From the IMG/VR virus record IMGVR_UViG_3300042458_000296, positions 1 through 37,037 of that record: 37,037 bases of DNA. One strand, 5' to 3'. Positions 1 to 37,037 of this stretch are shown here, piece by piece (the first letter of the stretch is position 1; each line of letters opens with the position of its first letter). Both the position numbers and the translations under genes were made by a program. This DNA comes from a virus. The notes beneath the pieces are model-generated. The model was given only the letters and a program-made list of their open reading frames with translations, searched no databases and was not told where the DNA came from.

Positions 1-72
1 AGAGTTGGTTGTGAAGACAGGAAGTTTGGTCGAGGCATACCCAGCCTGTGGGCTTCGTCTGCGAATAGCCAT
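1..72 (-). CDS. Tail tubular protein B, N-terminal fragment (gp12-like)
   Basis: Only the first 24 codons are inside the window; the frame stays open to position 1. It starts MAIRRRSPQAGY and has a strong ribosome site (GGAGGTATTTAATG). The start overlaps the stop of the gp11-like gene as TAATG. In T7-like phages the gene following tail tube A encodes the nozzle protein tail tubular B. The assignment rests on that gene order rather than on a visible domain, because too little protein is present. Confidence 0.6.
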   Translation of the reverse strand, partial: MAIRRRSPQAGYASTKLPVFTTNS

Positions 73-749
73 TAAATACCTCCGGTACTCCAGTACCTAA
101 AACGGGTTGAATCACTAAAATAACGAGTACGCAGGGCAACATCTCGAATCATATTATTATTGTTAAAGATGTTTTTCTTCTTATCATTAATATCTGAAGC
201 TCTGCTCTTAAGATTAAAGAGCTGCTCTTGGTAGCCTAAGAAAGCATCAGTTGCTTCATCACCCTGAGTAATACTCTGGTAGTGACGCATAGCAGTAGCC
301 ATGATGGCTCTCTGTACTGAAGTCTCTAGGTTTTCCCAAGGGAGTTTCATAGTTAGTTCAATGTAATAAGGACCTTTACTAGCTTCCCATACATCTGTAT
401 CATCAGTAATATTCCACATACGAGCAGGGGATGCATTGTTTAATACTCGTGCTTTAATAAGCCAGTTATCTTTATTCACATGCTGTGATACTAACTCAGC
501 AGCAAGGATACCAGACTCATCAGAATCTGGAGTCGGTAAAACAATATAGCCATCTGCCATAAGTTCAAACTTACGGATGTATTTGTTATTAGCAAGACCT
601 CTCAGTTGATGATCAATGCTAGCTTGTTCGAGTAGGGTGTCAGCAATACCAGTATCAATACCCGACTCACCTTCAAGGTCAGCTACAAGGTTCTCACCTG
701 AAGCCAGTAGCATATGATTAATTGCCTGTAGCTTAGTTATTAAGCCCAT
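72..749 (-). CDS. Tail tubular protein A (T7 gp11-like)
   Basis: A 225-residue protein. In T7, gp11 forms the ring that joins the portal to the tail nozzle. The N-terminus (MGLITKLQAINHMLLASGE) shows the family pattern of a first helix with a short loop and a GEN/GEx turn, and the length is close to T7 gp11 (196). It lies directly downstream of the capsid gene and its terminator and upstream of the tubular B start, the T7 order. An AAAGGAGG ribosome site precedes the ATG. The C-terminus is rich in Arg and aromatic residues. Confidence 0.85.
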   Translation of the reverse strand: MGLITKLQAINHMLLASGENLVADLEGESGIDTGIADTLLEQASIDHQLRGLANNKYIRKFELMADGYIVLPTPDSDESGILAAELVSQHVNKDNWLIKARVLNNASPARMWNITDDTDVWEASKGPYYIELTMKLPWENLETSVQRAIMATAMRHYQSITQGDEATDAFLGYQEQLFNLKSRASDINDKKKNIFNNNNMIRDVALRTRYFSDSTRFRYWSTGGI

Positions 750-771
750 AGTAGCCTCCTTTAGTTGTTAG

Positions 772-808
772 AAAAAACCCACCGACTCCCACTTAAGGGA
801 GCCGGGGG
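772..808 (-). terminator. Intrinsic terminator after the capsid gene
   Basis: On the minus strand a GC-rich stem (CCGGCTCCC paired with GGGAGTCGG, one G-T pair, extended by CCC/GGG) closes a short TTAAGT-type loop and is followed at once by TTTTTT. It sits about 70 nt after the capsid stop and before the tail tube A gene, the place of the T7 T-phi terminator, where partial read-through sets the excess of capsid over tail mRNA. Confidence 0.85.
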
Positions 809-880
809 TAGATAAACGATCACCTCCGATTCAAACTAGTACTAATAATAGAAACTTGTTATGAAGGAGAAGAGTAATCA

Positions 881-2110
881 TTAGGTAGTAGACTTATATT
901 CAGCACCAAATCCATCAGTAAAGTTATCAATGGTAGTTGCTAATAGACCACGGACTAATGCACGAGTATCAGCACTATTTGCAGTTGCACCAGCAGTAAT
1001 AAGCTTGACCATCTCAGGCTTAATTACGCCAGTACCCTTAAGCATACTGCCTACGGTGAACTGAGTATTGCGGCGAACATCCTGCACGGTGTCAACCTTC
1101 ATGCCCATAAGAGAAAGACCAGCAACTGCTTCTGCTTGGAAGAGAATACCATAAATACCAAAAGTGCCGGTATTGAGGTTATACTTAGCAGCACCAATTG
1201 CATTACCAGCAGCTGAGTGATCAATCTTTGGAATATGATTAGTCTTAACAATCTTGACACCCATGTAATCAAGGCTGTCAGTCATCATATTCATGCCCTG
1301 TGAAATTGGAGCACCAGCACCGTAATCATCACTACCAGTGAAGAGTGGGGTATTAATATAAGCACTATTGGAGTTGATAAGTGGGCTTCTTGGAATACCA
1401 AGCGAACGAATAACTTGGAAGACCTTTGGAGTGACAGCGCAATAGACGCTACCAATAGCAACATCATTCTCCTGACAAACAACGAGGTAATCCTCAATTG
1501 CTTGGAGAATAAGAAGTCCTTCAGTATCAGTAGCTGCGGCTGGAAGACCTGCAGGAGTTGCTGCAGCCTTAATCTGGGATGGTACATGGAATGCAGCAGC
1601 TGCAAGACCACGAGGATCTTGTGATTGAGCTGATAATGCACCAGCTGCTACAAGTGCCATTACAATCTGGCGATCACGGGTATTAGCAAGGGTGAGTCCA
1701 GCCTGACGAGCCAGCTCAGAGCGGTAATCCCACTGAGTAACGAGCAAGTCAACATTGTCGGTTTCAAAGTGAGCAGCCATAGGACGCTTATCAAGATTAA
1801 CCTTGATAGTGGTAGCAGATGAGTTTGTTGTACCACTAAAACCACCAAGTTCAATACCAGCATTCCACGATGCATTCAAACCAACAGTACCCGTAATTGG
1901 GAATTCCCATGAGTATCCACCAGTAAGAGTCTTGTTAGTAATCATGTTTTCAAACATATTGAATTGATCATATGCATTGATTACTTCGCCAGACCAAAGT
2001 GGGAGCCAAAGCTTATTAAGCGAAAGGTTTCCACCCGAAGTATTATCTCCAACTGCAGTGCGCGGAAGTGTAAAATCAGCCGCAATAATATTTGTACTAT
2101 TAAAAGCCAT
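881..2110 (-). CDS. Major capsid protein (T7 gp10-like)
   Basis: A 409-residue protein with the features of the T7-like HK97-fold coat protein. Near the N-terminus are LWSGEVINAYDQFNMF (the gp10 pattern of entry into the E-loop region) and EFPITGTVG. The C-terminal half carries SLDYMGVKIVKTNHIP and EAVAGLSLMGMKVDT, typical of the A-domain end. It follows the scaffold gene and precedes a strong terminator. The start ATGGCTTTTAAT has an AAGAAAG ribosome site. No separate frameshifted minor capsid product (like T7 10B) is evident, because the stop is followed by the terminator. Confidence 0.95.
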   Translation of the reverse strand: MAFNSTNIIAADFTLPRTAVGDNTSGGNLSLNKLWLPLWSGEVINAYDQFNMFENMITNKTLTGGYSWEFPITGTVGLNASWNAGIELGGFSGTTNSSATTIKVNLDKRPMAAHFETDNVDLLVTQWDYRSELARQAGLTLANTRDRQIVMALVAAGALSAQSQDPRGLAAAAFHVPSQIKAAATPAGLPAAATDTEGLLILQAIEDYLVVCQENDVAIGSVYCAVTPKVFQVIRSLGIPRSPLINSNSAYINTPLFTGSDDYGAGAPISQGMNMMTDSLDYMGVKIVKTNHIPKIDHSAAGNAIGAAKYNLNTGTFGIYGILFQAEAVAGLSLMGMKVDTVQDVRRNTQFTVGSMLKGTGVIKPEMVKLITAGATANSADTRALVRGLLATTIDNFTDGFGAEYKSTT

Positions 2111-2294
2111 TGTAATATTCTTTCTTAAAAAAGATCATATCATTCATATCAAATTGTAAGACAAAAAGTTCTCAACCGTTCGATTATTCCTAAGGGAGTC
2201 TTTTGTTGAGTGAGTTTAGCCAAGGGTCATCCATTACCATAAAGGGGGATTTACCCTTTGGCTAACCTCAGTCGATCCGCTGTCTTGTTACGGA
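2111..2294 (-). promoter_or_regulatory. Capsid gene leader with a long hairpin
   Basis: A 184-bp stretch without a gene between scaffold and capsid. It holds one strong inverted repeat, TTAGCCAAAGGGT at 2253-2265 against ACCCTTGGCTAA at 2216-2227 (minus-strand reading, one bulged base, loop about 25 nt). No U-run follows, so it is unlikely to be a terminator. T7 has an RNase III site and a promoter at this place; no copy of this phage's promoter motif is seen here. The hairpin could be an mRNA processing or stability element (inference). Confidence 0.5.
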
Positions 2295-3224
2295 TTATTT
2301 GGGTAATTTTTCAAAGTTAGTACGCATCATCCGCTGCTCAACATATGCACGATACTTAGGATCGTTGTTAAAGCCCGGATGATTACGCTCTGCAGAGAAC
2401 TCTCGCTTAGTTTGATAAGCGACAATACCCTGCTGAGTCGATGCAATAGGGATCTGCCCTCTTGCGGTTGGCTTGGGTTCTGCACCCTTGCTTGTCTGTG
2501 TGGTCTTAGCATACTTAGCCTGAAGCCCATAGAGGGCTACATCCCAAGATGCCGATGCTAGGTTCTGATTGACTGAAGCCTGTTCTGCAGCACTGAGATT
2601 TTTGCTAGCCCAGACAAAGAGTTTACTCAACTCTTCCCGACCACCAACTAACTCAGATGCCTTAGTATAAGCCATCTCAATCTTAGCCTTCTGTCCCTGC
2701 ATATATTCATTAACAACATAATCAGGAAGACCAGTCTTCTTCTTAATGACTTCCAATGTCTCAGCCGAAAGATCATTGTTAGCCGTGAACTCAATGGTCC
2801 ACTGCTTCCAATCATCTGAGGATGCCGGGATGTTTTCTACCTTGGCTACCTCTTCAACCTTGTTCTCTGGAATCTTTAAGACCTCTGGTAACAAAGGAAT
2901 TACTTCCTTCACAGGTTCTACCACAGGTTGTCCCGTAACTGGATTAGTAGTTGACGGGGTTGCTTCATACTTCTTCTTCAGGTCTGCGACTTCTTGTCGT
3001 GACTGTGTGTATCCTTTTTGAGCAGTCTTTAAACTCTCAAACCAAGCTCCGGCATCCTTGAAATTCTCAGGGACAGCCATACCTTGGTTTCTTACATAAG
3101 CATCAAAGGCTACTTTCTCACGAGCAAGCTGAGCATCCTCTGGAGTCGATGTAAGAGATTGTTCCGAAGACATGACTGGAGTCTCAGGGGATTGTTCCAT
3201 CATATCGGGAGTCTCTTCATTCAT
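2295..3224 (-). CDS. Capsid assembly scaffolding protein (T7 gp9-like)
   Basis: A 309-residue acidic, helix-rich protein that guides prohead assembly and leaves before DNA packaging. A low-complexity acidic N-terminus (MNEETPDMMEQSPETP) is followed by a coiled segment around residues 60-95. The C-terminus, with GIVAYQTKREFSAERNHPGF then DPKYRAYVEQRM, follows the gp9-like pattern of alternating aromatic and basic residues that contacts capsid. It sits directly upstream of the capsid gene as in T7. A moderate ribosome site (GAAAGATACACAAT) precedes the start. Confidence 0.85.
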   Translation of the reverse strand: MNEETPDMMEQSPETPVMSSEQSLTSTPEDAQLAREKVAFDAYVRNQGMAVPENFKDAGAWFESLKTAQKGYTQSRQEVADLKKKYEATPSTTNPVTGQPVVEPVKEVIPLLPEVLKIPENKVEEVAKVENIPASSDDWKQWTIEFTANNDLSAETLEVIKKKTGLPDYVVNEYMQGQKAKIEMAYTKASELVGGREELSKLFVWASKNLSAAEQASVNQNLASASWDVALYGLQAKYAKTTQTSKGAEPKPTARGQIPIASTQQGIVAYQTKREFSAERNHPGFNNDPKYRAYVEQRMMRTNFEKLPK

Positions 3225-3245
3225 ATTGTGTATCTTTCGTTAAAT

Positions 3246-3356
3246 TTAATAAGGCTTCTTCTTAAGTGTTTTCTTCTTAGCTACCATAGCGGCTTTCTTA
3301 GCCATCATTGGGGAGACTGCCTTCTTTGGTGCAGTCTTTTTCATTGGGTTCTTCAT
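3246..3356 (-). CDS. Very basic 36-residue protein
   Basis: A 36-residue protein starting MKNPMKKTAPKK and ending KKKTLKKKPY; about 14 of 36 residues are Lys, with several Met. The AGGAAAAAACCAA ribosome site in front of this ATG selects it over a longer frame that would begin inside the preceding gene. The gene sits just before the scaffold gene. Such lysine-rich peptides could bind DNA or neutralise packaged DNA, but no family is recognised; function unknown. Confidence 0.6.
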   Translation of the reverse strand: MKNPMKKTAPKKAVSPMMAKKAAMVAKKKTLKKKPY

Positions 3357-3372
3357 TTGGTTTTTTCCTTTC

Positions 3373-3684
3373 TTATGCGAATACGCGATAGGGAATCGCT
3401 GGTGCGGGATCAACAACAGGAAGCAACTCAATCTGTTCTTCCGTCATCTCAAAACAAACACGGATGTTTGTATGGAATCGTGAGTCAGTTGTGCCGGGTG
3501 TAATAACAACACCTTCTTCGTCTGTAATTGGTGACTTTGAAATTGAGCCGATATAATCAATAGCAACTAAACCAGTAGGGACTAAGGTTGTAACACCTTC
3601 GTCTACTTGTTCAGCAAGAATACCTGCAGCTACGAGAGCGGCATCAGTTTCTTCTTTAGTATCTGTTCGTAATTGATAATCCAT
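3373..3684 (-). CDS. Hypothetical protein downstream of the large tail fibre
   Basis: A 103-residue acidic protein starting MDYQLRTDTKEETDAALVAA. It contains VAIDYIGSI and a segment DSRFHTNIRVCFEMT, a layout I associate with small hypothetical proteins lying next to tail-fibre genes in marine and freshwater podoviruses (memory of context, not a search). The ATG at 3684 is preferred because AAGAAAG lies just upstream; the upstream in-frame extension overlaps the fibre gene. A fibre-associated or assembly role is possible but unproven. Confidence 0.65.
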   Translation of the reverse strand: MDYQLRTDTKEETDAALVAAGILAEQVDEGVTTLVPTGLVAIDYIGSISKSPITDEEGVVITPGTTDSRFHTNIRVCFEMTEEQIELLPVVDPAPAIPYRVFA

Positions 3685-3694
3685 GATATCTTTC

Positions 3695-6600
3695 TTAGGA
3701 AACAATTGTTGTTAGTTGGGTAGGTGTGAATTCGGTTGGATAGAACACAACACGCTGAACACTACTATTAAGCCAATCACGGCTTCCAGCAGGTGTGCCA
3801 GAAGTAATAGTTCCATCACTGCCAATATATAAAACTTCTTTAGTATTCATACTACCAGCACCTGTTATTAGATTACTTAAACCAGTTGTGTTTAAAGCAC
3901 CTCTCATGGCTGGACCATTAAAAGCAAATGCTGCTTTGTTGTTTTCTTTTCTTGTGGTTGCGCCTATTATAGTACCACTAAAGAAATTAATATTAGTCCA
4001 AATACCAACAAACATACCTGTACCAATACTAGATTCTCCACAAGATGCCATTATAAGTTTTCCGGGGGAATAATCTCCAAAGCCAACTGGTACTGGATTT
4101 CCCATTGTTGTACTACTTGCTTCAGGACGATCAAACTCCATATAGAAAGTACCTGCAGGATTAAGTGTGTTATACCATGAGGTAAAGTTTGAACCAAATA
4201 AATAACAACTTTCTAGTGATCTGGTTAGAGCACTTGCAACTGTTGGTAAATAAGTAGTAGCTCCTGATGCTGCCTCTACCTGAGCACCCCATGCATAAAT
4301 AGTAGAGGCATTTGTATTCTGTCTATTAGGATAAATATAAAAAACTAAACTACTAAAACTAACTGGAGAAGCAGTGGCATTTGTAAACACACGAGTAACA
4401 CTTACTCGTACCCAATCTAATACTGATCCAAATGTAATATCAGCATCTGCACCAGCACCACCAGCAATAGTAACTAAATCATTATCTGTTCTTGCTTGAT
4501 AACGTGTTCCAAAAGCTGTCGCACCTTGATCAAAAATACCGATAGAAGGAACTTGACCGTTAGTTTCTACTCTTAACCACACAGATGCAGTAAGATATTT
4601 TGTTGAGTTAGCAGGAATAGTAAATGTAGGTATTGGAGTTTGATTAACAACTACATACTGATATCCACTTTCTTTAGTAATTTTACAAGCATTATTACCA
4701 CCTGAGGGGTCTGGTAATAAAGTATCTTGTGATTTAGTAATACCTCCTGAAGCACCCCAATTACCAGCATACAATACACCAGAGTGTAAACTAAGATTTT
4801 CTGTGGGTTGTTCTATTAATATACCACGGGGTTTGGTTGTTCGGCTAAAAGCACCAATGGTTGTTGTAGGGATATAAGCAGTAGCATTACCACTTGTTAC
4901 ATATTCAACTTGTATACCATAAATAGATATATCAAGTGGATCTATAAACCCTTTTAAAGTGATTTCAGTTATAGCAGATGGTGCTATCTCATCAATTCTT
5001 GTCCATGTTGTTGGTATTGTAACAACAGCTGAAGTACTAGAACTTGATTGTAGTATACAAGTTTGTGCAGTAACTACATTTGATTTCACATAAAATGAAA
5101 TTCTTATTGGTTTACCAGAAATAAGTGGCACATTAAGAGCTTGTGTTATACCTGCAGCAGCATTGCTTGATGTAATTCTTGTAGCAGTACCACTGAATCC
5201 GGGTGGTGCTGACTCATAAGCAGCTGTAAGAGTTACAGAGTGTGTACCATTTTTTTGCGCCCAAGGTGTACCTCCTGCTATAGTAAAGTTATTAGATTGT
5301 TTAATATAATTAGCACGGCTTGTTACAACTGCATTATTAAATCGAGGTTCTTGATAACTAGCTGTTGTAGATGTATTTGGAAAGTAGTTAGTTCGTGGAA
5401 CAACGGTTCCATATTGAAGCTGTGGGCGAGCAAATGTTATTGATCCGGTTTTATTAAAACTATTACAACCAGTACCAAAAATAATATTGTTGCCACCTGT
5501 TCCAGTAGTTGTGGCTGTTACTGTATAAAGACCAACATTGGAAACAACAGTCAACGAATTTATTGCACTTGTGACACCAGAAGTATTTGTGTAATAATAA
5601 GTCTGCCCGGTAAATCCAAATCCTGCTCCCATCATATCACTAACGCGGATGTCTGTATTAGTTAATGCAGTAACTTCTATTGAAAACGAAATAGGCAGTC
5701 CTGCATTAAGCCCTAATGTTTGTACCCAAGTGGCTATACCTGCAACGCTGGCAAAGGTAACCGTATTATTTCCATTAATTGTTACAGAGGGAGAGCCACC
5801 AGTAGTTCCTTGAGTCCAGTTAGATGCAGTTAGCATAGTGCTGTTTCTAACTTCATTAGCCTCTGCATATTGTACAACACCTGCTGTATTAATTAAGGTT
5901 GCACTAGTAAGACGGCTAAAGGTTATTCCCTTAGCTGTTAGATTTGCACCACTAGTCATAGCTGTAAAATCTAAATCTAAAGTAGGTGCAATATAGTTAG
6001 GATCTGTAATTTGTTGTAGCTGTAAATTAGAAAGCCGTCTGGGAATACACTGTAATTTTTGTATTCTAATTGGATTAAAGGATCCAGAAACTGCTGATGA
6101 GTTACCAATTTGCAACCATTGACAACCAGAACTAGTACCAATTGTTCCTGATGTTGCTGTTGTAACAACACCATTTACTGCTCCACTTGGGAATGTACTT
6201 CCATCTTGAGCAATTGCTACTTTAAGATTAGTATTTGTAAGAGCGTAGTTAGCAAAACAGTTAAGTCCACTAGCCCCTAGTTCAATACTTGTTCCAGAAA
6301 AATCACGGAAATCTACTCGTACTGCTCCAGCAGTAGTGCGACCATAAAGTGCTGCTGGGTATACATTACCAACTCGTGCAAAGCGGTCATATTGTATTAA
6401 ATAAGTATATGCCGTATTACTAGATGCATTGGCTGTAAAATCATCAACACTAAATTCTGTTGGTTTTGAGTTTGCAGCACTTGAAGCAGATGTTATAAAA
6501 TCTGCGGGTCTTGTTACAGCACTTGCTCCCGTAGGGATATGAGCAGTTGCAATTGATCCAAGTTCTAATTGTGCGCCCCACATAAGAAAGGTTGCAGCAA

Positions 6601-7753
6601 CACCCGGACCCGGAACAGAACTTCCTGCACCCAAATTACGCTGATCAAGATCTATTTCAACAACATCAACAGCATTAGTTGTTACAGAAACAGAAAACCG
6701 TTGCCAAGTAGTTGTAACATTAGCAATAATCATATTACTATTGGTGCCATCTATTTGTCTATTTACACGCATACCTACTTGTTGTGGAGTAGCTGCTTTT
6801 AAATAAACACTAAAAGTATAAGTGCCTATTGGTTGTGTACTAGCAGTTTGTTGTGCATGATATGAACTTGAGGTCATGATCAGCTGCTTAGGAATTGAAA
6901 CACCATCTGGAGCTAATCCACTGCCGTTAGCTGGTGCTGTTATGTTTGTTGCTCCCACCCACAACTGAGGATCAGCAGAGTATCTACATAGGTTTATTGC
7001 TTGCCCTTCAATCAACAATCCCCTTGGTTCCCCAATGTTTGAAGTGCTGTAGTCAAACCGAGGGGCGTGATATGCTTTGTCAATTGGACTTGCAAAATAA
7101 GTTGGCTGAGCAATATTTCCAGGAACACATCTAGGTTGTGAAAACTCACAAGTAGCATTAGCAACATTGGTGCCCGTACTGCCAATACCTATACGAATAT
7201 CATTTACAGTTCCCGAAGTTGTTGTAAACACTGCTGTAATTAAACCCGGTGATGCTGTTATATAAGGAGTAACGGGACTACCATTGAGATAGTACTGTGA
7301 AACTACGGCAGTTCCAGTTGGTGTTATTGTGTTTGCATAGTGTTGTCCAGTAACTTCAGATACATATACACTAAATGAGTATGTAATGCCGGGAGTAATG
7401 TTTACTGCACAACTAGTGAATTTTTGTAGTGCTGTAGCACCTGTAGTAACTCGTCTTACACCCGGAGAAGGAGTACTTGCATCCCAAGATCCACTACTTG
7501 TCCAATTTGTCGGTGAAGATGGTCCAACTAACGCGCTATTGACAACTAAATTAGTATTTGCATATGCCACATACCCTTGTGAATTTACAAAGGTTGCAGT
7601 ACCCAGTCTATTAAATATTAATCGTGGATCAAGTATACCCGTAGTAAAATCTAAATTCAATGTAGAACCATCTCCTCCTTCTATAGGAAGCAAACGATTC
7701 CGTTGTGTCCTCCATTCAGGAGGATCTAAAGTCCATGTTCGATTACGATGCAT
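3695..7753 (-). CDS. Giant internally duplicated tail fibre or adhesin
   Basis: A 1352-residue, Ser/Thr/Asn/Gly-rich beta-type protein, the largest in the window. It consists of two related halves (about residues 30-590 and 590-1352). Each opens with an LDF-type strand followed by a short FxRLxxAT(F/L)xNxxGxVxYA motif, and continues through carbohydrate-binding-like beta modules. Adhesin signatures EPRGLLIEGQAINLCRYS (first half) and KPRGILIEQPTENLSLHS (second half), WGAQ(L/V)E repeats and AYIPT..TR segments recur. Each half ends with a laminin-G-like strand set (QRVVFYP in the second). This architecture is common in phage receptor-binding proteins. The start overlaps the previous stop (TAATG). 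The gene lies between portal and scaffold, not at the end of the late region as in T7. Confidence 0.85.
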   Translation of the reverse strand: MHRNRTWTLDPPEWRTQRNRLLPIEGGDGSTLNLDFTTGILDPRLIFNRLGTATFVNSQGYVAYANTNLVVNSALVGPSSPTNWTSSGSWDASTPSPGVRRVTTGATALQKFTSCAVNITPGITYSFSVYVSEVTGQHYANTITPTGTAVVSQYYLNGSPVTPYITASPGLITAVFTTTSGTVNDIRIGIGSTGTNVANATCEFSQPRCVPGNIAQPTYFASPIDKAYHAPRFDYSTSNIGEPRGLLIEGQAINLCRYSADPQLWVGATNITAPANGSGLAPDGVSIPKQLIMTSSSYHAQQTASTQPIGTYTFSVYLKAATPQQVGMRVNRQIDGTNSNMIIANVTTTWQRFSVSVTTNAVDVVEIDLDQRNLGAGSSVPGPGVAATFLMWGAQLELGSIATAHIPTGASAVTRPADFITSASSAANSKPTEFSVDDFTANASSNTAYTYLIQYDRFARVGNVYPAALYGRTTAGAVRVDFRDFSGTSIELGASGLNCFANYALTNTNLKVAIAQDGSTFPSGAVNGVVTTATSGTIGTSSGCQWLQIGNSSAVSGSFNPIRIQKLQCIPRRLSNLQLQQITDPNYIAPTLDLDFTAMTSGANLTAKGITFSRLTSATLINTAGVVQYAEANEVRNSTMLTASNWTQGTTGGSPSVTINGNNTVTFASVAGIATWVQTLGLNAGLPISFSIEVTALTNTDIRVSDMMGAGFGFTGQTYYYTNTSGVTSAINSLTVVSNVGLYTVTATTTGTGGNNIIFGTGCNSFNKTGSITFARPQLQYGTVVPRTNYFPNTSTTASYQEPRFNNAVVTSRANYIKQSNNFTIAGGTPWAQKNGTHSVTLTAAYESAPPGFSGTATRITSSNAAAGITQALNVPLISGKPIRISFYVKSNVVTAQTCILQSSSSTSAVVTIPTTWTRIDEIAPSAITEITLKGFIDPLDISIYGIQVEYVTSGNATAYIPTTTIGAFSRTTKPRGILIEQPTENLSLHSGVLYAGNWGASGGITKSQDTLLPDPSGGNNACKITKESGYQYVVVNQTPIPTFTIPANSTKYLTASVWLRVETNGQVPSIGIFDQGATAFGTRYQARTDNDLVTIAGGAGADADITFGSVLDWVRVSVTRVFTNATASPVSFSSLVFYIYPNRQNTNASTIYAWGAQVEAASGATTYLPTVASALTRSLESCYLFGSNFTSWYNTLNPAGTFYMEFDRPEASSTTMGNPVPVGFGDYSPGKLIMASCGESSIGTGMFVGIWTNINFFSGTIIGATTRKENNKAAFAFNGPAMRGALNTTGLSNLITGAGSMNTKEVLYIGSDGTITSGTPAGSRDWLNSSVQRVVFYPTEFTPTQLTTIVS

Positions 7754-8274
7754 TACATTGCTCCATAGAAAGCATTACCACCTGTTGCTGAACCACTACC
7801 TGTAGCAAAATATTCAATTTCAATTTGCTCACAACCTAAGGTATCAACAAGGATAAAAGCTGTTGAACTAACTGATGTTGCATTATAAATTTTAGCATCA
7901 CCTTGTGTTTTGTTAATAGTGGCTGCTGGGAATAAAGCAACAGTGTTAATGGTGACTGAAGACGCACCTAAAGCTGCTATTGAACCATAGAATAATAACT
8001 GTGGTACATACCATGTAGTAGCACCAACAATTGATTTATTCCAACCAGTTACCCGAATAGTTTGTGCAGTTGCTGCTGTTGTTAATGGAATAATTTTAAT
8101 GTAATTTAAAGTTGAAGCAGCTACTACAACACTATTGCTATTTGTTGGTGCCGTAGTAGTAGGCAGGTTATTAGGAATAGTTGTAGTATTGTTAGGTATA
8201 TTTGCTGTTGGCGCAAGAAGAATCAGCGGCTCTTGCACAGTCTTTAACTGTGACATTGTGTGTGTATGAATCAT
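7753..8274 (-). CDS. Beta-rich virion-associated protein in the fibre cassette
   Basis: A 173-residue protein with a Pro/Thr/Asn-rich linker at residues 25-50 and then alternating hydrophobic strands (YIKIIPLT, TIRVTGWN, WYVPQLLFYGS, EIEYFATGSGSATGGNAFYG). No catalytic motif is seen. It overlaps the small Cys protein upstream (ATGA) and the giant fibre downstream (TAATG), so the three are probably translated together. Likely a fibre-base or decoration protein (inference from position and composition). Confidence 0.6.
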   Translation of the reverse strand: MIHTHTMSQLKTVQEPLILLAPTANIPNNTTTIPNNLPTTTAPTNSNSVVVAASTLNYIKIIPLTTAATAQTIRVTGWNKSIVGATTWYVPQLLFYGSIAALGASSVTINTVALFPAATINKTQGDAKIYNATSVSSTAFILVDTLGCEQIEIEYFATGSGSATGGNAFYGAM

Positions 8275-8372
8275 TGTTTTTTATCTTTCTTTGGGTACAC
8301 TATCTTTGTAGCGTCTTTGCCCGTGCATGTGGTAGTCTTACCACAGTTACATTTGTATGTTTTTTTTGCCAT
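8271..8372 (-). CDS. Small Cys-containing basic protein, 33 residues
   Basis: A short gene encoding MAKKTYKCNCGKTTTCTGKD followed by a Lys-rich tail. C8, C10 and C16 could form a small metal or disulfide knot, resembling half a zinc ribbon. Its stop overlaps the next ATG as ATGA and it starts a few bases after the YadA-like fibre stop, so spacing supports a real gene. The ribosome site is weak (TTGGT), suggesting coupling to the upstream gene. Function unknown. Confidence 0.6.
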   Translation of the reverse strand: MAKKTYKCNCGKTTTCTGKDATKIVYPKKDKKQ

Positions 8373-8375
8373 GTT

Positions 8376-9716
8376 TTACCAAGTAGAGATTGCTACACGC
8401 TTCCAAGTGTTGGTAGCCGTGCAGACATAGATGTAGTTGGTGTCGTGAACGATGTCCCCCTTGGTGCCTGTTGCTGTAGCAGAGGCTGGGGTCTTCTGAG
8501 TGGCAACTGATACGGTGTCACCTGTAATCAGCAACGAGCCAAACAGTTTGGTGGATGTTGTTGCAGTTACGCCGATGACAGTTGTGTTAGTTCCAAGCCC
8601 AACTGCGCCCTTGCCGATGACGATTGAGTTAGTGTCACCGACAGCGGCAACATCGGATTCAAATCCAATGACTACATTGTTGCTGCCTGTAGTAAGCAAG
8701 TCACAAGCGTAGCCACCCAATGCCGTATTACCCGCGCCTGTTGTTACTGCACCAAGCGAGTGTGCGCCCACAGCAGTATTGTTAGTTGCTGTTGTGGCAG
8801 CATCCATAGCGTTACTACCGATTACAGTATTTCGGTGTCCTGAACAACTAGCACTTAGTGCCACATATCCGATTGCGGTACATCCGTATCCATTATTGCC
8901 ATATCCTGCACTTGCTCCAATAGCAACTAAGAATTGACCGCCTACCTTATTTGCAGCACCTGCCGCAGAGCCGATAGCCGTAAGACCACCACCAAGATTG
9001 CTTGCACCAGCATTAAAACCAATTGCAATGCAGTTTGCGGCGTTGTTGGAAGTTCCTGCATTGCCACCTACAAAAACATTGTTTACGCCTGTGTTAGAAA
9101 CTCCTGAACCGGGACCAATGGAAACTAGATTATTGGATTTATTTTGGTACGCCGCTTGATACCCAAACGCTAATACTGTGCTACCCGTGTTTACATCTGC
9201 CGCTTGAACACCAATAGCAGTAACAGATGTTCCCGTGTTGTTGCCAAGCGCAAGCCGACCGATTGCAATATTGGTATCGAAGTCTCCCGCACCACGACCA
9301 ATCTTGTGTCCGTTGATATAGGAGTCTTTAGCAACACCCACACCACCCGCAACAATGACTGCACCTGTAGCAGATGATGTCGATGCGGTTGTAGCAGAGA
9401 AAGTGTTGAGTGCAGTCCATGTATTGGTATCACCTAATGCAACACCGCCCCCACCAGCCACGCTTGCTGCTGCCCATGCGCTTCCATTCCATTGGGGTAC
9501 TTGATTTAAAGTAGCTCCACTTTGCGTTAAATTGGATAATGTGTGTGTATGTGTTACCTCTGCTTTTTCTTCTAACATTGCTTCAAACTTTGTAGTTTGA
9601 ACTTTAGTTTCTAAAGCAACTGTAAGTTCAGTTGTTTTTTTTAAAGAAGAAGACAACAGAGTTTGTAGTTTTTTATTTAATAATTGCTGCTGTTGTAAGG
9701 CTTTACTTGAACTCAT
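8376..9716 (-). CDS. Tail fibre with YadA-head-like repeats
   Basis: A 446-residue protein. Residues 1-50 are a Gln/Lys/Leu-rich coiled coil. From about residue 145 to 390 it is built of short repeats of the type NTAIGxxAL...G(S/T)xxAIGxxAG, like the left-handed beta-roll of YadA/Hia trimeric adhesins. The C-terminus (GTKGDIVHDTNYIYVC then NTWKRVAISTW) is a motif common at the ends of phage tail fibres. Likely a trimeric fibre that contacts the host. The start overlaps the preceding stop (TAATG) with a weak ribosome site. Confidence 0.8.
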   Translation of the reverse strand: MSSSKALQQQQLLNKKLQTLLSSSLKKTTELTVALETKVQTTKFEAMLEEKAEVTHTHTLSNLTQSGATLNQVPQWNGSAWAAASVAGGGGVALGDTNTWTALNTFSATTASTSSATGAVIVAGGVGVAKDSYINGHKIGRGAGDFDTNIAIGRLALGNNTGTSVTAIGVQAADVNTGSTVLAFGYQAAYQNKSNNLVSIGPGSGVSNTGVNNVFVGGNAGTSNNAANCIAIGFNAGASNLGGGLTAIGSAAGAANKVGGQFLVAIGASAGYGNNGYGCTAIGYVALSASCSGHRNTVIGSNAMDAATTATNNTAVGAHSLGAVTTGAGNTALGGYACDLLTTGSNNVVIGFESDVAAVGDTNSIVIGKGAVGLGTNTTVIGVTATTSTKLFGSLLITGDTVSVATQKTPASATATGTKGDIVHDTNYIYVCTATNTWKRVAISTW

Positions 9717-10012
9717 TACTTACATTTTCTATTTTTAGGACATGATGTCTTAGACTTACCGGGTCCACCCCATAGGTCTTTGCATGCCCAGTATTTAGCA
9801 GTGAGTTTATTACTTGCGGAATCACACTTATGTCTAGCCTTGAAAGACTTACGAGCTTCAGGACTATAGTTGTTACCATAACCTGCTGCCCCATAATGAA
9901 TGATCTTTTCTTGTCCATTAGCACAAGCCTTTACTACCCGTTTCTTATTCGGGTTAGGAGACTTAGTGGGTTTGTTACAAGACATGCTAGCTTTATTAAC
10001 TTTCTTAGCCAT
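9716..10012 (-). CDS. Small basic Cys-rich phage protein (possible DUF6321-like)
   Basis: A 98-residue protein, strongly basic, with eight or so Cys. It contains CNKPTKSP, KKRVVKACANGQEKIIHYG, then RKSFKARHKCD and KYWACKDLW. This order recalls small phage proteins of the type VVKACxGGxEKxIRFG...SFxARH...YWA found near portal genes (family name from memory; needs an HMM check). The ATG at 10012 follows AGGAGGACAACCTA, a strong ribosome site, and overlaps the portal end by 8 bases. Likely virion-associated or DNA-binding. Confidence 0.65.
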   Translation of the reverse strand: MAKKVNKASMSCNKPTKSPNPNKKRVVKACANGQEKIIHYGAAGYGNNYSPEARKSFKARHKCDSASNKLTAKYWACKDLWGGPGKSKTSCPKNRKCK

Positions 10013-11618
10013 TAGGTTGTCCTCCTGTAAATGCAGACATGTCAGCACCAGAGTTCTGAAGAACATTCATGATACCTTGTCCACCATTCTGTGCGAGATC
10101 TTGTTGTCCTGCCTGTGCCATGATGTTACCCATTGCTCCAGCAGTTGCCTGTGTGGAAGCCTGAGCCATCTGCTGCTGAGCCTGTTGTTGTTGCATCATC
10201 ATTTGCTCTTGCTGAATATCTTCAGCTGAGCGTACCCAATTACGGGCATCAAAGCCAAGAGAAGTAATCAACGCTCTAGCATACTCTTCCCATTTAAATG
10301 CAGCGGCTGCTTGCTCAGGTAGATTGCGAACCATCTCGCCCATCTGCATAAGCTTTTGCAAATCAGTGTCACGACTTAGGGCTTGAAGACCAGTAATTAC
10401 TTCAATAGATAATACACCTTCATCATCAAAGAACTGTTCATACATTCTTGTATCAAGTTCTTCGTTTTCAATCATTAAAAATACAGATCGCTTGACAATT
10501 GGTTCCATGAGATCTCTAGCGATAGCACTGAATGCTCCACCTAAGACTGTCTCAAGTTCAGAACCAATCATACGAACAGCGGTAGCAGTTACGCGGTCAC
10601 CACTTGGTAGTGAGGAGGCAGACATTAAGAATGCCTGACCAATTTCTCTACGCATAGTTTCAACAGCGGTCTGAGCGGCTGAAATCTGTGGGTTCATTGT
10701 CTGTGATGGTGACAGTACAAATACATCTGCTTGTCTCACGGGAATCCATGAGCCATTGGGTGCATCAGCAACATCGTCTACCTCAGTAATACCAGATGGA
10801 TCAATGCCCATCCAGAAGGCTGAGGCTGCTGCCATGCCATCAAGCAATGCTTTAGTATAACCATCAAGACTTGATAGGTCGCCTAGGATATCTTCGCAGT
10901 GCGATCTCCCGTAGTTTTCTCCGGGTATGCCGTACCACCGTAGTACCGTCACAGGACATACTTCGTAGACACCGCTTGTCAGTAGGTTCCCATCGCCGTC
11001 TTCCTTTGTGTACTTCCATAGATTGTCCTCCTTGAGATATTGACAATATGTTTTTTTGTAACCTCTCTTAGCGGATTCGGGTAAAGAGAAGTGAGGACTA
11101 ATTGCTTCTGGATCTACAAGATCATATTCAATATGAATAATTTCATTGACATCTCCAGCAACAGTACGCTGTACAGCATAGTTATCTAGACGAGTAACTC
11201 TAAACTTAAAGTCATCCATCTCATGTACTAAACAATCTCCAACTACAATTAAATTTTGTATTGTTTGAAAGATTGTTTCTCTTAGGTTAGTACCAATAAG
11301 TTTGCGATAGACTTGATAACTCATAGTCTCAAGATACTGTCCAATTTCTGCGGTTGGTTCTACACCAGACCGAAGACCAAATTTAAAAAAGGGTGTGTCA
11401 TTCAATGGCATCATTGCTGATAGCATTCGGCTAGCCAATGAAGTCACACCTCTCGCACCAACAGATGATGTGGGCTGTGGTAGTTCCATCTCTTCCGTCC
11501 AACCCGAAGGTGGGAGAAGACTTGGAACAGTTAGTGCGGCACATAGCCGAGCACGGTATAGTTTAGATGTTCGCATTGCATCTAACATTCGGAAGCGTTC
11601 AACAAGATTGTTTGCCAT
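10005..11618 (-). CDS. Portal (head-tail connector) protein, T7 gp8-like
   Basis: A 537-residue protein with length and layout of T7 gp8 (536). N-terminal helix (MANNLVERFRMLDAMR), the conserved GARGVTSLASRMLSAMMPLNDTPFF block, the wing region with VTRLDNYAVQR, the RWYGIPGENYGRSHCEDILGDL segment, and RVTATAVRMIGSELETVLGG. A Gln/Met-rich C-terminal tail (EQMMMQQQQAQQQM) begins near residue 475. It forms the dodecameric ring for DNA entry. AAAGGAGTGTAA precedes the ATG. Confidence 0.95.
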   Translation of the reverse strand: MANNLVERFRMLDAMRTSKLYRARLCAALTVPSLLPPSGWTEEMELPQPTSSVGARGVTSLASRMLSAMMPLNDTPFFKFGLRSGVEPTAEIGQYLETMSYQVYRKLIGTNLRETIFQTIQNLIVVGDCLVHEMDDFKFRVTRLDNYAVQRTVAGDVNEIIHIEYDLVDPEAISPHFSLPESAKRGYKKTYCQYLKEDNLWKYTKEDGDGNLLTSGVYEVCPVTVLRWYGIPGENYGRSHCEDILGDLSSLDGYTKALLDGMAAASAFWMGIDPSGITEVDDVADAPNGSWIPVRQADVFVLSPSQTMNPQISAAQTAVETMRREIGQAFLMSASSLPSGDRVTATAVRMIGSELETVLGGAFSAIARDLMEPIVKRSVFLMIENEELDTRMYEQFFDDEGVLSIEVITGLQALSRDTDLQKLMQMGEMVRNLPEQAAAAFKWEEYARALITSLGFDARNWVRSAEDIQQEQMMMQQQQAQQQMAQASTQATAGAMGNIMAQAGQQDLAQNGGQGIMNVLQNSGADMSAFTGGQPNG

Positions 11619-11628
11619 TTACACTCCT

Positions 11629-11961
11629 TTATGTAGATACACCATTGTATAGTGCGGAATAAAAATCTAATGCTTTAGCGTTATCACCTTGAATACCTCT
11701 AGTACCTTGTGCTTCAGCTTGTGACTGAGCTTCCATAATTGCTTCTTGTTCTGCAGCAGTGGATGTTTGGACTGCTGCTTGCTCATCTGCCTTGGTTCTA
11801 GCCATAGCAACAGCTTCTCTAGCAACACGGCGAGTCTCAGAATCTTCTGCTGCTTTTCTACGCTCTTCTTCCTGTTCCTTTTGGAAGGCGCGTTCGTCAT
11901 CCATCAGTTTCTTTTGTTCAGCATATGACATACCACCACTAATCCTAGGGCTTCCACCCAT
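11629..11961 (-). CDS. Coiled-coil protein upstream of the portal
   Basis: A 110-residue protein. After a Gly-rich start (MGGSPRISGGMSYAEQ), residues 15-95 are almost entirely charged or Ala/Gln helix with no Pro, predicting one long coiled coil. A tail of about 15 residues is less helical. AAGGAGGCAAGTAAT is a strong ribosome site. It lies just upstream of the portal gene; a role in head assembly or as a small internal protein is possible, family not recognised. Confidence 0.65.
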   Translation of the reverse strand: MGGSPRISGGMSYAEQKKLMDDERAFQKEQEEERRKAAEDSETRRVAREAVAMARTKADEQAAVQTSTAAEQEAIMEAQSQAEAQGTRGIQGDNAKALDFYSALYNGVST

Positions 11962-11962
11962 A

Positions 11963-12154
11963 TTACTTGCCTCCTTGCTGTTGCTTTAGCACAGCTTTTA
12001 ATTTGTTTACGACTTCTATTTGCCCTGCTCTAAATGCAGATCGTCTTGCAAACTTGCTTTCTTCACAGTCAGCATCGTATTCAAGGGGCTTGTATAGTTC
12101 TTCCAGAATTTTTATCAGGTCTGGGTCTATTCTCGGATACTTTTCTGATTTCAT
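11963..12154 (-). CDS. Small helical hypothetical protein
   Basis: A 63-residue protein, MKSEKYPRIDPDLIKILEEL then an acidic turn and a basic helix ending QQQGGK. It overlaps the end of the preceding gene by 74 bases in another frame, which is unusual, but it reads as a well-formed globular or helical peptide and abuts the next gene. The ribosome site (GAG a few bases upstream) is weak. Function unknown. Confidence 0.6.
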   Translation of the reverse strand: MKSEKYPRIDPDLIKILEELYKPLEYDADCEESKFARRSAFRAGQIEVVNKLKAVLKQQQGGK

Positions 12155-12269
12155 TTCTTAACTCTTCTATTTGAATATACAGATCTTTGATTAACTGTTT
12201 AACTTCAGGTAGATCTATTGGGGTAGATAGAGCTAAGCGAGTCTTTGATTGTTGGATGTTAGTGATCAT
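12081..12269 (-). CDS. Small coiled-coil hypothetical protein
   Basis: A 62-residue protein; residues 20-46 (DLPEVKQLIKDLYIQIEELR and following) form a probable coiled coil. Its ATG overlaps the stop of the upstream gene (ATGA). The last 24 codons overlap the next gene, and the tail RPRPDKNSGRTIQAP looks like unconstrained extension. Function unknown. Confidence 0.55.
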   Translation of the reverse strand: MITNIQQSKTRLALSTPIDLPEVKQLIKDLYIQIEELRNEIRKVSENRPRPDKNSGRTIQAP

Positions 12270-13102
12270 TTCTTTTTCTTTGGTTTCCTTACAGCCTTAA
12301 CTGCAGCCTTAACTGCAGCGTCAAGTTGTTTTTGTGTGAGGTTTTTTACAGCGTTAGCAGCATCAGTAATTTTTTTGTTTAGTTCTTTTTGCTGTTCGGC
12401 AAGTGTTGCTGCATATATAGTAGCCTGAGCTGTTTGTATAGTAGGATCGGATCTAAAGCGCAGGGTTTCTGCATCTCTAAAAGCTTGTAGTCTAGCAGCA
12501 GCCACTTCTTCGGATGCTTTATAACTATAAATTTTATTTCCATTAACTCTACTAGAACTTCTGTTTCTATTGCCAGCTGCTGCATATGCGTTCATATCAA
12601 AGTCAACATCTGTGCTTTTAATAACACCTGTGTTTGCGTTTTTTGTTACTGATGCAAGATATTGGTCTAAAACATTATCCTTTTGTGCTTCGCCTGATTG
12701 TTTTACAAACTCAGTAATACGTTGCTGCTGTAAATCAAACTCTTCGTTCTGTTTAGCAACAACATCAATTTGCATATCGGTTTGTCTTTTTGCTTCAGTC
12801 TCTGGATTAAAGACATAGAAAGCAGCATCGTTGTTTGCTGTAGTTATATCATCACCTACAGTAAATCGAACATCTTTCATCTTCGCATACATCGGGTTAT
12901 AAATATCCGAAAAGTTAGGCAAGTCTTGTTTGGTCAGAGCAGTCTCTTTAGTAGTACTATAGTAGGATGCTTGTCCTACATTTGCCATGTTTAAAAGACC
13001 ACCCTGCACACCAGCAATATCTGTATTTAATTCTGTTAGTTGTGTATTGTAATTTGCAAGAGCTGTTGTTGCTCCAGTTAATGTTTGTCTTTGTTTTGCC
13101 AT
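12266..13102 (-). CDS. Helical virion-region protein, unknown
   Basis: A 278-residue protein between ribonucleotide reductase and the portal group. The N-terminus (residues 1-50) is Thr/Leu-rich helix, residues 55-110 are more mixed, and the C-terminus is Ala/Lys helix ending KAVRKPKKKK. No enzyme motif seen. Position at the head of the virion block and helix content suggest a structural or internal virion component. AAGGGGATAAACA is the ribosome site. Confidence 0.6.
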   Translation of the reverse strand: MAKQRQTLTGATTALANYNTQLTELNTDIAGVQGGLLNMANVGQASYYSTTKETALTKQDLPNFSDIYNPMYAKMKDVRFTVGDDITTANNDAAFYVFNPETEAKRQTDMQIDVVAKQNEEFDLQQQRITEFVKQSGEAQKDNVLDQYLASVTKNANTGVIKSTDVDFDMNAYAAAGNRNRSSSRVNGNKIYSYKASEEVAAARLQAFRDAETLRFRSDPTIQTAQATIYAATLAEQQKELNKKITDAANAVKNLTQKQLDAAVKAAVKAVRKPKKKK

Positions 13103-13105
13103 TGT

Positions 13106-14995
13106 TTATCCCCTTAGATCAATTATCTCACAAGCTCCTGCAGTACAGGCTAAGGTGTGAGATGATGTTGTTGTATCAGTCTTTTCATAGAGAGATAGCT
13201 TGTTAAAGTCTACATCTATAACTGGAAATTCATTATATGTTTCTAGCGATATAGATTCAAAGGGAGCTTGTGCATATACATGATCAGACTTAGGTAAAAA
13301 AGATATACCAGAAATCTTATCAAAGTTATCCCACACCCACTGACCTACAGGAAGAAACTCATTGTCAGCATAGTTAACAGTAATGCTTGGCTTGTGCTGA
13401 CAGTAGTGCTCTTGATAGGTTAACCATAAATTAAGATGATCAATAGCGGATAGTTCATTCTGAGTTAGTGATCCCGATGGAGCAGCCTGAACAAAGGTAA
13501 AGACTGCAGTTGAATCTGCGTTCATTACACAGTCTTCTACTGGTACTTGGGCATCTCTCATCATGAAGTAGAGTGGATCCTTCTTGTCGATACGGACTCT
13601 TCTAAAGTAATGCTCAGCATACCGGGGATGTAATCCGCTGGCTGACGAAGCAAGACATGAGGTTGTACCTTCTGGTTTAATACAAGTAATTGATTTACTT
13701 GGATTGATACCCAGCTTCTTAGACCAGTCAAGGTTAGTCTTGATGGCTGTCTCTCGTAGATCCTCAAGGACATACTTAAGTCTGCCATGTCCTAATAGAC
13801 CGGACATCAACTTGTTATCAAAGATACCTGTCATGGATACACCAAGCAGTCTCTCTTCCTCACAGTTATCCTGCCATGTCTTATCCTTGGCTAGGTAAGG
13901 GAAGTAAGTGAACATGCTTTGGATAGTGCCAATGATGGTAGCCATTTCAATTTTCTTTTCTAACGACTCTTGTGTATCAGTTGCATTGACAACAACAGTA
14001 GATAGATTACAGAATTGATTAGGGCGTAGGATGATTTCACTGCATGGATTCGTACCATAGTAATGATCCTCACCACGCTCTGCCTTGACAGCAATGTTCT
14101 TCATTGCATCACGATTACAAAGACCACGCTCTCCACTATGGGAGTTGTATAAGTCTGTCCACTCTTCGAGGAACTGACCCATTGATGGTCTGCCGTTGTA
14201 GATGGCTGAGTTGTTCGCTAAGGCACGATGACTTGAGGCTTGCCACCACGCACCACTCTTGCAAGTAGCCATCTCACGGTCTGCTAGGTCGCTTAGAGAG
14301 ATCATAGCGGAGCGGCGTACACCACCCACAATGACTGACTGAGCAATCTTGCAGCAGATATCATGGCACTCAAGGGGCGTAAGTCTACGACCTTGGGCAG
14401 AATAGAATGTCTGTACTACAAATCTAAAGACTTCTTCTAGTGGGGCAGGACCGCTTGCTCTACCACCAAAGGTCTTTAATCTTTCACCTGACTTACGGAT
14501 CTTACTTGTGTCCCACTTAATGTGGATACCCTTATAAAGATTGTCAAGTAGGTTGTTAAGTGCATCACACCAACCCTCGCGGCTATCCTCAACAAACATA
14601 ACTGTATCAAACATCTTATGTATTGTTGGGATAGTCCCAAGTTTGTCGGTGCATCTACGCTCAACCGTATAGCCTACTCCAGTACCGCACATAAGAATGT
14701 ACATAAGGTTGGAGAAGGAAGTTGTTTTATTAATCTCAATGTATGAGCAATTGTATAGGGCAGTATGATCACGATCCAATGCTGGACCTGCGGTCATCAA
14801 CCCACGCATACTTGGCAGTACTTCTAGATTAAGGATAGCATCTCTGATATCTGTCCGTGTCAGAAGGACAGGAGCTTTACCAGTAAAGTAATTCCACCAC
14901 CTATCGACAGTCTCATCCCAAGTCTCTCTGCGGTTCTCTTTATCCATCCATCGACTGTAGCGACTGATAGCAATAAACTTTTGAAATGTATCCAT
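13106..14995 (-). CDS. nrdJ: Adenosylcobalamin-dependent (class II) ribonucleotide reductase
   Basis: A 629-residue protein of the monomeric Lactobacillus leichmannii type, which reduces ribonucleotides to deoxyribonucleotides using a B12 radical. Residues 314-322 read YGTNPCSEI: this is the N-x-C-x-E active-site loop, with C318 the likely thiyl radical and E320 the acid. C83 (YNCSY) and C329 (NQFCNLS) match the redox pair of the active site. The C-terminal CTAGAC (C617 and C622, CX4C) matches the thioredoxin-facing swinging pair. It is about 110 residues shorter than the 739-residue Lactobacillus enzyme, so part of the allosteric region may be reduced. The start overlaps the dut stop (TAATG), so the two are co-expressed. 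Confidence 0.93.
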   Translation of the reverse strand: MDTFQKFIAISRYSRWMDKENRRETWDETVDRWWNYFTGKAPVLLTRTDIRDAILNLEVLPSMRGLMTAGPALDRDHTALYNCSYIEINKTTSFSNLMYILMCGTGVGYTVERRCTDKLGTIPTIHKMFDTVMFVEDSREGWCDALNNLLDNLYKGIHIKWDTSKIRKSGERLKTFGGRASGPAPLEEVFRFVVQTFYSAQGRRLTPLECHDICCKIAQSVIVGGVRRSAMISLSDLADREMATCKSGAWWQASSHRALANNSAIYNGRPSMGQFLEEWTDLYNSHSGERGLCNRDAMKNIAVKAERGEDHYYGTNPCSEIILRPNQFCNLSTVVVNATDTQESLEKKIEMATIIGTIQSMFTYFPYLAKDKTWQDNCEEERLLGVSMTGIFDNKLMSGLLGHGRLKYVLEDLRETAIKTNLDWSKKLGINPSKSITCIKPEGTTSCLASSASGLHPRYAEHYFRRVRIDKKDPLYFMMRDAQVPVEDCVMNADSTAVFTFVQAAPSGSLTQNELSAIDHLNLWLTYQEHYCQHKPSITVNYADNEFLPVGQWVWDNFDKISGISFLPKSDHVYAQAPFESISLETYNEFPVIDVDFNKLSLYEKTDTTTSSHTLACTAGACEIIDLRG

Positions 14996-15507
14996 TAGAC
15001 TCCTGTACTCCCAAACTTACCTTCGCCTCGCACAGTAAACGGAAGTTTATCTACAGAGACAAACGAGAACTGTGTAACGGGCATGAAGGCAATCTGTGCA
15101 ACACGATCACCCCGTTTAAGAGTGTGTGTTATTGTTGAATTGTTAATAAGTGGTAACCAAATCTCACCACGATAATCAGAATCAATGACACCAACTGAGT
15201 TGGCTAAGTTAATTCCTTTGTTAGAAAGACCTGATCTCATAAAGAGTAATCCTACATAGCCCTCAGGGATAGCTAAGCTAACCCCTGTGGGTACTCTAGT
15301 TACTACTCCGGGGAGTAGCGTAGTGTCCGTAGTGATCTTAAGATCAGCCCCGGCTGCACCCTTGGTATGGTAGGCTGGAGCACAGTCTCTATCATGGAGT
15401 ACCATAGGGATCTTAGAATCGCTATGGGTATAAGTAGAAGTATTGTAATTGTTTTGATTAGCAATAGTTAAAGACTCAGTGTTGTATTGGTTTACATCAG
15501 TGTTCAT
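14995..15507 (-). CDS. dut: dUTP pyrophosphatase
   Basis: A 170-residue trimeric-type dUTPase that hydrolyses dUTP to dUMP, keeping uracil out of phage DNA and feeding ThyX. All five motifs are visible: AGADL (1), RSGLSNKGI (2), GVIDSDYRGEIWLPL (3), RGDRVAQIAF (4) and the Gly-rich RGEGKFGSTGV (5). A Asn/Thr-rich N-terminal tail of about 35 residues is extra. The ATG at 15507 is chosen because of AAGGGAACACTA; a longer TTG-start frame would overlap the promoter motif. It overlaps the end of the exonuclease gene. Confidence 0.9.
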   Translation of the reverse strand: MNTDVNQYNTESLTIANQNNYNTSTYTHSDSKIPMVLHDRDCAPAYHTKGAAGADLKITTDTTLLPGVVTRVPTGVSLAIPEGYVGLLFMRSGLSNKGINLANSVGVIDSDYRGEIWLPLINNSTITHTLKRGDRVAQIAFMPVTQFSFVSVDKLPFTVRGEGKFGSTGV

Positions 15508-16276
15508 TAGTGTTCCCTTGAGTATCACTCTTAGTAGCCCCAACTATTGGGTCAAACAATAGTACGGACTTAGTTTTCTTGTTATATTCACCATGTCTAA
15601 GGATGCGTACACACCTAGCCATAGCGAGACAGTAATCATATCCATATCTATCCATTTCCTGAGGCTTAGCTTGGTCATAAGCTGCCAATACGGCGGCTGT
15701 CCAGTTACGGGGATGGACATACTTAAGCCACTTCTCTGCCTTGGCAGGTCCCCACTTCCAGATACCGGGGATATTATCAGTCGTATCACCCATGATCCAT
15801 TGCTTGTGAAAGTTAAAGTCAGCGGTATAAGTATCAAGTTCCAGAGGTTTAACTTCCTTGTCTGGGTTCCAATGCCACCCCGGTACAGACCGGAGATCTT
15901 TGTCAATGGTCACAGCAATAGCCTTGTTACCCGAAGCCATGAGTCCCATAATATCATCAGCCTCTAGGGTAGGAACAAAGAGTATATCATTCTGTTTAAT
16001 TAAATCAACAGCGTATGATAAACTATCTGGTGCTTGTTTCTTTACATCCCGATGAGCTTTATATGGTTCCCACACTTGTCTACGAAAGTTATCTTTACGA
16101 TCACAGGAGATAGCCACATATACTTTCGTTACTCCTACGGGAGTCCATGCCTTGACATCATGTTCAATGCGCTCCGCAAGGTACTCAATGCCTTCTTGAT
16201 CTGCCCAAAAGGCAGCACGATAGGCAATGATGTCTCCGTCAAGCACAGCAGTATCAGGTCTTGGTTGGCTTATCAT
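15497..16276 (-). CDS. 5'-3' exonuclease (T7 gp6-like)
   Basis: A 259-residue FEN/5'-nuclease family protein. In T7, gp6 degrades host DNA and removes primers. Acidic metal ligands are visible: VLDGDIIAY (D13, D15), TLEADDIMG, and TIDKDLRSVPG. These are followed by the helix-three-turn-helix KQWIMGDTTDNIPGIWKWGP that grips DNA. The start overlaps the kinase-like gene by 23 bases (GGAAGACGATG). The last codons contain the P(dut) element. Confidence 0.9.
   Translation of the reverse strand: MISQPRPDTAVLDGDIIAYRAAFWADQEGIEYLAERIEHDVKAWTPVGVTKVYVAISCDRKDNFRRQVWEPYKAHRDVKKQAPDSLSYAVDLIKQNDILFVPTLEADDIMGLMASGNKAIAVTIDKDLRSVPGWHWNPDKEVKPLELDTYTADFNFHKQWIMGDTTDNIPGIWKWGPAKAEKWLKYVHPRNWTAAVLAAYDQAKPQEMDRYGYDYCLAMARCVRILRHGEYNKKTKSVLLFDPIVGATKSDTQGNTNEH
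15531..15551 (-). promoter_or_regulatory. Putative phage RNA polymerase promoter P(dut)
   Basis: Minus strand CCCAATAGTTGGGGCTACTAA. It shares CAATAGTTGGGGCTACTA with the copy at 36740-36760 and closely matches those at 32369 and 23995. It lies inside the 3' end of the exonuclease gene and about 25 nt upstream of the dut start, a good place to drive dut, nrdJ and the virion block. Basis: repeated sequence plus position; activity is inferred. Confidence 0.7.
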
Positions 16277-16994
16277 CGTCTTCCTTATCTATAAAAATTT
16301 CCATGATCTCTTTGAACACAGTATCTCCATCAGGTAGTCTGTCTTCTCTTGAGGATAGGCACAGCTCACAGTTACACAAATCATCTAACATTGCTTCGGA
16401 GAGTAGGTGAAACCATTCATCAAACTTTGTATTGCACTTAGTTTTGAATGCTGCCTCACTCTCATCATTCTTTAGAGTGTAGTGAAACATGTCTTCATAT
16501 TGTTTGTTGCCTGTCTCAATAGCAATTGCTAGTGCTTCAGACTCATGTGTTCTCCACTCTGCAAACTCCTCAGGGAGTTCACGCTCACCTGCTGATACAA
16601 AGACTGTGAGAGCACGGATGTCACGAGCAGCAGCAATCTCATTGGTATAGCGACAGTCATCCACAATGATAACCTTCTCATGCCAGATAGATGGGTCAGC
16701 CTTTAGGGCTGCTTGTTCTTCCTCATAGAGTTTCTTAATCTTAATACGGAATTGTTTAACCCAATAGTCTGGATCTTGTTCTCTCATAGTAGAGCCAAGG
16801 GTCTGACAGAACTCACGATACTCTTCTTGATTGGTATCCTTAGTGTATCCCTTCTTAGCCGCCTCTTCCTTAAGGGCAGCAGCAAAGGGAACAATCACTG
16901 GTGTATACTTATTGTTATAAGCGTACTCACTGATCCACTTTGCTAGTGTTGTCTTCCCGACTCTTGCTTGTCCACCGATCATTATCGTTATCAT
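16254..16994 (-). CDS. P-loop dNMP kinase-like protein
   Basis: A 246-residue P-loop NTPase. Walker A is GGQARVGKTT (K14, T15). The segment VIIVDDCRYTNEI matches the conserved D-x-R-(F/Y)-x-N-E block of phage deoxynucleoside monophosphate kinases. It probably phosphorylates dNMPs produced by host DNA breakdown, next to exonuclease, dut and nrdJ. A Cys cluster (CNCELC) near residues 203-208 is unusual and could bind a metal. The start codon lies inside the upstream gene; GGGAAAGCTTAC is the ribosome site. Confidence 0.75.
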   Translation of the reverse strand: MITIMIGGQARVGKTTLAKWISEYAYNNKYTPVIVPFAAALKEEAAKKGYTKDTNQEEYREFCQTLGSTMREQDPDYWVKQFRIKIKKLYEEEQAALKADPSIWHEKVIIVDDCRYTNEIAAARDIRALTVFVSAGERELPEEFAEWRTHESEALAIAIETGNKQYEDMFHYTLKNDESEAAFKTKCNTKFDEWFHLLSEAMLDDLCNCELCLSSREDRLPDGDTVFKEIMEIFIDKEDDDKPTKT

Positions 16995-17430
16995 GTAAGC
17001 TTTCCCATAGTTGTTTAGGGTTGAACAGATTGGGTGTATCCCAACCTTTGAATTTTAAATAGTCACATATAAAAGTAATACAATTGGTTGGTTGTTTCAT
17101 ACCAATGTATTTACCTATGAGTGTATACACTAGCATCTTATAACTATTGAGTGGTTTATATTTATAAGCAAAGATAATATCTTCTTCACTCATGTCTATA
17201 GATCCTAGATCAAACTCATAGTACTTGCTTATCTTTAGTTGTTTAAGATTGGCAAGTCTCATTACCTTTACTGGCTTACGATCTACCACTACAAAAGCAA
17301 ATGGTATACTCAGATCAAACTCAATGTGAGCATGAGTATGACGGCTCCAAGATAGTAAACGAATGGCATAGTATCGCCACCCTTGTACCTTCTTGAAGTT
17401 ATAAAATACAATTCTTCCATTAACTTTCAT
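16927..17430 (-). CDS. Putative permuted NlpC/P60 (papain-like) protein
   Basis: A 167-residue protein. Residues 31-38 are HTHAHIEF and residues 115-125 are TNCITFICDYL (C117). A His-first, Cys-second order is that of circularly permuted NlpC/P60 proteins such as YiiX, where a His motif precedes a Cys in a helix. The domain may cleave amide or thioester bonds in cell wall or lipid, or be non-enzymatic. It sits among nucleotide metabolism genes and overlaps the kinase-like gene by 68 bases, so the C-terminal tail (NDNDRWTSKSRED) is probably unstructured. Enzyme class is an inference from the motif order only. Confidence 0.5.
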   Translation of the reverse strand: MKVNGRIVFYNFKKVQGWRYYAIRLLSWSRHTHAHIEFDLSIPFAFVVVDRKPVKVMRLANLKQLKISKYYEFDLGSIDMSEEDIIFAYKYKPLNSYKMLVYTLIGKYIGMKQPTNCITFICDYLKFKGWDTPNLFNPKQLWESLHDNDNDRWTSKSREDNTSKVDQ

Positions 17431-17752
17431 AGAAGATCGGCATCCCTAGATATGTAGCTAGTGAATGTTCAACCCTCGCACCTTCCGAATGCTCCCAACC
17501 ACAGAGCATTACCATACCAGTACACTGAAGGATAGCATCAATGTCACGCTTCATGCAAGCACGAAGATGATCTAATGAATCCTCAACAGTAGAGGGATCA
17601 AACCCCTCATCCTCATCCATCTTAGCGGGATTGTGGATCTTACCAACCACAGGATTCTTAGTCCACTTCTTCTCAGCCTTATAGAAAGCCTCAAAGTTAT
17701 GGTTAGGATATCCTCTCATAGGACCAGCAATATATAATTCTAATTTAGACAT
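17420..17752 (-). CDS. DUF4406 protein (nucleoside deoxyribosyltransferase-like)
   Basis: A 110-residue protein with the DUF4406 pattern: YIAGPMRGYPNHNFEAF at residues 7-23, and CTGMVMLCGWEHSEGARVEHSLA then GMPIF near the C-terminus. The family shares a Rossmann-like fold with nucleoside 2-deoxyribosyltransferases, consistent with nucleotide salvage. It sits between DNA polymerase and the kinase group. AAGGAGACAC precedes the ATG and lies right after the DNA polymerase-side neighbour's boundary. Confidence 0.8.
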   Translation of the reverse strand: MSKLELYIAGPMRGYPNHNFEAFYKAEKKWTKNPVVGKIHNPAKMDEDEGFDPSTVEDSLDHLRACMKRDIDAILQCTGMVMLCGWEHSEGARVEHSLATYLGMPIFYES

Positions 17753-17760
17753 GTGTCTCC

Positions 17761-19452
17761 TTAATGTGTATCAGCCCAACACTTACCAATGCAGTACTCT
17801 GCATCAATACGAATATTCATCTTTAACATCTCACCTGCTGTAGTAGCAGCAGCAGTAACAGCCTTACCGAATCCTTCAGCAGTCTCTACCGGACACGAGT
17901 ACTGTAGTTCGTCATGCACATAAGCCAGCTGCTTGGCTCCTGCTGCCTTGATAGACTTGAACGCCTCGACCATCCAGTACTTGCTTACGATGGCTCCTGA
18001 CCCCTGCAGCAGGGTATTGAGGGCAGCGTGTTCACTACGCACGGGTACACGCCTACCATCAGGCAGGAGTACACCCTTGTGCTTGAGTGCCTCATACTTT
18101 ACCATGTCCTGCACCTTAGTAAGGGCAGGGATTTCTTTCTGAAAGCGTTCTCTTAATCCCCTAGCCTCACCAATACTACAACTACAAACTAAAGCAATCT
18201 TCTTATCACCCGCACCATAGAGGTACGCATAGATAAAAGACTTTGCTAATGCTCGTGAGCTGAGTCCAGCTGCCTTCTGATTGTGTGTATGAATGTCTCC
18301 TGTTAGGAGTACTTTACCATACTCACCGTTGTCATACTTAGCCATGAAGTGGGCAAGCATACGAAGCTCTAGCCCCGACAAGTCAGCACCAACTAGCACC
18401 TGCTTGGGATCACATAGCCAGAGTTCTCTTGCTCTGTGATCACCACTTACCTGTGCTATGTTGGGCTGACTGTGGGTACAACGACCTGTCGCTGCACCCT
18501 GTGGATTGATGTTGCCATGTATACGCCTGTCTCGACTATTGATTGATCGACTGTTCCAGTCCTCAACCATACCCATTAACTTGATTGCATTGAAATACTT
18601 TACGAGTGTCTTTGCTTCTGGATAGTCTAACACAGCCAACACGGATTCATCTACCTTTGGGTTTCCCTTCTCAGTTTCTTGTGGTTTCCATCCATACCTT
18701 TCGGTAAGACGGTTAGCTATTTGTTGTCGAGAACCGGGATTAAAGGTATCTACTTTGTCTTTGAGTCTCTTGCCTGTCTTGGGCGAATGTCTAATGATAA
18801 CCCGGTCAGGGAAGACTTGACGCATTTCATCTTCGATACCAAGCTTTTCCAACATAAGGTTTTTATACAACTCTTCTCCGGCATCAAGGTCATAATTAAA
18901 TCCATTGCACACTTGCTCCATTAAAATTGTAGATACTGTATGCTCAAAGGCTACAATATTTTTGTTGTCTGATATAAAACTCTTTTGTTTATTGAAGATA
19001 GCTTCGCCAAGTCGAGTGTCCTGCTGACAGTACTTGCCCATCTCTAGGTTGTAACTAGTCCAGCCCAAGGTATACTCTGACTTAGGAAAGTTAAGATGTA
19101 TACCCCATGACTTGAGTGAGTTGTCTTTGAATGGGTGAGTGTTGATGTCTGGATGCATTAGCTTGCTGATGATAAGTGTATCAACAATACGCTTAGGCAT
19201 AGCCATATTGTACAGTCTACGCATGACCGGGTAGTCATACCCCAAGATGTTGTGACCGATAATAACATCAAATTGTTTGAGGTAATTTACAAGGTCTGGC
19301 ATCTGATGTTCTAACCAAAGTACTGGTTCTTGATTAGGAATCTTGGTGGCTGCACATAATACACGAGTAACTTCCTTGTGAGGATTACCTTTAGAATCTA
19401 ATATCAACTCAGCTAAACCATTTCCTTCAATATCAAGTACACATACTTTCAT
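17761..19452 (-). CDS. DNA polymerase, family A (T7 gp5-like)
   Basis: A 563-residue replicative polymerase. The 3'-5' exonuclease has VLDIEGNG (D7, E9), IIGHNILGYD near residue 64-73 and YCQQD (D145). Polymerase motif A is VGADLSGLELR (D357), motif B is AKSFIYAYLYG (K404, Y408) and motif C is VHDEL (D514). A Tyr at the position equivalent to E. coli F762 / T7 Y526 is the state usual in lytic phages. It is about 140 residues shorter than T7 gp5, so the thioredoxin-binding insertion may be absent (inference). The start overlaps the primase-helicase stop (TAATG). Confidence 0.95.
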   Translation of the reverse strand: MKVCVLDIEGNGLAELILDSKGNPHKEVTRVLCAATKIPNQEPVLWLEHQMPDLVNYLKQFDVIIGHNILGYDYPVMRRLYNMAMPKRIVDTLIISKLMHPDINTHPFKDNSLKSWGIHLNFPKSEYTLGWTSYNLEMGKYCQQDTRLGEAIFNKQKSFISDNKNIVAFEHTVSTILMEQVCNGFNYDLDAGEELYKNLMLEKLGIEDEMRQVFPDRVIIRHSPKTGKRLKDKVDTFNPGSRQQIANRLTERYGWKPQETEKGNPKVDESVLAVLDYPEAKTLVKYFNAIKLMGMVEDWNSRSINSRDRRIHGNINPQGAATGRCTHSQPNIAQVSGDHRARELWLCDPKQVLVGADLSGLELRMLAHFMAKYDNGEYGKVLLTGDIHTHNQKAAGLSSRALAKSFIYAYLYGAGDKKIALVCSCSIGEARGLRERFQKEIPALTKVQDMVKYEALKHKGVLLPDGRRVPVRSEHAALNTLLQGSGAIVSKYWMVEAFKSIKAAGAKQLAYVHDELQYSCPVETAEGFGKAVTAAATTAGEMLKMNIRIDAEYCIGKCWADTH

Positions 19453-21182
19453 TAGAACTCCTGTTGTTGTTCGGGTTCAAACACTACTGAGCCATCCTCA
19501 GCAATAGCGAATCCAATTTCTTCTAGTCTGCCTGACACATGGTCATAATATAATGTACTTGCAATACCTGCTCGACCAGTCAGACGGTTCTTGAGTACAC
19601 GCACTAGTGTAGTGTTAGCAATCTTCTCATCTGTGTTCTGTCGATCTCTCTCCAAAGCAATGACTGTGTTAGGTACAGATGCCAATGCACCGGAGCCACG
19701 CAGATCTTGCAGGGTAATACGGTCACCCTCTTCGTATGCCTTGTCACTCTTCTTGAGTTGTGATACGATGTCTACATGCACACCTGTACGCACAGCAATA
19801 GCACGGAGTTCCTTCATGAGTGTATCAATAATGATACGCTCTGAGTTACCACCCTCGACATCCTTAGTCTGCATACTCATAAGTCCTGCAGCAGCGGCGG
19901 TGATATGATCAAGCACAATGACATCCACCTTGAGGGAGGTTGCCATGAACTCCATACGAGCCAGCAGATTAGCCATTGCACTGTTACCTAAGTGGTCATA
20001 CACATAGAAGTTTGTACCACACAGTTGTGCCTTAGCTGCTGCGTATTCCTCATCAGTAAGATCATCAACCATAGCCATGTTGATTTGTTTCTTGCCAAGC
20101 ATGGTACGCAATTCATTCATCATTCGTCCTGCTCTAATAGCACGGACTGGTTTGTTAAGTATCAAGCTGATCATATCATCCATAGTTTCCTGTGGAGATT
20201 CCTCAAGCATGATACACCCAACACTACGACCCTCTACTAAGTGATGCATCATAAGCTCACGAAGTATAGTAGACTTACCAGACCCAGTACCGGATGCCCA
20301 TAGTGTAATCTCTCCACTACGCTGACCAATCAGGAACTCTGATAGACCATCGTAAGGGAAGGGATAGACACGAGCATGGTTCATAGACTGTGAGTCTGTG
20401 ATAACTTTAGAGATGTGCATGATCTCATCAGGAGAATACTGCTGTGCTTCCCATAGTGCTGATACCAATTGCTTGGTCTGAGCATTCATGTAGCACTCAC
20501 TAGCATCCTTGTATGGGAGCTTAGCAATCTTGCACTTACCCGGAGGAAGTAGATCAGCAACTTCCATAGTAGCTTTCTGTCCTGCCTCATCCATATCAAA
20601 GCATAGGACAACTTCAGCGTATGAGTTAATGAACTCAAGATTCTCTTTGATAGACTTGGCTGCAGAGGTAGCACCATTGGGGATAGACACGACAGCCCAT
20701 GTACCACCGAGTACTTGGTTGACTGTCATACAATCAATCTCACCCTCAGTAATGATAAGCCGCTTGCCTCCTGCCTTCCATAGGTTCTGACCAAAGAGTT
20801 CTAAACCTTTGGCACTACCACGCCAAGCAAACTGTTTGTTAGGACCACGAAGGTGTTGTCCTAATAGCTCACCACTTTGATAGTAGTTAGCAATGTGTAC
20901 TTCCTTACCATTGATCTTGGCTACCTGATAGCCATACATGCGGCAAGTCTTTTCCGTAACGCCGCGATCCTCAAGATCAATGTAAGAACCAGTGAGCACT
21001 TTAAATTCTTTAGGGGTTGTTGTAGTAAGTTCATCTGTCATCTCTGTTCCTTTAGAAGAGCGGTAATACTTGCATTTAAAACAATACACATGATCATCAT
21101 AGACTGCAAGGTTGTCACCACTACGATCTGCACCATTCTGTACACAGCGTGGACACTCAGTCTTGCTTTGGAATAGACTCAT
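19452..21182 (-). CDS. Primase-helicase (T7 gp4-like)
   Basis: A 576-residue bifunctional protein that primes and unwinds at the fork. Zinc-binding site C10xxC13 and C34xxC37; TOPRIM primase core TEGEID (145-150) and CFDMDEAG (194-201); RecA-type helicase Walker A SGTGSGKST (297-305) and Walker B VIVLD (421-425); further helicase motifs SQLKKSD and DLRGSGAL toward the C-terminus. The C-terminus is acidic and Gln-rich (FEPEQQQEF), as expected for polymerase contact. It overlaps the next upstream gene by about 26 bases. Confidence 0.95.
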   Translation of the reverse strand: MSLFQSKTECPRCVQNGADRSGDNLAVYDDHVYCFKCKYYRSSKGTEMTDELTTTTPKEFKVLTGSYIDLEDRGVTEKTCRMYGYQVAKINGKEVHIANYYQSGELLGQHLRGPNKQFAWRGSAKGLELFGQNLWKAGGKRLIITEGEIDCMTVNQVLGGTWAVVSIPNGATSAAKSIKENLEFINSYAEVVLCFDMDEAGQKATMEVADLLPPGKCKIAKLPYKDASECYMNAQTKQLVSALWEAQQYSPDEIMHISKVITDSQSMNHARVYPFPYDGLSEFLIGQRSGEITLWASGTGSGKSTILRELMMHHLVEGRSVGCIMLEESPQETMDDMISLILNKPVRAIRAGRMMNELRTMLGKKQINMAMVDDLTDEEYAAAKAQLCGTNFYVYDHLGNSAMANLLARMEFMATSLKVDVIVLDHITAAAAGLMSMQTKDVEGGNSERIIIDTLMKELRAIAVRTGVHVDIVSQLKKSDKAYEEGDRITLQDLRGSGALASVPNTVIALERDRQNTDEKIANTTLVRVLKNRLTGRAGIASTLYYDHVSGRLEEIGFAIAEDGSVVFEPEQQQEF

Positions 21183-21438
21183 TTAAATCAATTGATCCGA
21201 TCTTTGCTAGCTTGATAAGAAACTCTGGGCTAAAACAAAAGCTTGCTATAGCCTGATCTTCATCTGTTCGATATCCATTAGGATCCTCAGATTCGTAAAC
21301 AATAAAGTTAACATTCTTATTAGACATCTGTATGCGGAGGTACAATCTATCATCACCACCCATACCTGCAGCATCAGAGTGTATTATAAAAGACCCAACA
21401 GGAAAATTCATTTGCAACCATCCATCTAGTTCACTCAT
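21157..21438 (-). CDS. Hypothetical protein, 93 residues
   Basis: An acidic protein (MSELDGWLQMNFPVGSF) with two probable strands at DRLYLRIQMS and VNFIVYESE and a C-terminal helix (FLIKLAKIGSI). No family recognised. It overlaps the primase-helicase start and the previous gene's end (8 bases), so it belongs to the replication operon and is likely coupled to it. Confidence 0.6.
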   Translation of the reverse strand: MSELDGWLQMNFPVGSFIIHSDAAGMGGDDRLYLRIQMSNKNVNFIVYESEDPNGYRTDEDQAIASFCFSPEFLIKLAKIGSIDLNESIPKQD

Positions 21439-21640
21439 CTTTACCCTTGCCCCACCCTAAGGTGGTGTTGTCTGCCATTTGATTAAAGCCAGTTCTAATT
21501 AATGCCTTGATATCGTTACGCTCGTCAACCAATTTATCGTACTTGTTTTGACTTGTCGTACCATCCGTTTCAATACGACCAAGCTTGTGACTAAGTGCTG
21601 CCAGATCATATACCAGTTCTTCGAGTTCATTTAGATTCAT
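21431..21640 (-). CDS. Small coiled-coil hypothetical protein
   Basis: A 69-residue protein starting MNLNELEELVYDLAALSHKLGR, a helix pair likely to form a helical hairpin, with a Gly-rich end (TLGWGKGKDE). Ribosome-site like sequence is weak; it overlaps the previous and next genes. Function unknown. Confidence 0.6.
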   Translation of the reverse strand: MNLNELEELVYDLAALSHKLGRIETDGTTSQNKYDKLVDERNDIKALIRTGFNQMADNTTLGWGKGKDE

Positions 21641-21785
21641 CTTTATTTATTTCTTTTGGTTTACCAAAGATAGCTTCATAATTTTTTTCATAAATTTCAC
21701 GATCAACTGGACGATACTTATCACCCTTACCTGACTGTGACTTGTCACGCTTCTTAGCTTTGAGCCACGGTTTATCTTTTGCCAA
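21627..21785 (-). CDS. Small basic protein with TTG start, 52 residues
   Basis: Encodes MAKDKPWLKAKKRDKSQ then SGKGDKYRPVDREIYEKN, ending NKDESK. The start is TTG, but a perfect Shine-Dalgarno (AAAGGAGG, six bases before TTG) makes it convincing. It overlaps the upstream gene by 14 bases and the downstream one by 14. The Lys-rich N-terminus suggests nucleic acid contact. Function unknown. Confidence 0.7.
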   Translation of the reverse strand: MAKDKPWLKAKKRDKSQSGKGDKYRPVDREIYEKNYEAIFGKPKEINKDESK

Positions 21786-21987
21786 TTGAATCCTCCTTTA
21801 TTAGGTATCCCCATTGTCTTAGTTTAGCTGCTTGCTTTAGTGTTATCCTGCCATGCAAGGAATCATACGCAAGCAGTTCAGTACGAGCAGCATCGCGTTC
21901 CTCTTGTAGGAGTGTGATTAAATCTTGTTGAGAAGTTCCTTCCATATGGGAAGTACCCTGTAATTTTAAATCATTTAGTTTATCCAT
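21772..21987 (-). CDS. Hypothetical protein, 71 residues
   Basis: A small protein with a helical centre (QQDLITLLQEERDAARTELL) and a basic end. The first ATG (21987) has no clear ribosome site; an in-frame ATG at codon 15 has AGGGT upstream and could be the real start. A weaker promoter-like element lies 50 bases upstream. Function unknown. Confidence 0.5.
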   Translation of the reverse strand: MDKLNDLKLQGTSHMEGTSQQDLITLLQEERDAARTELLAYDSLHGRITLKQAAKLRQWGYLIKEDSIGKR

Positions 21988-22033
21988 TAAATATACTTTA
22001 CACTTTTTGAGTATGTCTGCTAATTATTACTAC

Positions 22034-22053
22034 CTATAGCCAACAATTAACCC
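22034..22053 (-). promoter_or_regulatory. Possible degenerate phage promoter
   Basis: Minus strand GGGTTAATTGTTGGCTATAG resembles the GGG.TATAGTTGGGGCTATAG element at 23995-24014, but is two bases shorter in the G-run. It spans the stop of thyX and precedes the small genes and the replication operon at a sensible distance. Treated as tentative because of the two-base gap. Confidence 0.3.
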
Positions 22054-22706
22054 AGTGATCCATTCAATGCCATCCATGATATAGGAAAGGCTTTGGCACA
22101 GCAGTCTGAGATTGCTAGTGCTACTTGTCGGCACTCATCCTGTGCGTGTGGGTCAAGACGGAGCTGACATACCCTGTTGAAACCATAGAGGGAGCCAGTC
22201 CAATACCACTCAGTCATCATAGACTGTGGTAGTACTGTCCTTGCTTGCTCAGGACAGACACCCTCATACAGCATGAGCCTGTATGTACTGAGAGAAGATT
22301 TGATTGATTCATTATAACACTGTTGTACTAATGCGCTATCCTTTACATGCTCAGAGGAGGAGCCTTGCTTCTTGTTCTCTGCTGCTGCCCTCCAGTTGCT
22401 CTGTGGTGACCAGAAGGTAGGCTCATAGTCTACATACCGTCTACTAACTTCGTTCCATGCGAAGCCAACCTGATGCTTGGCTAGCTGCCTTGCAACAAAG
22501 ATCGGAGCCTTGATATGGAACTGCAGGGTACAATGGGCAAACGGACTCCAATGCTTATGCTTAGCGAGATAAGTAATAAGCTTTATATTCTGTAGCTCAG
22601 TGTAGTTGGCTGCTTCCTTAGCGAAAGAAACACGAGCAGCATCTACTACGGTATTATCACTACCCATTTTGAGTAAGTGTTTTACGGACATCTCTTCGTA
22701 TATCAT
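22047..22706 (-). CDS. thyX: Flavin-dependent thymidylate synthase ThyX
   Basis: A 219-residue protein that methylates dUMP to dTMP with FAD and methylene-tetrahydrofolate. The ThyX signature RHRxxSxNExSxRY is present as a phage-type variant at residues 77-91: KHQVGFAWNEVSRRY, with one extra residue. Nearby are LQFHIKAPIFVARQL and, near the end, RLDPHAQDECRQ, both usual in ThyX. It complements dut (source of dUMP) and nrdJ. It follows a terminator and has no strong ribosome site visible other than AGAAAC upstream. Confidence 0.9.
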   Translation of the reverse strand: MIYEEMSVKHLLKMGSDNTVVDAARVSFAKEAANYTELQNIKLITYLAKHKHWSPFAHCTLQFHIKAPIFVARQLAKHQVGFAWNEVSRRYVDYEPTFWSPQSNWRAAAENKKQGSSSEHVKDSALVQQCYNESIKSSLSTYRLMLYEGVCPEQARTVLPQSMMTEWYWTGSLYGFNRVCQLRLDPHAQDECRQVALAISDCCAKAFPISWMALNGSLG

Positions 22707-22740
22707 ACTTTTGTTTCTCCGATAAGTATTTTACTTTAGA

Positions 22741-22775
22741 AAAAAGGAAGGGGGATTTCTCCCCCTCCCTTCCTA
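22741..22775 (-). terminator. Intrinsic terminator between rusA and thyX
   Basis: On the minus strand a purine-rich arm GGAAGGGAGGGGGA pairs with TCCCCCTTCC around a GAAA loop (12 pairs including G-U), followed by TTTTTT. It ends the SSB-RusA transcript before thyX and is a likely middle-region terminator. Confidence 0.85.
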
Positions 22776-22856
22776 TGGTGGTGACAATAAAGTCAACGGA
22801 TCTATCTCAGTCAACAAGTGCCGGACTGCTTGGACTAAGACCAATCAATACACCAG

Positions 22857-23249
22857 TTATAGGTTGCTTACTGACAGAGTGAAGTAACCATCTTCACCTG
22901 TAGCTGCCCATTGCTTTGTTACATTTAGGGAAATGATTTGAGAGTCATCTTCCCAAACCTTCTTGTTCATTGTATCAAGTATAGCTTTAGCAAAGTTATC
23001 AATATCAGGGCGAGGAGCATCTAACTCAGTAGACTTAGGCTTCTTAACATAGAGTTCAATGTCAACAGCAAGAGAACCAGTAAGGGGTACTAGGTCTGTG
23101 CCTAGTATATCCCATACTACCTCTGCTGCTTTCTCTCTGAACTCTTTATAAGTACCTGTGTAATACGCTCCCCATTTACCGACCCTAGGTCTTGATGCGG
23201 CAACTGGATTCAGATTAAATCTCCATTGATTAGAATGGGAGATCTTCAT
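22857..23249 (-). CDS. RusA-like Holliday junction resolvase
   Basis: A 130-residue protein. Typical RusA pattern: PVAASRPRVGKWGAYYTGTY (residues 15-34) then PRPDIDNFAKAILDTMN (79-95; D82 and D84) and VWEDDSQI (98-105; D101, D102), which give the acidic metal site. It cuts branched DNA, and may do the job of T7 endonuclease I in processing concatemers. ATG at 23249, inside the last codons of ssb, with GAGGAAACA upstream; a longer frame exists but lacks a ribosome site. Confidence 0.9.
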   Translation of the reverse strand: MKISHSNQWRFNLNPVAASRPRVGKWGAYYTGTYKEFREKAAEVVWDILGTDLVPLTGSLAVDIELYVKKPKSTELDAPRPDIDNFAKAILDTMNKKVWEDDSQIISLNVTKQWAATGEDGYFTLSVSNL

Positions 23250-23772
23250 CCTCTGTTTCCTCAACATTAACAAGTGCTGGTGCAGACTTAGTTGGAGTAG
23301 CGGTTGACACGAAGCCACCATCTACTGCATCAAAACCTGAACCACCTGTAATGTTGTTGGCATTCTTCTCAATGATCTGAATGCCATTTAAGTACACACT
23401 AAGACTATTGTCTCGTGTGATAACACATGGTGAAAGCTTAAGTCTTACCTTATCTCCACCAAACGGTACGGTATCGGTTGGGGTAGCCTGTGAATCAACA
23501 CAAGGGAACTTACCTTCCTCAACATGTACTCGGCTCTTAGCCTTGAAGGTACGCAATCCATCCTTCTCCATGATACCATTGATCTTAGTAGCACCTGACT
23601 TCTTAAGGATATCCTTGAGAACTTTATCAAGTGTCTTGTCTAAGACAACAGTAATGTTATGGTTGGCAGATGCCTCACCGAAAGCAATGTCTGGCTTAAG
23701 TAGATTGCTCCACTTAACTTCGACTACTTCAGTTACAAACTGTGGCATCTTCTTTAACTTGCTCTTGTTCAT
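23230..23772 (-). CDS. Single-stranded DNA-binding protein (T7 gp2.5-like)
   Basis: A 180-residue protein with an OB-fold-like sequence (LKPDIAFGEASANHNITVVL; later KVRLKLSPCVITRDNSLSVYLNG) and an acidic tail ending ETEDEDLPF, the SSB hallmark that recruits polymerase and helicase. It sits upstream of the RusA gene and downstream of a phage promoter. AAGAAGGAAACTACGA is the ribosome site; a shorter start at codon 9 is possible. Confidence 0.85.
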   Translation of the reverse strand: MNKSKLKKMPQFVTEVVEVKWSNLLKPDIAFGEASANHNITVVLDKTLDKVLKDILKKSGATKINGIMEKDGLRTFKAKSRVHVEEGKFPCVDSQATPTDTVPFGGDKVRLKLSPCVITRDNSLSVYLNGIQIIEKNANNITGGSGFDAVDGGFVSTATPTKSAPALVNVEETEDEDLPF

Positions 23773-23965
23773 TCGTAGTTTCCTTCTTTAATGATGCGTT
23801 GATATTGTCAACTTGCATATTCAAATCCATTACAATAGTATTCATGCCAGATGCGAGCTGACTTAAGCCAGCCGAAAGCTGACTAAGATACGCAACAACA
23901 CTATCGGTACGGATAGCAGGAACTTGTTCCTTTGTTTCAGTCTCGGTATTAGTTTCAGTATTCAT
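23729..23965 (-). CDS. Hypothetical acidic helical protein
   Basis: A 78-residue protein beginning MNTETNTETETKEQ with a central helix (LSQLSAGLSQLASGMNTIV) and an acidic tail. It is the first gene after the promoter at 23995 and has an excellent ribosome site (AAAGGAGGAAATATG). Its end overlaps ssb by 44 bases. Function unknown; co-expressed with ssb. Confidence 0.65.
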   Translation of the reverse strand: MNTETNTETETKEQVPAIRTDSVVAYLSQLSAGLSQLASGMNTIVMDLNMQVDNINASLKKETTNEQEQVKEDATVCN

Positions 23966-23994
23966 ATTTCCTCCTTTCTAAAAAATAATATCTT

Positions 23995-24014
23995 CTATAG
24001 CCCCAACTATAGGG
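23995..24014 (-). promoter_or_regulatory. Putative phage RNA polymerase promoter P(ssb)
   Basis: Minus strand CCCTATAGTTGGGGCTATAG, a copy of the element at 36740, 32369 and 15531 with TATAG for CTACT at the downstream end. It lies about 30 nt upstream of the gene preceding ssb, between the citrate-synthase-like gene and the ssb block. The downstream flank is AT-rich (AAGATATTATTTTTT). Confidence 0.7.
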
Positions 24015-24020
24015 CTAATG

Positions 24021-24590
24021 TTAAGTCTTTTGATTTACCACCATGTCTGTCCATGTAGGGATACGGGCAAGGATGAACAGAGAAATCTCTGTGCCTTCCT
24101 TAAATCCTAGGATCTCACATAAGACTGCACTATACATAGCAGCATTAGGATAAATGTTTTTCTGAGTTTGCTGACCAATAATACTCTTGATCTCTTGTAT
24201 TCTAAAGTGATACCACGGATGGTACGCTTCGATATAGTTTGCTACCTCTTGCCAAGCCGGGTCAATGCCATCCTTATAGAATGAATTACCAAAGCCAGCA
24301 ATAGGAATCTTCCTATTGAGGATGTCTACTATATCTCTAGTAGATGTGATCAACATCAGACGAGCCTCAGAGATAGGCGCATGGTAAAGACCAAGAGTTA
24401 AGATAGCCGAAGCTAATGCATTCTCTAAGCGTCCTGTTGTACCACTCGCATTAAGACATGCCATTGAACTAGCGTTAGGATTATTCCTTGCTGAGTTAGC
24501 ATGTGCTTCTATCACCATGTTTAATAAGACTTGGTGATTAATAGAACCATGCGGTTCAACTACATAGGGTAAATCAATTGTTATTTTCAT
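24021..24590 (-). CDS. Truncated citrate-synthase-like protein, catalytic residues lost
   Basis: A 189-residue protein that resembles the C-terminal part of citrate synthases. Residues 40-75 (SSMACLNASGTTGR...LGLYHAPISEA) match the SS...TAR...LxGPxHGGANEA block, keeping H70. Residues 97-112 (IAGFGNSFYKDGIDP) match GFGHRVYKxxDP, and 146-176 (IYPNAAMYSAVLCEILGF...LFILAR) match LYPNVDFYSGxxLxxxG...LFAxAR, keeping R176. The catalytic His of GFGH is N102 and the Asp of YPNVD is A151, and the large N-terminal domain is missing. So it probably cannot make citrate; a binding or decoy role is more likely. Assignment is by memory of the motifs and needs a structure search. ATGA overlap with the metallophosphatase. 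Confidence 0.6.
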   Translation of the reverse strand: MKITIDLPYVVEPHGSINHQVLLNMVIEAHANSARNNPNASSMACLNASGTTGRLENALASAILTLGLYHAPISEARLMLITSTRDIVDILNRKIPIAGFGNSFYKDGIDPAWQEVANYIEAYHPWYHFRIQEIKSIIGQQTQKNIYPNAAMYSAVLCEILGFKEGTEISLFILARIPTWTDMVVNQKT

Positions 24591-25243
24591 AGTGGCATCA
24601 GTTCTAAATAGGGTGCGCCATTAATGACAACACCACAACTAATCACGGGCTTCTTGATATTGTTCTCACCATACTTCATGCCAATGTGCTTGCGGTCTAC
24701 ACCACAACCTACATTCATACCGAAGATAGCATTGAGAGGGCTGACCTGCCAGTTAATACCAGCACATGAGTGATGATGCCCTGCTACAACAGACATACCA
24801 AGTGCCTTGGCTGTGTTAAACGAGGGGTACATACTAGAGCCACCAGTACCATGATGATAGAAGACTCTATCAACGGTATGGTTCTTTACCCATGACCACT
24901 TGGTATTGTAGACTTCATTATAAGTCTTCAAGTAAAAGTCAGGGATACCTGCATCACCTGCAAGTCGAAGCACACGCTCATCATGGTTACCAATTGTAAC
25001 TACCATGTTCTTAAAGGTAGCCTTCCATTCCTTAATCTGTTCCATTGCATTGCGGTACTCACTCACCGCACCCGGATGATCCGGATGCTTAGCATGGAAG
25101 CTAATGCAATGATGGTCAACGATGTCACCGATATGTACGATGGTGTCACACTTATACTCTGCCTTGATATCCTTCACGAACTGAAGGTAACCATCAAGGA
25201 CAGCAGGGAAGTGAGTGTCTCCAATTACTAATACTCTACTCAC
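24587..25243 (-). CDS. Calcineurin-like metallophosphoesterase
   Basis: A 218-residue dinuclear-metal phosphatase or phosphodiesterase. All signature motifs are seen: GDTHFP (D9, H11), HIGDIVDH (D40), TIGNHDER (N86, H87) and VAGHHH (H156-H158). Starts with GTG overlapping the previous stop, with GGAGAAACC upstream. Neighbouring SSB, RusA and RNA polymerase suggest action on nucleic acid or a signal nucleotide; substrate unknown. Confidence 0.9.
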   Translation of the reverse strand: MSRVLVIGDTHFPAVLDGYLQFVKDIKAEYKCDTIVHIGDIVDHHCISFHAKHPDHPGAVSEYRNAMEQIKEWKATFKNMVVTIGNHDERVLRLAGDAGIPDFYLKTYNEVYNTKWSWVKNHTVDRVFYHHGTGGSSMYPSFNTAKALGMSVVAGHHHSCAGINWQVSPLNAIFGMNVGCGVDRKHIGMKYGENNIKKPVISCGVVINGAPYLELMPL

Positions 25244-25467
25244 TTATGGTTTCTCCACTTGTATGCATCTTTCCATTGTTGTGCAACGGATGGCATAGGC
25301 TCACGACCTGCTTCAACAATAGGTGCATAGAGATCAATGAGTCCATCAAAGTGATCCTTCTGCAATTGATTCCAACTATCATAGAGATCACCATCTCTCC
25401 ACTTCTGTCCTGTCAATCGCCTATGTGGCTTCAAGTTCTGTAACACAGTCATCTTAATCGCTGTCAT
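25240..25467 (-). CDS. Hypothetical protein, 75 residues
   Basis: A small basic/aromatic protein (MTAIKMTVLQNLKPHRRLTG) with WRDGDLYDSWNQLQKDHFDG and a Trp-rich C-terminus (QQWKDAYKWRNHK). The ATG at 25467 is selected by AAGGAGAACCTG. It overlaps its upstream neighbour by 14 bases and ends as GTGA into the phosphatase. Function unknown. Confidence 0.65.
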   Translation of the reverse strand: MTAIKMTVLQNLKPHRRLTGQKWRDGDLYDSWNQLQKDHFDGLIDLYAPIVEAGREPMPSVAQQWKDAYKWRNHK

Positions 25468-25693
25468 CAGGTTCTCCTTCAATAAAAATTTCTACATTCA
25501 TGTTTGGTTGCGGCTCTATGTTTCGCATAGAGAAGTCTAGGTACGCAGCTTGTAAGAAGATATCACTAAGGGCTTCCGTTGGAAACCAAAAGGATATTCT
25601 CTTTTTCTTTTTAACAGATGCAGCTAAGGCAGTAAACAATCTTACTGCTTCTTCTAGATCACCCTCACTAGTAACTTTAAATACCTTAGTCAT
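25454..25693 (-). CDS. Hypothetical protein, 79 residues
   Basis: Acidic C-terminus (IEGEPDDSD), with a helix at residues 8-30 (EGDLEEAVRLFTALAASVKK) followed by KKRISFWFPTEAL. ATGA overlap with the RNA polymerase stop indicates coupling. No family recognised. Confidence 0.6.
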   Translation of the reverse strand: MTKVFKVTSEGDLEEAVRLFTALAASVKKKKRISFWFPTEALSDIFLQAAYLDFSMRNIEPQPNMNVEIFIEGEPDDSD

Positions 25694-28161
25694 TGGAAGA
25701 AATACTCCGCATCTAAAACATCCTTAATGTTTAATAAACCAGTAGGTGGTGCATCAGGTACTGTAATCTTCAATGCTTTTGATACTTCGATCCGCATGTC
25801 ATCTAATAGATTGGTCGTATGCATAGCACAGAACTCTTCATTAGTAAACATACGCATTAGATTAACATCAGGTGCAGGACAACCATATGAATCATGGATC
25901 ATACTGAACTGCTCAATACCAGCACCCACCATTCTATATATGGTACACCACATATGACTTGCATCAAGTGAGTGAATATAGTTAGGGGAGATGGCTAGGT
26001 TAACTGAGCCACCATCAATTGTTTCCTTATCGGGTGAGCCAAAGTGTAACTCTTTCATATCGAATAGCTTAGCGACTGATCGTCTAGTTAGTATCTCATA
26101 GTATTGGTGTACTACTTTAAACCCACACGGGGTAGTCCACTCAACATTCTTACCTAACTCACTAGCCATATCAGCCACCACCTTGAGCCATGCCTTGCCC
26201 TTGTTAGCCTCGACCAATGTACCCTTGAGGGCAGCATCAATGAAGGTAGCTAACTCAACAACAGCACCAGCAATCTCATCCTTACCAACCCAATCAAGGT
26301 GACCCTCAGTCTTACAGTACCTGCGAATACCATAGAAGGTAACACCATAGGGATCAGTCATTACTGCTCTCTTACAAACAGAGCGGTCAATGTCACCCTC
26401 CCAATACTCTATAAATTTTTTCGCCCATTTTCCATTGTTAGTATCTGCATCCTGTACTGACACCATGTTAGATGTCATCACATCAGCAACATACTGATAC
26501 AAATCTTCGGGCTTGTTAGTGTGTATGAGGTTAACCTTCTTGGCAAGATAAGGGTCACGCATAAGTGCAGCCCAATGCTGAACACCATTACATGAACCAT
26601 CCATTTGCACAGGCACTTGAGTTAACCCATCAGTACGACACAGATCAAAGACAGCAGCGATACGCTGGAAGCTTGGATTCTTTTTCTTCTTATGTGATAC
26701 CCACTCAGAGCGGGTAGCATAGGGATCATCATTGATTCTCTTAAGCATGTCCATGTTATCATCGACCCACTTAACTCGTTGATCAAAGGTTGTCTTGTCC
26801 TGATCGAATAGATTAGCGACATGAATCTTTAACCAATACAAACCAATGGATGTTTGTTTCCTTGGCTGAGCAAACTGAATAAGACCACGATCAAAGTCAC
26901 TTGACTGTGGACTAAGTAGATCACATGCTGCATTAGCACGACCACGGAAGTCACAGGTATAGATATGATAGAAGAACTTCAAAGGGATTAATGATTGTGC
27001 AAGTTTAATCCGGACAAGCATACGACCTCGTGATCGTTCTTCCTTATACCAATTGCTATATGTTTCTTCCTTGAGCTGACACCACTTAGCCTTCTCTTCT
27101 TTAGTCCCATCCTTAGGATAGGGATCAGCAAAGTCAAAGGCTGAGAAGTCATACACGGGAAGGTTAGCATCTCGTGTGTTGTTCTTAAAGAGTGCAGTCA
27201 TTATCTCTAGCACTCGCTCATTGATAGACCATTCGGTATGCATCATAGCATTAAGACCAGTGACTACTATCTCTGATGGAAGGCTACCATTCTGGTGTAC
27301 CTTCTCATCCCACATCACATCCTTAAACTTCTGTACTACAGGCTTACGGATATGGGGTAGTAGATTCCCACCACTACTACTTAGAGTATGTTTAATTGGT
27401 GGGATAATCATTGGTCGATACAGCAGGGCAGCGGTAGCAATCACATCCTGATGACGCTTATTAAGTTCACTCAATATGTCATCAGTAAAGGTAACTACTA
27501 CACGCTCACTCCATCGCTTGCCTGTATGCTTACGAATGTTCTTTAAGTTAATGACCTCAGACATCTCTGCTATGCGTAGCATGTGATGACCAAAGTCTTC
27601 TCGTTGTTTCCTTGAGAAGGTTTTCTTATTAAGAGTACCCATCTTATAGGCAAACGCCTTGCATCTCTTAGTAGTCCACTTCTTCTGGTAGTGGGATTGC
27701 TTGAGCCAATCCTCACGGAATTGTTTCTTAGCCTGTTGATAGGCTACAATCTCCACTACCATCTCAGATATAACATGTGCTATGTGTTGAGCAGTAGGCA
27801 ATGGGAACAGATCGTTCTCATACTTACGCTCCCAGAAAGCAGAGTTAAACCATTCGAGAATCAGTGATCTAATAGTAATGTCTGCCATCTTAGCAGCACC
27901 AACAGCAAACAAAGGGAATGCCCATTCAGGTGTCTTCCTATTCTGTGATACCGTATCTATCCATTGCTGGTAGAAGGGTGTAAGATGGATGACACATGCG
28001 TCAATCAATGTTTGCTCAGGGATACCCTCATCAGGGTTAGCATTGTATGCATCCCAGTATTTATGTTCCGATAGGCAAAGCATATCTTCCTCAGAGATAA
28101 CTTGTAGTGCAGTTCTTTTATCTTGTTCTTCTTTAGATAATGAATCCCACAGTTTAGACAT
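25690..28161 (-). CDS. Single-subunit DNA-directed RNA polymerase (T7-like)
   Basis: An 823-residue T7-family RNA polymerase (T7: 883). Motif A MDGSCNGVQHW (D521), motif B RSVCKRAVMTDPYG (K597, Y605) and motif C IHDSYG (D757) match T7 D537, K631/Y639 and D812. YTCDFRGR (401-408) matches the T7 DWRGR block, and the C-terminus ends in aromatic YFFQ like T7 FAFA. It should recognise the GGGGCTA-type elements elsewhere in the window. TAAGGAGATAC precedes the ATG. It lies at the junction of the early and replication blocks. Confidence 0.97.
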   Translation of the reverse strand: MSKLWDSLSKEEQDKRTALQVISEEDMLCLSEHKYWDAYNANPDEGIPEQTLIDACVIHLTPFYQQWIDTVSQNRKTPEWAFPLFAVGAAKMADITIRSLILEWFNSAFWERKYENDLFPLPTAQHIAHVISEMVVEIVAYQQAKKQFREDWLKQSHYQKKWTTKRCKAFAYKMGTLNKKTFSRKQREDFGHHMLRIAEMSEVINLKNIRKHTGKRWSERVVVTFTDDILSELNKRHQDVIATAALLYRPMIIPPIKHTLSSSGGNLLPHIRKPVVQKFKDVMWDEKVHQNGSLPSEIVVTGLNAMMHTEWSINERVLEIMTALFKNNTRDANLPVYDFSAFDFADPYPKDGTKEEKAKWCQLKEETYSNWYKEERSRGRMLVRIKLAQSLIPLKFFYHIYTCDFRGRANAACDLLSPQSSDFDRGLIQFAQPRKQTSIGLYWLKIHVANLFDQDKTTFDQRVKWVDDNMDMLKRINDDPYATRSEWVSHKKKKNPSFQRIAAVFDLCRTDGLTQVPVQMDGSCNGVQHWAALMRDPYLAKKVNLIHTNKPEDLYQYVADVMTSNMVSVQDADTNNGKWAKKFIEYWEGDIDRSVCKRAVMTDPYGVTFYGIRRYCKTEGHLDWVGKDEIAGAVVELATFIDAALKGTLVEANKGKAWLKVVADMASELGKNVEWTTPCGFKVVHQYYEILTRRSVAKLFDMKELHFGSPDKETIDGGSVNLAISPNYIHSLDASHMWCTIYRMVGAGIEQFSMIHDSYGCPAPDVNLMRMFTNEEFCAMHTTNLLDDMRIEVSKALKITVPDAPPTGLLNIKDVLDAEYFFQ

Positions 28162-28188
28162 GTATCTCCTTAGTTATTAATGTTTCCT

Positions 28189-28302
28189 TTAGAATCCAAG
28201 TTTATGGTAGAAGCACAGAGAATTAAAGATAATACAAAAGACAACTACCTTTGCGATAAAGATTGCGGACTTAATAACGGCGGTTTCGAGTGTGATTTTC
28301 AT
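28189..28302 (-). CDS. Small single-span membrane protein, 37 residues
   Basis: Encodes MKITLETAVIKSAIFIAKV then VVFCIIFNSLCF. Residues 8-32 are a hydrophobic span with two Lys near one face. AAGGAAACACT precedes the ATG and the next ribosome site (for RNA polymerase) follows the stop directly. It might be a membrane modulator or holin-like peptide, but no family is recognised. Confidence 0.6.
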   Translation of the reverse strand: MKITLETAVIKSAIFIAKVVVFCIIFNSLCFYHKLGF

Positions 28303-28311
28303 AGTGTTTCC

Positions 28312-29292
28312 TTATACAAGGGTGAGTGCAAACTTCATAACATCAAGAGTAGTCTCTTGATTCTTACCAAGCAGATTACTAAAGGCAGACGATTCAAACG
28401 ATGGCTTACGACCACGAGCAGGGATACGATGCTGAAGTTCCTTAGTTACTGCATTAGCAGCAAGCCAAAGGTTAGCACTACATCCATTTAACTCAGCCCG
28501 TTCAGCATCAAAGGTATCAGCCCACTTGCGGATAGTTACAGTAGCGCGGAGATAGTTCTCATAGTCATCGGGTAGTGTTGGATTAGCCACAACTGGCTCT
28601 TCAACCATACCCCATACATCCAACCAGAACTTCTGGATCTCTGACTTAGTAAGTTCCTTACGAACAAGAGTTTGTACCTTATCTTCAAAGAGTTTACCGG
28701 ACATAGCGTAGAACTTAAGGGCTGATGCCATAGCCTCACGCTTCTTCTTCATGTCACCTGAGTGTACAATACGGAAGGACTTCTTACCACCTGCCATAGC
28801 CATGCTCAATGTATTCTGACATACGATACGAACAGTAGTAGGTAGTGCTTGCTCAGCAAGAGTACCATCATGACTGTTAATGAGTGCCATATACTGTGCG
28901 ATAGGATCATGTCCATTGACACCATCAATCTCACCTGTCTTACACAAGACAACCAAACGCTTACCACCACCCATACTTAGAGCAGACTCAATCTTAATGT
29001 CAGCACCAAGATTGTATGCCATCTCAAAGACTTCACTATTCTGTACGATCTGATAGTCAGGTGATTGAATAGACAAGATAGCATTGTTGTCACTACGAAC
29101 AATAGCATTGTAGTCATCAGAGGTAGCATCACCTGCGGTTACTGGACCGACCTTACTAACAGTCCAATCAAGACCAGCAATTTTCATTGCCTCAGTAGGT
29201 GACATATCTTCCTGAATAACCAAGCCAAGTCCATGCCATGCGGCAGTCTTACTATAGACTGCACCATCAGTATCTGTAATGTTATGTGCCAT
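28312..29292 (-). CDS. DUF932 phage/plasmid-like protein
   Basis: A 326-residue protein with the DUF932 (TIGR03299-like) pattern: KTAAWHGLGLVIQE near residue 15-28, QIVQNSEVFEMAY, VRIVCQNTLSMAM then a helical C-terminus with NCxANLWxAANAVTKELQHR. These proteins are widespread in phages and plasmids; their molecular function is unknown. AAGGAAACTA ribosome site. Last gene of the early block before RNA polymerase. Confidence 0.85.
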   Translation of the reverse strand: MAHNITDTDGAVYSKTAAWHGLGLVIQEDMSPTEAMKIAGLDWTVSKVGPVTAGDATSDDYNAIVRSDNNAILSIQSPDYQIVQNSEVFEMAYNLGADIKIESALSMGGGKRLVVLCKTGEIDGVNGHDPIAQYMALINSHDGTLAEQALPTTVRIVCQNTLSMAMAGGKKSFRIVHSGDMKKKREAMASALKFYAMSGKLFEDKVQTLVRKELTKSEIQKFWLDVWGMVEEPVVANPTLPDDYENYLRATVTIRKWADTFDAERAELNGCSANLWLAANAVTKELQHRIPARGRKPSFESSAFSNLLGKNQETTLDVMKFALTLV

Positions 29293-29346
29293 TAGTTTCC
29301 TTTAGGGTTCTCTTCATCACGGTCTTGTGTATCAAGATGCCGTATC

Positions 29347-29649
29347 TTAGTCCGCTTGTACGGAGGTAACTTCTTCTTTGGCTTGAGTTCTTTCTTCAGC
29401 CATTTGCTTTTGTCTTGCTTCATAAGTACGCTTGCAATCCCATTGCATAGTCCATAGTGATTCAATATCCTTAATATTAATACGCTGGTTCATTGAAGCA
29501 ACTTCGCCGTTTCTCACATTGAGAATGGAGAATACCACATCATACACCGCTTCAGGCTCACTGAAACGAGATGGTTCAATAAGCATAAACTGCAGCACAG
29601 TATAATTATCTTGGTCAATTGTTAATGTCTTAGTGAATGTCTCATTCAT
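29347..29649 (-). CDS. Hypothetical protein, 100 residues
   Basis: Starts MNETFTKTLTIDQDNYTVLQF; mixed strands in the first half and a long charged helix at the end (RKQMAEERTQAKEEVTS). ATGA-type overlap with the previous gene. Function unknown. Confidence 0.65.
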   Translation of the reverse strand: MNETFTKTLTIDQDNYTVLQFMLIEPSRFSEPEAVYDVVFSILNVRNGEVASMNQRINIKDIESLWTMQWDCKRTYEARQKQMAEERTQAKEEVTSVQAD

Positions 29650-29915
29650 ATCTTTACCTTCTTAATTGTTTTAATACAGCCAATCGGTATGCAATTAACA
29701 TCCGATACAATAGAACCAACATCATCCCAAGTAGCAGCAACAGTAATGTACTCTTGATTACACTCATAGAGTTTAGCAATACTTATACACTGATGGGGGT
29801 GCATATCATAGATGTCTTTCTTATCCATCCATGAGTCAGCATACCCAGAGATATCTTCCCATTCGATAATAACAATTGCGTTAATCAGTTTCTCTAACTC
29901 AGCATCAAACACCAT
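29646..29915 (-). CDS. Hypothetical protein, 89 residues
   Basis: An acidic protein with hydrophobic strands (INAIVIIEWEDI, EYITVAATWDDV, CIPIGCIKTIKK). GAAAGGATACTATC is the ribosome site, and its end is coupled to the next gene. It is the first gene after the tRNA trio. Function unknown. Confidence 0.65.
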   Translation of the reverse strand: MVFDAELEKLINAIVIIEWEDISGYADSWMDKKDIYDMHPHQCISIAKLYECNQEYITVAATWDDVGSIVSDVNCIPIGCIKTIKKVKI

Positions 29916-29933
29916 GATAGTATCCTTTCTTAG

Positions 29934-30005
29934 TGGGACAGAAGAGACTTGAACTCTTAACCAATCGGTTAAAAGCCGACTGCTCTACCATTGAGCTACA
30001 ATCCC
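29934..30005 (-). tRNA. tRNA-Lys (anticodon UUU)
   Basis: A 72-nt cloverleaf on the minus strand. Acceptor GGGATTG/CTGTCCC (one T-T mismatch), D-arm GCTC/GAGC, anticodon stem GTCGG/CCGAT with loop CTTTTAA, T-arm AAGAG/CTCTT with TTCAAGT. Discriminator A; the CCA end is not encoded. It reads AAA/AAG. Confidence 0.93.
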
Positions 30006-30010
30006 TATAG

Positions 30011-30083
30011 TAGCACGGGTGGGAGTCGAACCCACACTACACAGATTTTAAGTCTGTAGACTCTGCCATTGGTCTACCGTGCC
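30011..30083 (-). tRNA. tRNA with anticodon UAA (Leu by anticodon), short variable arm
   Basis: A 73-nt cloverleaf. Acceptor GGCACGG/CCGTGCT (first pair G-U), anticodon stem ACAGA/TCTGT with loop CTTAAAA giving anticodon UAA, T-arm GTGGG/CCCAC with TTCGACT. D-arm has one mismatch. The variable region is only five bases (GTAGT). Bacterial tRNA-Leu normally has a long variable arm, so this is an unusual class I form. No encoded CCA. Confidence 0.88.
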
Positions 30084-30086
30084 ATA

Positions 30087-30137
30087 GGTAGGATACATAG
30101 CATGATAGGGTCAAAGCCTATTGTATATGCACCTACC
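30087..30137 (-). ncRNA. tRNA-like mini-hairpin in the tRNA array
   Basis: Between the Leu-type and Arg tRNAs, a 51-nt element folds with GGTAGG/CCTACC outer pairs, ATACA/TGTAT inner pairs and a five-base-pair arm ATAGG/CCTAT closing a seven-base loop CTTTGAC. The last arm has the shape of an anticodon arm (would read UUG). D and T arms are absent. It could be a decayed tRNA or a processing hairpin; expression is not known. Confidence 0.4.
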
Positions 30138-30141
30138 AAAG

Positions 30142-30215
30142 CGTCCCTGACTGGACTCGAACCAGTAACCTATCGGGTAGAAACCGATGCCTCTATCCAA
30201 TTGAGATACAAGGAC
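30142..30215 (-). tRNA. tRNA-Arg (anticodon UCU)
   Basis: A 74-nt cloverleaf. Acceptor GTCCTTG/CAGGGAC, anticodon stem ATCGG/CCGAT with loop TTTCTAC, T-arm ACTGG/CCAGT with TTCGAGT, discriminator G. It reads AGA/AGG. No encoded CCA. Confidence 0.93.
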
Positions 30216-30221
30216 AGTGGT

Positions 30222-30650
30222 TTAAAGTTCAGCAACATGCACTTCAATAACATCAGCAAGTTTAGCGAATGACATACCATGATCATTTAGTTCTGCCAAA
30301 GAGTCTTGTCCATGTGACTCACTATCAATGAATCGTCCAAGAGCATCGTGCATACCTGCCCATTCACGAACACGCAATGGTAACACAAGACTATCATTAT
30401 CATAGACAGTAATAGAGTCATCACCTATACTCAACATCTGAAAGTGTTGAGGGAATTGATCTGACCTACGAGTAACAACCTTAACATCTAACTCATCAGG
30501 GTTCTGTTGCATATACAGATCACACAGTACACCAAGGCAGCAGTACATACATGCTCCATTAATATCTGTGGCATGGAGTTTACCTTGCCCTTGTTGGTAA
30601 GTACCAGACTTAAGAGCATCAACCCATTGCTTAGCAATATCAATCTTCAT
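30222..30650 (-). CDS. Phage protein with CCLGVLCDLY motif
   Basis: A 142-residue protein starting MKIDIAKQWVDALKSGTYQQ, then CMYCCLGVLCDLYMQ. The pattern W(V)xALxSGxYxQ...YCCLGVLCDL recurs in many phage hypothetical proteins; its role is unknown. The ATG at 30650 follows GAGGAAAATGACA; the longer frame's start lies inside the preceding gene. C-terminal helix (SLAELNDHGMSFAKLADVIE). Confidence 0.75.
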   Translation of the reverse strand: MKIDIAKQWVDALKSGTYQQGQGKLHATDINGACMYCCLGVLCDLYMQQNPDELDVKVVTRRSDQFPQHFQMLSIGDDSITVYDNDSLVLPLRVREWAGMHDALGRFIDSESHGQDSLAELNDHGMSFAKLADVIEVHVAEL

Positions 30651-30918
30651 TGTCATTTTCCTCATAGTTAGGATCAATAGAGAGAACACGCTTCATCTCA
30701 GTAATATATTCATAACCCGCAGTAATCATTGCATCTTCAAGATGGTCTTCCCTAAAGGTAACATACCCATCAGTCTCCTTGTAATGCTTAGGATCTAATG
30801 TCATCTCTTCAGGTGTCCACATAGCAACGGCATACCCTTGCTTACGAATCCAAGCGTATGCTTGGTATACATTCTCTTCAATACTTTCATCCTTATTGTA
30901 CACAAAGACATCAGCCAT
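30640..30918 (-). CDS. Small acidic protein, paralogue of the next upstream gene
   Basis: A 92-residue protein starting MADVFVYNKDESIEENV. It shares a core with its upstream neighbour: YAWIRKQGYAVAMWTPEEMTLDPK here versus YDWLRLHGFAVTILTPDDLEVEPK there, and both end in a helix containing AGYEYI / AGLNYI. So they look like a tandem duplicate. The start at 30918 has AAGGAAGGATACTACA. Function unknown. Confidence 0.7.
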   Translation of the reverse strand: MADVFVYNKDESIEENVYQAYAWIRKQGYAVAMWTPEEMTLDPKHYKETDGYVTFREDHLEDAMITAGYEYITEMKRVLSIDPNYEENDNED

Positions 30919-31135
30919 TGTAGTATCCTTCCTTAATCCATTCGATGTAGTTAAGACCAGCGGCTTGCATCTCAAGTTCTACTGTCTCTCTATTAATCTT
31001 ATCCTGTTTAGGTTCAACTTCTAAATCATCAGGCGTAAGTATAGTAACAGCAAACCCATGAAGACGGAGCCAATCATACATACGATCAGCAGTCTCATAG
31101 ATAGTTTCATTAGCATCTAAGTCGGGTAAGATCAT
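30911..31135 (-). CDS. Small acidic protein, paralogue of the next downstream gene
   Basis: A 74-residue protein (MILPDLDANETIYETADRM) sharing the W-hydrophobic-GFAV-TPDDLEVEPK core and the AGLNYIEWIKE end with the gene below. AAAGGAACCTT ribosome site; overlap with the paralogue is 8 bases. Function unknown; the pair may form a heterodimer (inference). Confidence 0.7.
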   Translation of the reverse strand: MILPDLDANETIYETADRMYDWLRLHGFAVTILTPDDLEVEPKQDKINRETVELEMQAAGLNYIEWIKEGYYNG

Positions 31136-31148
31136 AAGGTTCCTTTAA

Positions 31149-31224
31149 TAGAAGGGGCGGGAGTTGCACCCACATACTCACACTTATAAGGTGTGCGCTA
31201 TAACTGCGTTTCAGCCACCCTTCT
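31149..31224 (-). tRNA. tRNA-Ile (anticodon UAU)
   Basis: A 76-nt cloverleaf. Acceptor AGAAGGG/CCCTTCT, D-stem GCTG/TAGC with a long loop lacking the GG pair, anticodon stem CACAC/GTGTG with loop CTTATAA, T-arm GTGGG/CCCGC with T-loop TGCAACT (G at position 55). Discriminator A. It reads AUA. Odd D and T loops may weaken tertiary contacts. Confidence 0.88.
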
Positions 31225-31228
31225 CTGT

Positions 31229-31447
31229 TTACTTCTTCTTCTTCTTGAGAGGGACAGTTCTGTTATCCATACGCATACCACTAAGTTGGTTGTCTAATAG
31301 TTGACACCACTTAATCAAACCATCACAGCGTTCATTAACTTCATGCAGTCGAGTATCATAATGTCTACGACTTAAGATGTCACTAACAATATTGATAACA
31401 ACATGTGCAATAAATCCAAACATAAGAATCAGTAGCGGGATATCCAT
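31229..31447 (-). CDS. Small membrane protein, one N-terminal span
   Basis: A 72-residue protein. Residues 4-23 (PLLILMFGFIAHVVINIVSD) form a membrane span, followed by a charged helix and a poly-Lys tail (PLKKKKK). Such a layout suits a single-span inner-membrane protein with a cytoplasmic tail. AGAAGA upstream and TAATG overlap with the previous gene. Function unknown; the holin/spanin class is possible but not shown. Confidence 0.65.
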   Translation of the reverse strand: MDIPLLILMFGFIAHVVINIVSDILSRRHYDTRLHEVNERCDGLIKWCQLLDNQLSGMRMDNRTVPLKKKKK

Positions 31448-31659
31448 TAGTCTTCTTCTCCATTAATATCAGGTAGTTCTTCAGTCCATTCATAAGTTGG
31501 TGGGATATACCAATCTTCAGGGATCATGCCACTAACATATGATTTAAAATTAGCATGCATATTCTTAGTCCATGCATCAAACTTATCTGCTGGAACTTCA
31601 CCCACATCAATACCCTTCTCAGTAAGAAGGACAATCATATATGCGGTGATGATATCCAT
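31447..31659 (-). CDS. Hypothetical protein, 70 residues
   Basis: Begins MDIITAYMIVLLTEKGIDVG; first 12 residues hydrophobic, then an aromatic/acidic region (PEDWYIPPTYEWTEELPD). TAATG overlaps on both sides suggest coupled translation. Function unknown. Confidence 0.6.
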   Translation of the reverse strand: MDIITAYMIVLLTEKGIDVGEVPADKFDAWTKNMHANFKSYVSGMIPEDWYIPPTYEWTEELPDINGEED

Positions 31660-31874
31660 TAGTCGATACTAATTGAAAGGGAGATATCAGAGATCTGCTC
31701 TTCAACGAGAGTGGTTACTTGCTCACTAACAGCATCCTTGATAAGGTACTGACAGTCCCTACTCTCAAGGTATGCGGTAACAGCATGCTCACAGATTAGA
31801 TTAATCTTATCCGTCAAGTCCTTAGTGATCAGATCAACGAGAGTCTTAACAGCAGTATCTAGTTCGGTGTTCAT
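31659..31874 (-). CDS. Helical hypothetical protein, 71 residues
   Basis: Mostly helical (MNTELDTAVKTLVDLITKDL), with no Pro in the body. GGAGACGCA precedes ATG. Its start overlaps the stop upstream (ATGA). Function unknown. Confidence 0.6.
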   Translation of the reverse strand: MNTELDTAVKTLVDLITKDLTDKINLICEHAVTAYLESRDCQYLIKDAVSEQVTTLVEEQISDISLSISID

Positions 31875-32083
31875 TGCGTCTCCAGTAGGTGGTCAAGTTG
31901 GTTAATAAACAATTCTTCATCTTCAGTAAGATAAAACTTATCGACTGTCATAGTATCAAAGTCATTCAGCATACGCTGAGCATCATCTCTCTTCTTAGGA
32001 TCTTCGATCCAATAATAAAAGACATCAGCCACTTCTTTAATAAACTTAATGTTATCAGAGATGATTGTAGTAGACGGTGACAT
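31871..32083 (-). CDS. Acidic hypothetical protein, 70 residues
   Basis: Contains a helix EVADVFYYWIEDPKKRDD and an acidic loop LTEDEELF. TAATG overlap with the preceding gene. Function unknown. Confidence 0.6.
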   Translation of the reverse strand: MSPSTTIISDNIKFIKEVADVFYYWIEDPKKRDDAQRMLNDFDTMTVDKFYLTEDEELFINQLDHLLETQ

Positions 32084-32346
32084 TAGTCTGCTCCTGATGG
32101 TAAGGTATCGTAAGTATCTTCTTCACCACGGTAAGGTGTAAGAGGGTTAAAGTTCAACTCTTCAATAACATTATCTAACAACCCTTTGATTGTATCATAG
32201 TCAACTATAGTAGGGTAGAAGTCTTTGATATCTACAGTACCCATCTCCCATTCCCCATCCTCAATAGTCCACTCAATGCTAAAGTCTACATCAATGTTAC
32301 CATAGTCTTCAGTATAGATATTCATAGTGTGATTATTAATTCTCAT
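32083..32346 (-). CDS. Acidic hypothetical protein, 87 residues
   Basis: Begins MRINNHTMNIYTEDYGNIDV; strands at residues 17-30, with a C-terminal helix. AAAGGAACCTTGG ribosome site. It is the first gene after the internal phage promoter at 32369-32390. Function unknown. Confidence 0.65.
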   Translation of the reverse strand: MRINNHTMNIYTEDYGNIDVDFSIEWTIEDGEWEMGTVDIKDFYPTIVDYDTIKGLLDNVIEELNFNPLTPYRGEEDTYDTLPSGAD

Positions 32347-32368
32347 CCAAGGTTCCTTTCTTCGTACT

Positions 32369-32390
32369 TATAGTAGCCCCAACTATTCGG
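32369..32390 (-). promoter_or_regulatory. Putative phage RNA polymerase promoter in the early block
   Basis: Minus strand CCGAATAGTTGGGGCTACTATA, differing from the 36740 copy only at the edge (CCGAA for CCCAA). It sits 23 nt before the 32346 start. Just upstream two short hairpins (TCGGCA/TGCCGA and CCGG/CCGG) occur in a 98-bp stretch without a gene (32347-32444). Basis: repeat and position. Confidence 0.65.
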
Positions 32391-32444
32391 CAGGTTGCCG
32401 ATAGTGCTAGGCTTTGTGTTTCCCCGGCGCACACCGGATACCAT

Positions 32445-32645
32445 CTAGGATTGTTGTAGGTTAGTACGCACCCTACCCATATAATCTTCGTCCCCATCGG
32501 CAACGGCTTTACCATAATTTGTATACCACCATCCATAGGATAGGGCATCTGTCTTGTCTCTGAATCCATTGACATATACTCCATCTACTGTGACATTATA
32601 CCACATCTCTCCTTGATACAACGCCTTGACAATCTCATACTTCAT
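32445..32645 (-). CDS. Small aromatic protein, 66 residues
   Basis: Starts MKYEIVKALYQGEMWYNVTV with a beta-type composition (GVYVNGFRDKTDALSYGWWY). It overlaps the end of the gene upstream by 11 bases. No strong ribosome site, so coupling is likely. Function unknown. Confidence 0.6.
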   Translation of the reverse strand: MKYEIVKALYQGEMWYNVTVDGVYVNGFRDKTDALSYGWWYTNYGKAVADGDEDYMGRVRTNLQQS

Positions 32646-32781
32646 CTGCAGTTACCTCATCAATGTAATATGGATAAGGAAAGTGTTGCATTGCATCCGT
32701 GATAATCATCAATGCATTGTCTGCCTCTTGTGATTCAACATCATCAATCTCTGGGATCTCTACAATCATATAGACTTTCAT
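32635..32781 (-). CDS. Small acidic protein, 48 residues
   Basis: Encodes MKVYMIVEIPEIDDVESQEA, then a helix and FPYPYYIDEVTADEV. The ATG overlaps the upstream stop (ATGA) with GGTGAACCC before it. Sequence character and exact fit in the chain support a real gene. Function unknown. Confidence 0.6.
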   Translation of the reverse strand: MKVYMIVEIPEIDDVESQEADNALMIITDAMQHFPYPYYIDEVTADEV

Positions 32782-32969
32782 GGGTTCACCATTGGGTAAG
32801 AGTAGATGTCTATATTAACTCCGGCATAAGTCAGTCCAAGAGTCATAGCATAACGCTTAGCGTCATGTAAACTATCAAAGATAATCTTTACTTGTCCATT
32901 CATCCGCACCACATGGCACGGACTGGTAGTAACCTTCTTAGTCTTAGACTTCTTCTTCAAGGTTTTCAT
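32778..32969 (-). CDS. Small basic protein, 63 residues
   Basis: Lys-rich N-terminus (MKTLKKKSKTKKVTTSPCHV) followed by a compact fold (VKIIFDSLHDAKRYAMTLGL). The start at 32969 has TGGAGACAAGT; it overlaps its neighbour by 26 bases. The basic tail suggests nucleic acid contact; function unknown. Confidence 0.6.
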   Translation of the reverse strand: MKTLKKKSKTKKVTTSPCHVVRMNGQVKIIFDSLHDAKRYAMTLGLTYAGVNIDIYSYPMVNP

Positions 32970-33150
32970 ACTTGTCTCCAAAGATAATGGCGATGATCTG
33001 AACATCCTTATAGAGGTAACGCAACCCCTTACTTACTTGTTTAGTAGACTCAGACAATACAAAGTGTGAGCATTCAATCAACACCTCACCCTCCCCCTTA
33101 GTAGAGGGATTGTATACGACAACAACATTATACGGGGCTAACTCTTGCAT
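32944..33150 (-). CDS. Hypothetical protein, 68 residues
   Basis: Begins MQELAPYNVVVVYNPSTKGE; beta-type, then DVQIIAIIFGDKYE and an acidic end. AACTGGAGGATTA ribosome site and TAATG overlap upstream. Function unknown. Confidence 0.6.
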   Translation of the reverse strand: MQELAPYNVVVVYNPSTKGEGEVLIECSHFVLSESTKQVSKGLRYLYKDVQIIAIIFGDKYENLEEEV

Positions 33151-33323
33151 TAATCCTCCAGTTGGTCAAAGATAACAGAACGGAGATGATCCTTACGCTT
33201 ACTATAGATGTAACCGATAGAGATGATTACATCTAACCGATCCACAGCCCATAGACTCATGAACTCTTGTTGTAACATTTCATCTCTATCATCATAGATA
33301 ATCAGTACATTCCATAGTGTCAT
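33150..33323 (-). CDS. Small protein, 57 residues
   Basis: Encodes MTLWNVLIIYDDRDEMLQQE then a helix with FMSLWAVDRLDVIISIGYIYSK split by basic residues. The ATG overlaps the upstream stop (ATGA) and GGAGAATAAACA precedes it. Its stop overlaps the next start (TAATG). Function unknown. Confidence 0.6.
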   Translation of the reverse strand: MTLWNVLIIYDDRDEMLQQEFMSLWAVDRLDVIISIGYIYSKRKDHLRSVIFDQLED

Positions 33324-33544
33324 TGTTTATTCTCCGGATATTCCATAGTCATAAACGCTTTAACATATACACCACACAACACACTAATCTGAGAGATCTC
33401 ACTCATATGAGCCAACTCATACTCTTGATCGTTCTCATAGTTAGAAGGATCGCGTTGATGCAGTTCTTCAGCAGACCTAACAACACTCTCCCGAAGAAGA
33501 GACAAGACAATCAATACAGCATCACCTTCAAGTGTCATCTTCAT
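33320..33544 (-). CDS. Helical hypothetical protein, 74 residues
   Basis: Begins MKMTLEGDAVLIVLSLLRES; a long helix with charged residues, then ISVLCGVYVKAFM. AAGGATACACA ribosome site. Function unknown. Confidence 0.6.
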   Translation of the reverse strand: MKMTLEGDAVLIVLSLLRESVVRSAEELHQRDPSNYENDQEYELAHMSEISQISVLCGVYVKAFMTMEYPENKQ

Positions 33545-33648
33545 TGTGTATCCTTGTTAATCTTATCGTTCTCTTCAACACAGTATAGTAGGCATGCTAC
33601 AATGAGCACACCAATCATACCACCAATACAAGGTAGAAAGATACTCAT
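33541..33648 (-). CDS. Small single-span membrane protein, 35 residues
   Basis: Encodes MSIFLPCIGGMIGVLIVACL then LYCVEENDKINKDTQ. Residues 3-24 form one membrane span; the C-terminus is charged. CGGAGGTAGAAGT is a strong ribosome site, and both ends overlap neighbours (ATGA). Function unknown. Confidence 0.65.
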   Translation of the reverse strand: MSIFLPCIGGMIGVLIVACLLYCVEENDKINKDTQ

Positions 33649-33929
33649 ACTTCTACCTCCGTCCACTTACTAACTCCATTCATCTTATTGATAGTCTTCT
33701 TAAGTGAGTCAACATACTCCTCAAGTTTACCCACAGTAGCGGCATAATACTTAAGGGTATTAGTAAACCCTTCATTACCTGTCTTCAAGATAGCATTAGC
33801 ATCCTGAAGTCTCTTATTAGCCTCGACTAACTCTCCAATCTTATCAGAGAACTCAGACTGAACAGCCTCAAGGTGTACAATGTACGCTTGTGCCGCAGTC
33901 AACATCTTCTTTACTTCTGTTTCGTTCAT
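33645..33929 (-). CDS. Coiled-coil protein, 94 residues
   Basis: Almost wholly helical with heptad-like spacing (MNETEVKKMLTAAQAYIVHL, KIGELVEANKRLQDANAIL). AAGGAGACAGC ribosome site. Start overlaps the upstream gene's stop (ATGA). Function unknown. Confidence 0.6.
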   Translation of the reverse strand: MNETEVKKMLTAAQAYIVHLEAVQSEFSDKIGELVEANKRLQDANAILKTGNEGFTNTLKYYAATVGKLEEYVDSLKKTINKMNGVSKWTEVEV

Positions 33930-34180
33930 GCTGTCTCCTTCTTAATAAAGTAAAGATACCCTTCGAACTTAATATCAAAGGAGTCATTGGACATCTCTCT
34001 TGCCCACTCAAACACACTTTCCAGAGTATCAAACTCTAGTGCATTAATGACATAAGAACCCTCACCCTTATAGGCGAAGACCTCAAATCCTTTAACACAT
34101 GACTCAACAATAATACGAGCACCCTTCTTAAACTCCATCTCTACAGTCGGTTCCCACTCAGCATTAAAGCCACTATACAT
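33926..34180 (-). CDS. Hypothetical protein, 84 residues
   Basis: Starts MYSGFNAEWEPTVEMEF, with a beta-rich first half and a helix (LESVFEWAREMSND). The ATG at 34180 has AAGGAGAATGAT; an ATG at 34231 is inside the hairpin element and is not used. First gene after the non-coding element. Function unknown. Confidence 0.65.
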   Translation of the reverse strand: MYSGFNAEWEPTVEMEFKKGARIIVESCVKGFEVFAYKGEGSYVINALEFDTLESVFEWAREMSNDSFDIKFEGYLYFIKKETA

Positions 34181-34223
34181 ATCATTCTCCTTGTTAAAGA
34201 AAGAAAGTAAGTCAGACGAAAGA

Positions 34224-34253
34224 TATACCATAGGTTTCCCTACGGTATACCGT
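34224..34253 (-). repeat. Direct repeat copy A of the 30-bp tetraloop hairpin
   Basis: Thirty bases identical to copy B at 34412-34441 (188 bp apart). Just outside the repeat one arm base differs so a G-U replaces a G-C pair, keeping the stem. Bounds one side of the non-coding element. Confidence 0.85.
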
Positions 34254-34411
34254 GATAGGAAATAGATTCACTAGGCAACTATCATACCTAGTGAATAGTT
34301 ATTCTGTATGCCTACGACAAGCATAGTATCGGTAACTAACCTTTGCTGATTGTTCACGTTTTAATAGTCAGCAAACTATCTAACATTGAGGAGGATGTTA
34401 GCAACCAAAGG

Positions 34412-34441
34412 TATACCATAGGTTTCCCTACGGTATACCGT
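34412..34441 (-). repeat. Direct repeat copy B of the 30-bp tetraloop hairpin
   Basis: Thirty bases identical to copy A at 34224-34253. It bounds the other side of the element and begins two bases after the stop of the 34443-34709 gene. Confidence 0.85.
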
Positions 34442-34442
34442 A

Positions 34443-34709
34443 TTAGACATAGTGAAGGACTTGCGTCACTTCAATCAGACAAACATGCATACATGCACCC
34501 TTATCGTGGCATATGCTAACCCATTGATTAGCGGAGACTTGTCTCATATCAATCATGATGCTATCCCTAGCCCATCCGGGCAAGGATTCAGTTACCATGT
34601 CCGCAAGACGGGCTTCCTTAACATCCACCATATCAGTGAATGTACCCAATGGACGACTCAACTTCTCGTTAACATTGGCATCCAAACTCCGCGATGTTAC
34701 TACGATCAT
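34443..34709 (-). CDS. Hypothetical protein, 88 residues
   Basis: Starts MIVVTSRSLDANVNEKLSRP; middle helix MVDVKEARLADMVTESLPGW, then a Cys/Met-rich end (CHDKGACMHVCLIEV). AAAGGAGATACT ribosome site. The three-Cys end could bind a metal. Function unknown. Confidence 0.65.
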   Translation of the reverse strand: MIVVTSRSLDANVNEKLSRPLGTFTDMVDVKEARLADMVTESLPGWARDSIMIDMRQVSANQWVSICHDKGACMHVCLIEVTQVLHYV

Positions 34710-34719
34710 AGTATCTCCT

Positions 34720-34869
34720 TTAGATTGACCACGACATCAAACGACCAGACTCTACACTAACAATCTCAACATCATCTAAGACCATGCCCGTATCATTGCG
34801 GATATACGCCAAGCATTGAGCATATGACCCAGTGCATACATGCGATCCCTGATATTCTACTCTGAACAT
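34720..34869 (-). CDS. Small protein, 49 residues
   Basis: Encodes MFRVEYQGSHVCTGSYAQCL, then AYIRNDTGMVLDDVEIVSVE, a compact pattern of strand, helix, strand. ATG overlaps the upstream stop (TAATG). Its stop is followed by AAAGGAGATACT of the next gene. Function unknown. Confidence 0.65.
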   Translation of the reverse strand: MFRVEYQGSHVCTGSYAQCLAYIRNDTGMVLDDVEIVSVESGRLMSWSI

Positions 34870-35078
34870 TATGCACCTATTTTCTCAGAGTTAGACATCG
34901 CCGCAATATCAGCCCGAACTAACTCAGCAGTCCGATACTGCCGAAGACCATCATTCCAAACAACATAATAGAAACCACCAACTTCTGCCCGACTAGCAGA
35001 CCATACACCATCCTCGTCATTAATACGAGTCTTAACAATCTTATAGCCCTTGCCGCTGAATGAATCAATGATCTCCAT
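34869..35078 (-). CDS. Hypothetical protein, 69 residues
   Basis: Beta-type (MEIIDSFSGKGYKIVKTRIN, GGFYYVVWNDGLRQY) ending in a helix (ELVRADIAAMSNSEK). TAATG overlap upstream. Function unknown. Confidence 0.65.
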   Translation of the reverse strand: MEIIDSFSGKGYKIVKTRINDEDGVWSASRAEVGGFYYVVWNDGLRQYRTAELVRADIAAMSNSEKIGA

Positions 35079-35263
35079 TACTTGCCTACTTTCGTGATAC
35101 GAATCTTAGTAAACACTCCAACCTTACGGAGTGCAATGATAATAGCCTTCTCATTTAATTGCATACCCCGAAGGTATTGGAATGCCTTCAGTTCATCCTG
35201 AGATGAATTACCTGCATTCAACAGTAACTGCCGACCAACCGTATCAATCGTCTTAGTAGCCAT
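35078..35263 (-). CDS. Small basic protein, 61 residues
   Basis: Begins MATKTIDTVGRQLLLNAGNS and ends in a basic strand (VGVFTKIRITKVGK). The AAGGAGGCTACT ribosome site is the strongest in the early block, implying high expression soon after infection. Function unknown. Confidence 0.7.
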   Translation of the reverse strand: MATKTIDTVGRQLLLNAGNSSQDELKAFQYLRGMQLNEKAIIIALRKVGVFTKIRITKVGK

Positions 35264-35279
35264 AGTAGCCTCCTTGAAT

Positions 35280-35311
35280 GGATGATAGGAGATATTTCAC
35301 CCCTACCATCC
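35280..35311 (-). promoter_or_regulatory. Intergenic hairpin between the first two early genes
   Basis: Minus strand GGATGGTAGG pairs with CCTATCATCC (10 pairs, one G-U) around a 12-base loop, 16 bases before the next ribosome site. No U-run follows. In T7, RNase III cuts early mRNA at hairpins between genes; a similar role is possible here. Confidence 0.5.
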
Positions 35312-35329
35312 GATAGATTAGATCATACC

Positions 35330-35629
35330 TTACAGACCAAACTCAGCAAGAACATTCGATGCTTCATTAGCAGCATTGCTCTTGTTAGTACCGGGAGCAG
35401 GTAGACCAACCCACGAATTAAACTCAGCCCGTTCATCTCGATCAAAGCCGAGATGACCACCACGAACCAACAGAGCATTCATCTGACCAAAGACAGACGA
35501 TGCAATGCCCTGCGTAGTATGCTTAGCATTCTTAGCCTTGCAGTACAAGTAATCATACACCGCTCCGGCAGTCTCCATATCAGCAGAACGACCCTTATTC
35601 ATGAAAGTAATGAGAGTATTCTTATCCAT
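35330..35629 (-). CDS. First early gene, hypothetical protein of 99 residues
   Basis: Starts MDKNTLITFMNKGRSADMET; helical in the middle (AGAVYDYLYCKAKNAKHTTQ) with a C-terminal AANEASNVLAEFGL helix. GGAGAATAATCACT precedes the ATG. As the first well-supported gene of the early block it may act against host functions, but no family is recognised. Confidence 0.7.
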   Translation of the reverse strand: MDKNTLITFMNKGRSADMETAGAVYDYLYCKAKNAKHTTQGIASSVFGQMNALLVRGGHLGFDRDERAEFNSWVGLPAPGTNKSNAANEASNVLAEFGL

Positions 35630-35671
35630 AGTGATTATTCTCCGAAAGAGGATGAAAGGATAGAACAATTC

Positions 35672-35741
35672 TACCCTCTAGCAATACCCTACGAAAGAAC
35701 GCAGGGGATTCTAGAGGGTACTCTAGTGCCAATCTAGAGTA
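35672..35741 (-). promoter_or_regulatory. Leader with competing hairpins before the first early gene
   Basis: Minus strand: TACTCTAG pairs with CTAGAGTA (35719-35741); TACCCTCTAG pairs with CTAGAGGGTA (35672-35720), enclosing a further stem CCCTGCG/CGTAGGG. The middle block CTAGAGTACCCTCTAG can instead fold on itself (CTAGAG/CTCTAG), so alternative folds exclude each other. It ends about 30 bases before the ribosome site of the first early gene, which fits an attenuator or an RNase III leader (inference). Confidence 0.5.
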
Positions 35742-35784
35742 TCCACCATCTTACGTACTGAGATATCTATCGCTTTCGCCTTTA

Positions 35785-35933
35785 CTATACCTCAGTCTTA
35801 TTCAATCTCCTCACTTGCTCCACCTCTTGGGGCTGCAAGTTACGCTTATTGAACGATGCCCATAGGGCATAGCACTCCTCGTGCCACCTCCTTACGTCAG
35901 AATCATCGGCTTACCATTAGTGCGAGGATTCAT
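35785..35933 (-). pseudogene. Possible small gene interrupted by a -1 frameshift
   Basis: Frame 0 begins ATG at 35933 (MNPRTNGKPMILT, stop at 35892). The -1 frame, open through the overlap, reads DDSDVRRWHEECYALWASFN then KRNLQPQEVEQVRRLNKTEV to a stop at 35785. The second part has normal protein character and lacks its own ATG. A single-base change or a programmed shift would give about 49 residues. AGGT near the ATG is a weak ribosome site. Confidence 0.3.
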
Positions 35934-36234
35934 CGGGTTACCTACTAGGACGGCTTATTGGATGCGTTCCATATCGTAGGGGAAGTTCTGATAACATTCA
36001 TGGATTACGGCACTACTACCCCCCTCATGTCGGTGAGGGATCCATCGGCACTCAAGCCGGGATTCGTGCAATCTCCATGACATCACCTCCGACAACCCTT
36101 CGGGCGTTGGCTTTACCTGCTACGATGTCCCTTGAGGGCGGTAGATCCGGTAAGGTGCGATCAGGTCGGCGATTCGTATTCGCTGACACTTAACAACGCA
36201 TCAGCCGGGAAAATCCGCAACCACAAGCCGCAAA

Positions 36235-36323
36235 GTCCGATAACTTTATCCCTCGCCACCAAGGTTATCGGACTTTGATCCCCACAGGTTATCGGACGCG
36301 CCACGCCCCTCAGGTTATCGGAC
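36235..36323. repeat. Iterated 12-bp repeat array AGGTTATCGGAC
   Basis: Direct copies at 36262-36273, 36286-36297 and 36312-36323 (24 and 26 bp apart), plus an inverted copy at 36235-36246 that differs at one base (GTCCGATAACTT). The inverted and first direct copies extend to a 14-bp perfect inverted repeat (CAAAGTCCGATAAC). Spacing near multiples of a helical turn suggests protein binding on one face. Confidence 0.8.
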
Positions 36324-36328
36324 ATGGC

Positions 36329-36365
36329 GGGATGACGGGGGGTGCGCCGGGGGGATTTAGGGGGG
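36329..36365 (+). other. Canonical G-quadruplex motif
   Basis: Plus strand has four G-runs of 3, 6, 6 and 6 (36329, 36337, 36349, 36360) separated by ATGAC, TGCGCC and ATTTA, fitting G3+N1-7 four times. It lies six bases after the repeat array and is striking in an otherwise AT-leaning genome. Confidence 0.7.
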
Positions 36366-36554
36366 ATACCCCTTCGCTAATTTTTGACCCCTCTAGTCGA
36401 TTCCTAGATTGAGTAGGGATCCCCCTAGCTTGCCCTGTGGAGGGTTGTTTGTGTTGATGTCCTCCGGTAGCCCCAGAGGGATCCGGGGACCCCATAGGAA
36501 ATCGACAAGGGATTAACCGGGGGGTAAACCCCGGAGTGCTCTATTCTCTGAATA

Positions 36555-36584
36555 ATCCTAGATCCCCTTTCAGGGACCTAGGAT
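36555..36584. other. Hairpin in the control region
   Basis: ATCCTAGATCCC pairs with GGGACCTAGGAT (12 pairs, one A-C mismatch) around CTTTCA. On neither strand is there a clean U-run, so its role (terminator or binding site) is open. Confidence 0.5.
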
Positions 36585-36609
36585 CTGTATGTTTATATAA
36601 TATTGTAAT

Positions 36610-36735
36610 TAACACTTAGGTTAACTAGGGTTACCCTTAGGTTACCTAAGGGACTATGTATTACTATATAATATAATAACATAATTTTAAAAACTTAAAG
36701 ACAGTCTAGGTTACTCAAGGTATCCCTTAAGTATC
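36610..36735. repeat. AGGTTA-type short repeats and a 19-bp palindrome
   Basis: Several variants of AGGTTA/GGGTTACC occur at about 11-20 bp spacing; the best palindrome is CCCTTAGGT-T-ACCTAAGGG at 36634-36652. A very AT-rich block (36655-36705) lies between them. T7 has arrays of short CCTAAAG-like repeats next to its terminal repeats; resemblance is suggestive only. Confidence 0.45.
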
Positions 36736-36739
36736 TATC

Positions 36740-36760
36740 TAGTAGCCCCAACTATTGGGC
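36740..36760 (-). promoter_or_regulatory. Putative phage RNA polymerase promoter at the head of the control region
   Basis: Minus strand GCCCAATAGTTGGGGCTACTA. It overlaps the stop codon of the incoming gene and points toward the early block. It shares 18 bases exactly with the dut-side copy (CAATAGTTGGGGCTACTA). It also forms an inverted repeat (CCCAA/TTGGG). Confidence 0.7.
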
Positions 36761-37037
36761 ATCATCTAAGAGATCCCCTAGGGAACCTGATACACCCTTT
36801 GACATGTCTTCATAACGGACTCCGGCTTGGGCTGCTCTTGCCTTCTTAAGGGCTTGGGCTTCCAGCTCAAAGTTGCGGGGGGCAACCTTAGGTATCGGTG
36901 GTAACGACTGAGAAGAACTTTGTTTTCTTCCTTGGCTCTTTGCATAAGGATGTGGGTTTCTGTGAATCATATTCATGTAGGTTTGCAATGTTCCCTTTTC
37001 TTCCAAAGCTCCTGAGACTTCTAGGGATCTAGCAGCC
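36752..37037 (-). CDS. C-terminal fragment of a gene that enters from outside the window
   Basis: The frame is open to the window edge (95 codons visible) and ends SLGDLLDDAQ. It is Ser/Gln/Lys/Ala-rich with a helix (NFELEAQALKKARAAQAGVR), and no domain is recognised. A TTG at 37006 with AGGAG could be an internal start, but the open frame upstream favours a truncated larger protein, perhaps the last late gene (terminase or virion protein), which cannot be decided here. Confidence 0.5.
   Translation of the reverse strand, partial: AARSLEVSGALEEKGTLQTYMNMIHRNPHPYAKSQGRKQSSSQSLPPIPKVAPRNFELEAQALKKARAAQAGVRYEDMSKGVSGSLGDLLDDAQ

Follow-up and report, generated by a model that had tools for sequence, protein, structure and literature searches.

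A putative small-RNA cassette punctuated by 13-bp hairpins in the early region of an uncultured T7-polymerase phage

RNase III sites in the RNA of phage T7 are long and irregular in shape. Like the hairpins described here, they are located between early genes in a phage whose RNA polymerase is of the T7 type (PMC4858673), but our hairpins are uniform 13-bp tetraloop hairpins with a UUU tail, and an independent conserved RNA lies between them. Intrinsic terminators likewise combine a GC-containing stem, a tetraloop and a T-run, and the hairpins at our locus do form a stable stem-loop of this kind; however, their T-run is three long, where a U-tract of about six or more is expected, and their stem length is fixed near 13 bp. 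Elsewhere in the same genomes, GAAA-capped hairpins of 14-15 bp are followed by five or more T. The Mimivirus "hairpin rule" (PMC4402537) offers a parallel in that 3'-end marks are set by hairpin structure and not by sequence, but Mimivirus is a eukaryotic virus that polyadenylates its transcripts and has its own RNase III-like enzyme, and no RNase III domain was seen here in the ten records searched. The pistol ribozyme (RF02679) is, like the core of our element, a structured phage RNA, and in one relative (L094) the two have the same orientation and share a non-coding array; it is pseudoknotted, and the core has a candidate pseudoknot but shares no pistol consensus. The AbcR1/2 RNAs carry the anti-Shine-Dalgarno motif CUCCUCCC in a hairpin loop (PMC8844928), which the core loop CCUCCUCA resembles; the core differs in being phage-encoded, in showing no sequence homology to AbcR1/2 and in having another loop in its distant homolog L094. 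Finally, GOLLD and ROOL (PMC12286853) are ornate non-coding RNAs encoded by phages, but they are much larger, and our element has no Rfam match. A literature search found no description of the arrangement reported below, although most subscription papers lay outside the search and this is no proof of absence.

The window, by which we mean the whole 37,037-nt stretch of the virus record that was analysed, encodes a T7-type RNA polymerase, and most of its major genes lie on the minus strand. It belongs to a clade of uncultured freshwater and marine T7-polymerase phages with at least 182 relatives in IMG/VR, several of them on contigs of 60-68 kb. Among named or isolated phages the polymerase is at most about 28% identical and no cultured relative was found, nor was there a relative of the polymerase in GTDB genomes. 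Some 6 kb upstream of the gene for this polymerase, in the gap separating two small early genes, the minus strand at 34222-34441 carries two GAAA-capped 13-bp hairpins flanking a non-coding core (Table 1). The original prediction held that the two outer hairpins are identical over 30 bases, and 34224-34253 does equal 34412-34441, but these coordinates clip hairpin 2 by two bases, and the complete 13-pair hairpins differ at a single base. Both have the predicted 13 pairs and GAAA loop, whereas the single G-U pair ascribed to each is found in hairpin 1 only, hairpin 2 having two. The tails read TTTGG and TTTCG. The 218 nt are filled, as proposed, by six usefully sized stems together with one of 3 bp, and hold no gene-like frame; of the mechanical open reading frames, just two touch the element, one extending the next gene upstream and the other running antisense from a TTG.

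Table 1. Parts of the element and its neighbouring genes, in window positions
Feature	Position	Strand	Description
Upstream early gene	34443..34709	-	88 aa; no family match
Hairpin 1	34410..34439	-	13 bp, GAAA loop, UUU tail; begins 3 nt past the stop codon of the upstream gene
Core stem-loop 1	34380..34401	-	7 bp; loop CCUCCUCA, anti-Shine-Dalgarno-like
Core stem-loop 2	34342..34375	-	8 bp; loop of 18 nt, constant in length
Core stem-loop 3	34331..34341	-	GGU/ACC, loop UAGUU; could pair with AACUA at 34296-34300
Core stem-loop 4	34307..34325	-	inside the most conserved block
AACUA	34296..34300	-	candidate pseudoknot partner of stem-loop 3, by complementarity only
Core stem-loop 5	34266..34296	-	12 bp; both-sided changes at 7 of 11 compared pairs
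Hairpin 2	34222..34251	-	13 bp, two G-U, GAAA loop, UUU tail; closes the non-coding core
Pyrimidine-rich leader	34181..34221	-	CGUCUGACUUACUUUCUUUCUUU with AAGGAG ahead of the next gene; retained in relatives without the element
Downstream early gene	33926..34180	-	84 aa; no family match

Folding of the 218 nt on the minus strand gave a minimum free energy of -78.6, compared with -50.2 +/- 4.7 in 200 dinucleotide shuffles, none of which was as low (z -6.0), and the core without its outer hairpins still has a folding z of -3.3. The plus strand of the element folds equally well (z -6.0), and folding energy alone therefore cannot assign the strand; the sense (minus) strand was assigned because of the G-U pairs, the strand counts and the covariation given below. 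A competing fold, in which hairpin 1 pairs with hairpin 2, is similar in energy to the local hairpins and is the one preferred by the consensus fold of the close relatives, with the local hairpins returning when pair distance is limited. This ambiguity is inherent because the two hairpins are nearly identical. No chance match of the hairpin and no further copy of the element were seen in the 37-kb window.

The core is present in four other records, being identical in G003, 92% identical in G004, 81% in G005 and, over 86 nt, 79% in L094, whose polymerase is 66% identical to that of the window; a further record, G009, equals G005 over the element. The core family comprises four distinct sequences only. 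In the consensus fold of the close set, 6 of 63 pairs changed on both sides, with missing cells confined to alignment gaps. When the five core helices were registered by hand so as to include L094, 15 of the 36 pairs showed both-sided and 3 one-sided changes, with 1 of 144 cells broken; this register was picked for pairing and so is biased towards structure, and the arms were found at constant or near-constant loop lengths. Compensatory changes in relatives, the check that the original prediction had proposed, were found in both comparisons, and the relatives show that the core is structured at the level of RNA. The most conserved block reads GAUAYUnnGCUUGUCGUnnGCnUAnAGAAUAACU, and in all four sequences the UAGUU loop of stem-loop 3, which precedes this block, is complementary to the AACU(A) at the end of the block, a candidate pseudoknot with no covariation support.

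Stem-loop 1 changes on both sides at 5 of its 7 pairs across relatives, and its loop CCUCCUCA is invariant in the four close records (window, G003, G004 and G005). However, L094 carries the loop ACAAGAUU in its place, so the anti-Shine-Dalgarno motif is not general to the core family, and a scan of all the RNA families for such loops was convincing only among the close relatives of the core. The same scan met twin loops of the UCCUCAA type in L099 and L104, where a tandem pair of small hairpins, their loops of the UUCCUCAA type, lies directly behind a boundary hairpin (L104:1229-1325 and L099:1882-1977), one loop copy being altered in L099. The core matches no known RNA family. Rfam searches with the element gave no credible match at the gathering score or at E 10, the latter returning four chance-level matches, none on the core and one on hairpin 2 (10.6 bits against a cut-off of 330), and isolated phages had no DNA match to the element.

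All perfect hairpins were listed for the window and for the early regions of 19 relatives, and hairpins were counted in 25 non-redundant early regions (332 kb). Hairpins with a 4-nt loop numbered 6, 35 and 12 on the sense strand at 12, 13 and 14 pairs, respectively, compared with 2, 4 and 1 on the antisense strand and 1.3, 0.7 and 0.3 in shuffles, counts that are not independent events because the 25 regions are mutually related. GAAA loops on 13-pair stems were found 24 times in sense and never in antisense or shuffles, and about ten distinct hairpins of this kind were left after similar sequences were removed. Two of the 35 sense hairpins, which have GACG loops and lie in G008 and G012, are the P3 stem of pistol ribozymes and were excluded from the class; in 14-bp cases the extra pair is often a G-U formed with the leading T of the tail. 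The pattern of the class is exactly 13 pairs, a tetraloop that is mostly GAAA and a tail that is mostly UUU. Members agree in length, loop and strand but vary freely in the sequence of the stem, which argues for recognition as RNA. Many members lie 3-28 nt past a stop codon and the remainder behind structured non-coding units, and in the window and four genomes scanned nearly full length the class keeps to the early region. Outside it, each genome has one or two GAAA-capped hairpins with longer T-runs that look like ordinary terminators. The 15-bp GAAA hairpin at 22741-22774 of the window, which has a long T-run, lies ahead of the thymidylate synthase gene and is kept in relatives, likewise looks like an ordinary terminator.

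The outer pair was originally taken as the unit that brackets a core, an idea that is weakened by the relatives. G019 carries one hairpin without any core, three hairpins with different RNAs in between are present in G007, and in G015 and G016 (polymerase about 48% identical) a pair about 200 nt apart surrounds unrelated sequence in the same role. Given these single, triple and differently filled cases, each hairpin seems to mark an end independently of any partner. A second type of boundary hairpin, with the loop UGAAAUAU or similar, the base GGUAU/AUAUC and then UUU, was seen in records with a polymerase identity of about 66% (L088:2638, L094:2640, and L099:1981 and 2428).

The sequence enclosed in G015 and G016 is itself a different RNA, likewise conserved, in which 15 pairs change on both sides. 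An RNA family B is common to G018, G007, L094 and L099, with 11 both-sided changes, and a family C, found behind differing hairpins, to G007, L088, L094 and L099. The array in L094 comprises 1.1 kb of non-coding DNA in the order family B, family A (the core of the window), an unnamed family, a pistol ribozyme (L094:2431-2507, 57.3 bits, same orientation as the core) and family C. Pistol matches of 38.9-60 bits were found within early non-coding arrays in 6 of 34 relatives (L094, G008, G012, G024, G027 and G032), and the RF02679 covariance model had no match above the gathering score in the window. An exact 21-base pattern derived from these pistol copies is present in 40 IMG/VR stretches, some of them contigs over 100 kb. 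L059:16468-16678 resembles a manA RNA at 44.1 bits and E 4e-8, short of the gathering score, which is 55.2.

Gain and loss of the element are modular. Another gene replaces the upstream gene in G004 and G005, with the element retained, and in G005 the downstream gene also differs and the core is kept. In G001/G002 and G006 the same upstream gene is present, its stop codon running straight into the pyrimidine-rich leader, and the element and the downstream gene of the window are absent together. These empty sites show no clear target-site duplication, so that gain and loss are most simply read as exchange between phages by homologous recombination. A protein-based search with a neighbour gene gave no match, the neighbour proteins matched no recombinase family, and no phage-encoded RNase III or ProQ domain was found in ten records. 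At the head of the early region, about 950 nt at 35629-36610 are mostly non-coding, fold strongly (z -5.9) and have no Rfam match; six close records show hardly any variation over roughly the first 250 nt and a great deal in the remainder, and the position is non-coding in ten records, more distant ones included. Within this stretch, GTCCGATAACC is present at 36232-36323 as three direct repeats with an adjacent inverted copy, kept in several relatives, which look like iterons or operators. A 25-nt motif with the sense strand CCCAATAGTTGGGGCTACTA occurs four times (15527-15551, 23990-24014, 32366-32390 and 36735-36759), possibly as promoters of the phage RNA polymerase.

We propose, with a probability of about 0.55, that the element is a modular non-coding early RNA cassette. 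It would be transcribed from the minus strand inside an early polycistronic transcript, with hairpin 1 as the 3'-end element of the upstream gene and hairpin 2 as that of a small RNA, which at about 190 nt would be made up of the core and hairpin 2. The 3' ends of the RNAs would be set or protected by the GNRA-capped 13-bp hairpin with its UUU, either because some transcripts terminate there intrinsically or because a host nuclease cuts in the U-rich stretch behind it, and the small RNA, once released, would act in trans early in infection. The strongest hint is that the CCUCCUCA loop is invariant while its stem changes by compensation, which suggests base pairing with Shine-Dalgarno regions; given the other loop of L094, it may mark a changing target site or be a wrong lead. 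Hairpins acting as 3' ends would explain why flanking hairpins are alike, why single hairpins occur and why different RNAs share them. Against this reading, a U-tract of only three U is weak for an intrinsic terminator. Among the roles first suggested, a processed stable RNA fits best, given the sense-strand structure, the compensatory changes and the placement among non-coding RNAs that include pistol.

The hairpins could instead be mRNA processing or stabilising signals only, comparable to the five sites at which RNase III cuts T7 early mRNA (PMC4858673); together with the core they would keep the two adjacent mRNAs apart and shield them, with no job of its own for the core. Their position behind stop codons and the lone hairpin of G019 agree with this, but the core is conserved where its neighbours are not, its pairs changing in compensation and some unpaired segments staying invariant, the hairpins do not have the long irregular shape of the T7 sites, and the lack of a phage RNase III domain in the ten records searched means that a host enzyme would be needed; we consider this alternative unlikely, while giving it real weight. 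A cis-acting leader of the downstream gene, be it an attenuator, a riboswitch-like element or a translation control, is a less probable explanation. Hairpin 2 lies 41 nt ahead of the start codon, and the leader has a good Shine-Dalgarno sequence, AAGGAG, with which the loop CCUCCUCA could pair. However, the core is kept where the downstream gene (G005) or the upstream gene (G004 and G005) differs, and in L094 it is followed by RNAs rather than by a gene.

It is doubtful that the early transcript is cut by the core acting as a self-cleaving ribozyme of a class not yet described. Even at E 10 the core is matched by none of the known ribozyme models, the family has four sequences only and the two sides of the pseudoknot show no concerted variation, against which stand the candidate pseudoknot, the highly conserved linkers, the pistol ribozyme in the same L094 array and the precedent that searches near phage genes and other ribozymes have yielded new classes (PMC4604425). 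More speculative still is a broader version, in which the early regions of the clade are ribozyme-bearing arrays of non-coding RNA, the 13-bp hairpins, free in sequence, punctuate them and are measured by something, and the core is a new self-cleaving class; if true, a core ribozyme would process the early transcript.

A DNA-level element, such as a protein-binding palindrome or the replication or excision signal originally entertained, is disfavoured and very improbable: the plus strand folds and each hairpin arm includes the palindrome GGTATACC, but full pairing of the hairpins relies on G-U in sense RNA, the sense excess is 35 to 4 (24 to 0 for GAAA loops), pairing is kept while stem sequence is free, occurrence is almost only in the early region, and neither a recombinase match among neighbour proteins, nor a DNA-mobility signature, nor a second copy was found. 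A mobile or excision element is likewise not supported (no recombinase match among neighbour proteins, no clear duplication at empty sites, no second copy in the window). A CRISPR-like or TIGR-like array was rejected on spacing, there being two repeats, 188 nt apart, with variable spacing in relatives.

We class the element as a putative small-RNA cassette of a phage, punctuated by structure and found next to a ribozyme class already known. It defines new families of structured RNA and, for a phage clade without a cultured member, a punctuation signal that consists of structure alone. Early non-coding RNA may thus be something in which these phages invest besides small proteins. The core is small enough for quick in vitro tests, and the arrays are a good hunting ground for new ribozymes.
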